Positions 1 through 64,000 of a DNA stretch of 64,000 bases are shown piece after piece. The stretch is from Styela clava (Eukaryota > Chordata > Ascidiacea > Stolidobranchia > Styelidae): assembly GCF_964204865.1 (NCBI RefSeq), contig NC_135252.1, forward strand, positions 7,771,383 through 7,835,382. The letters are read 5' to 3'. Below the pieces are notes generated by a model. That model was not told where the DNA came from. It was given only the letters and a program-made list of their open reading frames with translations, and did not search any database. Position numbers and translations under genes: made by a program. Every line of letters begins with the position of its first letter. Within the stretch, counting starts at the first letter, position 1.

Positions 1-239
1 CAATTCATCTTCAATTTCTTTCCACGCCAAAAAGAGACAAAAACTAAAATAAGATATTTTGGGGCAACAACCCACCAATTTCAACAATGATTTGCTATCA
101 CGGGTCATATTTGTTTGCACACGGTTATCGTATAAGTCACATGTATAACTTTCGTGTTTTTAATGGACCGTAAGTTTATTCCAAGTAGACTTGAAGGTAT
201 TAAGCTGATCTTATTGTAATAGGATCTCAACGTATACAC

Positions 240-777
240 TGACATCATGAATGAAAAAAAAATGTCGTCGAAGAAGAATATGGAGAGGAAGCTGACGAAA
301 TGATGAATGGATTTGATACAGTCATGGAACTAGAATTGGGTATACGATCTATTTTAAAGATGTTGTTAATTACTCATATTGTCGAATGCGCTGGCCGTGT
401 GCTCTGGCGTTTTACATTTTGCCGGTATATCGAATACAATTCGATCATTAGAAGTTCATTTGCTGCTATATATAAGGGATATTTTGATAATATTTGCATG
501 AATTTTTTTATGCCTGCCAAGTGCGGATTAATCATAGGAGAAACTTTGCAATGAAGTGACTATCCATTTTGTAATGTGCGTTCCCGCTGGTTGAACGAAA
601 CTTAGCCCGATACAGCAGCAGGTCATTTCTCAGCCAAAATTATGGCACGCAAAACTGCTTAAAATTGATAATCTTGATTAAGATGACTTGCTTGATCTGT
701 CGGGCAAATTGGATCAAATGGAAATTGATGAAATACTCGACGACGACACTAGCGTTGACATGTTTTTCGAAAACTAA
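240..777 (+). pseudogene. Broken 3' half of an antimicrobial-peptide precursor gene (acidic tail exons)
   Basis: Two exons match exons 2 and 3 of the intact gene at 4655-6401 in sequence and order. The exon-2 equivalent spans 240-339 and the exon-3 equivalent 683-777, which ends in TAA and encodes an acidic tail finishing in DMFFEN. Two lesions are visible. The acceptor before exon 2 reads AC where the intact copy has AG (238-239). Exon 2 is 100 nt instead of 101, so its frame is shifted. An AATAAA at 868-873 still follows. The peptide-coding exon 1 would lie upstream of position 1 and cannot be seen. The third exon is intact, so recent inactivation, or use of a different acceptor, is possible. 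Role by analogy: the anionic propiece would neutralise a cationic peptide before processing. Confidence 0.75.
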
Positions 778-867
778 CAGCACATACATCAACAAAGTGA
801 CCGAGTATCGGAACAAAAGAATCACTGTTTTTGATGAAGATTTTTTCCCTACATTTTTATAGTCTGT

Positions 868-873
868 AATAAA
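868..873 (+). terminator. Polyadenylation signal AATAAA
   Basis: AATAAA lies 91 nt after the stop codon of the decayed precursor exon that ends at 777. Confidence 0.6.
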
Positions 874-2256
874 TTCAGAAGCATATAAAAATTGATTTTT
901 ATATTCATTAGCAGGCCGTGGCATATCCAATGTCGGGAAACGATTTGAATGCTTGTTATTTGGAACATAGGCTATACTGAGCATAATTAGCATAGTATAA
1001 AATAAATCATGATAACATATACACATAAATTTGGATATAGAACGCAATATCATCACAACGAAAATGATAAAATTACAACATTTAAACATTTAAATGCAAC
1101 TTATCAAGCATTTTGATTAATTTATAAATTAAAATTTATGTAAATTCAATTAACAATCTGCCGGACAGAAAAGAAGCCTATAGGTCATATATATTTAATC
1201 ATAATTTGCATCAATGAGAAACTTACTGTTGCATCCCTTCCGCAATTGGTATATTTGTTGGTTGCGATTATGCAATTTTGAGCCAAGTTTACACTCGGGT
1301 ATTGCATTAACATTCTGGCTTCACGCGACGTGAATTTATTAGGTGCACTTGTGTTGGGGTTGCGTTTAGCATGCCCGTGGACTATGTTTCGTGAGTGTTT
1401 TACTTAGTTTACTCAAGTATGTCTCTGATAATTCAAATAAATATTGCTGTTGAAGAACTTTTCTGCCTCTAGTACTAACCGTGGGAGGGGGAGACTAAGT
1501 AAATTTGTTTTTTACATTTTGGAAAATTTTGTTCCGACAGTGTGCGCGCAGCTGCTAAAACTCACTATTTTGCCGTAGTTTCACGGTGGTGCAGGGAGTG
1601 TGTTCATGAAAAATACATAAAACTGTTGTTCTATTATTCTTACTATTATTATTATTCTAAATTAATTAAAAATCCACAGAAATCTGAAATCACAATAGAG
1701 AAATCGTAGTGTCTGCGATTGAAAGTCGATCGAATACTCAGAGTGGAGATCCTTTCGAAACTATTTTTATAAAATCGTGAAAATTTTTTTCGTAGCATTA
1801 TTAATGATTTGCGGGAATTCATATACGTGCAAACAAAGATACATTTTCATAAAAAAAGGTACTAGGTGTATATATTCTTCGTCCTGATACAGTGCTACAT
1901 GTGTAAAGCTCAAAACTACACAATACCCACCGAGGTTCATTAAACTTGAGGAAAGGCAATTTTCTCATTTATGCAAATTTCATTAAATATCCATGACCTA
2001 CCATATTCTTTACCACAATAAAATTATAATTATGCCCCATTCACCAAATAAGCTTCGCCATCCCGGTGGTAGTGTATGGTATTTCAATAGGAAGGTCATA
2101 GCAGCCATCGCGCCCTGGAGGTTCACAAAAGGTTGAAAAATTTTATTTTGGCCAACTACGTTTTCTATTTACTAAGCGTAGGCTACCACTATATCTGTAT
2201 AAAATAACAGTGGCCAGAGCTCTCAATTGCATCAATAACTCCGAACCATATATATA
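874..2256. other. No gene seen
   Basis: AT-rich sequence with no open frame having a signal peptide, splice signals or recognisable similarity. I see no repeat structure beyond short AT-rich runs. Confidence 0.5.
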
Positions 2257-2630
2257 CCACGTCTCTATACTAGGTTACTGTTTATAGTCCGATGTTAACG
2301 ACTATTCCAGGTATCAGAAAAGTCGTTACCCCACGTCTCTATACTAAGTTACTGTTTATATTCCGGTGTTAACGAGTATTCCAGGTATCAGAAAAGTCGT
2401 GCCCCCACGTCTCTATATCAAGTTACTGTTTATATTCCGGTGTTAATGACTATTCCAGATATCAGAAAAGCCGTGTTCCGCGTCTCTATACTTGTTTACT
2501 GCATTATAGTCCGGGGCTAACAACTATTCCGTGCAGGTATCAGAAAAGTCGTGTCCCCACGTCCCTATACTAGGTTACTGTTTATATTTCAGTGTTAACG
2601 ACTATTTCAGATATCTGAAAAATCGTGCTC
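2257..2630. repeat. 74-bp minisatellite, five copies
   Basis: Five tandem units begin near 2257, 2331, 2405, 2479 and 2557 with period 74, except one unit that is about 4 nt longer. Each opens with a variant of CCACGTCTCTATACT and ends near CAGAAAAGTCGTG. Units differ by a handful of substitutions, so the array is moderately old. No coding content. Confidence 0.9.
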
Positions 2631-3029
2631 TCATGTCGACACCTTACAATTAATGTCATCTTGAAGTAAATATCGATCCTGCTGGTTTCAAATATTAACC
2701 CTTTCTATTTTTAAGTACCATACCATTGCTATTCATAACATATTCTATTTCGTAAATTGGTAGGCTCAACTGTAATCGCTGTTTTCTGGGATCTAAAAAA
2801 TATTATGTCCACGTTAATACCATTGCTCCTAAAAAATACAAGAATTCAAAATAGTATTTTAAAAGTGTTTCAATTTTTCACTTCCCCGCAGTAAACCAAT
2901 TGCATAATATTGCTCACAGTAGTGACGTATATATACTAGAAATAAAAGCCATAAAGCTAGGCTTGAGAATCCGATATGTTGGGATACCTAACTCTGGTCA
3001 CAATGCAGAATGAGAATATAATGAAACAA

Positions 3030-3250
3030 GAGAGCGATGCTCAAATATGTGGACACGAAGACCAAAACAAAGTTGTACTGGTATGCAATCTGTCACAGTG
3101 GACTGACTACCCAGCCACAGTCTTCACGACTTCGCCTGACCGCGAACGCAGAACCGCCACAAGGTGCGGTCCAGTTTTGATGACGTCATCGCACACCAAA
3201 AACGAATAACATAGAGAGCAAAAATAAATAAAAGTAATGGCCTTCTAGCG
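3030..3250 (+). repeat. Dispersed repeat, about 220 bp (copy 1)
   Basis: A block opening near AGAGCGATGCTCAAATATG and closing near CCTTCTAGCG recurs at about 34665-34860 and 46148-46383, with a short fragment at 39343-39385. All full copies contain a GATGACGTCATC-like or GTAACGTCATCG-like palindromic core. A short open frame across this block (2976-3209) is therefore repeat, not a gene. Class unknown; a SINE or a MITE would both fit. Confidence 0.7.
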
Positions 3251-4307
3251 AAAAATACAGTCTAAAACCTCATAAATAGGTTGCTTTATTTACTATTGTT
3301 GATTTATGTAATTTGCATATTCTTATTGTTCTAGTACTAGTTGATCAATTTAAACTACTTTATCACGCAAAAAATTATTTTTTTAAAATCTTCTCATATT
3401 GTTGACTTATTATGTATATATCATATTATTTGCTACCGGGAAATAAAATTCCAGTTCATCAGTTTCCTTCGATAAATTTCCTGGAACGTCGGGAAGCTGT
3501 TATCTATCCGTATGAATTTTGACTAATAATACACACCGTGGTAACTCTTTGTCAATCTTGGTAAGATTCACATAATATTAAAGTATATTTTTCTACTGGT
3601 CATGCGCCTGAGATGATATGACAGATATTCATTATCATATAATATTCTTCTCATCAAAATTTTTTTACGGTCGGGCCAAAATTCATTTTATAGTTCAATG
3701 TGATGATACATTGATTAGTGCGCTGGCTTGGTTGTATTATGTGGGTGTAGATGTTGGGTCTGTCTTGCTATTTAATCTCCTGCCCCTAATAAATTGATTA
3801 GGAAATATTGAATGTTTTTTTTCTTTCTTTATGTCAATACCAACTCAATTCAAAACTGCGGTTGAATAAATGTTAGCTCTTTGTTTAGAAGCCACGCAAC
3901 CTTCCCACTCTCGGAATATAGCCAATTATGAAGTAATGAAAAACAATAAAATAGGTAGGGCGGTAAAATAACACCATAATATGCCAAACCACGACTTCCC
4001 AGAATGAGAGTATTGAATAAAATTTCCATATTTCTATACAACTGCAGCAACATTTTCAGGAAAGTGGATGGTGCTAGATATACAAGATAGTTTCCTATTT
4101 TTTGTTATATCCACAAACAACTAGAAATGAGTTAATGTGTGTGGTGGGGAAAACAGCGAATGCGGCAAAACATTCACAATTTCTCTGAATAATATAATAT
4201 TTAAATATAGTGAATGAAATGCTATAACATTGCGAGGGTGTTCATATAACGGATATCGTTTCTTGACTAATATATTTAAAGACAAACAAAAACAGGAAAT
4301 AAGGGCT
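3251..4307. other. No gene seen
   Basis: AT-rich intergenic DNA upstream of the cationic peptide gene. No convincing exon. It probably includes that gene's distal promoter. Confidence 0.5.
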
Positions 4308-4315
4308 TATAAAAA
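4308..4315 (+). promoter_or_regulatory. TATA box of the cationic peptide gene
   Basis: TATAAAAA stands about 30 nt before a plausible transcription start near 4338. A non-coding first exon then ends at 4396 with a good donor (CACAA|GTAAGC). An acceptor at 4637-4639 (ACAACAG), or the next one at 4651-4653, brings the message to the ATG at 4655. Confidence 0.65.
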
Positions 4316-4654
4316 GGATAACCGTAGTCTATACACGACAGTCTAGGTTTGTTCATTCGATCGACCTCGGTGATTTCTACACTTTTTTGCGCACAAGTAA
4401 GCTGCCGAGAGCAAACAACACATGCAAGATATCTTAGTCATTGCTTCCAAATTAATTCTTCAAATCATTTGAGTACATCTGCAACTATATATTGTTTGGC
4501 AGTGTTAATAATTTAAAAATCTAAAACTTCACTATGAAAACCCACGCATGATTATGTTACCTTGACTAAAATAAAATTTTAACATTTGTAATTCATATAT
4601 TATCGTAAATAAATTAATATCTATAATATTTGACAACAGATTCGTTGGTACAGA

Positions 4655-6401
4655 ATGCATATCAAACTCGTTTTAATTTTTGCGTTGATCGCAATCCTTG
4701 CGATAAACTGCGGAGATTCCATTAGATTCAGGCGATTTCGTCTTCGACGAATCGTTAGGAAGGTTGGAAGATTTACAAGAAAAATTGGAAGAGGGTTAAT
4801 ACGAGGCATTAAAAGGGTTGGTAAAATTGGAAGCAAGATCTGGAAGTTTGGGAAAAAAGTGATATCAAACTGGAGGTGTGTTTATTTATCTATTAATACA
4901 AGTAGTTACTTTTTTATTTGTAAAGTAAATTAGTTATTAAAGTATAGAGACAAACTTGTATTGTATACAATCCGCCAATAAACCCATTCCATCCGCCTTA
5001 TATTATTAAAATATCAAGCCATTCCGATGCCTAATAAACAGCATATACAAATAAATATAAAATGGATGTTTATATATTATTTAAATAGCCTAATTGCGAA
5101 ATAATAAATCACTACATTACTAATTGATTAGAGAATCAAAAAAATATCGAGCGACTGTTTCGCTGATCATGTATTAATAATATATTACATTCTATATTTT
5201 ATCAGCGAAGTAAAAAAATTGATCAGTTGCTTCAAAACAGTAAAACGTCTGTTGTCTACCTTTGGAATATTGGGCGATAATCCCGTGCAACAGATGAAAA
5301 TTTTGCGTGACGAGGTAACATTACGATCATTTTAACTCAATTATAAGTTTTATGTGCCTTCGGCAATATTTCGTGTAGAAAATAACACTGCAGAGAAAAA
5401 GGAATCCCGAGTTGACGGTGTACCCATAGTTTTATTGACACAACCGAGTTTCAAATATACGAAACTTGGAAACATTTTTTTATGAAACATTGAGTCACTC
5501 ATAAATTTAAATATGCATTTCCTAATGTTATATCGCACGCTAATAATTCTTAGTCATATTCATTGTCAATATTGACTCCATCATATTTTTGTAATAGAAT
5601 CCTCAAGCATACAGTGACATCATGACTGAAATAGAAAAAGTTGTCCAAGAAGAATATGGAGAGGAAACTGACGAAATGATGAAAGGGTTTGACACAGTCA
5701 TGGAACTAGATATGAGTAAAGTTTTAAAGGATATTCCAAGTTACTCATATATATTTATTTTTTAGTGCTGCTATGGAAAAAGGGTGGTGCATATGCAAAA
5801 CAGCAGCAAAATTAAAATGAGATAACTGGCTAGATGCAACAGGCGACCACAAGCCAGAAGAATAAAATTGAAATGCATAAATATGATGAGCAGGCTAACT
5901 ATCGAAACTGAACACCCGAACCCAAATATTCTCCATAAATCTATAAATGCTGGAATAGCCCAATAAATTTAATATTATTTATATTCCCTACGGAACTACT
6001 TATTGCGTTCTGTAATATTAATATTTCTAGAGAAAGTTTTGTTTGTAGAACAAACTTAAGCCTGAAGTTAATTAATAAGATACCAGGCTCGACACTTTGA
6101 TAAGAATAATAACAGCCTCTATACATACCATTTTCTGGGCGTAGTCACATCGACATAAACACACGATGGAATGTTATGCGTAGCCATAAATCCGAAATAT
6201 AATTAGGCAAAACAATTATAGAAATTACATGCTTTCTTTAATTTGTGGCGCCCAAGTTCAGTCTTTAAACATAGGTACTTCAACATGTTGTCATCTTGTA
6301 TTACAGACGACTTACTCGATCTATCAGACGATCTGGACCAAATGGGAAATGATGAAATTCTCGATGACGAAGACAACGTTGCCATGTTTTTCGAAAATTG
6401 A
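4655..6401 (+). CDS. Cationic antimicrobial-peptide precursor (three coding exons)
   Basis: Coding exons are 4655-4875, 5615-5715 and 6307-6401. Donors are TGGAG|GTGTGT and ATGA|GTAAAG; acceptors are TACAG and TTACAG. Phases 2 and 1 join in frame to 138 residues ending in TGA. Residues 1-22 are a clear signal peptide (hydrophobic LVLIFALIAILAI). Residues 23-74 form a peptide with 13 Arg and 8 Lys and almost no acid, in a regular amphipathic pattern with Trp near the end. Exons 2-3 encode a strongly acidic tail ending in AMFFEN. Signal, cationic peptide and anionic propiece is the known layout of ascidian peptides such as styelins, clavanins and Ci-MAM/Ci-PAP. The expected role is secretion or granule storage, then membrane disruption of microbes after the tail is removed. 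I do not recognise the exact family. A sister copy lies broken at 240-777. Confidence 0.85.
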
Positions 6402-6516
6402 TTGGACACGTGAATGAATATATATATATATATGTCATATATATATATAAATATAAACATGAGCTGACACTCTTGATCCTTTTTAGTGAAATTATATATA
6501 CAGTATTGAATATTTC

Positions 6517-6522
6517 AATAAA
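6517..6522 (+). terminator. Polyadenylation signal AATAAA
   Basis: First AATAAA after the stop codon at 6401, at a normal distance for this gene's 3' end. A (TA)n tract at 6420-6449 lies inside the 3' UTR. Confidence 0.65.
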
Positions 6523-6690
6523 TTCACTTGCTCTATTCTTTGTTTAGTAGAATGCGCATGCCAACACTGTCTTTCTGGGTGAAAGCTTGCATAGTCTAAT
6601 GCCGAAATTCTTAATTTGGCGTTCTGACACCAATTAGAAAGTTTTGTAGATTAATTTACCATAGGGAAAATCGACCACATTCATATAGGA

Positions 6691-7667
6691 CAGGGATGGC
6701 GAACCTTTTTCAATGAATGGGTCAAAAATTATAATTTTATCGCAGAACAGAAGAGAGTGGGTCACAGATATTTAATTCACGTTTGTATCTTTAAGAAACA
6801 AATCTTATAAGCTGGTGTTGGTGTAGTTTTGGGCTTTACTTATGCAGCACTTCTATTAGGGACTTTTTATGGCACTCGGTTTTATGATATTAGAGTACGA
6901 AAAAAACGCATATGAATTACCAAAAACGTTTAGGATGATGCGTTAAATTATTTTACGGTTCTACGGAACAGAAGAGAGTGGGTCCCAGATATTTAATTCA
7001 CGTTTGTATCTATAAGAAACAAATCTTATAAGCTGGTGTTGGTGTAGTTTTGGGTTTTACTTATGCAGCACTTCTATCAGGGACTTTTTATGGCACTCGG
7101 TTTTATGATATTAGAGTACCAAAAAAACGCATATGAATTATCAAAAACGTTTAGGATGATGCGTTAAATTATTTTACGGTTCTAGTGTTTGGAGGTAATT
7201 CCGCTTTGATAGTGTTAAAATTTTGGATCACACCTCCAATCACATTAAGGCACTTTTACACTGCCCCATTGTTATATCAGATTACTAGATTTTTATTTCA
7301 AGTCTGAAAGATTTTGTTTTCTCAGCGGCATTGTAGGCGAGAAACTAATAAAATGCAAAGTAGCATCTAGTTCTTGTATAACCCCTAAAACAGTCTGCAG
7401 ATGCACTTCCGAAAGAGACAGGCGTTTGCGAGAAATGAACAGATCAATTGTAATGTTATGTCATAAACGATGTCAGGCCCAATAGCTGAATAACGGTATA
7501 CAACAGTGCATACATGCGTCCAAGATTAGGGGTTTTGAAAATTACCATACCGGCCCGAAAATCAACATTTTGAATTTGAGCTATCGCAGCCCTGATTGTC
7601 CAACTGATCACAAATAAAAGGCGGTGGGTCACTTTGTGACCCGCGGGTCAGTGGTTCGCCATCCTTG
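6691..7667. mobile_element. Non-autonomous hAT element with perfect 8-bp target duplication
   Basis: The ends are CAGGGATGGCGAACC and, inverted, GGTTCGCCATCCTTG. The 8-bp duplication ATATAGGA flanks it perfectly (6683-6690 and 7668-7675). Eight-bp duplications and CAGNG-type ends are diagnostic of hAT transposons. The 977-bp body has no transposase frame. It contains an internal tandem duplication of 221 bp (units from 6746 and 6967) with few differences between copies. Confidence 0.92.
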
Positions 7668-7675
7668 ATATAGGA

Positions 7676-9177
7676 CCTTCTGGGGCATGTTGAAGATAAA
7701 TAATCATACTTCGAATCCTCATTTTTATGTCGATCAACGAAACATCGAGAAACAATGGAGTATTCAATAAAGGTCCAAGCTAATTGCGCATTACATGCCG
7801 TCTTTTCGGAGTACTTTTTGACAATTAATTCGCATTTGTTAAACCCGACGCGAAGTGTTGAATGTGTTTTATATTTCCGTATTTCATAGATTTTGTCAAT
7901 AGGGTGTCGTGATCAAAAGGGTTGAATAACACTGAAGGAGAGAGAGAGAGAATTTATTGCTTTCGTCAAACCAGAAAACCAATCGTAAACGTCTGGTACC
8001 ACTCAGTACAAATTACTTAAATAAATACTTCACGGGGGAAGGGGATTCGTTTTCCAGCCTGGCGTGATAATGCTTGGTAGCATTTCACAATTAAGATAAT
8101 AAATGTATTAGATAATCCAGAAATAAGTTCATCATGCATAACAAATTGTGCCTAGCTCGCATCACAGCGCCATTGCGCGGTGTCCGGGTTAGATACTAAA
8201 TATGAGCTTAATATTCATACTTTCATGCGGTCGTGTGATGGCGTAAATTTGCCGAAACGAAGGCCATTTCCAATTACACTAGATTTCTAACCGAACCGAA
8301 GCCGTGCATCAACTTTTCGTTGAAGCATAAAAAAACTGTTATCCACGGTGCTCACTGCCCATATTATAGTCTTATACTTCTACAAAATTTCGAATCAAAT
8401 ATATATATATATACTTCAATTATGCGACAACACACGATGTACAAGCGTTATGTCGATTTCTATGGTTATCATCATTTGCATGGTAATCATCCTCTTGGGG
8501 TGCATTATGATTAAAGATACATGATAACACACTGAATTTCATTATTCAACATATTAGAAAGATCAAACATACAATACTATATAAAGATGAAATATTTCAC
8601 TGCTCCAAGAAAGTACGCAAAAATTTTTTTCCAAAATTGTACCACAGTGTTTTGTATTTCCCCACTGCTTTTTCATCTTATGCTCTTTTGTCTGAATGTA
8701 AAATTAAATCCGATTGAAATATTGAAAAGGTGTCAAAAGTTAGTTCAAAGATGTCGATTGAGTAAAAACCGAATAAAGTCTAGATCTAGAATATGATTTG
8801 ATACGTGTATCAAACCCGATTTAATGTCACATTCGGTTTTTAACAGAAATTTCTACCGTTAAAAATTGAATGCTCTTAAATAAAAAAAAATTCTATAAGA
8901 TTCTCACGAATTTCGGGTCCTGATTAGTTATTTGGGCGCTGTTTGCTTTTTACTTTCAACGAGAAGTCGCGGTTTTGCCACGAGTACATCATTCCATAAA
9001 CGCAATGCAATGGAGCGAAACAAAGAGTGTCATGTCATCGTAACCAAGTTACAGCATTTTTATAGAATCATAAACTAAAATAAATTTGGCAGTTTTGTAG
9101 TCATATATTGTTGCATACAATTTTGATGATTCAACGTGGTATATGATTTTAGAAAAATATGGTAACTTATAGTCGCC
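7676..9177. other. No confident gene
   Basis: Contains a TA-rich tract near 8400 and two open frames that I could not support. One is a hydrophobic 24-residue frame (MSISMVIIICMVIILLGC, 8452-8526). The other is a basic frame ending at 8796. They do not splice together with consensus sites. Either could be a decayed peptide gene. Confidence 0.4.
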
Positions 9178-9865
9178 TTAGTGGTTATGTACTGCAGAAA
9201 ACAACAATACTTGACGTGAGCTACTGCTACTAAAATGCAAAATTATCTTTGCAACAGCGAATCTAAAATTACCTTCCGTACTAACGCTAACGTCTGAGAT
9301 TTCAGGGATGATTTCATTTTCGATTGCCTCATCAAAATATTGTTGCGAATCTTCATCTTTCTGTAATACATTGGAATCATAAACATTAATAACGTAGGGA
9401 CGTACACTTATTAAACTGTTTATACATAATAATTAAAAAAACGTGATTGTCTTCCAAACTTCTATATAATTTAAACTTGTCACCTGATCATCCAATGTTT
9501 GTAATCTGCGTCCCTCTTCATCACCTGCAAACATGGCTGCCGTCATCCCCGCTTTTACGAGTTCACTGAATTAAAAGATATCAATCAGTATATACCTGAA
9601 ATATTTGTTCTAATGTTTATGCTAGTCGCAAAAAGATCAATCCATTTAAAATTTAGTTCGCTTTTCCTTTATATATACCTTATCGTAGTAAATGTGTGTA
9701 ATATAAATATACTCACGGGTGGTCTTCCAAATACTTGGTAGTTTTACCCACCACATCGGACACTGCACTTTTTACGCTATCTATCAGAAATGCTTCGCTC
9801 GCTTGATGACAGAAAATACAAACCATCGACACACCGACGAATATTGAACATTTCCCGAGTTCCAT
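9178..9865 (-). CDS. Styelin-like secreted peptide precursor A (four exons)
   Basis: Minus-strand exons 9865-9717, 9565-9484, 9360-9273 and 9191-9178 join in phases 2, 0 and 1 to a 110-residue protein ending VHNH. Donors are CACCC|GTGAGT, CAG|GTGACA and GAAG|GTAATT; acceptors all end in CAG. The start at 9865 has a good context (GTCATGG), and a possible acceptor just upstream implies a 5' UTR intron. Residues 1-25 are a signal peptide ending QASEA. The peptide that follows (FLIDSVKSAV...) ends in a TAAMFAG|DEE step, where a Gly before acid suggests C-terminal amidation and propiece removal. The rest is acidic. The KAGMTAAMFAG segment recalls the AG-S/T-AA-LLG end of styelins. The peptide is about neutral, unusual for a membrane-lytic peptide. 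The last exon codes only four residues and is the weakest part of the model. Confidence 0.72.
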
Positions 9866-11195
9866 GACAATCGTCTTGTTACCTGGATATTGCAACTATA
9901 ACACAGTGTATGAATAAAAAACCTAAATGTTGAAGCCTTCTTGAAACATATGGGGCTAATTCTTATCGATCATAAGGATGAATCATAATCATAGTCAGTT
10001 AGGCCCGACTCCTTGAAACCCTCTCATTGTGTTGCAATGCGTATGTTTCAAGGAAATATAGATACTTCCTAACACGTCCAGAAATAATGTTTGTAATTGT
10101 TTCTTGGGGAACAAACATATTGTTGCTTGTCTTACAAATATGTATCTTCAAAATATGCAAAGATTATGGCTTGTAGGAGCCATTATTATAAATGAACCCG
10201 CAGATTGTGATCTGAATAATAAAACATATGCGCTACGTATAGTCTAACCTTAAAAGTTGCCCCCTAGTGATTTCATTGGTAAACAATCATAATGTGAAAT
10301 CTCAAATTAGTGCTATCTTTTTAGCATATTTCAAGCACTAAACCGTCCAATCCCACTATCGAGATTATTAGCCACACTGCAGGAATTGTTTCATTAAAAT
10401 TCTCATTCATTCCTAGAAATACGGTACATAATCAACATTATTTTTACAAATCACTTGGCCTTTCAATCGATATGTAGCACAAAAAAATTCTTCCACATAA
10501 TTGCGGACTGATAAGTATAAAATACTAGCGTTATTCGGTTTTCTGTATAAGGAGATTATTCTTGGATATTAATATGCGTTTGATAGGTTGATGAAGTCAA
10601 TTTTATTTCACATGTCCAACAAATCGTTCTTCTCCGAGAGTTTGAAAAATTAATTTTTGCACTGATGGGGCCTGATTAGATGAATTCTTATAGAATTTTT
10701 TTTGGAAGCCAGGCGTCTCATACAATCACTGAAATGATATTCAAGCATTATCTGGAGCGCAAGCAAAACGGTGAGTTTAACTGCCTACGCTGAAGTATGG
10801 AATCATATTTTTTTATAAAGCCGCTTCCAATTTTAGATGATAGAATTAGTCGCCGTATTATCATGAAATTTTGAATTTGAAGCGCTCGTCGGAAGTCACA
10901 CACGCTGCTCTAATCATGCTTCAAATTTCGAACCAGCTGAGAAGCTCATTTCCTGCTATAGCTTACGCCATTGCAGTATGTGCATGTATATCGCTATTGT
11001 GAATAGTGATTGTTCCAAAGAGAGAAAGCGATAAAAATAATAATGTGTTGAGAGCTTGCAGTGTCATGAACAGTTTTGTCTTCTTAAAGCGCTATAGGCC
11101 CTTCTTTTGTTATGCTGAAGTTTTTTATTATTTACCTAATAATATATTCATATTTATTAAAGACGTAGATTGTACTTTTTGCAATTTTTATAACC
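9866..11195. other. Intergenic; no gene seen
   Basis: Upstream region of the minus-strand precursor at 9865-9178. AT-rich, no confident exon, no obvious TATA box close to that gene's ATG. Confidence 0.45.
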
Positions 11196-11432
11196 ATGGA
11201 TAGGGCAGAAATTTCACCTGAACTGAATTGGATGATAAACCAAATGGCCGAAGACATCGTTCGCGAAGTATGCGTGAAGTGCACCTGTCCACATGGTGAA
11301 GCAACTATTTCTGAGAATGAAGGCATTAAAAGCTCAGATTCTGTATCTAATGAAACGACCCACAAAGCAACGTTCGGTTTTCATCAGACTAAATCATCAG
11401 AATTGTCAGAAAACGGGCGATGCAAACACTAA
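11196..11432 (+). CDS. Hypothetical 78-residue protein between the two precursor genes
   Basis: An uninterrupted frame starts at an ATG in good context (AACCATGG) and ends with TAA, followed by AATAAA at about 11512. It is acidic and polar with a CVKCTCPHGEA segment near residues 26-36 and a low-complexity Ser/Glu/Thr C-terminus. There is no signal peptide in this frame, so a missing upstream exon is possible. I recognise no family. Base composition is less AT-rich than the surroundings, which favours coding. It sits on the opposite strand between two related peptide genes. It might be a chance frame. Confidence 0.35.
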   Translation: MDRAEISPELNWMINQMAEDIVREVCVKCTCPHGEATISENEGIKSSDSVSNETTHKATFGFHQTKSSELSENGRCKH

Positions 11433-11763
11433 TTCCCGATTGCTTTGTTATACTGTGACCTGGGAATAATAGTCTGCGTCTTGATGTTCATATGGACTCA
11501 TAAGCCAAATTCAATAAAAGAGTTAGAAATTCAAATGGGATACATTCTATCATAAATAGTGTCACTACAGGAAGCCTGACTGAAGATGGCCTATCAATCA
11601 ACAAAACATGCCATGCTGTAGTACCTACTTTATATTATATTTGTTAAAATGCCATATATATTGTATATTTTAAATTTGAAAAAATATAATGATATGATCG
11701 AATGATGTAAAATTATTGTTGATGTCGTTCCAAGCCTGTTTTGTCATTCACGGTCCCGGACAA

Positions 11764-13342
11764 TTATTCAAAATCAGCAACGCTTTCGAACCGTCTACTT
11801 CCTTCAGCATCGTTGGTATCTGAATTTATCACAGAAAAGTTTATAACTTGTATGTTATTATAACTCATAACTGTAAATTGATTTGTCTGAAATAAATCAG
11901 TCATTTTTGTATTATTATTAAGTGTGTGAAATTATTTCCACTTTTTGAAAATTCAAATACAGTATTACGTCAAATATGTAAAAAATGAGGTATCAATATA
12001 GTCATTCAAATTTCCTCATGTTGCATTAGATAATTTTGCGACAAATAACTGTAGCTGTAATACCTCTATTTATGAAGTCGTCGAAGTCCATCAACACGTC
12101 ATGGGCATTTTCCTCCTCCATCTTTTCAACCAGTTCATCTTTTAAGTTGTTCATATATTGATCGTAGGAATCATTATCCTGCGTTACAATGAAACATCAG
12201 TATATATAAACAAAAACAAAAAGCTAATCATCCAAATGGTCAGATGGTAGGCTAACTGTTTACTATAAATAGAATTGCTTTTTATGGGTCTGAGAATTGT
12301 AAAATTCTAATGTGATTTTCCATTGATATTTTGTCACATTTGATATTAAACGCAAATTTGTGCTCATAGTGTTTGTTTGAGCAAAAAGCAATTTAAGTCA
12401 TTATGCCAATATAGGAATATTTTAATGGTAGTTCCGGTTTAGTTATTGATTGTCTATTCTATATGACAACATAAACTGAAAATGAATTAGGTTAATCAAG
12501 CCATCAATTTATTTTTCAGTTTTTGTAGTCTTCGGTGCATATATAAATACTATAACACAGAAATGTACTGAAAATAATATCGGAAGTTGTCATTCATAGG
12601 CGAATAGTATGGCTGGTAATTGATTTGGTGTGCGCCAGGAGATATATTCTCAGCAGAACCTTTAGTATAATCATATGAGGTTTGTTGATAGTATTTTGCA
12701 TTTACGTTTATAACGCTGGCAATATATAATTTTATAATGGAATAAAAAAAATCAACATAATATTGAATTCAATTTTTATTACCGCGTGAGATTTTATGCT
12801 ATTTACCCTATTTTACCCTACAGCATTAAAATCGTTTGCGTCACACATCCTCAATATACTTCCCGGATTTTGTGAAAGAACTGTTTAGTGATGGACAACG
12901 ATTGCAAGTGCACAACTTCATGAAACTTTTATGGTCACTTCTATAAAATTGCAACGCAGTTGATATTACCATTTCACGTAGTTTCTTGACCGTGTCCACA
13001 AAATCGCCCGACTCGTCCATAAGCACCATAGCAGCTGTAGTCAGTACTTCTCTGTTATAAATATGTGAATAAATTGAAAAAATACCCGGTGTTTAGATGC
13101 ACAAAATTACTAAATTTATATGACAAAAACCAAGCCTAATCATTGAGATATTTTAGCATCATTTATTAATAGCAGACGACTTCGTATGTTCATACTCACG
13201 GGTTCTTTTTAACAAAATTAGCGGCCCCAGTTGCAGCATCTTTCACGCCCTCGAAGGCTTTTCTGAAGTCAGGCTTCCAGCCTGAATGTCCACGTCGTAC
13301 ATTCACAAACAAAATAAACGTTAAAATGAAGGTTAATCTCAT
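11764..13342 (-). CDS. Styelin-like secreted peptide precursor B (four exons)
   Basis: Minus-strand exons 13342-13200, 13051-12970, 12178-12064 and 11819-11764 splice in phases 2, 0 and 1 to 131 residues. Donors are AACCC|GTGAGT, AAATG|GTAATA and AGAG|GTATTA; acceptors are AACAG, CGCAG and TTCAG. A signal peptide of about 20 residues ends RRGHS and the peptide begins GWKPDFRKAFEGV. Known styelins likewise begin with GW and have a basic-Ala-Phe segment. Exon 1 ends in a split Pro codon after KKN, and exon 2 encodes EVLTTAAMVL, matching the ELVKAGMTAAMFAG of precursor A. Both second exons are exactly 82 nt, so the two genes are duplicates. Exons 3-4 code an acidic tail rich in Asp and Glu. Net charge of the peptide is only slightly positive. 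A long TATA tract lies upstream at 13391-13410. Confidence 0.8.
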
Positions 13343-13390
13343 ATCTATTGCTATTTTTTAAAATCGAAATTCTTATGCTGAGTCGCATTT

Positions 13391-13410
13391 ATTCTATATA
13401 TATATATATT
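13391..13410 (-). promoter_or_regulatory. TATA tract upstream of precursor B
   Basis: An alternating TA run lies about 50-70 nt upstream of the ATG at 13342 on the minus strand, a suitable position for a TATA element with a short 5' UTR. Confidence 0.5.
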
Positions 13411-16400
13411 TATTACAAAACTGTTTAAATGTGTTCACGTCAACTTCCTTGTATCCGCCAGGTGACAGTATTACTACGACTAAAAATCTAAAAAAAAACG
13501 ATCTGGTATCCAACCATCGTAACTTATCATCCCTCTACGTTTTGCAGATGCAAATTCCAACTGAACATTTTTTTCAATAACCTATGAATAGTAATAAAAT
13601 ATCGTAACATTATGGTCCAAGGTATGCGTATGCTGCGTATTGTACATATCTCACAGGTACAGTTTTATATTTTATTGTTTCTGCATTTCTTACTGGAACA
13701 TCCAATACGATACTCACAACATGCCAATTGTTTCGAAATGATTGTACCACCATGGCATATGTTAATTTAAGCCGTGGGGTCTTCTTTGTTAAAAAGTTTC
13801 CGTTTTGAGGTACTTTGGATGCACAACGATAAACTCGACCGTTTGCCCTAATGGCTGTCTATGGGTTTCTGTTTGGACAATTTACAAATAAAAATAGTAT
13901 TCATTTTTGCCCTGTCATCGTTCAGACAGTTGTGGATGATTGTGACCTGATATTCCCTTGTTTTTTTTTCTTCTTGGTCGATGTCTTTGTTGTGAATCAC
14001 AAGTTGTATTGACCTCGTGAGTTGATGCCAACGCATAAGCCAACGTTCATATTTTCAACCAAAATATTTGATTGATTTTTCCTTGGATTGATAGTTCCAT
14101 ATACAGTATGACACAACATATATTGACGTATGCCAGGTTTCAATAACAATAAGAATATATTCAAATTTTAGCAAATGATTATCAAATATTGGAAAATGCG
14201 TAAAGTGTGACTTATAACATTTTATTTATATCACGCATACTTTGTTAAAAAGTACAAATGTGAAGGATGTACTTGAGAACTTATAAATTTAATTTGCATT
14301 CACGCGTTGGAAACATCAAAAATTTAGTCAAATTGGTATACTATTCACCGACAGGTGAATTTTTCATGACGCGAACGATATGTTTACAATTAAACATTAC
14401 ATGCCAGATTACGTTGTATTTGTTTATGGTCAACTAACTCCAGAGTTCATCAATGTCGCTGGATAACCAGTTTGGAGATCAAAATGTATGGACCGAAAAT
14501 ATCACCGCTTGGTACAACGTGTGATAGAAATTTTCAATCTGTCTACTTGATTGAATCATATTTTTGCTGATAGCGTATATAAAAAAGGTCATTCCGCAAA
14601 TTAAACTTATCCCCTTGAACTGAGTGTAATATTTTTAATAAAATTCAAAAAAATCATTTTAGCGGAATAATTCAATGTTTGCTCGATAATGTGCCTTACA
14701 CTGGAATAATGTTTAGATGACTTAAAATTGAATGTAACTTCAATTTCGTGGTAAAACCTTCGATGCAAATAGAAAAATGCGAGCAAAATTTACAGCCACA
14801 TTTAGCTATGTTTCGCAAATTGAAAGCTTCGTTGACGGGCCAAAATTGTTATTTTCAAATATCTTTTCTCTGCATTTTGGTAAAATATTTTTATGTGACA
14901 CGTGAACTTGAAACGTGAATAAATGACACTACTGTAGAAAAAAAAAAACAGCACTAGATCCCTGATATGGCGTAGCAAGTAACACCCAGGCCATAGAGCA
15001 ATAAGTCATTTTCATTCAGTGTTTTGTACACATATGAAAAATTTCGATATTGCGACCGCGTTAATCAAACGTGTCAAACGGATTAAAAATGTTCGCGTGA
15101 CTCGAAAGCTTTTAGCGACTTAAACACCTTGTAAGCCCCCGGATTTGAATAGATATGCAGGAAATTGTTATTAATTTGGTGCCTGCAGTCATTCATACCA
15201 CAACCATGATTGTGTTTATTTGTATACCACATATTACATCAGTATTAAACATATATAAATTGACCACCTGTGGTTTGCTTCGAAATAGGCAGCAAATGAT
15301 CACGTAAGCCCATGTTTAATATCAAAACATTCATTTTCTTCATAACATCCTTTCTAGACGGAAAATAATAATTGAACCGTCGAATAATTTTTCTTCAATT
15401 ATTATTTCATTTAATCACAGTGGTTATTTAAAAATTTTAATATTCGTGTTACTTTTATTATTAGTCAATGGCTGGTAAAAATTAAGAATTCTGAAAACTG
15501 TGCCATTGTCACCGTAGCCAACAGCCACACGGTGATAGATTTCAACGGTCGTATTTAAATAACTCTAGAGAGCAATGCACAAATATATCCGTACAGTATA
15601 AATATATCGGTACCGTAGCGGTAAGGCCTGATCACCTGATCACCGAGTTTGCTGAAAAATCCGCGAACAAAAGTGACTGAAAAAATGGACAATAAGGCAT
15701 AAAATAGTGGGGATAATTTTGTGTCCCATAAAAAAAATTGTAAATAAAATAAAACAACAGACTTTGAGTAGTTCGACCCTTCTTCGAGTACTGAAAATTT
15801 GAAATCAATCTACATTTAGTTTTTGGTAGTCCATTAGTTGCGAGGATAAGCGCTTTTGCGTGTTTTTTTTACAACAACTTTTTTTTACAACAACAAGAAG
15901 AATTTAGACGAAGCGATCCTCAGGTCCGCGTCGTCTCCAAATAATATATTTAAAATGCTACAACATTTAGGTGGCTTTGTCAGCATTAGTATCACAAAGT
16001 TAGCATTCTATCGCGACTAGTCATTTAAATATTGACCATCGCAATTATGAACTCTAGTCCTCGTAGATGTCGATCAGAAAACATAAATAAACACAAATAT
16101 ATCTACCAGTTCGACTAATTCGTTTGACTTTCTTCAACCTGAAATATGAACCTACTCTTGCCCGTAATATAAATCCGTAGGTTAAAAGGTCGATTCCTGA
16201 TTCATTCAATATTTATACCAATGTTTATATTGGGTCTGATTTACTTTTCCGTTGTCAAAATCGGCGACAGTTTTGGAACGGTCGTTGGCGGCGTCGTACT
16301 TCAAATAAATATAAAATTTAGATATTATATAATGATTTTTCAAATGGCCATCGCTTAGTTTTCGCTCTTAGGGGGATAAGTGTTCGTGTAGACTTCGGGG

Positions 16401-18796
16401 GTGACTATGAACGTGGTGATTTCTTTGAGCCAAAGATATTACCATTTATTCCATTCACTCCTGGAACCAATCGTATAAAGAAGTTCCATTTTTGTTGTAA
16501 ATTCTAATCTCCATAATATCAAACTATGGAATCGTATTTGCACTCACACAACGCTTCTAATCTGCAAGTCGTGCAAAACTTCCACAACTGAACCTCGCTA
16601 CAAGAAATCACATGCGATAAAATTTGATTTTATTACTCATGCCAGATTGCAACCTAAAAATGTCGTACGTATTCGATCTGAAAATTATCTATACACGAAA
16701 AAATTTGAAACCTAATACGGTCACAATACATTGCGAATATAACAATATTCAAATAACTCAACTCAATAAATCATATTAAACATAATTTTGTCAGTCGAAG
16801 TTGATAGCTATTTTAACCTCAAGTTGTTTATTATCGTTATCTTCCCAATATAGTGTTACACGTGGGAAGATAATAACATTCTATAGCAGCATCTGAGTTT
16901 TTATAATTTCCGCCAAATAACGTCACGGTAAAGTAAACGTGTAACTTCACACAGGTCAATTATGAACATCATACAGTTGATAAAAGCTAAATAGGGCCTA
17001 ATAGATGTAAATGTGATATATCTAAGATGAGAGTGTGTACTTTACACAAAATATATACTGAATGGGTCATAACTGTTATGCAATAATATCTTGATGCCAT
17101 ATTATTTTTAACTTTTTTATTAACGTTTGTCATGAAGACAACGTCAATTGAAAACGATAAACACATCCGAACTTGAAAAATGTTGCTTCGATACTGCATT
17201 GAACAACAGTTTGTTCGTAGACTCTCGGAAATTTTGGCTCAGAAGAAGAAAAAGTAGTTGAAGAACCCGGATATATATATTTTGTCGTGTTATGATGCAT
17301 CTTCTTTGTAATAAAACAAATTATTCGTCTCATTGGCATGTTCTTGGTGCCTTGCTTGTATTTTCTGAAGTAACCGCTTTGAAAATATTGAAGTGCATCA
17401 AACATTCATGTTATATATTATGTAAAATATATTGTATGTAATAAGAACATGCGAATTCTTGTCCAATTACTATTGTCCAATTATAATTACGAGCCCTCTG
17501 ACGAACAGAAATTTGGAAACTCAGACCTCTTTTGAACTTGACGAGATAACGACCATTGGCTATTATTAGCAAACGTTCAAAATATCGCTTTATTTAGTAA
17601 TTCTGGATTGGCAACCTTTCTTATCAAACCAATTGGGATTTTCTACTTACTTTTTGTAATCTTCAAAGTATTTCGCTATAACTAATTTCGTTTCAGTATA
17701 GATCGCAATGTCTGCAGTAGTCATATATATTTAAAATACTTGCTAGGTTATATGGTTATGAAGTTCTATGAATTAATAAATAGAAACTGATAGCATTATT
17801 ATAGGACTAAAGAATGTATAAGATGTATACCTTCACCGACAAAAAAATCGATCATATTTAGGAATTTTTTTTCACAACCAATTTAAAGTAACGGTATATT
17901 TTTCTAATATAATTTTATTTATATACACGTTCTATTTTGCTAGTATCACATTATTTTTACATATTCATGGCTTTGGCATTCATCAGTTTAAAAATATGCC
18001 TCAGACAACGTGTCCGTTCACACATCAAAGTTCAAAGACATGCTGAGACAGGAAACCCAAGAATGACGCACAAAAATAATATACTGAAATAATTTTTCCA
18101 AAGGGAATTTGCTCGAGGACAAATTTGGTCGGACAATTTAATCTAATAATAAAACCTCCTTGATCCAAATTTAAAGATCGATACTTCGATCACAATGTAT
18201 AAACCTATTTCATACATATGTTAGTCCGTACGGTATTTGAGGTTATGTTTTAATAAAAAAGGATTTTTCCTCAAATATTTTCCGCTCGTATTTTTTCAAT
18301 CGAACTCCATTATATCCTACAAAGCTTGTTTGATAGTTCTAACTTCTTTAACCCTGCTGTGTGTTACATATAGAATTACCAGATCTGACCGCGTGATAAC
18401 CTACGGAACAAAATTTCACCTATATTTAAAACCTCACTGCATCAAGCGGTCAAATAAACGTTGGCGACGTACATTTTTTAATATATATTTGAAAAATACA
18501 CGATTTGAAGAGCGTAAATAATATAAATATAAGAATGAAAACAAAAAGTACATCAACCAATGGAAAATGAGATTTTAGGTATCACTATCCCAATATCTCT
18601 AACGGGATGGCAGAACGTAAAAGCTGTCCGCAATTACTTATGAGTAACATAAAAAATATCTAAAGATTTTCGAGATTGTTGAAATGAATAGTCAGATATG
18701 ACCGGTTATACAAACTTCGATGACCACCCAACTCCTGATTATGGGCCAATGTTTTTTTCTTACTCTAAAGTTCTGAATTTTGATATAATGGGGTAA
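13411..18796. other. Large stretch without a defensible gene
   Basis: AT-rich sequence. The only exon-like islands are at 16210-16310 and 16374-16507. On the plus strand these give a hydrophobic frame starting MFILGLIYFSVVKIGDS and then a frame with RVDFGGDYERGDFF, but I found no splice that joins them in frame. On the minus strand, 16240-16300 reads YDAANDRSKTVADFD, resembling the last exon of precursor B (NDAEGSRRFESVADFE). It may be a stranded paralogous exon. Confidence 0.4.
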
Positions 18797-18802
18797 TTTA
18801 TT
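18797..18802 (-). terminator. Polyadenylation signal AATAAA (minus strand)
   Basis: Begins 2 nt after the stop codon of the microseminoprotein-like gene (18804). It would give a very short 3' UTR. Confidence 0.5.
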
Positions 18803-18803
18803 T

Positions 18804-20147
18804 TTAACTAGCTTTCTTTTTGTTGTTGTTGTTCTTCAGAGACCTTGTCCGTTGCGCGATTGGAAAATTTACTCCACAAAGCTTGGAACTGTCGCCCTTT
18901 TCAACAATTCTTGCGTGGCATCTATCATCATACTTGACTTCACATAACGAATTCAGCTTTTCCTTCGACATTTGTCTGAAAAAAAAGGCTAGTTTTCCGA
19001 ATATATGCTCAATTTTCATTTGTTGTGTGCTTTCATTTGTTATTTAAAGTTGTGTGCATAAATAACAGATGAATCAACAAGACTCAATATTATTTTATGA
19101 TGGGTTTCTATGTTAGTTATATTGCATAAGTTCCAAGTTATGCAGCTATCATAAACTTCAACGATGCACCAATTAACGTTTAATTATCCCAACTTAAGTG
19201 TGATGTTGAGTGCTCCGTAAATTAGTTCAACGTATTAGCACTTTTAAAGAACCCGAAAAAAGCTGTTAATATTGACGGCTCAGAGTATGAAAAACTAGGC
19301 GCCGATAACGCTTACACAAACTAAATCTAATCAGGCATGTGTTCGTATATCTACATCAAACTTTTCGACCTATTCAACATTTTTATATTTATATCAACGT
19401 CCATCCAACATATTGCAAACGTACACACCTCTGACAACAGAACGATTCCTTTTCGACGTAATAGAAATGCACGTATTTTAAGGCGGGAAAACTAAAAGTT
19501 CCTGATTCCTCATCAAAAATTGGAGAGGGCGCGTCTTCACATTCAATAGATATTGCTTTCTTTTTAGGAAGTTCAACTTCCTCATCAATTACATCATGCG
19601 CTGTATCAATAGAAATTCCCTTTAAGCGATTGCCTAATGAGCTTTTCTTCATCCCTTTCTCGTTGTATTCATCAACTGCTTCGATGCATGAATTCTAAAT
19701 AATAGTAAAATATCCTATAATCTTGATAATATTACATATCGTATTCAACATTTTATTCCGCCTTTATAAAACAATTTAAAATTTCGTGCGTAAAATTTTG
19801 GATTAAATCATATTTTCAATAATATTGTGTTATAATAATACAAATATGCTTAATTGTGTATTCCAGTAGTCATGCGTTACGTTAGACAATATACCTATAC
19901 GTCTTTTGTCTAAACTAAACAATTCAGTGAAGTTACTATCCTTTAAAAGTCTCACCGTGTATTTTTTTACTTCTCTGCATATGCAAGTACTGCACGATTC
20001 TTGTAAATCACCAACAATCACCCAGTAGTCTATAGCTTTAGTTGGGATTTTTTGGTTTTCCGAACCTTTACAGCCTTTGCGTGTGCTGCATTTTAAGCAC
20101 AAAGCTGAGGCAATAAAACATAAATAAATGCATACATATGCCTTCAT
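18804..20147 (-). CDS. Beta-microseminoprotein (PSP94)-like secreted Cys-rich protein, three exons
   Basis: Minus-strand exons 20147-19956, 19694-19429 and 18975-18804 join in phases 0 and 2 to 209 residues. Splice sites are TACACG|GTGAGA, CAGAG|GTGTGT, TTTAG and TTTCAG. Residues 1-17 are a signal peptide (MKAYVCIYLCFIASALC). Residues 21-57 contain STRKGC and then ESCSTCIC, matching the STRKC and CxxCxC core of microseminoproteins. Residues near 150-195 contain ESFCCQ, then two cysteines seven residues apart (C-x7-C), then thirteen residues including RIVEKGDSSK before the last Cys. That spacing and the VEKxD motif match the C-terminal half of PSP94. Between the halves is an acidic, Lys-dotted insertion of about 85 residues, absent from the roughly 94-residue mammalian proteins. 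The C-terminus adds a basic Asn/Lys tail. The family is secreted; roles proposed in vertebrates include binding CRISP proteins and immune modulation. Exon 2 could be an alternative exon. Confidence 0.78.
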
Positions 20148-20230
20148 GATACAAGGTAACAACAAATCGCCAATGAATTTGGGAATGCCACAACAATAGT
20201 TAAGACTGTGGCGATCCCGAATGTGATCGT

Positions 20231-20239
20231 CTTTATATA
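20231..20239 (-). promoter_or_regulatory. TATA box of the microseminoprotein-like gene
   Basis: TATATAAAG on the minus strand, 84 nt upstream of the ATG at 20147, implying transcription from about 20205. Confidence 0.65.
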
Positions 20240-20261
20240 CTTCTATGAAATCTAAAACCAA

Positions 20262-21940
20262 GCCTGGGGCGTTTTTGTGTTAACAATATTTTCGAACGTT
20301 CTATAAAATTTCATTAGACATTTTTTACCGGGTCCTTAAAAGGTAATAACCAACGATAAACATTGAATAGTACGCGAAAATTTTGTCACTCATTGGAGAA
20401 GAATGCTTTTGTACAAAGATATTATGGCTATTAAATTTAAATAAACCTCTCAGTCGATTTCATTAGTATATACCGGTATGTATCAATATTTTTGTTTATT
20501 TTGATTTTAGTCAAGTGTTGGAGAATTAAAAGAATGAGTCTGTCTGGTATGAGTTGACGTATTTCACGAAAAACCACTTTGCGCGAATTTTGCCACGAAC
20601 CATATCATTTCATCTTGTATAGTCTTATATCTAATATAACTGTGACTTGACCGGCCGTTGGTTACGGCTTGTACACCAATATGCTCACATGCCCATGCAT
20701 CTGGAACAGTTAATGAACTGGTTATCCGGTGATCCGAACTGAAATGATAACTGAGAGAGAAGCCACAGTTGTCATATTGTTAAGTTGACTTAATACAAAA
20801 GCCGCATTTCACTTACTTACAATTGATATTGATTTAAGAGTTGAATAGAAATATGTACATCTATTTGTCATATATGTACGAGTATATAAACAAGTAATAG
20901 CTATATGTTACGACAATGGGAGTTATAAATAGTAGAAGGATTTACTGAACATTATATTCTTCAACACAGATTTTAATGGACCAATTGGCTGAAGAAAGAA
21001 ACGACATTGCTTAGCATTCGACTACAGGGTACCTCTGCCATCTAACGGTCGAATATACACACTACAAGTTTTACTATCACCACTAGAAGTTTGATGAACT
21101 GGAACATATTTTAACTACCGGTCAGTTATTTATGTTTTCTACCTGAAAGATAAGAATAAAATGTGAAAATCATGGTTCCCAGTGAAAACCTATAGGCTTA
21201 CCACAAGGTTCTTTTCAAGCGGTGATTTCAAATACTACACTATGTAGTTTTCTGTTGAGATTTTATTGTGCTTTCTTTATGGTGGATAGAAAAATGACAT
21301 GATTGGTACATGTATCACAGCAACTGGCCCTCCTAGCTTTGTCATTCAGAATTGAATTGATACCGTATGTTTCTGTTGTGGGGCACGGAAGACACGGAAA
21401 GTCTCGTGGAAATATGTAATGAATATGAAAATTTGTATTTTATATACAGCAATATTTCACACCAGCATTTTTTCCAGTGCGGGCGCAATTTCTTCGCTAT
21501 ATAAACTACACATATTGTTAAATCGTGAGGAAGGTTTGATCTATGCCAACCCTGCACTTTTAATGTAAAGTAGCGTTCTAATTGGAAAATAGTGAACGAT
21601 ATTCCTCATATTAGTCCCATTAAATAATTTAATCCAATAACTGTTTGAAATAATTGCACGGAGCAAAATAGGATTATGGTGCGATTATTCCAAGCAATCA
21701 GATTTACTTAATTTAAGTAATGGATATTCGTAATACTACGAGATATAACATAAATTTGAACATATAGGTTTTATATTTTTAACCCTAAAGCTAGACCCAC
21801 TCTTTCGTCGCATAAAATTGACACTACTAATGAAAGAAGACGCATTTCATTGCAGCGCTAATGGTACAACTTTACCGTTCATCTTTTATTCAGTTTGATT
21901 CGTTGTCATTGATATGGTCACAACTGATAAATTTGTCTGT
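20262..21940. other. Intergenic; no gene seen
   Basis: AT-rich. A TATA-like GTTATAAATAG at 20925-20935 is followed by only a 12-codon frame (ATG at about 20975), so no gene is called. Confidence 0.45.
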
Positions 21941-22196
21941 TATGGAACGTAATTTTGGTGTTTAACTACACATATTTAAAACGAAATAGTCGGCATCTGA
22001 GGTCACAGCGTTACAAATTTGGAGATGTACCGATGTATCGGCAATTTTTCGGTATCGGCTAAATGTATTATGGAACGTAATTTTGGTGTTTAACTGTACA
22101 TATTTAAAACAAAATAGTCGGCATCTGAGGTCACAACGTTACAAATTTGGAGATGTACCGATGTATCGGCAAGTATTCGGTATCGGCTAAATGTAG
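21941..22196. repeat. 128-bp tandem duplication carrying an ATCGG-rich transposon end
   Basis: Two nearly identical units start at 21941 and 22069 (period 128). Each ends in GAGATGTACCGATGTATCGG and TCGGTATCGGCTAAATG. The same GATGTACCGATGTATCGG motif opens the repeat at 32812, so this is a piece of a dispersed transposon family duplicated locally. Confidence 0.85.
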
Positions 22197-22787
22197 ACCG
22201 ATATATTTAGCTTTTCAATACGAATCAGAATGTTTTGAAAAATAAGTTAAAATACTAATCTTGAAATAATTTTTTTCTCGGATAGATCGTGAACTATGTT
22301 GCGCCCTGCACGTCGCCACCCCAGCGAGAAGAAACATGAATAGGATTCTGACTTGTTTTAGCTATTTATCAGCCAAACTGGCTCAACTAATTTGGCTATA
22401 TCCGCAGCCAAATTTTTGATATTACATGGTAATTAGAAAGAAATATATCAATCGAATATTAGTGGACGTTCCAATGTGTAAAAAACAACGATATATTGGC
22501 GCAAAATCTTGCGCACGTAACTCAGTGTATCAGTTCGATAGGATAAGGAGGCTGAATACTTTCCACCAACAGTAGCCAAACCCTATGATTTTTCTGATTG
22601 AGCATCTGAATCAATTAACGCATTTGGATTTCAAACATCAGTTAGTTAAATAATACATATATATATATACACACAGTATATAGATAGCTGTGACCGTCAG
22701 CTGATTTTCTTTTTAGGAATTTCACATTTACAAAACTTTCACCAATCATGAGTTGTTCATCGTTAATCTACCTTATGCTAAAGACTT

Positions 22788-23073
22788 TTATTACTTATCG
22801 ATTTTAATCGGTAAGTATGTTGATGGGTGTTTGTCTGTTGGATGCACGCGAAATCTCACGAAAGCGAGATTGAATCTGCTCCAGATTTTGCATGTGCATT
22901 CATCATATGTCGTACCAGAAGCCTGTTGATTTTGGATGAATTATGTCGTATAATTAGCTAGTTATTAATCAATTAGTGATGGGACACAAGGTGTCACTAT
23001 GGAGTAAGAGCGCTGTTTTGGGTCCCCCTAAGTTTCGATCAATAAGTCTTCGGTATCTGACCGATATTCTCGT
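22788..23073 (+). repeat. Dispersed repeat, about 290 bp (copy 1 of 3)
   Basis: Opens TTACTTATCGATTTTAATCG and closes TCTGACCGATATTCTCG. Two further full copies lie at 54914-55204 and 56512-56781 in the same orientation. All contain GATGCACGCG, TCTGCTCCAGATTTTGCATG (second position varies) and GGTGTCACTATGGAGTAA. High similarity between copies indicates recent spread. No coding potential; class unknown. Confidence 0.88.
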
Positions 23074-24878
23074 GTTTAACCTTGTGGCATTGCCTACATG
23101 CTGGCATCATAGAGGATAACTTCATTGATAATCGATCGAAAACTCATTGTTTGCGCCTCACGAAATCATGTATAAGAGACTTTTAGAATGCGGTTACAAT
23201 ACATTTTTCATGGCAGATCCACCTAATTATGAACCGCTATTGTTAGAAAGCTTCAATGATATACTTTGGGATATTAATTTTGCTATTCCATTAATTAGGT
23301 AGTCTGTCTCGTCGTTGCAATGAAATGCAATCGATTTAAGGGAACTATTGTTCAAATGGAAATCAATTATACAAGCGGCGAACTTCTTGGTAAAAACATG
23401 ACAAGCATTGTAGAATTCGCGCACGTGGAGAAAGCAACTCACGTTTCCACTACGTGAATTAATACGCAACGATACATATTTCAAATTGTAATTAATGCAA
23501 ATGATGCCGGACAGCAATAGTGCTTTTTACAAAATACTCTGCGACGACCATCAATCCCATCGTGCCTAGATGCCGAAACAAGTTCGTCATCATACAGCTG
23601 AATTCCTTGTTTCGGTCCGATTTGCCACAAAATAATGGTGTGTGATATGTTAGCTAAACAAGAGTGTACTGTACACCATTGGTTTTTAACCATTTGGTGG
23701 AGAGGAACTGAGGTGAAACATATTTCCAAGGCTGGAGAACCCCCTGTCTGCCTGTGTAATAGTTCAATTGTCTGAATGGTATAAATATGTATGAGCAAAC
23801 CTAATACTGACAAAACAAAGTGATTTTCAAATTATAGAAAGTTTAATAATTTTGACAAATCTTATAGGTACCGGTATATGATTATATATAAACGATATAA
23901 ATATATTAATATGGACTCTACGATTTGAATTAAAACTTGTGGAACCCCTGGACTACCAGCGTAAAAGTAGAAAAGGGAGATGATTCGGGCGTTTACGATC
24001 TTACAATCGTAAGACAATGCTCTTTTAGGTTCATTGTTAGGGTATCGAAGATAAGTTATCTATCTTGTAAGAAAATCAAATACAAACTCTAACGGCTATA
24101 TTTACTTTGGTGATATAATCGCCGTTTTTGTAAGTGACATTTCAGGTCAACCCAACGTTATCATAACTATTATCGAACTCTTTGTATGCACTTCAGTCTT
24201 CAGCTTCAGTCTTACACGCATGCTTTTGAATTTAAAACAAAGCTCCATCTCTCCGACGAGAATATATGACCTAGGGTTAACTCTATTGTGGCGTGATGGC
24301 ATCGAACGAATCACAGACGCCGCACACACATTCACGCGCGTTTGTTACAAATATGAAAATCTCTTGTGACGTAACAGGGCTTGTGATGGGAGTTGTCGGG
24401 TTACTTTCGTACGTCGACCTTATCAAGGGACGGCCGCGAACCATATGTACTTTGTATTCAGTGGACTGATGCCGCTCAAGGTCTTCATTTGCGCAAGAAT
24501 TTTAGTTGTTTGGTTAGTACAAAGGTCGATTACGCATTGTTTAAACATGGAAAACAACATATTAATAGTTGTAGAAAAGTTTTGTGGTCGAGTGGGTATA
24601 TTTAAGGTCACGTCTGTAGCACAGACAGGACAAAGACAGAAGGAATATGTTACCGGTGCGGTACAAAGAAAATTAGAATTATTTGATGTCGTAGCCTATA
24701 TTCTGGATTTTAGAAGTGCCGTAAATTAATGTTAAGTTATTTTAATTCGAAATTGAAGTTTCAATTGACATCTCCCGACTGCCTCATTTCGCTCTCAGGC
24801 CTGCAGGGAGAATGGACTAAATTTAACTTCTGGTACCTCTTTTAGAATTTCTAACCTTATCTGACAACTTAAAAAAAT
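23074..24878. other. Upstream region of the phospholipase gene; no separate gene supported
   Basis: Short open frames at 23481-23813 (-) and 24445-24729 (+) have no signal peptide, motif or splice support. The segment 24600-24878 is probably 5' UTR or promoter of the gene starting at 24879. A GAGAACCCCCTG motif near 23738 looks like a hAT terminus relic. Confidence 0.4.
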
Positions 24879-26558
24879 ATGGTTCGAGAACGTAAAGCGA
24901 GCACCGTTCACATTGGTTGCACTCCGCGCAACTTATCTTTTTCTGGATGTGGTTTTCTTGGAGTTTATCATATTGGCGTCGCCAGCTGCTTCAAACAACA
25001 TGCTCCAGAATTCCTTCAAAATCTGAATAGACTATATGGTTGTTCTGCTGGTTCTATTGTAGGAGCTATGCTTCTATCAGATGTTTGCTGTGGTGAATTG
25101 TGTCGATCCACTTTGGATATAGTCCGTAATGTTCGATCTCGTTACCTTGGTCCACTGAGTCCAGGCTTTAAAGCAAATAGAGTACTTTTAGATGGCCTAA
25201 GAAGAGTTCTGCCTCCGGATGCACACAAAAAATGTGATGGAAGATTATTCATCTCATTGACGAGGGTGCGTGATCGAAAGAATATAATAGTCAGTGAATA
25301 TCCTACTCGAGATTCATTGATTAGTGCATTGCTTTGTAGCTGTTTTGTTCCTTTTTATTCAGGATTCATTCCTCCAATGTACCAAGGTGTGTACTATGTT
25401 GACGGTGGTTTAACTAACAATCTTCCTGCAGGATCAGACACAATCACTGTCTCTCCATGGTCTGGGGGTAGTGATATTTGTCCAAGGGATGATACGGCTA
25501 TATCACTAGTTGACATAAATATTGCAAACACTAGTGTGCAGATGACTGTGCGCAACCTACATAGAGTATCCATTATGTTTTTTCCTCCAGAAGGCGAGAT
25601 TTTGAGTGACTTCTGCAAACAAGGCTTTCGGGAAGCTTTGCGATACTTGAAAGAACATGGTCTGTTCGAAACCATAAATCCCACACTGCGCAGTATGTCG
25701 TTCTCAAATGAGCTTGCCCATGTTGATATGAAACAGGAGCAGAAACATAGACTCTCCATGTCGTCAAAATGGTGTGCATTGAAATCCAATGCATCACTTT
25801 GTCTAAAAGAATTGGAATGGGAAGAAGACGATGTGTGTTCTGGATCATCAGATGAAGATTATTTGACAATGACCGCTGGAACACCTTCAGAAACTTCGTC
25901 ATCTACCTCTGGATGTGCATCTTCTGAATTTGAAATGAGTGATGATGACTGTGATAATAATCATAATCATGAAAACAATATTACTTCATCGGAATTGTAT
26001 AAAGTTCATGTTCACAACTACCCACATCTAAAGTTTCTGCCGGTTGCTGGTGTTGTTCATATGTCATCGATGGAAGACTTTACTTCATTACTACATTTAA
26101 ATTTGCCACATGTTGTGTTGCAGGCACTTGAGGAATCTTATCTTCATAAAAATAGTGGATGGTATTTTCCTATAAACAAAATGTTTTCAATCTGTGGTCG
26201 GCCTTTAGTATTGGCTAAAATGCCACTTGATAAGTCCTACTCTCTGGCCTTGCTTATACTTAAAAATGCGAACTACATACCTCAAAATTTTCAATGGGTA
26301 TTGTGGTACATTTCCACTGTAGTTCACCATGTTCAGGAGCATTTTCAATTGAAAGGTTCAGAGTTAATTACAAAATTGAAGACTACAAAAGACAATTTAT
26401 CTGATGAAGTTAAAGTTTTGGCTTGTCAATTGTGCATTATTATTCAATTAATTCTACAGAAAATTTGTTTTGGTAAAGACCTACCAGATTTATCCTGGGC
26501 ATTGAAGATTGTTGGTGGTGTAAATACAATTTCTAAGTTCTCCAGTTATTTAACATAA
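24879..26558 (+). CDS. Patatin-like phospholipase, ATGL/adiponutrin (PNPLA) type
   Basis: A single uninterrupted 559-residue frame. The patatin domain covers about residues 17-185. It has an oxyanion loop SGCGFLGVYH at 22-31, the nucleophile elbow GCSAG with Ser56, and the catalytic dyad Asp175 in VDGGLTNNLP. VSPWSGGSDICPRD at 191-204 is typical of the PNPLA1-5 branch. This group hydrolyses triacylglycerol or phospholipid at lipid droplets, releasing fatty acids. All catalytic residues are present, so an active lipase is expected. Residues about 305-370 are an acidic, Ser/Asp-rich low-complexity insert, making it longer than ATGL (504 residues). The C-terminus contains helical and hydrophobic segments (LVLAKMPLDKSYSLALLIL) that may bind droplets. 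Vertebrate relatives have many introns; none is seen here, so an old retrocopy is possible, but the frame is intact. The ATG follows an AT-rich leader (AAAAAATATGG). I leave the symbol blank because orthology is undecided. Confidence 0.95.
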   Translation: MVRERKASTVHIGCTPRNLSFSGCGFLGVYHIGVASCFKQHAPEFLQNLNRLYGCSAGSIVGAMLLSDVCCGELCRSTLDIVRNVRSRYLGPLSPGFKANRVLLDGLRRVLPPDAHKKCDGRLFISLTRVRDRKNIIVSEYPTRDSLISALLCSCFVPFYSGFIPPMYQGVYYVDGGLTNNLPAGSDTITVSPWSGGSDICPRDDTAISLVDINIANTSVQMTVRNLHRVSIMFFPPEGEILSDFCKQGFREALRYLKEHGLFETINPTLRSMSFSNELAHVDMKQEQKHRLSMSSKWCALKSNASLCLKELEWEEDDVCSGSSDEDYLTMTAGTPSETSSSTSGCASSEFEMSDDDCDNNHNHENNITSSELYKVHVHNYPHLKFLPVAGVVHMSSMEDFTSLLHLNLPHVVLQALEESYLHKNSGWYFPINKMFSICGRPLVLAKMPLDKSYSLALLILKNANYIPQNFQWVLWYISTVVHHVQEHFQLKGSELITKLKTTKDNLSDEVKVLACQLCIIIQLILQKICFGKDLPDLSWALKIVGGVNTISKFSSYLT

Positions 26559-27015
26559 AATTCACTCAGATCATCAAATAATATTTGTACCAATAATTCT
26601 GCTATTTTATAAGAATATTTTGGAAATATGGATATAGACCCTTGCGTAATATTTTCTCAATGTCAATGTATAAATATTGGCATTTTAAATCATTCTATAG
26701 TTAATTAACTAGAACACCTGCACTTTTATTTTGTGGGTGTTGAGTTATGGAAATCATCGCATGATATATGCATATTCAAAGTCTAAAGTTCATTTATCAG
26801 TATTCAAACGTCAAAAGTTCGTCTCAAATGTAAATATTCCATTTTATTACATCACTTATTTAATTTAAAGTGTTCTTGTCAGCGTGTTTTCTAATTGCTT
26901 TTATTCAATTACTTCAAAGAATTTACTTAAATTCATGCTTTGTAAATATTTATTCGACTTGGTGCCCTTCTATCATTATTGTGCAATTCTTGTATGTATG
27001 AAATGGTTTTAATTT
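26559..27015. other. Probable 3' UTR and flank of the phospholipase gene
   Basis: AT-rich, no canonical AATAAA close to the stop codon and no open frame. The true transcript end is not evident. Confidence 0.4.
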
Positions 27016-27200
27016 TGAGAATTTGTTGTTCATTTTTAATTTTGTGTCATTTAAAAGTTCTAATCTTATTGATCTGTGTACTCACTGCTCAGTAGATATA
27101 TGAATTTGTGGTGCGGCATCTTAGGTACTAGAACACATGGCTTTTAAACCGCAACTATGCTAAGATAAACCAGTGGTTCGCGACCTGTTTTACAAGCGAC
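27016..27200 (+). repeat. Left arm of an inverted repeat pair with a hAT-like end
   Basis: This block recurs in reverse complement at about 35100-35280. Shared landmarks are GAATTTGTTGTTCATTTTT, ACATGGCTTTTAAACCGC and CAGTGGTTC. Both copies end in the hAT-like terminus CAGTGGTTCNCNACCT (27171 here) and share the same sequence outside it. They are therefore two inverted copies of one larger repeat rather than the two ends of one element. Confidence 0.75.
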
Positions 27201-27280
27201 TCAAATTTTTGGAAATCTAGCGACCAAAGAATATTGCTTAAATACTCGGAGTTATGTAATTCTTAAGCCTTATATCAAGA

Positions 27281-27710
27281 GTCGGCAACCATTTGTCGGT
27301 CACGGGCAAAAATTAAGGGTTGCAAGTGTTTGGCGGGCCGCACATATTTTTAGAAATTTGAAAACCGAACGGATGATACTTTTTATAATAAAAATCAAGC
27401 AGTGATACATCTCTCGGTTAGAGTATAGATTTAATTTCTCATTGCATTAAATATTGAAATCCCGTTTGAATACTTTCGGCGCCATTGAACCCTTTGCACG
27501 TAGCATCAACTTTTCTGCGTTTCGTTGCAATTTGTCTAATTAAAATTAAATTATAGGCTCATTAAACGAGTAATTGTGAATTTTATACTTGTTCTATTAT
27601 AATTTAGTCTACACGTGTCTCACAATCAATTCTGTTACGTAAAGAATTTAATCGTCAAAACAGCTGTTTGTTACTATAATTCAGGGAAGCGGCGCGGGCC
27701 GGATTATATA
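27281..27710. mobile_element. hAT-type fragment
   Basis: Begins near AAGAGTCGGCAACCATTTGTCGG and contains GGCGGGCCGC; it closes near GCGGCGCGGGCCGGATTA. These are GC-rich subterminal motifs characteristic of hAT elements. The termini are degraded and I found no target duplication. Confidence 0.45.
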
Positions 27711-28464
27711 TATTACTAATACGAAACAACCGTTTTTACATGAAATTAATTTTCCCAAAAATTAACTCAAAAGTGAGAGGGCTGCGCTTATTTGTCATAG
27801 CGAGTTTCGAAATCGTGGCGTGGGTTTACTTAGACAAAACAACAGTTGTCAAGTTTTTACCCCGTGATACTTCCCACATATACAGGGTGATCAGACCAGG
27901 TGCGGACAAATGTTTATTAAAATATCCACAATATAAATGTGAAAGATTAAAAAATTGTTTTGCAGAAAATAGCATTATAAAGATAAATGATAGAATTCAT
28001 TGGTATTTTTTGATATCCCTACTTTGCCTATAGCATATATATTGAGAAAACTCTGTTTGATTTTATTCTCAGATTTCCACGATACACAGCATACTAATCT
28101 TAAAACATTTATCCACACTAGCTTTGAATGGTTTACAATTTACATCGTCTTCTCTCTCCTTATCGAATGATATCGGAGTCGTATTTATACGTTGATCATA
28201 AATCCAATTAAATGCTGTAAACGTGAGCTCGTGATTCACGTTATAAACAGAAATTCCTATTATCTCAACAAGGGTAATTAGGTACATCGTACAGATGGGA
28301 ACTTAGATATAATTATTTCAATCAGTGCCAAAGGTCTTGAGAATATAAATTTTAATTTGATAATGACTGGGTGGAACATGTTATGTTTCTTAAACTGGTG
28401 TAATTTGATTCCTACGAAAGTCTTTGTTCGAATTTTGGGAAAAATTAACTTTGTCATGATGATT

Positions 28465-28659
28465 TCAACATGAAATGGGGTACATTTGGGGGTTAGTTGC
28501 TATATGCCTATCCACTACTCGCCTAGATCTGTTTGAAACTTGACTGCACGTGGCACGTATGGTTTCTTCTGAAATTTTGTCCCAACAAGTCATCAATCTA
28601 TGCTTTAGATTAGAGCAGTTGTTCCAACCTGAGGTACGCGCACCACTAATGGTACGCAA
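28465..28659 (-). pseudogene. Possible Tc1/mariner transposase fragment
   Basis: The minus-strand frame contains NLKHRLMTCWDKISEETIRA and then RRVVDRH. This resembles the C-terminal end of Tc1/mariner transposases, where a basic-aromatic helix of the type L-x-x-x-W-x-x-I precedes a MPRR-V segment. The catalytic domain is absent. The similarity is weak and judged by eye. Confidence 0.3.
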
Positions 28660-28700
28660 GCAGCTTTAAATTATTGAAACCAATCCTTATCTTTTAGAGT

Positions 28701-28948
28701 TCGCCCTCGCCCGTTACTGTCCACCAAAAACGTAAAAGGCATGTTTTCGCCGTTTTACGTCACAATGCGTCTACATTAATAAATCGGCGAATAAGTGAGC
28801 GTTCGTGATAGCAGCTAGCACTGATCAAAGTGTCGTCCAAGGTTTCGGATAATTTAGTGGTTATGGTGAGATGCATTGTGACGTAACGCGAAAAATGGCA
28901 AAACATGCCCGTTACGTTTTAGATGGACAGTAACGAGCGAGAGCGATA
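28701..28948. mobile_element. Palindromic MITE-like inverted repeat
   Basis: The arm 28701-28774 (CGCCCGTTACTGTCCACC...) returns in reverse complement at 28868-28948, with loop about 95 bp and matching landmarks CATTGTGACGTAA and GGACAGTAACGAGCGAG. Mismatches are moderate. No frame of its own. Confidence 0.75.
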
Positions 28949-29208
28949 ATTCGATTATCCGACAAATCGATTGTGCAACTGTCCCGGATTGTTTTGAATG
29001 TCGTACGCAGATTGCAGTTTGTTGGTCACGAAGTGGCTTTCCAAATCTTTGGATTGTGGTTTTCAACCTTTGATTATTGGTGGAGCGCAACCCCAATGAA
29101 ACATTTCGGAAGATTGAGGGAATCCGTGAACTTTAAAGATCTTATGCAAAAAACATTATTTGGTTAATAAAATACTCATATATATTTATATAAAAACAAA
29201 GGTGACCG

Positions 29209-29395
29209 TACATTTGAACCCACGTACATTTGAACCCATGCGTATATCCACGGGTTCAATCTATAAGCGGGTGCTAAAACCCATGGGTTAGGGCTAGTAT
29301 GGGTTTAACTATCCGTGAAACAAAAAAAATTCCATAGGCGCAATAGCATACAGGTGCAAATGCCATGGGTTCAAATGTACGTGGGTTCAAATGTA
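29209..29395. mobile_element. Short MITE with 32-bp near-perfect terminal inverted repeats
   Basis: The arms 29209-29240 and 29364-29395 are reverse complements. Each arm is itself a doubled motif: TACATTTGAACCCA occurs twice. The interior carries further GGGTTCAA and CCATGGG palindromes. No coding content. Confidence 0.85.
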
Positions 29396-29514
29396 ATGGA
29401 ACCAAAAGCAAACCCAATACCGGCAAAATCAAATGATCTTCCTAGTGTTGTGTTATGGAATTACCGCTAGATGTAGATCAAGAGATATGAGATGTTACTT
29501 TCAAATACTCTTGG

Positions 29515-32058
29515 AAAGGGGGTGGCCAATCAGTCTGAGACCAAGAGCCGCATTTCGTACTTTATTACCGCGACAAGCCAGATCATAAATAAGAACACAT
29601 TTGAACATCAGATATACCTTTATTCAGCTTTGCTAGAATGCTAGTTTATTGTAAATTTCATACACCAACATGATTATGACAGAAATTTACAGGCCATTTA
29701 GTGTTATACATGCTACTTAGTGGAACTTCTGACGTTCCTTGGATTGAACAATCCTTTTTAAATCTGATTTGTATGTCGTTGTAGCCAATCGAAGCACTTC
29801 TTCCACATGGGTGTCAGTCAGAACTGATCAATGCTTTGTTTTCACGTGATTTAGGATGAAAAACACAGATTCGCAGACGTATGTTGACCAGCACCGGATC
29901 AACCATTAAACAATATAAGCACGTGCTTAGGGCACCAAGCGAAGGGGGGCACCACAGAAATTTTAGAGCAGAATTTCATATAGTTTATCGATGTTTTTTA
30001 AAATATTACGAGTTCATCAGACGACTCAAACTTCAAAATTTTCGCTTATTTTTCGTCTTCAAGTATCATATTAATCTTCTTCATGGACCTTTCTCCGAGC
30101 ATCGACTTCCTTATTTACATCGTGACATTGGCCAATCAGCAAGAGGCAAAAGGTGACGTAACATTGTACCCTTTTCCCATCCGCTCAGACACTTTTCTCA
30201 CCCAGACAGATTTTCCGGCGTGGTCGTAAACATTATCTCGTTTTCGCGTTTTCGAACTCTATTCGTTAGTTTTCAGTTGTGTTTCGGAAATTTGAATATA
30301 AATCAGGTAATTCAATAATCACTCTGTCTTCCTATGAGTTTTAATTTAATTGCAGTAATAAAAAATTAGTGTAGAAATAGCTGTGATAGACTAGGCTAGA
30401 CTTCTTTACCGGTACTTGTAAGAAACAGATTGTTGTATGCGATGAATCATAATGATGGTTTGAAATATATACCTCATTTTACAGGCGCCAACTCGCGAAA
30501 CCACTCTTAAAATAAGGCCCGAAAATTTTGCAATGGTAAGGTATAGTAGGAATTTTTCGGGGGTCAAAGGTCGGGGAAAAGTCCAATAAAAATAAACAGT
30601 GAGACTTATTCATTGGACACGAAATGGGCCTATGAGTCGTTTTCTTAAATTGTTGTTTTTTCTTCCTAGTATTCTCCTTGTTGCTGCATTTTTGTTTTGA
30701 AAAAATTTCTTTTTTCTTCAACAATTGGACCAAAACTATTTGCACTATGTGGCGGTTCCACGATCGCATTTCAACGATCTGGTGGTTAGCGAAGTTGGGA
30801 GTTTTTTAATAAGGTAGACCAGGGTGGTCCAAACCCTGTCATGCTGATACATTTCGTGCGGCTCACAGAACAATTTTAGCGTATATTTGTATCTAACAGA
30901 ATGAACGTTTTTGATTTTTTTGGTATTCCAACTGGGGTTGGTATCCCGAGTTTCGAACCCTTTTTCTAACGCTTTGTGACTTTATTTTAGTAAAAACACT
31001 CCTCTGTTTTCAAGCGTCGGCCATGTGACAGTAGTGACGAAACGCAGAGCCGACTTAACGCCGCCCAATCCATTTTTTTTAGCTGGGTCCCGAAATACCA
31101 ACTTAGTCGGACTCGGTAGATATTTGACGATGGCACTAAGCTTGCTCACGCTGCAAGTTTTTAAATTACTCAAATATAACAATTTGTAATAAAATTTGTC
31201 ACAAGAAAAGTGAGATGAGGAAAATTAACTTTAAAATAACTAAAGGCTTTATATATCTTCTTCAAAAGAACGCCACCCATGCAACATAATAATATATAGT
31301 ATGATTAGGACGGTAAACTCTCGTTGTTTATTAAATTTAAAGTAAGTAACCTCGCGATATTTCGATCACTTTTGGGTTTTCTCCGACTTGCGGCCCGCGA
31401 GACCTCCTCAAAAGTTTTTGCGGTCCTACAACCTAGAACCACTCTGAGGTAGACTACTAGGAACCGGTAAAATTCCAAACTACGGTTGTGACTTGTATGC
31501 TTTGGTATTTCGATTCACGTTGAGACTGGAGGCATGAATCTTTATTGTCACACTCCCGCAGGATTAGATCTCAACCGATATATCGACCCGATATTGCGTG
31601 TTTGCCGATATATCATATCGGCAGTAAACGGCCGATATATATATCGATCATCTTCAAATAATTTGCAGCCTCACCCGAGCCGAGACTAGAGGGAAATTTC
31701 AAACAATCCGTCTTGGAATTTAATGTGTCGTCGTCGACGTAACTTGTGACGTTATATCTGCACACCAATTACATCACTCAAACTTCGTTTTCGAAACGAT
31801 TACGACAGCCGTTGTAGTGCAATAAACGCGACACACAACAAAGAATTTGATTGTGACTTAATAACGGACGATTGCATGATAAAGTGAATGGAGGCTCTTC
31901 TGCCGTGCCTTCGACGTAATAAAAGAAGAATGCACGATGAATCATATGTTTATTCGAAACGTGATTAATTGTAGTTTGCAAGTTATTTTTCCCTTAAAAT
32001 ACCCGAGGCGAAAAGAGCCGCATGCGGCTCGCGAGCCGCGGGTTGGCCACCCCCGTCC
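29515..32058. mobile_element. Composite hAT-type region
   Basis: The left motif GGGGGTGGCCAA with GAGCCGCAT (29519-29556) pairs with right-end AGAGCCGCATGCGGCTCG and GGTTGGCCACCCCC (31995-32054). This is typical hAT terminal and subterminal sequence. I could not find a matching 8-bp duplication. A younger hAT (30820-31446) sits inside it. No intact transposase. Confidence 0.5.
30820..31446. mobile_element. Non-autonomous hAT element with perfect 8-bp duplication
   Basis: Ends are CAGGGTGGTCCAAACC and, inverted, CCTAGAACCACTCTG. AGGTAGAC flanks both sides (30812-30819, 31447-31454). The 627-bp body contains subterminal CTTGCGGCCCGCGAGACC. No transposase. It is nested in an older hAT-like region. 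Confidence 0.9.
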
Positions 32059-32719
32059 TGGAAGAAGGTAGTAGGCATTTAACTGCTTTTATGACGAATG
32101 AAGGTTTCTTTCAGTATTGAAGAATTTCCTATGGCGTGACCTCAGCACCAGGATGATGTCAAAAAGTAATTTCAGACATTTCATCGAATATTCCTAATTG
32201 TATGATATGGCTGGGCACGATCGCATTTTTAACAAAGTGTTACAAAATTTACGAAATTGTCATGCAGCTTTAAATCTGAATGAATGTTCATTTCGTCAGA
32301 ATGAAATTAAATTTATGGGTCATAGATAGTATTAGTGGTGACGAAGTAAACGCAATCATGTTTAATGTGAAGGCGATTTTAAATTCACTAATTCCTAAAT
32401 CTACTGAAGTTGCTTAATTTATGTGAAGTGCAAATTTTTACTTGCGCGCCAACTTTGTCGTATTTCAATCCAAATGATTAAACATTTGTTTCCGCCTCAC
32501 TTGATGCCTCAAGTGTAGCTCTTTGAAGCAATTCTGTTGAAATTTAAACATGTCCGGGGGAAACCTGTAACCTTTGCTTCGAGAACGTTGTCAACAACTG
32601 AAAAAAAAATACTCCACAGTCGAACGTGTAGCATCAACATGTATTTTTGCTGTTGGACACTGGCATGTGTATCTATATGGTCGTAAATTGTCCTTGAGAA
32701 CAACCTTTATCTATACCTA

Positions 32720-33695
32720 TACCAAACTGAATCGCTGCATCTTCGTTTCGTTGGCGCTCCCGTATATGCGCACCAAGATGGCGCACAACCTGAACATAGT
32801 ATGTGTACTAGAGATGTACCGATGTATCGGTATCGGGTATCGGTATCGGCAATATCGCCCTTTTTTTCGGTATCGGCCATGTATCGGTATCGGTTAGATT
32901 AAGGCCGATATTTCCGATATATTTACCTTTTTGATATGGTCCAGAATGTTTTAAAAGATAAGTTGGAATACTACTTTTCAATTTATTTTTTGTCTGGAGA
33001 GATCGTGAGCTATGAGCCATACATGTCCCTATCCCCGCGAGAGAATAGGATTCACGTATTTTTAGCTATTTTCGCTGTCAAATTTTTATATTGACATTTT
33101 TAATATTACATAGTAATTATGAAGAAATATATCAACACGGCACATAACAAAAAGCAATTAGGCGCCCAGTTTTAAATCATACAGTGGAATCATACAGTTG
33201 GACTTTTGGCACGGGTATAAATTCTGACTGTTTGTCGTCAAGTACGAGTGTCATTTAGTCCGACGACATCGATAAACTAAATTCCGACACAATTATCCCA
33301 CTACGCAGATATTAATTTTGTTTAACTACACAATTTCTTTATAGATATATTGACATGACCGCCTAGTCCCAGAGGGCCTAGAGTCCTATTAACATTATTA
33401 ACAGCGATATTAACATATTATTAACAGCGATATTAACATTAAATTCAAATTGGACATCCCGGCTTATGAGTTTTCTAATTGAACACCGAGATTACTAGCG
33501 TTACTGTACAGTGTATCTTAATCAGTTAAAGCAAACACCAAACATTAATTTCATATTATGTGATATATCTTTATTTCGATCTGAAATAATGTGTTCTCAA
33601 AGACCACAACGCTCAAAGACCATTGTGCGCCATCTTGTTGCACATACTGCGGGAGCGCCAACGAAACAAAGATGCTGGAATTCAGTTTGGTAACC
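32720..33695. mobile_element. DNA-transposon-like unit with inverted ends and ATCGG-rich core
   Basis: The segment around 32723-32795 (TTCGTTGGCGCTCCCG, AAGATGGCGCACAA) reappears inverted at about 33628-33690. Inside, at 32812-32905, is GATGTACCGATGTATCGG followed by several TATCGG units, the same motif as at 22026. Related inverted blocks occur inside the hAT at 58059-59450, near 58930 and 59105. Confidence 0.65.
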
Positions 33696-33825
33696 TGATA
33701 TCGATTCATATATTGAAGAATCGTGAATCTTGTTTGTTATCAGAAAAATAGTTGAAACTTTTCAAACCGCCATTAAAACCTTAAATATATTGATGATCCT
33801 TGGCAAGAGATAGATTTGGACATTT

Positions 33826-33965
33826 GTTGAAATTCAAGCAGCTTCGCAGAGTTTTGAATTATTGGTAGGGGTATACTCAAAATGGCCTGAAATTGCAGCT
33901 ACTAATACACTAATACAGTGACTACTCAATCATTAATAAACGTTCTGAAAGATTTGTTTTCCAGT
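33826..33965 (+). pseudogene. Ty3/gypsy-type retroelement integrase remnant
   Basis: Two overlapping frames read VGVYSKWPEIAATNT and then TTQSLINVLKDLFSSF. The order D/V-x-YSKWPE, T-T, then a helix ending in LF-x-x-F matches the integrase core of Ty3/gypsy-like elements. A frameshift separates the parts and the downstream catalytic residues are missing. It is a dead fragment of an old retroelement; no LTR seen. Confidence 0.55.
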
Positions 33966-34664
33966 TTTACAGATCACGATAATGAACCGCAAAAGCCACA
34001 AAATCGTCAAACAGCAATGACGCAATGGAGCAGTAATACGCTTTACCAGATGTATGAAAGGTTTAAAACGCAAACTGCCTGGGTTCTCACAAATTCAATT
34101 CTCGCCTTTAAGATCCTTTACGTGTGATAAGTAGAAAAGGAGCACTCAAGCTAAAATATGGAACAATTTGGAACGCCTCGTGTTGTGTTTTATCAAACTC
34201 TCATAAAAAACTGATAACTAAAGAGGCGGCGATGATTGCGAATCTGAAAAGATTTTTTAATATGCGAAGGAAACGGTTTCAGAAGAAATTCGACGATCAC
34301 TTGTTCGTAAAAGATCTCGACGCAGTACAATACCTCAACGACGACCGACGTATATGAATAACTAAGTTCTTGATTGAGTGAGGGAAATGTTGTGTTGATG
34401 AATTTCCGCTAGAGTTGATCAAGAGATATGATGTCCTCGTCAACCATGTTACATTGCGCAAATTCTTTAGGACATTCGAATATTGAACCGGTCACGCTAG
34501 CTTGTTGCACCTTGGTCAATTATATATATACTAACTTTTCAGTTAACTTGTATAATTTCCGTTTAATAATAGTGACAAACCTAATAGATATTTAATTATA
34601 TTCAAACAATATACATATAGGAGATTCAGATTCAGTAGACTCTTAGATTTGGATGTAAAATTAA

Positions 34665-34860
34665 CAAGAGGCTCAAATTTATGGACACGAAAGCCAAAAC
34701 AAAGTAGTACGTCTATGCAATCTGTCACAGTAGACTACCGGTACCGCAATCTTCGCGATTTTGCCTGGCCACCAGTACGCTCAATTTTTATATTTGGTAA
34801 CGTCATCGCACATAAAAAAAAAAGCGAAGCGAATTTAAACTATGAAAATTTGAGAGCGAG
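34665..34860 (+). repeat. Dispersed repeat, about 220 bp (copy 2)
   Basis: Same family as 3030-3250 and 46148-46383. Shared landmarks are ATGGACACGAAAGCC, CAATCTGTCACAGT and AACGTCATCGCACA. It lacks part of the middle section. Confidence 0.7.
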
Positions 34861-35099
34861 ATCCGCCTCATTTCGCTGAGCCCGAGATCCGCAGATGTGC
34901 GTTCGCGGAACCGCTAGAAATAATTTTTCCTGTCCAAAAACGATCCATAGGCCCACTTCGCGTCCAATGACTAACAACCGATTCCATTGTCCAAAGAAAA
35001 CTGTTCATCGACAAATTGTTGAATTATTATTCAAGGTCAAAAACCAAATCGTCACGAAACTGAAAATGTCGAATTTTGTTTAGTCTACAGTTGGGCAAA

Positions 35100-35280
35100 G
35101 CAACAGATGTCGCTTGTAAAAAAGGTTGGGAACCACTGGTTTATCTTAGTATAGTTGCGGTTTAAAAGCCATGTGTACTAGTACTTAAGATACCGCAGCA
35201 CAACTTTATATGTCTACCTAGCAGTGAGCACGCAGATCAATAAGAGCAAAAATGAACAACAAATTCTCATTTTAAAACCT
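35100..35280 (-). repeat. Right arm of the inverted repeat pair (partner of 27016-27200)
   Basis: Reverse complement of the block at 27016-27200, including GGTTTAAAAGCCATGTGTAC and the hAT-like terminus GGTTGGGAACCACTG. Confidence 0.75.
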
Positions 35281-35838
35281 CAAATTTTATATATACTGAA
35301 CTGAATGGCGCTGAATATTGTTGAAAAAAATTCTATTTTTGTTGTTGTGTTGTGTGTTCTCAGTTTTTGTATTTATATGTACGCTCAGTTCAGTTAGTCT
35401 CAAATATTCTTGTGGAATTGTTTTTCAACAAATTCCTGTCACTGAAGAAAAATGGTTGAAAAACTTGATTTGACTTCCTGTCCATATTGCCTTCTTAGCG
35501 TCACCTATATGTGATAATTTACCGAGTTTGGTTCATTTTACTGTTTGTTTTTATATAATATAAATGCATACATTACTTATGCCACACAACCAGTGGGGAA
35601 TTTTATTGCGATGTTTTTACAAATATTTGTATTTTTGACTCATTTAGTATTATTGTAACACATATTCACAAACACATTAAATAATTCTGTAATCCAGAGT
35701 GCGAGTTTCGCGTATCACACCCTTACGATCCATTGGGGATTTAATGATATACGGAAGCAAAGTTTATGCGTTTTGAGGGAGGAATGAAACGTTTTTAAAT
35801 TGGGGAAATGGGAACCATCACTGCTCTATATATACATA

Positions 35839-35847
35839 TATATAAAG
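35839..35847 (+). promoter_or_regulatory. TATA box of the orphan gene at 36 kb
   Basis: TATATAAAG, predicting transcription from about 35870, before the short upstream frame at 35932 and the main frame at 35994. Confidence 0.5.
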
Positions 35848-35931
35848 ATGTTCATATACCAGTGTTATTAATATTACTTGCACACTATTTCCAATACATC
35901 TTGTTATGCTGGATCATCGATACCTTTAACA

Positions 35932-35994
35932 ATGGATCAAAATAACCATTGCATAGTTGTTACGCTGTCTTATCGGCAACCGCAAAGGAATTAA
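35932..35994 (+). promoter_or_regulatory. Upstream open reading frame overlapping the main start (TAATG)
   Basis: An ATG in strong context (AACAATGG) opens a 20-codon frame. Its TAA shares a base with the ATG of the next frame (TAATG, 35992-35996). Such overlaps permit termination-reinitiation. Alternatively a one-base indel has shifted a longer original frame that began here. Confidence 0.4.
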
Positions 35995-36230
35995 TGAAGA
36001 AGGGGTACTTTGTGAAAATGTCGTGTTTAGGCGCACGGTACACGGGATATTTGAAAGTAATAAAAAACTTTAGCTCAACGATTAAAACAATGGAAGATCT
36101 TGAAAAAATGCCTATGTTTCAAAAATTGGTTAATTTGTCACAGGATGGATTCGTTTATAATATATATACGGATATTTTGTACAAAGCCGCCGCCACTAAT
36201 GTAAAATTCAAGGAAAACAGCATTTTCTAA
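35994..36230 (+). CDS. Orphan 78-residue protein
   Basis: A frame from ATG 35994 to TAA 36230, open upstream as far as 35946. It is basic-acidic mixed with predicted helices (TIKTMEDLEKMPMFQKLVNL) and ends KENSIF. No signal peptide in this frame, and no family recognised. Support comes from the TATA box at 35839, a plausible leader and coding-like amino-acid composition. If the upstream ATG at 35932 was the original start, a single-base shift has broken the gene. No AATAAA found soon after. Confidence 0.4.
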   Translation: MKKGYFVKMSCLGARYTGYLKVIKNFSSTIKTMEDLEKMPMFQKLVNLSQDGFVYNIYTDILYKAAATNVKFKENSIF

Positions 36231-36950
36231 AATAACAAATTATCCAGTTGCGGTTCTGGTTAAGAATGATTTGAGAATTTGCGGCGCAATCTACTTTACT
36301 GGCCCTCGGAAATCGGAAGGAATTCGGAAATTTCCATACAACTGTTGCCGCAATTAGGCAGGCCACTTGCGAAAAATCCACTTTTTTGACGAATCATGTT
36401 TTTTCCGTTATGTTAAGTATTCGATCCACGGCCGATCTAAGCATTTTGAGTGTCTTGTCATGTCAATTTAATTGTGCTCATGGTATCTCTCCTTGTTGCG
36501 AGATATCGGTTTCCAAGATATCGCTGTGAGAAAGATCCGAAAATTTACGATAAAATCTCAGACTGTATAATTTATTTTGTTATAATTAATAACTGATTGG
36601 ACATACTTTACATAGATTATCAGCCAGGATTCAAAAATACATATTCATCCCCTCTAAATGGCTTTTGAGACAGTTGCCGCGATTATGCCACTCGCTAACA
36701 AAGCCTTTTTGATCGGGTTATGATTTTTCGGTTACGCAGAGTATTCAATTGACGACCAATACGAGTCTATGTATAATTGTGTGTTTAATGTAACCTGCAG
36801 TTAAGTCGAGAAAATGAGAACATTACTATGAAAAATCACGGCAATCCACGCAATAAAAAAGTGTTTCGAACTGCCCGATTTTATCTAGTTCTGATTCGTA
36901 TTTTTGCAATGTAACGAATTTATACAAATTTGATCTGTTATTGCAACACT

Positions 36951-38560
36951 ATGGTAGCCCATCGTTGTCACGCGTAAAATTGAAAAATAAAATAAAAAAC
37001 TTAAAATAAAAGTAAAATAAAAAAATGGTTCTAAAAAAACATAAAAAAAAATTAAAAAAAAAAAAAAAAAAAAATTAAAAAAAAAAATTAAAAATAAAAA
37101 CGAAAATAAAATAAAAACGGAGTAAAAAAAGCATAAAAAAATTGAAAAAAAAAACGTGAATAAAAAGAAAATATAAACGGTTGACAACGAAGGGCCGCCT
37201 CGTGGCCCATCGTTGTCACGCGTTTTTATTTTGAGAAAATTTGCTTCTGCTTGGGACCAACGTTGTCATGCATAATCCTACGCGCACAATCGGTGTTCCC
37301 TGAGTTTCTAACTCATTACTGATTTTCTTGAGCAATATTCAATAAATTTAATATGCAAATGTTCTATGAATTCTCCATGATACAAGTTCAACTAAAAGTA
37401 ATATATATATTTAAAATATTGATAAGAGAATATAGAATTGAATACGAAAATTCGAGAATCTTGTTTTCACGTGTAGAAGGTAGTTGAATTGGAGAACGTT
37501 GCTTAAATGTTCAGTTGTCGGGACACTCGTGCGATACCGATACTGTCTGATCGTACCCGGTACCCAGCATACAGTCACTCATGAAACGAGTGGGAGATAC
37601 GGATAGTCTAGTAGAATAATACGGTGAATCGAGGGATGGATTGAAAAAAATGGTTGAGCCCGCGCGATTCATCATTCGTCTGGATCGGTACATTACGGCT
37701 GCACGGTATGCCTTACCGTATGCACATGCCGACATGCACGTTCCATTGAAATCAGGTCTAACCATAATCGCCTTCCAGCCTCGTGGTTGTACGATCAGAC
37801 AGTAGTGGCTAGAGCCGACGGACGAGTCTAACTAGGCTACTTTATGCACACAGTCCTTTTTCTAATAATTTAAGTCTGTGCTTTGTGAATTATTCACATT
37901 TTAGTTTTGCAGTTATTACAAATTACGATTACTATACAGGTACTTATTATAATGGCTGAAAAGAGATATTGCATGGGTACAATTGCGGTCAGACGGTACC
38001 GGTATCGCAAGAGTGTCCAGACAACTGAGCAGTTGAGCAGCATTCTCCAATTCAATTACCTTCTACACGTAAAAACAAATTTCCCGAATTTTCGTACTCA
38101 AATCTATATTTTCTTATCATCATTATAAATATATTACTTCTAGTCGAACTTGTAGCATTGAGAATTTATAGAACATTTTCGTTTTGAATTTATTGAATAT
38201 TGCTCAAGAAAATCAGTAGTGAGTCAGAAACCCAGGAAACACCGTTTGTGCGCGTAGGATTATGCATGACAACGTTGGTCCCAAGCAGAAGCAAATTTTA
38301 TCAAAATAAAATCGCGTGACAACGATGGGCCACGAGGCGGCCCATAGTTGTCAATCTTTTTATTTTCTTTTTTTTTCAATTTTTTTTTCTTTGCTTTTTT
38401 TTATTCCGTTTTTATTTTATTTTCGTTTTTATTTTTAATTTTTTTTTGTGCATTTTATTTTTTTTTTAATGTTTTTTCGCAACTATTTTTTTATTTTACT
38501 TTTTTTTTAAGTTTTTTTATTTTATTTTTTAATTTTACCAGTGACAACGATGGGCCACCA
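36951..38560. mobile_element. 1.6-kb fold-back element with arms of about 600 bp
   Basis: The left arm (36951 to about 37570) and right arm (about 37965 to 38560) are imperfect reverse complements. Landmarks GCCCATCGTTGTCACGCG, GGACCAACGTTGTCATGCAT and GAGCAATATTCAATAAATT return inverted. Outer ends are ATGG...CCAT. Flanks GCAACACT and ACAACACT match at 7 of 8 positions, a likely target duplication. Each arm carries a long A-rich (left) or T-rich (right) tract (37005-37180, 38350-38530). The spacer of roughly 390 bp codes nothing recognisable. Confidence 0.82.
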
Positions 38561-39089
38561 TACAACACTGACTCCGCTCTATCATAATGCCACCACCCAA
38601 GATAATTTTCAAGATATATACGACAAGATATAACGTTAGGAATATCCCTAGATCTGCGATAAAATATCAAAGACTACAATATATTTTTAGTATATTATGC
38701 AATAAAACAGTACAGTGATACTCCGATAGTGGACCAAAAAATAAAACGAGTTCAAAATGCTGCGGTATTCAAACGGAAATTCGGATCTCGAACTTGAACG
38801 AAACGCGCGGCTGAGTGAGATGACGCCACCAAAACAGCATCTAATCGATACAGTTCAAGACTGACAGACAAAAATCTTGGTATGCAGTTGAGAGTTTCCA
38901 AATCGCCAGTTTGTCCTAATAGTAAGCGCTTAGTGAAGCAAAAAGGTTTCCAGAAAACTCTTTGAGCCGAAAAGTCATTGAATGTGCCTTTTTTATTTTA
39001 CTCTGCAATATATTATTGAATAACTTCAGCTTTATGGATAAAGTTGTTCGTTTTTGATGATGGAAATTAACAGGTATCCTAGTATGACT

Positions 39090-40130
39090 AAAAAGTTGTG
39101 CGGCCCGCTTACTCAGTGGTGACTGATAAAGTAGCCCGCGATAGGATATAGGTTCGTCACCCCTGGACTATAGATAGTCACGCCGAGCTGACGAGAAAAC
39201 AATCAGCAATTATAACAAAATAATCCCCGTCAAGATCGCACGCGTTATTCAGTCTTTCGAAAATGTCAAAAAAAGAGAGCTGAACCTCTCCTGGCTTCGC
39301 CGCTTATAATGTTTATGGGGCGCTAATTTGAATATAGACGAGAGAGCAATGCTTAAATATATGGACACGAATGCTCAGTTCCTAGCCATATGAATATTTG
39401 ATGATCTGATCTTCATTTTTGTTTGAAACATTTGAACCCTACATTTTTAGTTATGTTAATCTTAGAGCAGCAGCAAGTTGCATTAGATATGCGCCCACCC
39501 GCGGGTATAGACGCTTCGTGTTTGTTCAGTACGGTCTCAAACTTCGCCAAACAAAATGGTGGAAGAACTAGCGCAGCCTGAATTGTAAAGCAATTTCTAG
39601 TTCATTAATTTGTTTACCTGCATTCTAAATATACCGAGTCTACTGATTTTACCACACAACGTAAACACAAAACGAAATTAGGCCACATCAGATATTGAAA
39701 AGTGTACATGTAAAATTCCACGACTTAAAACAGTGGTTCTTAACCACGTCAAACTTCCTACCGGCCCGCCAGATATATTCCAATATTATATCTGGATTCC
39801 AAAATGCAAGGCATTGATCGCCTGGACATTTATTTCGCGATTTTTAACTCTTATTGATGCGTTAACCAAACTCGGTCAAAGGCCCTGTGTCCATTTCAAG
39901 CCCTAAACGACTGGGTGACATTGTCACAGTTTTGGATATCGCTTGAAAAAGAATATCTTCAGCTCAGTGACAAAGCCAATAAATTACAGATGTTTTTTGT
40001 TCAACTTACTTATGTGAGAAAAACTTTTCATCGTTATCGCTCATCAAAACCAAACAGAGAATTCGCCTTGCAGAAAGTTTAATGGAACCGCGTTTAACAT
40101 GTATGATGTCAAAAAGACAGCAGCAAATTT
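39090..40130. mobile_element. hAT terminus relics
   Basis: GGTTCGTCACCCCTGG at 39150-39166 (inverted CCAGGGGTGACGAACC) and CAGTGGTTCTTAACC at 39732-39746, followed by ACCGGCCCGCC, are hAT-type ends. Partners and target duplications could not be assigned. The rest of the stretch holds no gene. Confidence 0.45.
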
Positions 40131-40317
40131 ATCATTAAATTGAATTGTCTGCTTTCGAATTGTATAATTTTGTCGTAATTGCATTCACTTATCAAGCAAA
40201 AAAATGGAACCAGACGACGCACTCTGATGGTTACCCACAGCTATGTCTTTAGAAGATAACAAACATAAATGCATGTAAGGTTTTTCTAACCGACAAAGAC
40301 ACCGAGTTGAACTTCCA

Positions 40318-40326
40318 TAATAAAAA
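40318..40326 (+). promoter_or_regulatory. TATA-like element before the helical-cytokine candidate
   Basis: TAATAAAAA lies 41 nt before the ATG at 40367, compatible with a very short 5' UTR. The evidence is positional only. Confidence 0.35.
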
Positions 40327-40366
40327 GGCATGTAAGTCGGTAACTCCGTTTTAGTTGTGAAACCCA

Positions 40367-43022
40367 ATGTTTGCTATGTTGCGACATCTTATCGGTAAGC
40401 TGAGGTTATAATAGCATTCTGTTATACAAAAAATCACTGTGACAATATTACTTGACTTGTTTCGATTATTTTCAGGCTGCGCAGTTATTGGAATTCTTTG
40501 TACAAGTAAGAAAATCGGCGGTGATCCAATTAAATCAAGATTTGATGATGAAACTTTTCCTCGAAATAGCAATATCTGCAAACCGTTGTTCAAAGAACCG
40601 AAGTGCCTGGCAAGTTTCCAACAATGTGATAAATCCTTGAACTTGCAGCAATCGATTTTATCATCGCAATTGACATTGGTAAGCATCAATTACAATTTAT
40701 GCAATGTGCGACTACAATACCAGGATATCACCACATACTTATTTGTTAAATAATAATCTTCAAATCAAGATAATCAAAGTGTGCTTTTATGCGTAAATAA
40801 TAACAGATTGTTCATACTATTTTGATCGTTGTAAAATATTAAAATGTTGCGTCTCAGATTAGTATAACTTTTCACATAGAGATAATTAAAATGCAAATTG
40901 GGTAAGGTCTGCCAACAATGCGTCTGCAAAAAAGTTGTTCATCATTATATTAAGAGTCTAAGTGAACGAAATAACGATTCAGAACCCTCAACAGAGGTCT
41001 TTTTTTCAATATTATATAAAAAAAAAATGGGGTTCTACCGAGAATCATAATTATAAAAATGTATACAATGAACTTGGCAAAGCTAAAAGTTTAAATCCAC
41101 GGCAAAACGTCTCATGATTTTGTTACAACTACTGCAACACTGTCTGATAGACAAATAAAAAATATTATTTTCAGGTGAAACATGGCGGGATCTGGGAACA
41201 AAGGAGTTATCACGGCGTGAGTGTTATGTTTAATCACCTTTTGCCATGAATTTACTTGTTTTGTTTATAAATGACTAGAATGAGTATGTTCCAATTTCAG
41301 ACGGACTCGATTATTTCTGGAATCGAATATTCCAGCCTTACAGCTATTAAAATTTTTACTAAACGAATATTTTAAAGGCGAAACCATGAACTACTAAATA
41401 TGTCATATAGTCAAAATATATTGCTATGTATGTGCATTTCGCTGTTTTTTCTCTTCGCCGTCGGCGCTAGCTTTATTTTTTTTAAGGCATAGTCTCAATC
41501 TCAATACGAGATATGAACATCAGTCTCCCACAAAGCGCAATTGACGGGGCGATAGAGACCTTTACCTAATATTTCCTTACAATCCAAAGTACCGTTGCAT
41601 GGAAGATTAGATAAACATAAATGCTCATCTTTAATGGTATTTAAATTATAATCTTAATAAACACTCAAATGGTTGCTATTTCGAAGTCGACCCAAAAGCC
41701 CGAAGCGACATAACCCGATGGTTAAATTATTACCATAAAACAGCGAACAAACGTTTGAATATAATACGCAACAACATTTAATATTTGGTTTCTGAGCGGC
41801 AAGACGCGTAATTTTTCTTCTGAGATGTAATTTCGTTTATTCCATTATTCGAGTTGATGGCTACGGATAAACAAATCTCAAACTAATTACCGATTTCGAT
41901 ATTTTTTCAGAGAAAATTGCCAAGAAGAATGGTTCAATTACCATTCATGTTTCACAGATATCGAGAAATGCTCTCTATTGCGCAAAATTATTTGGTTACG
42001 ACAGCAAAAGTTGAATTGAACACAAGCTACACTGCAATAAGAGCAAATTTATTTTCTCTTTGTTCGGCAATGCATCTTAAGCGTCACATTCAAAACAGAA
42101 AAGTCGAATTTGACGAGGGAAATAACAATGTGAGTGCACTCTATTTTAGCAGTGAAGTTATTAGGTCATTATATTGATTGTTTTGGCTAATTTTGTGCTT
42201 GCATTCAGCATAAAATTTCTAGAAGTCAACAACGAGACATATCTATTTCACAAAGTGTATTTTAATGAAATATGTCACGGACCTATATTTTATTGAGCAA
42301 CTCAAATAATTTTGTCAAATAACTCAATAATATTTTGAAAAGTGATAATGATAAAAAATAATCACGAATCTAATACCAAACTATTTCAGACCAATGCTTT
42401 TCTATTCGATATCCTTGATGACGAATCTTTCAGAATCTGGAAAAAGAGAATGGGACGTTTATATAACCGTCACTCTCGCAAGGTAAAATCTTTAGAATAA
42501 ATGTAGGAAAGTAAACGTTAATATCTCCAACGTTTTCTACTTCAAATTTTATTTGTATAACGAACATCTATTGGATGCAAAATTTCCCTCGGAAGTACAT
42601 AAGTAGTTCATAGTTCTATGTTAAATTCAATTTAGAAAGTTCACGTTTTGTTGAGATATATGAATATACCCGATCAACGAATATCGAATACGTACCCCCT
42701 ACGTTTGTTTGAATACTAAAATTTAAGTTAATGACAAAACATCGTTTTCAACCTTGACCTGAATTCGCATATCCAATTGCTATTTCTACTTATTGCTTCA
42801 AGGCATTTTATTTTTTAAAGACAGTTTTAATACAAAAATTCAAAAACATATAATTCCCTGCTTATTTTATTTTTTTTATTTACACAGCAACATCACCATT
42901 GGTTTCTTGCGGAGATGCTGTTTCACATAAAAGCTTTGATTGAAAAATATCAATTCCTGCATCGCGTGAATTCATGTTCTGTGACCTCACTCAGTATGTC
43001 AGACGAGACTTTCATGTTTTAA
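40367..43022 (+). CDS. Candidate long-chain class I helical cytokine (six exons, 239 aa, secreted)
   Basis: Exons 40367-40394, 40476-40678, 41175-41216, 41911-42129, 42390-42482 and 42888-43022 total 720 nt and join without a stop. Donors are ATCG|GTAAGC, TTG|GTAAGC, GGC|GTGAGT, AAT|GTGAGT and AAG|GTAAAA. Every acceptor ends in CAG behind pyrimidines. Intron 1 is phase 1 and splits the signal peptide (MFAMLRHLIGCAVIGILC); all others are phase 0. Mature cysteines are 44, 53, 60, 142 and 225, and a sequon is at Asn128. Likely helices: A about 44-77, B 98-122, C 129-150, a further one in exon 5, and D 199-222 (WFLAEMLFHIKALIEKYQF). Vertebrate GH/EPO/IL-6-type cytokines have a similar size, a first intron in the signal peptide, and phase-0 introns afterwards. 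I see no diagnostic sequence motif, so function is inference. Another secreted helical protein is possible. An alternative 3' exon may start at 41311. Confidence 0.75.
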
Positions 43023-44110
43023 TGTGTTAAAATTTACCTACACCAATTCTATTGCTAACCTCCGTACAGATGTATTCAGAACAACATTAGACAATTTTAT
43101 TGCGTAATATGCTAGGTATATTTCAGAGTAATCAAAACTTAGCCATTGGCAAATAGACACGGTCGTCTTGTCGGCATACCGCCTTTACGTGATCAGCATG
43201 CATTCTTGTCTGGGATTTAATTCCAGATATAATTTGAAACCTTTGACCTACCTTTTTGTTATTTTTTCACAAGATGTTTTGATACTAAAATTATAGTGTG
43301 GCGAAATGTTTCAAATGAAATTTTACTCCAAATACAACTTGATATTCTCATTCAAAAGTTTTGATTAATGGCTCATGTGTATACGTATTTCTTCCTATAT
43401 ACCAAGTCAAATGTTACGCGTCGGGATGTATCGCCAACCGTATACGCGGAGTTGTGGGGCGAAAACTGTGTTTTGAGAACGTCGCATCTTTGTACCATCT
43501 AAATATCCGAATTAAAGATTGCTGCTTAATAGGTACATTGTTTGGATTGTGTACCCGAAGAGGGAACGCGGTTCTAGTCATTTTTTGAACGGATTATCTT
43601 CCAAATTAGTCTCAACAACAAACTGTCAATTAGAGTTTAGACCCTACTGCGCTTTTACATAAGACAGGAGGAATTGCGTAACATTTAAAAATATTCGAAC
43701 CCGTGCGGCCATGATGTTTTACGAAAGTATTCAACATATGCATCGGGTTTCTTAAGAATTCTTTTGCTCGTTGTAACATATGCAGCAGAAGCCGGTAATG
43801 GATGAAAAAGGAACGTAGATGTGAGGTGGCCGAGAATAAACACTTTTTAGGGATTTCCGTGTGAAATTGGATAAAAACAGACTTTGAAGTTATGAGTGCA
43901 TCTTCGTTTTTGAATGAAAATTTGCTTACTTGCTACCAAACTCAAATCTGTGCCACCCGTTTAAAAAAACACAACACGGCAACATTGTTTTCTATTGAAA
44001 TGAAAATATTTATCAGTATTTAGTGATACCATATCGTTTGTTTGAAGTAATTAACATATCTGTTAATAAGTTCTAATTTCTCTTCTAGATTAGAACAATC
44101 CTTAGATTAG
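43023..44110. other. No gene seen downstream of the cytokine candidate
   Basis: AT-rich, no canonical AATAAA near the stop at 43022. A 75-codon frame at 43361-43588 has no supporting feature. Confidence 0.4.
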
Positions 44111-44282
44111 AACAAGGTTCTGCAATCACTTTTAATCGCAACCCAAACAAACGATGATTTCGCGTGGGAGTTAATAAGGGAAGATCAGAACAAGGTTCTG
44201 CAATCACTTTTGATTTCAACCCAAACAAACGATGGTTTTGCGTGGAAGAAACACAAAGATTATAATCTAGATTATAATCTTT
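44111..44282. repeat. 78-bp tandem duplication next to a perfect 28-bp palindrome
   Basis: AACAAGGTTCTGCAATCACT begins units at 44111 and 44189 (period 78). Directly after the second unit, 44255-44282 is a perfect 28-bp palindrome centred on TCTAGA. Confidence 0.85.
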
Positions 44283-46147
44283 CACGCGTTACCATCGTAA
44301 CCAACTCATACGTCATTCAATTCTTATCTATCACGTTTAAAACCCAGTCTAACCGAGTTTCCTGAGGCCATTTTGTATGGTCTCTTTCGACATTTTTATT
44401 ATAGTCAACTGTTAGGCCCTAAAACGGCAATCATTAGTTTTTAGAAGCGTTAGTTCTTTTGATTGATTAAGTTCTTTTGATTGATTGACATTTTGACACG
44501 CATACAAACACATGACCTTGTTCATTTTTATTCCAGCTTTATCTTATCATCCATGCTTCACCACAATTTTTAATATATTGCACTTCAAAATCGTGACAGA
44601 TTGCCAGTGTGCTTTCTATAAACGTTCGTTGTCATATTACGAAATTTTACAAATAACAACAAAGACTAAATACACAAAGATTGTCATATAGATAATTGCA
44701 GATCATATTAGTAGATATTGTCGCTAACGTATTTTTTTGCCAATATTCCTATGAGAAAATTTCAAATAAAACTAAACGTAGTTTTAAAAGTAATTTTCCG
44801 CACAATATTTATATCACGCTCAAATATGATTTCGAATAAAATTATTCAATCAAGAAACATAAAAAATAAATATAAAATTCAAATAAAGTCATACAAAAAA
44901 ACAAAGATGTATAATATTACTCATTTGATTGAGCTATGTCATCCATTTCATGATTTATCACTAATCCCCAATATTTCAGCGGAATAGAACATTATTTAGC
45001 TAGTCGTAGAAAACACGTATAAATATAACCTTTTTTTACTGAAAACGTTCTGGTCAGTCTGGTAATCATGAAAAACTGGTACAAAATAGAATTTCGAAAC
45101 AATATTTATAGTATTACATCTATGGAGTTTTAATTGCATGTAGTGGATAAATAAATATTACACATGAAATGGACTTCAGTTTTAGGACTATCATTGAAAG
45201 AATGGTGTTGGGCACTAGGTATCTAAATATACAGTTCCGAATGAAGTTGGGTTACGGTTATTCCGAATCTTGAGTGTTGAGTCCAAGTCCTACAAAAGTC
45301 GTAAAACTCTAGCCTGACTTTGTTCGATGTACTGCCAATTTGTAAGCCAAATCCTAGTACACGAATATAGCTCAAACTAGTAATCTAGAATGAAGTTTAA
45401 AATGTTATTATTCAGTTATAAAAACAGAAATACAAAGATGCGATCTGCAATATTCATAACTCATTTGATTATTCTAAATAATATGTAGTATTTATTTCAT
45501 ATAGAGAAAAAATGGGAAATCACGAATTTTAACACACATAGTCTAGGGCCATCTAATACTTCACCATTTAGCACTGTGATAAACTGTAGCAAGTTTACAC
45601 ACGCCCCCGGATATGTGCGCCCGGTATTCCATTTGACACCCGTGGGTAATTCATTATTATAAATAATTTCCTTACTCTGAAATATTTGTCTTTCCTATTT
45701 ATTGATTTTGTAGTCCACGATTTTGTATTTCTATGTATTTTGTGTATAATATATATGTAGTTTGTTGAGTATTGTGATAATACTATACAGCCGAAGCGCT
45801 GCACGATGGCCCAGATCTGAAACCATCGGCCATTAGCGAGTCACAAAATATTTGTATTCTAATAAACTATCATTCATCAGTAGGGAAAATGTAAAAAACA
45901 TTAGCCAAGAATTTAAAGAGAACATGGCATTGCGTCAGAACGGTCCGACATCTATCGACAAAGTCGGTGCCCACTGCTTACCTGATTTGCAATTTTGATT
46001 TAAAGCTTTTGAATGCTCATATGACGTATTTTTGTGTAAATTACATATTATGCTACTTGTACAGCGGTTCTGTCGGTAGTCGTTGGACACTTCTTTCATA
46101 TATTTGAGCATTTCTCTCTTGTATTCTTCATAAGTGATATCTGAACA

Positions 46148-46383
46148 AGATAGAAATGCTCAAAATTATGGACACGAAAACGAAGTAGTGCGGATATGTA
46201 ATCTTTCACAGTAGACTACCGGTACTGTAGCCTTCCCTGGCCACCAGATGGAAGCGAGCGCGAACTCGGGGTCGCCACACGGTGCGCAATTTTCGTTTTG
46301 ATGACGTCATCACACACAAAAAACGAATGCCATAGGGCCTACAGAAATTTTTGTAATAAATAAAATTTGTATCCTTTTAGCGA
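46148..46383 (+). repeat. Dispersed repeat, about 220 bp (copy 3)
   Basis: Full-length relative of 3030-3250, with GAAATGCTCAAAATTATGG, TTTTGATGACGTCATCACAC and CCTTTTAGCG. An inverted GAGAGAAATGCTCAAATATA lies just upstream (46103-46122), so two copies may meet head to head. Confidence 0.7.
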
Positions 46384-47214
46384 CAACAAGACTCTTAATT
46401 ATTTAATTTCAAAGCAATTGGTCCAATAATTATGCAGAAAAGCGATTTTTTTATAACAACAAAAAAGAAAACAACAACAACATATATAATACCAAAACGA
46501 TCTATAGGCCAACTTCGTGTCTGAAAGCTCAAGTGTTACTTTAACGTAGGATAGTAGGATGTGTACTGGACTACATGTCTTTTCTCCCTATCTACTTCGG
46601 ATCCGATGCTTTATTAACAAGATAGTATTGAAGTGATAAATAGGAATAACATAAACTTGTAACATAAATAGCAGCCTATTTGTGAGCATTCGTTAGATGT
46701 AAATCTAACCTCTTCAGACAAAACAAGATAGAACTACTTGTTTGTTTAACATATTTTAACATCTTTTACCATAAATACACCTCGTGTTAAGTTTTTAATA
46801 TCTTAATTTCCAATACAAAAACCGATTCAAATAAAACTCAATTAGACGTTTCATGTGATTCCTTTCTATTACGCTTAAGTCGAATGAGGGTGTTATATAT
46901 ATGTGATTACCAAACGTTATTTTATTACAATAACGTATACGAGGTAAGGCTAAAAAGAAACGGGACTGACGTCACAGATTGCGCAACACTTTTGCAGTGT
47001 GGCGTAATATGTGTTCTTTGTTTAACAGCTGTTTTGACACAATATCGCAATTATTTTTGCTCTTCAGGATCCATAAGTGAATGTGATAAATTTCTTGTTG
47101 AAAAAAAAATGCTGTGCGAGGTCTGATGGAGTTTTTTGGCGATAGGGGGTTCAATTAAAGAATGACGACTGAGCAAAGAATTAACATGAAATTTTTCGTA
47201 TAAACGTTATAACA

Positions 47215-50200
47215 AATAAACGTTTCTGTATAATAAAGATATTCTTTTATAATCATATGGGTTCATTTTAGTTAACACTGTTACATTTGTATTGGGGAAG
47301 GCAGACTGAATCAGAGAAATGTCCTTGGTTATATGATTTCTTTCGGAAAGTGAGACAGTGGACTATTTAAGGTAAATTACTGTCGAATTCACTTATCCGC
47401 CATAACCTAAATCCTAACCTGGTACACAACGTGACTTGGTGCGCATACTTCAGGAGGTCCAGATATTCTTTTATATTCAGTAACTGGTAAGTGATTGTTT
47501 TGCGGTATAATCTTGCATCGAACAACAACTGCCCTAATAATAATTGGGTCCATTCTAGTTAACATGGGCAGACAGAATCAGAGAAATTTCTTTTTTTCAT
47601 GAATTTTTTCTAAAAATAAGACAGTGGATTATTTAGGGTAAATTACTCTTGAATTTACGTATCCGCCATTTTTATGCGTACAGACTTTATCGATATATTG
47701 CATAGATCCGTTTTCCACTGCATTTTGATTTATTTCACGATAGATACCTATTATAGTGTATATCATTTTATTAATATTGTCTATCGAATATTAGGTATTT
47801 CTTAATCTTGTGTCTATATACGTGCTGAAAAGCAGTTTGATAGCGTTAGTGTTATTTTTAAAACTCAAGTGTTACTTTTATGACTTGAACAAACAAGGAT
47901 ATCACGCTTCTACTTTATTGCTATGCTGGAAAAACAAGCAATATGTCATGTGTTGCATGTTTTAATTAAATCGGTTTTTGTATTGGAATTTAAGATATTA
48001 CAATCTTGACAAGAGATGTATTTATGATGAAAGATGTTAAAATTTGTTGAACAAACAAGTAGGACACATCATAAGATTGCATGAGAAAAGCTGTTTACTA
48101 AAAAACAAATATATATTTGTTTTTTAGTATATATATTTGTTTTTTAGTAAACAGCTTCTCTCATGCAATCTTATGATGTGTCCTACTTGTTTGTTCAACA
48201 AATTTCACCATCTTTCATCATAAATACATCTCTTGTTAAGATTGTAATATCTCTAATTCCAATACGAAAACCGATTTAAATAAAACATGCAACACATGAC
48301 ATATTGCTTGTTTTTTCGAATATATCACTTCTGATCTTTATTGCATTAACCACAATAATAAACGTTCTAAATGGCATATCGTGATGTTGCAGACCGGTAT
48401 TCATTTTAGGAAACTTAATCATCAAAATACAAAACCAGCACCACAACGAGGAAATACATAACCGTTATTAGGTTGACGTTATTGGATCTGATCGAGTGCT
48501 ATTTCGTGTTTTTGCTTGAAATTCATTTTGAATATTTAATTATGATCGTATTAAAGCAACATTCCAAGCATAATGTTTGTGTAATTTCTTGTGTTTAGTA
48601 CATATCATATTCGAAAATGGACTTCATATCACGAATGCGTATAAAATATTTTACTCAGAACAATTTGAAAATTCAACATAAACAATCTCGCAATTGGTCG
48701 CTGATTGCCAGAAGATATATATATTCTTTTATAATCAGTAACTGGTAAGTGATTGTTTTGCGGTATAATCGTGCATCGAACAACCAAAAACTGCTCTTAA
48801 ATTAGGTCCATTCTATAGTTAACACTGTTACATTTGCAATGTGGAATGGCAAACTGAATCAGAGAAATGTCCTTTTTTATATGATTTTTTCCTGGAAATT
48901 AGACAGTGGATTATTTAGGACAAATAAGTTTTGAATTTCCTTATCCGCCATTTTGATTTGTATACATACTTTATCGATGTATTTATTGTCTGGATCCGTT
49001 TTACTCTGCATTGTGTTCTATTTTACTAAATACGTGCTGGAAAGGAGCTTGATAGCGTTAGTGTTATTTCAAAAACCCAAGTGTTACTTTTATGATTTAA
49101 ACAAACAAGATATCACGCTTCTACTTTATTCCTATGCTGGATATTTTTTTTGTTCAATAAACAGCTTCTCTTATGCATTCTTATGATGTGTCGAAATTGT
49201 TGTTCAACAAATTTTAACATCTTTTATCACAAATACATCTCGTGTTAAGTTTGTAATATCTTAATTTCCAATATAAAAACTGATTTATTCGAAATTTCTA
49301 AAAACATATAACACATGACATATTGCTTGTTTTTTAATAAATTGCTTTTGATCTTTCTTGCAGTCACCACAATTGACGATAACTAACCGTTCTAAATGGC
49401 ATATCGTGATGTTCCAGATCGGTATTTATTTTAGAAAAATTCATCATCAAAATACCAAATCACCACAACGTTATTAAGTGGAAATAGAGTTCATTTTCGT
49501 GTTTTCGCTTAGAGTTCATTTTGAATATTCAATTCAGAAAATAACCTATTTAGATACGCTTAAAATTGAAAAGAAATATTTCCGGCAAAAGTGATAGCGT
49601 TCAATGTTAAACATTACAAAAAGTAAAGGTTTTTGCTGATGACTTTTTGTGAGACTCGTAATCCCTCAATACTAGTTCAAAATAGAGTCTTAAAGCAACA
49701 TTCTACGCGGCATAATGTTTGTGTAATTTATTGTGTTTAGAGCAAGTACATATCATATTTGAAAATGGAGTTCATATCACGAATGTGTATAAAAAATATT
49801 TTACTCAAAACTATTTGAAATATCAATCAAAACAATTTCGCAATTGGTCGCTAATTTCCAGAAGATATATTATGAAGAACTTGTAAGCGCTCATATCTGA
49901 TTTAGATTGACACTGTAGCTGAACCAGTTGTAAGTCAACGTCGTTAGGAAAACGCTAGGAAATTTCACATCGTTAATGGCGATTTTTTTCCTTTGACGTT
50001 TATTATGCTCAAGTCGAATGAAGGTGTCATATATAATATGTTACAACCGTTACTACAAAAAAACGTTTCCTGTATAATAAAGATATTCTTTTATAATCAG
50101 TAACTGGTAAGTGATTGTTTTGCGGTATAACCTTGCATCAAACAAACAACTGCTCTTAAATAATAATTGGGTCCATTCTAGTTAACACTGTTACATTTGC

Positions 50201-52545
50201 AATGTAGAATGGCAAACAGAATCGAGAAATGTCTTTTTTATATATATGATTTTATTTTCTGAAAATTAGACAGTGGATTATTCAGGGTAAATTACTCTTG
50301 AATTTACTTATCCACCATTTTTATGCGTACAGACTTTATCGATATATGGCCCAGATCCGTTTTCGACTGCATTTTGATTTATTTTACGATAGATACCTAT
50401 TATAGTGTATATCATTTTTTAATATTGTCTATCGAATATTAGGTATTTCTTAATCTTGTGTCTATATACGTGCTGAAAAGCAGCTTGATAGTGTTAGTGT
50501 TATTTTTAAAACTCAAGTGTTACTTTTATGACTTGAACAAACGAGGATATCGTGCTTCTACTTTATTTCTATGCTGGATATTTTTTTTTTCAATAAACAG
50601 CTTTCTCATGCATTCTCATGATGTGTTCTACTTTTTTGTTCAACAAATTTTAACATCTTTCATCATAAATACGTCTTCTGTTAAGATTGTAATATTATAA
50701 ATTCCAATACAAAAACCGATTTAATTAAAACATACAACACATGACATATTGCTTGTTTTTTCAAATATATCACTTCTGATCTTTATTGCATTAACCACAA
50801 TATTTACCTGTTCTAAATGGCATATGGCATGGCATGTGATGTTGCAGACCGGTATTCATTTTAGGAAACTTAATCATCGAAATACAACACCACCACCACA
50901 ACAAGGAAATACATAACCGTTATTAGGTTGACGTTATTGGAGCCGATCGAGTGCTATTTCGTGTTTTTATTTGAATATTCAATTTAGAAGATAACCCATT
51001 TAGATACGGTTAAAAGTGAGAGAAAATATTTTAGGTAAAATGTGATAGCGTTCAATGTTTGACATTGCAAAAAGTAAAGGCTTTTGCTGATGACTTTTTG
51101 TGAGACTCGTAATCCCGCGATACTAGTTCAAAACAGAGTCTTTTTCAAGTACATTGCACGCATAATGTTTGTGTAATTTCTTGTGTTTAGAGCAAGTACA
51201 TATCATATTCAAAAATGAAGTTTATATCACGAACGCGTATAAAAATATCTCACTCAAAACAATTTGAAACATTCACCCAACACAATCTCGCAATTGGTCG
51301 CTACTGCCAGAAGATATATTATGAAGAACTTGCAAGCGTTCATTTCTGATGTCGATTGACACCATAGCTAAACAAGTTGTAAGTCAACATCGTTAGGAAA
51401 ACGCTGGGAAATTTCACATCTTTTCTTGCGATTTTTTTCCTTTTACATTTAATGTGATTTCTGTTTATGTTACGCTGAAGTCGAATGGAGCTGTTATATA
51501 TATGTTACAAACGTTATTACAAATAAACATTGTTACATTTGCATTGGAGAATGGAAGACAGAATCAGAGAAATGTCCTTTTTCATATGATTTTTTTTCTG
51601 AAAAGTAGACTGTGGATAATTTGAGACAAATAAGTTTTGAATTTCCTTATCCGCCATTTTGATGCGTGCAGACTTTATCGTTGTATTGTTTAGATCCGTA
51701 TTCCTCTGCATTGTGTTCTATTTTACTATATACGTGCTGGGAAGCAGCTTGATAGCGTTAGTGTTATTTTAAACTCAAATTTTACTTTTATGACATAAAC
51801 AAACAAGATATCACGCTTCTACTCTATCCTATGCTGGATATTTTTTTCAATTAACAGCTTCTCTTATACATTCTTATGATGTGTCGAAATTGTTGTTCAA
51901 CAAATTTTAACATCTTTTATCATAAATTCATTTCGTGTTAAGTTTGTATAATCTTAATTTCCAATACAAAAACTGATTTAATTGAAATTTCTCAAAACAT
52001 ACAAGTCGAATGGAGCTGTTATATATATATATGAATGTTACAAACTAATAAAGATATCCCTGCATAATAAAGATATTCTTTTCTTACCGGTAACTGATAG
52101 TTTTTTTTATATTCTTTTATAATCAGTAACTGGTAAGTGATTGTTTTGCGGCATAATCTTGCATCGAACAACAACTGCTCTTAAATAATAATTGGGTTCA
52201 TTTCGGTTAACACTGTTACATTTGCATTGAAGAATGGTAGACAGAATCAGCGAAATATCCTTTTTTATATGATTTTTTCCTAAAAATGAGACAGTGGATT
52301 ATTTAGGTTTTAATTTAATTTTGAATTCACTTTTCCGCCATTTTTATGCGTACTGACTTTATCGATATATTGCCTAGATCCGCTTTCCGCTGCCTTTATG
52401 TTCTATTTTACGATATCTTGACGCGCTTATCACAGACATACTTATTATAGTGTACATTATTTTTTAATATTGTCCATCGAATATTACGTATTTCTTAATC
52501 TTTTCTCCATATAGGTGCCTAAAAGCGGCTTGAAAGCGCCAAGTG
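47215..52545. repeat. Tandem array of diverged 1.3-kb units
   Basis: TATTCTTTTATAATCAG plus TAACTGGTAAGTGATTGTTTT recurs at 47464 (variant), 48722, 50084 and 52109. Between them the same order of blocks repeats: TGTTACATTTGCA, ACAGTGGATTATTTAGG, TTTATCGATATATTG, CTTGATAGCGTTAGTGTTAT and CAACAAATTTTAACATCTTT. A unit starting about 51530 lacks the opening block. Spacings are 1258, 1362 and 2025 bp. Open frames inside (48953-49186, 50458-50700) are homologous because they lie at the same unit position. They contain KCYFYDLNK but diverge without sign of selection, so I do not call genes. Confidence 0.85.
47931..48316. repeat. Near-perfect palindrome, arms about 190 bp
   Basis: 47931-48122 is the reverse complement of 48125-48316 apart from a few mismatches. 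It is centred in AAAAAACAAATATATATTTG and a repeated TTTTTTAGTATATATA. The right arm has the orientation of the other array units, so the left arm is an inverted duplication. Such a palindrome is prone to cruciform extrusion. Confidence 0.88.
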
Positions 52546-52966
52546 CTGATCGAAAGTTAGACACTTAGACAAAATTGATCATATTTTGCGATGTGCTGTA
52601 GCCACGTCGTCGAAAATTGCCTTCATCGAAATCGTCATCGATTTTTAATATTAGTTAATGAATGCGCCCTGAATTCGCAATTTAAAATGATGTTGATATT
52701 ATGACACAAAAATAAATTTTATAGAAGCGTGCATGACGTCACTGCGAGGAGGAACCTCACAAATGAAATAGCCTAGCGCTCCTCATCATCTAAATCCGTC
52801 CATGCTTCAACTACATAAACATACTACTACTTCATAACATTTTACGCTTATTTTAGGTGGACTCGTTATGATTTTTTTTAGGTGGACTCATAGACAGAAT
52901 CTACACTACACTGTCTTTCCTGACGACATGATCTTATGACCAAATTTATTTCTATCTTCAACCCAA

Positions 52967-53000
<34 letters not shown>

Positions 53001-53167
53001 TTATATTTGTCTACAACTCTAAGTTGCCTTTAAAACGCTTCATTTAGTTATTTTATGCTTCAATCTTACAATTTCTAAATGCAAATTTCAAAGCACCGCA
53101 GGGTATTCAACTCAAATTAGAAGAGTGCGATTCTTGTTGATATTTATTTAACATTTATGAGATCTGA
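52546..53167. other. No gene; (TA)n microsatellite at 52969-53000
   Basis: Unique-looking sequence with an alternating TA tract. No frame or splice pattern supports coding. Confidence 0.5.
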
Positions 53168-53202
53168 TTCTACAATCAGTCACAAACTGACTGATTGTAG
53201 AA
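53168..53202. other. Perfect 15-bp-stem hairpin
   Basis: TTCTACAATCAGTCA pairs with TGACTGATTGTAGAA across a 5-nt loop (CAAAC). It is not followed by a T run. The function is unknown, and it may be the scar of an excised element. Confidence 0.6.
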
Positions 53203-54913
53203 GACACACATCTCACGACTTTCACAAACACGCCAAAACCCACGCCGAATAATGCAAATGGAAAAATACGCATCGTCGCCGTCGTTTTGCGTGACGGGAC
53301 TCTGCGTCAAAGTACCAGTTGTAATGTTTAATGTTTTTTAATGTTTAAATATTGTTTATTCGAGTTTTTTCTAAATGAGCCATTCTGTTAGTTGCAAGCT
53401 GTGATTTCCCGCGGACAGAAACGCCATTAAATCCAGACTGGAGTCCGTCATCAATACAAAAGTCACAATCTATCTACCCATAATTTTCAGGGAAAGACAG
53501 TCTTTATGGAACGGTAATTAATTGGGAGCACCAATTTTTGAGATCTCCCCATGCCCATCTGTCTAGCTTGACTTTTCTTCGATGAAATTATAAATATTCT
53601 AACTCTTACACGCCTAGAGTACTAGACGATTTGAGCAGCCATAATTTTAGTCAAACGGTAAAACTTTGACACGCGTCCAGCGTGCGCGAAGGCGCAGCAT
53701 TTGGAAATGCGAATCAATAACCTAGTACAAGTTGCGTATGCTCAGACAGCCTTAAGAAGAGCAGATATGCATTGTTAGTGGCTGTTACCAATGTCGCCGG
53801 AGAACCGATTGGATGAAAGTGTCGTCAATTACTGAAAAATAACCGTGAATGAATCTCGTATTTCACGGAATCATTCATCAGAACGCATCGTATTCGAGGG
53901 TTTTGCAGGCGGAATAAAGCACAGAGACATTAGAAATAAATTCAGTTTTCAACAGAATTGAAAGCAGATTATGATACTTACAGTACGTACCACTGTTATC
54001 TAAAATTCGATGGGTGAATACAGGCAATTTTTGCCATATTCTTTAGTTTTGTTGAGTTGTTAACAGACACAAGCAAACATTGATTATGAGAACTATGTAG
54101 AGTGTCGGGGAATTTTTACACCAAGCTCCGACTCCTAGTTAGCAAAAATGTAGACTCCAACTCAGAACAAAATTTTGGCGAATGAGAATGCTCAGTTAAC
54201 ATAACTCAGTTTCCCGTTTAACATACTTTGCACTAATGTGTTTTCGTGTTCTAAGGTACATATATATTATATATACACCCGCGAAAGTGTATTCGCCGCA
54301 CTGATTAATTAGTAGAATAATAAAGGCACTTTGTTATATTTTTTTAGTTTTGCGCAAGACAGAAAACGGCGATAATTTATATAAACATTTGACAGTGCAA
54401 CTATATCAACGAAAAGGTCATGTTTCACGTCACAAAGATTGAATCTTTTCTAATGCACTATTATTGTCACTTTTGAAGTCTTATTTTGTTGAATTCTAAT
54501 TTGAATGTAGTGACTTTTTGGAACGACTGAGGACTCTCGCGAACAACAAGCATTTGTCTTGTTCTTGCCTAGTAAACAATGGCTAACCGGTACTACAACT
54601 AGATGAAAACCAGCGGTCCGTGCTATTTTGTTCACTTTTGTTATGTATAGTTACGAGACCCGATCAAAGTTTGAATTGGAATCCGAATATCATTTCGCAT
54701 CCGGGTTTTTATTATATAGACAAAAACAATAATTCATTATAATACCAATTATAATCCAAACAAATAAAAAATCACTCTTAATAAAAAGTTCATTTTGCAA
54801 TTTAAATGGGTTAATCATGGGACGATAATCATTTTTATAATTCAGAAAATATTTCCAAATTAGCAACACAATACAATAGAAATCATTCGACTATAGCAAG
54901 ATTTCCGCCTTTT

Positions 54914-55204
54914 TTACTTATCGATTTTAATCTGTAAGTATGTTGATAGGCATTTGTCTGTCTGTCTGTTAGATGCACGCGATATCTCACGAAAGCGAGA
55001 TTGAATCTGCTCCAGATTTTGCATGTCCGTTTATCATATCTCGGACCAGAAGCCTATTGATTTTGGGCGAATTATGTCGTATAATTAGCGAGTTATTAAT
55101 TAATTAGTGATGGGGCACAAGGTGTCACTATGGAGTAAGAGCGCTGTTTAGGGGATCCCCTAACTTTCGATCGATAAGTCTTCGGTCTCTGACCGATATT
55201 CTCG
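54914..55204 (+). repeat. Dispersed repeat, about 290 bp (copy 2 of 3)
   Basis: Same family and orientation as 22788-23073 and 56512-56781. Begins TACTTATCGATTTTAATC and ends GACCGATATTCTCG. Confidence 0.88.
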
Positions 55205-55341
55205 TTTAAATATTGATCCTTTCACTTTGGAAAATTTATTGGTTTTGATGAGTCTCTCTCGACAGTCGACAGACAGTGTATTTAATTTAATAAATCAAGA
55301 CATAAAATGCTTATTATCAACTAGTTACAAAGTTAAATATG

Positions 55342-56159
55342 GTCACGCTAATAACCGAATTGCGTAAGTCATTTTCGGCGATTTTGAGTTTTTTATAAAA
55401 TAGGTATTTATGTAATGCTGCACACTTGTCTGTTAACTCAGATTTTATTTTAGGAATTCCGAAACCCATAAAAATGAAGGTTTAGTATGACATGCAAATT
55501 TGTGCAATGGTTTCGTCATAATGAATTATCATTGGTACCGCAGGACTATTGTGACGTCACAAAGGCAAATAACCTCGGCGAAGTATTTTCGAGTTTTTGC
55601 ATCTCGGATTCTAGCTTACTGCGTATTAATTTGAATTTATACTACAGTATAAGAAGACGTGCATTTGTGATATTCACTGTCCGAGTCCAATTTACCTTGG
55701 TTGGCTTTTATATTGGGTGCATTGCTGTTTTTCTCTTCATATTTAATCTTAGTCTTATTTCGGTGGATGTGCAGAACGTGTTATATTGATGAAATATATA
55801 TTTTTAAACATAAAAAATAATGTAATTGAAACGGATTAGCTATTTTGGGGATTAGACATTGTAGATACCGAGAATTACATTAGTTTTTGGAATGTTTAGT
55901 TTTCAGGACTGGTGCATATAGTAAAGTTGCAAAATTGCGTATGTCCCCAAGTCATAGACACATTTCTGCCTAAGTCACAGTGCGCCATTATGACGACACT
56001 TAACTGCATCATACAAATTAACTTAAATCCGGCTACGATCGAAAAATTGAACTATTGCAAATTATTGACTCTCATTGGCATAACAATATCATTAGGAAGT
56101 TATTTACGCTTTTTCAAAACTGCTAAATATGACTTACGCAATTCGGTTATTAGCGTGAC
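55342..56159. mobile_element. DNA transposon with perfect 31-bp terminal inverted repeats
   Basis: The 31-bp ends 55342-55372 (GTCACGCTAATAACCG...) and 56129-56159 are exact reverse complements. The 818-bp body contains two short plus-strand frames (55487-55789 with a hydrophobic C-terminal segment, and 55912-56202) that resemble no transposase I know. No clear target duplication. Perfect TIRs suggest recent activity supplied in trans. Confidence 0.82.
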
Positions 56160-56511
56160 GATATGTAGAAAAAATGGCATACGAAATATTCTAACAATAT
56201 AGTTCTATGGAGTAAGGATTTGAGTTCAAAGTCACAGGATCAACGAATTTTTTGTTCATATGAAGTTTGTTTGTTTTCGGAGACTCAATTAAAATGATTT
56301 AATTGCTCAAATGGCTTACTGGGTCATCCGACATGTAATTGAATTCGATAATCTTGAAGAATTTGTGATCTATTTTTATGATCTTTTATTAATACGGAGT
56401 ATATGGTGGTCGACAAGAACACTAGATAAAACAAGCACGAACCCCAAGAGCCATTTAATATAGCATAGACACTGACATTGTTTATATTCTTGCCTATTCC
56501 ACGTAGTTGTT

Positions 56512-56781
56512 ACTTATCGATTTTAATCGGTAAGTATGTTGATAAGTATTTGTCTGTCTGTTAGATGCACGCGATATCTCACAAAAGCGAGATTGGATCT
56601 GCTGCAGATTTTGCATGTGCATTCATCATCTCTACCAGAAGCCTATTGATTTTGGGCGAATTATGTCGTATAATTAACGAGTTATCATTTTGTCAAGGTG
56701 TCACTATGGAGTAAAAGCGCTGTTTTGGGATCCCCTGACTTTTGATCGATAAGTCTTCGGTCTCTGACCGATATTCTCGTT
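56512..56781 (+). repeat. Dispersed repeat, about 290 bp (copy 3 of 3)
   Basis: Slightly shorter copy of the family at 22788 and 54914. It lacks part of the segment around the TTAATTAATTAGTGATGGG block. Confidence 0.88.
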
Positions 56782-57554
56782 ATTGTAGTAACATATATAC
56801 ACGACAAACAAACTTAAACTATATAGTCATATCGTCTTCCTCTGCCGTGCTGATTTGCCTTCAATCAATCGTTGCATATTACAAAGGTCGCAAAACATTG
56901 CATGTTTTCCCTATAATTCAGTACATACGAACTGAAAAAAAGACAAAACGCCACTGTGATGACCAGTAGGATGACATTATTACTTAAGTATAGTGCGATA
57001 TAGTATTGTTTTGGTGTTTTATTTTGGATTTCACTTCGGAATTAGCTATATTGTCAATGCTGTTCAAGTATATATATATATCTAGGGAAGTGTTTATTGC
57101 CTTTTAAAATGCTTGTATTAAGTTGTTTTCTACCTATTGCATAAATGATCCGCTGGTTAGCTATACTTTACCGGATTTTTCGCGATTTTGGTTGTTGTTC
57201 TTGATTTTAAGGTTTGTCTTCAGATTTCAGGTCTTTTACTGAATATATATATAAATTGTTTTTCCTACACTGTGATACCTGGTATCTGGTATTCTTATTG
57301 TATCCTTTCTGTTCTGTTCATTTTAATGAATGCAGTGTTTAGTTGTATTAAGATTGTTAGTTGATAAATAAGATTAAAATAGCATTAATTGAAGTGAATA
57401 TTGAGAAGAAGATTTGACATCAGACCCTATTATAAGATATTTCGAACTGGGAAAATTCATACATAGACTGACGGTACACTACAAATTTTTGGCGAAAGTA
57501 CGCCGAAATATATTCTAGAGATAAAATGACATGCAAAGTTTGAAATAACAGCAC

Positions 57555-57740
57555 ATGGGGAGACAGGAAGACTTTAGTGGTCGAATTAATACACTGGAGG
57601 CTAAATCGACTACAATGGATGAACTTGGTATTGATGTAAAACAGTGCCATGACAGTGCGATGGGTCTTCATCAAATTGTGAGAAATTGGCGAGAGGAGCT
57701 GCAAGTGACATTACATGGTTTTCAGGAAAACGTGATTTAG
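57555..57740 (+). CDS. Possible coding fragment, coiled-coil-like
   Basis: The frame from ATG 57555 reads MGRQEDFSGRINTLEAKS and then a Glu/Gln-rich helical stretch ending at a TAG (57738-57740). A CAG acceptor lies just before the ATG. Composition looks coding, but no family is recognised and the minisatellite starts immediately after. It may be a transposon or gene remnant. Confidence 0.25.
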   Translation: MGRQEDFSGRINTLEAKSTTMDELGIDVKQCHDSAMGLHQIVRNWREELQVTLHGFQENVI

Positions 57741-57774
57741 ACATTATCTAAAAGCAAAAGCGCCCAAGTCAGTT

Positions 57775-60505
57775 GGGCAACCCTAAAATGCGGGAAACGA
57801 GAACTGCACTGAAATGCGGGTATTACGGGAAACTTCACTAAAAAGCGGGAACGACGGGAAATTGCTCTACGGAACGGGAAATATACAATATATAGTATGT
57901 GGGGCAAATTGCACTAAAAAACGAAAGCAAAGGGGAACATGCACTTGGGTGTGGATGTACGGTAAATTGCACTAAAAATCGGGAACTACTGGAAATTTGG
58001 CTAAAAACATAGAACGACGGGAAATCGCTCTACGAAAAGGGAAATATACATTGTAGAGCAGGGGTCGGCAACCCCTGGCACGCGTGCCAATTGTGGCACG
58101 CGAGAGGATTTCTCATGGCACGCCAAGCGATTTGAGCCATATTCAGATATTTATTTTCGTAGTGCGACAAACATTCTACAATTGAACAAAAAATACCAAA
58201 TCGGACAAATTCATTGAAAAAACATGCAATATTTAACTGCAATCGATGAGAGGCCGAAATCTATACCCAAAATCGGTGTAGATAAGCGTGTGCAGTCGAT
58301 CATCCCCCTCCTTTTACATTTTTGGAAAACTGGAAAAGTCGCAAATACCGCGTGCGATTTTCTTTGTGCTAAAATACCTGATTGTTTTTATCAGCGTGAC
58401 GTGTTATTTAGGTCCTAAACACTTTTAGTTGGTGTTTATTCTCCCTTAATCACAACAATTATATATTTCACGACAACGATAATAATTACTTTATTTTTGC
58501 TCAGAATTGAAATTCGCTGAGAGTTATTTTACAATCGATCGAAAATAAAAAAAAATTAGCCATTAGGCATGTTTATCTCATATTTTTACATCAAAAGATT
58601 GAGTGGTATTTCAGACTAATAATGTTTATATTTTGACGCAAGAAGACGTAACCGCGAGTTACGTTGGACACAAACTTATATCAATATAGAAGAAAGATTT
58701 AGATTCTCGTAGCTGTCATGAAATGAATATTTTACTGGAGATAAAAGTTGGTATACGCTGAAAAACTCGGTCTTTTTAACGAGCGCGTGATCGCGGCGAC
58801 TGTTTTATAAGGAAATGAAAATTTTGAAACACCTCCTTTCGAAAATCCTGAATGCGCGCCTGGCTGATTTTCATCATTTCACCGTGAGCTACATGTAGCC
58901 TTAACAAAAACGATGAAATAAAGGCGCTTCGTGGTATGTGCACCAAGATGGCAGACACCGGAACGTAGAATGTGTACCAGGTTTGGGTTAGGGCATAAAT
59001 TTATTCCAATTTTCCTTATTTCAGTTCTATTACGAGTTTGGGGACTAGCCAAATGACTCCCGTAGTATTTGTACCTGGAATTACGGCCTAACCCTTAACA
59101 TGGTCCGCCATCATGGTGCACATACTACGGGAGTACCAAAATAAATTGTATCTTCGTTCGTATTTTCGCGTTCACATTGTTTCTGGCTACAAAACTAATC
59201 GCGAGTGGCCTTTATACCTATTGCTTTAAGTCGTCCAAAGACAGGTCGGATGTAGAAATGCCATATGCCGAAATCTCTCGTAAGCTAGTTTCCATGCACG
59301 TTATCCAATAAAATTAATTTGTTTCTCATCCGCTTACTATTCAAATCAGGTAGTTGGCTATGCCAACCATACACATAGAAATGTTTGGCAAGCGAAGGTG
59401 CTCATTATTCATAAACTGGCACGCCGAGGTCAAAAGGTTGCCGACCCCTGTTGTAGAGTATGTGTGGGGGAAATTGCACTAAAAAGCGGGAATGACGGGA
59501 ACTACGAGAAATTATACCAATACAAACGGGAAATTTCACTAAAAAGCGGGATCGACGGGAAACTTCAATAAAAAGCGGGAAATTTCAACTAAAATACGGG
59601 AACTATGGAAAATTTCAATAATAAACTGAAACCATGGGAAATTTAGCTCAAATGCGGGAACTATATATAGAATATTTTACTAAAAGCGGGATATACGGAA
59701 AATTTGACTAATGGACGGGAACTACAGAAAATTGCCTTAAATAAGCGGGAATAATTTGCAGAAAATATTTAGTTAGGTATTTTTATACAGAGAGTTTGAA
59801 TAAAATTCGAAAGATTTGAGAAATGGTGGGAAGAGCTGAAATCGGAAAGGCGGGGAGAGTGAGAAAATCGCTGAAAAACAGGAAGTATGTATTCAGGGGA
59901 TTTATTACAGAAAATTGCAATAAAATGTGGAAGTATCGAGAAATTGCAGGAAGAGTAGGAAAATCGCGATTTCCCGTCGTTCCGGCCATTGTCGTAGTTG
60001 GCGCTTTTTTAGTGCAATTTTCCATACTTTCAAACCCATGTGTCTATTTTGCGTTGCTCTCGCATTCTAGTGCAATTTCCCCCACACATACTCTATAATG
60101 TATATTTCCCGTTCCGTAGAACGATTTCTAGTGCAAACCCCCCACATATACTCTATAATGTATATATCCCGTCCCGTAGAGCGATTTCCCGTCGTTCCAA
60201 CTTTTTAGTGGAATTTCCCGTAGTTCCCGCTTTTTAGTGCAATTTACCAAACATACACACCCAAGTACATGTTCCCTTTTGCTCTCGCTTTCTAGTGCAA
60301 TTTACCCCACAGACTCTATATTGTATATGTCCCGTTCCGGAGAGCGATTTCCTTTCGTTCCCGATTTTTTTAGTGAAATTTCTCGTAGTTCCCATCATTC
60401 TCGTAGTTCCCGCTTTTTAATGCAATTTTCCGTATATACACACCCAAGAGTATGTTTCCCGTTGCTATCTCTTTCTAATGCAATTTCCTCCACACATACG
60501 CTATA
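57775..60505. repeat. Degenerate minisatellite in two opposed orientations
   Basis: From 57775 to about 59990 the plus strand repeats variants of AAATTGCACTAAAAAGCGGGAACGACGGG. From about 60000 to 60505 the same motifs appear as reverse complement (TTCCCGCTTTTTAGTGCAATTT). The orientation switches near AAATCGCGATTTCCCGTCG (59960-59980). A hAT element interrupts the left half. The open frames here are products of the repeat. Confidence 0.85.
58059..59450. mobile_element. hAT element (1.39 kb) with perfect 8-bp duplication
   Basis: Ends are CAGGGGTCGGCAACC and, inverted, GGTTGCCGACCCCTG. TTGTAGAG flanks both sides (58051-58058, 59451-59458). Subterminal GGCACGCG motifs occur at both ends. No transposase frame. 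An older inverted-end unit (GCACCAAGATGGCAGAC near 58939; CATGGTGCACATACTACGG near 59113) is nested inside. Confidence 0.93.
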
Positions 60506-60506
60506 G

Positions 60507-61375
60507 TTGGGGTGGGCAACGTTTCTAGTCGGCGGGCCAGATGTGGGAAAATGAGGTCCTCGGTGGGCCGGATTATTACATGGATAGTATTCAATATCTT
60601 AATCACATATTTATTCGCTAATGCAAGAAAAAAAATTATAAATCGCGTTTAAAGTAAAGTTTAAACTTTGAAAAAAATAGAGACCAAAAAACACATAATG
60701 AATTTATCATAATGTACTAAAATTGTACTTCAATAGCTTCTAAATTCAGTGAGACATTTGTGGTCAATCAAAGTTGTCAACAAGTTGTTTAAACTCAGGC
60801 TTGTTTAGAGTTTGATGTAGAAATTTTAAGTAAAGAATGCAGGTTAACATCAGTTAGATTGGAACGTAGCTTGGTCTTGTTCATGTTCAAGGTCGAAAAT
60901 GTTTGTTCACAAATGTATGTGGACCCAAACAGAACGAGTAGTTTCATGGCCAGTTCTAGCTGCACAGTATCCGGCGCTCTTTCAACGTGATGACAGAATA
61001 TCAAATTCAGCAGCAAGTTTTTGAAAGTCCGCAAAACAACGACCAAATTCATTATCCAGTGCGTATATCATATTAGTGTACTTTTCAGTTGACATCATTG
61101 GTTGTGCCGCAGTTGCAAGTGTTGCAAAGTGTGTTGTGATATTCTGTGTGAGATGGCGAGAAAACAGTTTTAGCTTCACTCTAAATTGTCTAAATGCCCT
61201 CACTGTTGTGTACATTTCGTGAGTAAAAGTGCCCCTCCCTCGAAGTTTGGTGTTCAGTTCATTCATATGTTCAAAAATGTGCGGGGAGAGTAGAACGACC
61301 GGCAACTTTCAGGAATGATGCGTCGGCCCACATTACAGAGTGAGTTGGATACAGTCAGCGGGCCGGTCAGAAAAA
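60507..61375 (-). pseudogene. Decayed hAT transposase (C-terminal and dimerisation region)
   Basis: Two minus-strand frames, 61305-60982 and 61052-60795, continue one another across a frameshift near 61000-61050. The second contains LELAMKLLVLFGSTYICEQT and then FSTLNMNKTKLRSNLTD. That matches the C-terminal hAT dimerisation region of ZBED5/GTF2IRD2-like transposases (F-x-S-T-Y-x-C-E-x-x-F-S-x-M-x-x-x-K-x-x-x-R-x-x-L). The upstream frame matches the preceding helical region. The N-terminal zinc finger and most of the catalytic domain are absent. GC-rich CGGGCCAGA and GCGGGCCGGTCAG motifs near 60533 and 61358 mark hAT subterminal sequence. Confidence 0.8.
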
Positions 61376-61867
61376 TTCTCGTCAAAAATGTACTACAAAC
61401 CTGGGTGCGTATTATACAATATTATATAAGTTTACAAGATACTTTAATGTCAAATAACATCACATCATGATTGGCAGATGTTTCACTGGCAAATGCATAA
61501 AACATATTACCAGATATGTATAGTTAACAAAAGGCAAGCAGACAGAATGTCTGAAACGTCCGAAAAAAACACCTACAAGGCAAGAGAGGACGAAATTTTG
61601 ATATGCGTATTATGCATGGAGTTTAAAAAATTCTCGTTAAAAATGTACTAAAAACCTGGGTGTGTATTATACACGGAGAAATACGGTATTCTTTTGCTAG
61701 CTTGAGGTGTATCAACAATTGGGTCAAATTGAAAACAAAAATAATTTTAAATTTTCTAAAACTACTCCCAGTAAATTGTCGTTTTCTGTGTGAATAATGA
61801 ATTTCACTATGAAAGGTTTGAAAAATGTATTACATTTATATAGAAAAAACTTCAAAATATTACAATT

Positions 61868-61925
61868 ATTGTTAAGCGTTCGGGGGCCGCATGCGGCCCG
61901 CGGGCCGCGAGTTTGACACCCCTGC
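61868..61925. mobile_element. hAT terminus
   Basis: GCGGCCCGCGGGCCGCGAG followed by TTTGACACCCCTG (inverted CAGGGGTGTCAAA) is a classic hAT end. The opposite end was not located. Confidence 0.6.
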
Positions 61926-61995
61926 CTTAAACAACCTAAATTGCACAGATTTTTGTTTTTGTATCGACTGCAAAACCCACAGTACACTTATAGAT

Positions 61996-62490
61996 AGGCT
62001 TACCATACGTCCCGCTTTAGGCGGGACAGTCCCGCTTTTCAGCGTTTTGTCCCGCCGTCTCGATAAGTCAGCCAAAAGTCCCGCTTTTTCAGCATAATAC
62101 ACAAACATGTTCTCGTTACTGTTGTTTCTGTGTAGCGCAGCGCTAGCCTACTTACTGAAGGTGAATGGTTCGTTTCCCGCTGATTCCCATTGATGGCAGA
62201 CGTATCGCATGTAAAACCAATACTGATTAGTCTAAATTCGAATTATTTGTACCGGTATCGTTGACGTCAATTCCTTCCTATTTTTCGAACTAAACCCGAT
62301 ATTTGGACAGAGAATATGCGCATGAAATTTCGATAACAATATGATCAATAAAGACAGCCGAGATAGCTTTAAATGTAGGAATGTAGGCCTATGTAGTAAA
62401 ATCGGAAAATGTGAAGTTACAAAATCACAGCTAGGGAGTTGTTGTCTTTCAAGGCGTCCCGATTTGAAGTCACAAAAATATGGTAACCCT
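61996..62490. mobile_element. Non-autonomous DNA transposon, 495 bp, TIR AGG(C/G)TTACCATA
   Basis: Left end AGGCTTACCATACGTCCCGC and inverted right end AGGGTTACCATA. Flanking ACTTATAGAT (61986-61995) and ACTTATAGAG (62491-62500) match at 9 of 10 bases. The interior starts with repeated TCCCGC(T)TTT motifs, also seen in other animal MITEs. No coding capacity. Confidence 0.7.
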
Positions 62491-62814
62491 ACTTATAGAG
62501 GAAAAGTCGATTTTCGAGAATGTGGATTTCAGAGGCAATTCAGAAAGAAAGTGAATTAGATATTGAAGTTAATTTATTAAATATTATTTATTGGTTTTTT
62601 TCAGACATCTGTCAGTGTCGTAGTCCTATTTCTAGAAATAATATTGCCTTTGTTTCAAATACACAACCACATAAACTAAAAAAAGACTAATTGTAATATT
62701 TTTGTTCACTATGTTCTTTGTTGTAAACTGCTTGTCTGAGGAAGTCTGATTTCGGTCAGACAAGACGTTACAGAAATACATTTGTGTTAGTGTGCAGCAG
62801 GGCTCTTGAATTGC

Positions 62815-63720
62815 ATAGTTCTTGTGCTGTGTTGTTGTAAACCTATGGTTATTGATTTTCTGGGAACCCCTTATTTTCAGTTTCGCATCAGGATTGTGGA
62901 ACAAACTGCAATGCGTTCAGTATGTTCATTTTAATACAAAACTAAAGAATTTATTCAGTTACCAGATGTGCGCTATGAAACTCTGGACGAAACTTTTCTG
63001 GGTGTTTTTTCGAGGCCTCGTCTCACGGCCTATATCCATGGTAAGGATCTACAAGTGTTTAATAACTTACTTATACTTTTTAACAACGCCTTAGCATAAC
63101 TTAACTAATAGTAACTAAAAAGGCGATGGAAAGGCTACCCAACTCAACGCAAGATGGAGCAGTACTAACTGAGATTCATCCGCTCGATAACAGCTGATCA
63201 AATTTAATTGTTACGTCATGCAGAAGTCTGCGTTCATTGGCCAAAGTTGCCAGAAAAGTAGAGAAAATAGGACAGATCGTAGCACATATTTCTTGTAGTG
63301 AAAGCGTCTTTTTGGTAAAACGTGCAACTTTTGGAAATGGGAACAAGGTATTATTTGTTACTGAATTTCTAAGGAACATTGTAGAATTATTTCTAAGTAG
63401 TTCCCTTATGTGCGATACGAAACTCTTTTTTTAGGCGTTTTTCAGGGCCTCGTCTCACGGCCTAATAGTTCTTATGATGTGTTGTTGTAAACCTATGGTT
63501 ATAGATTTTCCGGAGAATCCTCAATTTTGCATCAGGATTTTAACCGATTTACTTGTGTTTTTGTGTTCACGGTGTTAATTTGTAGCTTCATCGAATAAAA
63601 ATGGATGCGTTTGATGGCTTCTATAAAATGAACGCAATTCTTCATGTTGTGTCGTTGTATACCAATGATTATTGATTTTCGGGTAATCTCCCGATATCCA
63701 ATTTTTGCATCAAGACTTTT
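62815..63720. repeat. Locally duplicated unit, three partial copies
   Basis: GTGTTGTTGTAAACCTATGG with GATTTTC and GCATCAGGATT occurs at about 62827-62895 and 63480-63540, and in diverged form at 63648-63717. GGCCTCGTCTCACGGCCTA occurs at about 63012 and 63449. The duplicated unit is about 440-650 bp. No gene recognised to the end of the window. Confidence 0.7.
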
Positions 63721-64000
63721 GTAGCATATTTTACAGAAAATGTGCAACTATCGTTAGTGGGAACAATGAGCATATATACAATGAGTGGAAACTTCCAAAT
63801 ATTTGCTCATTAATCCAATGTGCCCTGCATTTTTTACGTCGTCCAGATAAATAGTTCGTTGCATATGGAGAAAGCATATCGCTCGCAGCAAAAATCCTTT
63901 GCTTCGGCCGCGCCGGGTGCGAAATTGGCCGTATTGAGGCTTTTAATTTTTCGATTCGTGTTCGGTTTTGGGTTTCGAAGTATGGTACTTTGAAAGCATA

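Follow-up and report, generated by a model that had tools for sequence, protein, structure and literature searches.

Three related genes for putative helical cytokines in the genome of the ascidian Styela clava

A six-exon gene in a 64,000-nucleotide stretch of the Styela clava genome (the window; contig NC_135252.1, positions 7,771,383 to 7,835,382, forward strand) proves genuine; it encodes a small, probably secreted protein and is one of three related copies, which we call A (the window gene), B and C. Because gene A is real, belongs to a family of three and shares its genome with receptors of the IL-6 type, its product may be a long-missing sea-squirt signalling protein. The way the gene is laid out, the size and probable secretion of its product and the presence of the receptors together lead us to favour a four-helix cytokine, and we give a chance just short of even to the reading that A encodes a fast-evolving, secreted class I helical cytokine of the long-chain type.

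Gene A lies on the plus strand, and splicing of its six exons from the window DNA yields 239 residues followed by a stop codon. Exon 1 (40367..40394) carries the start of what is presumably a signal peptide and ends in phase 1; exon 2 (40476..40678) completes that peptide and adds cysteines 44, 53 and 60 and a putative helix A at about residues 53-78 that is weakly supported by periodicity. The 14 codons of exon 3 (41175..41216) would form an A-B loop, and exon 4 (41911..42129) encodes cysteine 142 and would supply helix B, a short link and helix C. Exon 5 (42390..42482) covers a putative C-D loop in which W181-K182 is identical in genes A, B and C, and exon 6 (42888..43022, stop included) contains cysteine 225 and a putative helix D, QHHHWFLAEMLFHIKALIEKYQFL. 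A TATA-like element, ATAATAAAAAGGC, is found on the same strand at 40317..40329, 38-50 bp 5' of the ATG; it resembles the consensus, which by itself says nothing about function. We consider it very improbable that this gene model is wrong or that the gene is dead: its exons were drawn by eye in the initial annotation, but all five introns have GT-AG borders, the layout is repeated in two paralogues with open frames, and dN/dS between those two paralogues is below 1. Our re-splicing likewise reproduced the six-exon, in-frame gene of 239 residues described there, and the intron phases reported for it (1 for the first intron and 0 for introns 2-5) were recovered both in A and in the paralogues of the same genome.

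The paralogues were found in a search of the 376.6 Mb assembly (379 contigs), in which only the best candidates were scored. With protein A as the query, 11 places were returned, five of them on contig C3, representing gene A itself, and six on C1 (E 6.0e-6, 9.5e-6, 8.7e-5, 1.3e-4, 0.0148 and 0.0378); exon 6 of A gave the lowest E-values of all exons against the paralogues. The six places on C1 rebuild into two genes of six exons each, B (C1:20727995-20723007, minus strand, 241 aa) and C (C1:20746128-20749832, plus strand, 260 aa), which stand head to head with 18 kb between them. All three genes have the phases 1,0,0,0,0 and a very short third exon (42 nt in A and C, 45 nt in B). Introns 2, 3 and 5 occupy identical alignment columns in A, B and C, and introns 1 and 4 of A are offset by three columns from those of B and C. 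Protein A shares about 33% identity with each of the others (77/236 with B and 78/237 with C), and B and C are identical at 195/240 positions. The five mature cysteines are among the 70 of 236 ungapped columns that are identical in all three proteins. Gaps fall at residues 17, 81, 92, 151 and 186 and at the C-terminus of A, and are absent within residues 53-78, 93-146 and 196-228. For the B-C pair, which is the only one to which these figures apply because dS is not computable against A, the NG86 method gave dN 0.090, dS 0.326 and dN/dS 0.27, and YN00 gave dN 0.092, dS 0.292 and dN/dS 0.31. Judged from these sequence comparisons, the family changes fast but under constraint.

Searching the genome with gene C returned 15 places, 12 of which are exons of A, B and C, and gave no sure addition to the family, though a distant member could be missed by searches that score best candidates only. 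The remaining three places (one on C16 and two on C14; E 0.18 to 2.38) are interrupted by stops and were judged to be repeats or random matches. Among the viral contigs, 82 stretches fit a peptide pattern and none of them encodes a relative.

The N-terminus of protein A is hydrophobic, with a maximum 19-residue Kyte-Doolittle mean of 1.85 compared with a maximum of 0.81 elsewhere in the protein, in agreement with the signal peptide proposed in the initial annotation, which is thus likely, and with its claim that no other hydrophobic segment is present. By hydropathy and inspection, all three proteins have such an N-terminus and no second comparable segment, and they are probably small secreted proteins that lack a transmembrane segment. 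Past residue 20, protein A has cysteines at positions 44, 53, 60, 142 and 225, an odd number that equals the five previously counted. The single sequon reported for it needs correction, as there are two, at residue 128 (NTS) and at residue 163 (NNT), the latter spanning the junction of exons 4 and 5. The several amphipathic helices that had been described were recovered in part. A helical peak was present in 12 of 100 overlapping 20-residue windows (uncorrected p<0.05), a modest periodicity, and the putative helix A is the weak element, its region having 41-60 as the sole flagged window. The putative links would be about 14 residues between A and B, a few between B and C, and about 40 between C and D. 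Prolines 95 and 102 of A fall where helix B would start.

Searches for a known family returned little. At E up to 10, Pfam gave no match to A or B and only ARM_CPL3 (E 0.3) to C, and at the same threshold, with HMMER filters that drop most weak matches, the named Pfam cytokine families matched none of the three members. With these profiles unmatched, we assign A, B and C to no named Pfam cytokine family. Neither a phmmer search of the PDB with A nor a profile search of the PDB yielded a cytokine. The one phmmer match was a lysozyme-fused GPCR (E 1.5) and the profile search returned four dynein chains (best E 0.037), all of which we take as chance. A genome search for the PRF family found a single weak match (E 0.417), in what looks on inspection like a glutathione-transferase-like gene. 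The lack of resemblance to any known family in Pfam or the PDB speaks for the main competing explanation, namely that A is a lineage-specific secreted helical protein stabilised by disulphides, such as a haemolymph, gamete or defence protein, and not a receptor-binding cytokine. Small paralogue groups are usual for lineage-specific secreted proteins, which the present group fits, and the window also holds apparent antimicrobial peptide genes. We give this explanation an appreciable chance, below even.

In GH, PRL, EPO and IL-6 genes, the intron phases are 1,0,0,0, and successive exons encode the start of the signal peptide, helix A, the A-B loop, helices B and C, and helix D. All three Styela genes likewise have a phase-1 intron within the presumed signal peptide and only phase-0 introns after it, with a fourth phase-0 intron that is extra to this pattern. 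We also count in favour of a long-chain class I cytokine the protein sizes (239, 241 and 260 aa), the conservation of five mature cysteines in all three members, the tiny exon 3 set between longer exons, and the stretch from residue 11 to residue 228 of B and C that is free of proline. We add to these the lack of a second hydrophobic segment in all three proteins, the identical columns of introns 2, 3 and 5, the ungapped alignment within residues 53-78, 93-146 and 196-228, and the fast but constrained change. Against it we count the prolines at 95 and 102 of A, the odd number of mature cysteines, the modest periodicity and the weakness of helix A; in addition, long-chain cytokines have longer A-B loops than the putative one here, at about 14 residues, and their genes have no counterpart of intron 5. 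As to what intron phase says about a lineage-specific protein, phase-1 introns near signal peptides are described as common in secreted proteins generally in the available part of one article (PMC1626468), so that intron 1 agrees with this explanation too. The same partial text also refers to an assertion that the excess of phase 1 in secreted proteins extends over the full length of the sequence, in which case four phase-0 introns would be less expected (PMC1626468). Those four introns and the tiny exon 3 instead fit the long-chain cytokine layout in each of the three genes, and the presence of receptor loci in the genome also argues against a protein with no receptor to bind.

The proteins might alternatively be four-helix ligands of another receptor class, either of the CSF1, IL-34 or SCF kind that binds receptor tyrosine kinases or a class II cytokine resembling IL-10 or the interferons, but we consider this unlikely. 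CSF1-type ligands have the same bundle topology and place the A-B loop, helix B with helix C, and helix D on separate exons, an exon split similar to the one proposed here, and the helix pattern of A separates none of these classes. The early phase-1 intron, however, is unlike the genes of the IL-10 family, which lack it, and the size of A is closer to that of long-chain class I members. None of the CSF1, IL-34, SCF or class II families in Pfam was matched. Although CSF1, IL-34 and SCF resemble A, B and C as proposed in being secreted four-helix ligands with a similar mapping of exons to helices, they differ in acting via receptor tyrosine kinases and in having Pfam profiles to which the Styela proteins show no match.

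A long-chain class I ligand would call for a class I receptor, and the genome contains one. The IL6Ra-bind profile gave a weak match (E 0.34) that drew attention to a gene spanning roughly C14:7847.7-7857.1 kb, whose exons by eye encode a signal peptide and Ig-like parts, a CxW exon, the motif SSEWS, fn3-type parts, and a membrane segment followed by IWPSVPRPN. We take SSEWS to be a degenerate WSxWS variant and IWPSVPRPN to be a Box 1 motif. When ten exon pieces of this gene were compared with Pfam, five had no match, two had unrelated weak matches, one passed the curated cut-off (fn3, 25.9 vs 25, E 1.2e-5), one had sub-threshold Ig matches, and the CxW exon had four matches, all to class I receptor families and all under the cut-off. 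The best PDB match to four joined pieces was human gp130 (E 1.6e-7), in an alignment that stops before the SSEWS part, and the 45 PDB sequences found at E up to 1 are, by name, gp130 and the receptors for IL-12, leptin, prolactin, IL-13, IL-23, G-CSF and LIF. On the strength of its encoded features, which include a cytokine-receptor homology region, WSxWS (as SSEWS) and a membrane segment with Box 1, this gene encodes a class I cytokine receptor of the gp130 type. At a second locus, C14:19791-19799 kb, a search for membrane segments with Box 1 found a membrane exon with FWPTIPEPR (Box 1; E 3.4e-4), and an exon with WSSWS lies about 7 kb upstream (best Pfam match fn3, E 0.0064, under the cut-off). 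We infer that the two exons belong to one gene, and the locus probably holds parts of a second class I receptor. The class I receptors that the initial annotation mentions as reported in ascidians are represented here by a gp130-type gene and by parts of a probable second receptor.

Several other places were examined and set aside. No receptor feature was seen at the second IL6Ra-bind place (E 9.09), which has a DnaJ-like exon about 3 kb further on, or at the one weak place on C2 found with EpoR_lig-bind (E 0.389), a score of a kind that arises by chance, since the same search gives matches in 2 of 14 prokaryote controls. The third place found in the membrane and Box 1 search, on C16 (E 0.031), contains a stop and was not accepted as a receptor.

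According to the accessible part of one report, Ciona has two class I receptors, one gp130-like and one CLF-3-like (PMC1963337). With a gp130-type receptor and a locus combining WSSWS and Box 1 in the Styela genome, a ligand is to be expected, and the link between gene A and these receptor loci is their co-presence in one genome alone. If protein A is that ligand, it would be secreted and then fold as a four-helix bundle, with helix A encoded by exon 2, helices B and C by exon 4 and helix D by exon 6. The folded protein would bridge two gp130-type receptor chains and trigger JAK-STAT signalling via the Box 1 of the receptor. Cytokines of the gp130 group have a receptor contact known as 'site III', and by analogy we would guess that the conserved [FY]xxWK ahead of helix D touches the receptor.

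Among vertebrate proteins, the gp130 family (IL-6, LIF, CNTF and CLCF1) offers a close parallel in that its members are secreted, have about 200 residues, and are encoded by genes in which a phase-1 intron splits the signal peptide and the later introns are phase 0, and a gp130-type receptor is present in the same genome as A. Gene A differs in having no detectable sequence similarity to them and an extra intron before the putative helix D. The GH, PRL and EPO group is comparable in its 1,0,0,0 layout with a separate exon for the A-B loop; A shows no sequence similarity to this group either, its exon 3 measures just 42 nt, and the receptor found here is closest to gp130. Among invertebrates, the amphioxus GHl, described in the available text of a 2022 review as a divergent 208-residue molecule and putative class I cytokine (PMC9010856), is like A an invertebrate-chordate class I candidate, although it comes from another lineage and is likened here by description only. 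The same portion of that review states that no class I cytokine of this kind was detected in urochordates (PMC9010856). The Unpaired proteins of Drosophila are secreted invertebrate ligands of the gp130-like receptor Domeless, and IL-6 itself is reported in vertebrates only, according to the part of the source available (PMC13203501). The Unpaired proteins thus share with A, by description only, the role of ligand for a gp130-like receptor, and differ in being arthropod proteins. Claims of IL-6-like proteins in invertebrates already exist, as one has been reported from the sea star Asterias forbesi in an article available in part (PMC8226699).

No tunicate class I cytokine was found among the open-access matches listed, judged by titles and abstract openings, a set that leaves most subscription journals and bioRxiv outside, so that an earlier description is possible. 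We tentatively propose, with somewhat less than an even chance of being right, that A, B and C are the first family of class I helical cytokines from a tunicate, that they are fast-evolving ligands of gp130-type receptors, and that both the layout of long-chain cytokine genes and the ligands of gp130 signalling predate the split between tunicates and vertebrates. If so, the ligand-receptor pair would date to before the vertebrates, and three candidate ligands together with two receptor loci in one genome make for a concrete test.

The window has other contents as well. A probable antimicrobial-peptide-like gene, identified by eye on the plus strand at 4655 to about 4875, 5646-5714 and 6306-6395, begins with a signal peptide and a strongly cationic exon and continues with acidic exons; the cationic exon has no Pfam match. 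Two acidic exons at 270-365 and 682-771 on the same strand, 78% and 73% identical, suggest a second copy and a probable tandem pair. A long uninterrupted reading frame at 24879-26558 (plus strand) encodes a patatin-like phospholipase domain (Pfam, E 2e-22), and a 128-base unit is present in two tandem copies at 21940-22195 with 95% matches. Reading frames at 60795-61308 (minus strand) resemble a fragment of a hAT-type transposase by eye, and the piece at 60985-61308 has no Pfam match. Elsewhere in the genome, the search encountered a GH6 (cellulase-type) exon at C9:16179895-16180164 (E 1.5e-6 in the genome search and 9.9e-11 for the reading frame against Pfam), next to a reading frame rich in hydrophobic segments. 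To our knowledge, GH6 is found among animals in tunicates only, and its presence, together with the gp130-type receptor, fits a tunicate host; this exon may be part of a tunicate cellulose-synthesis gene.
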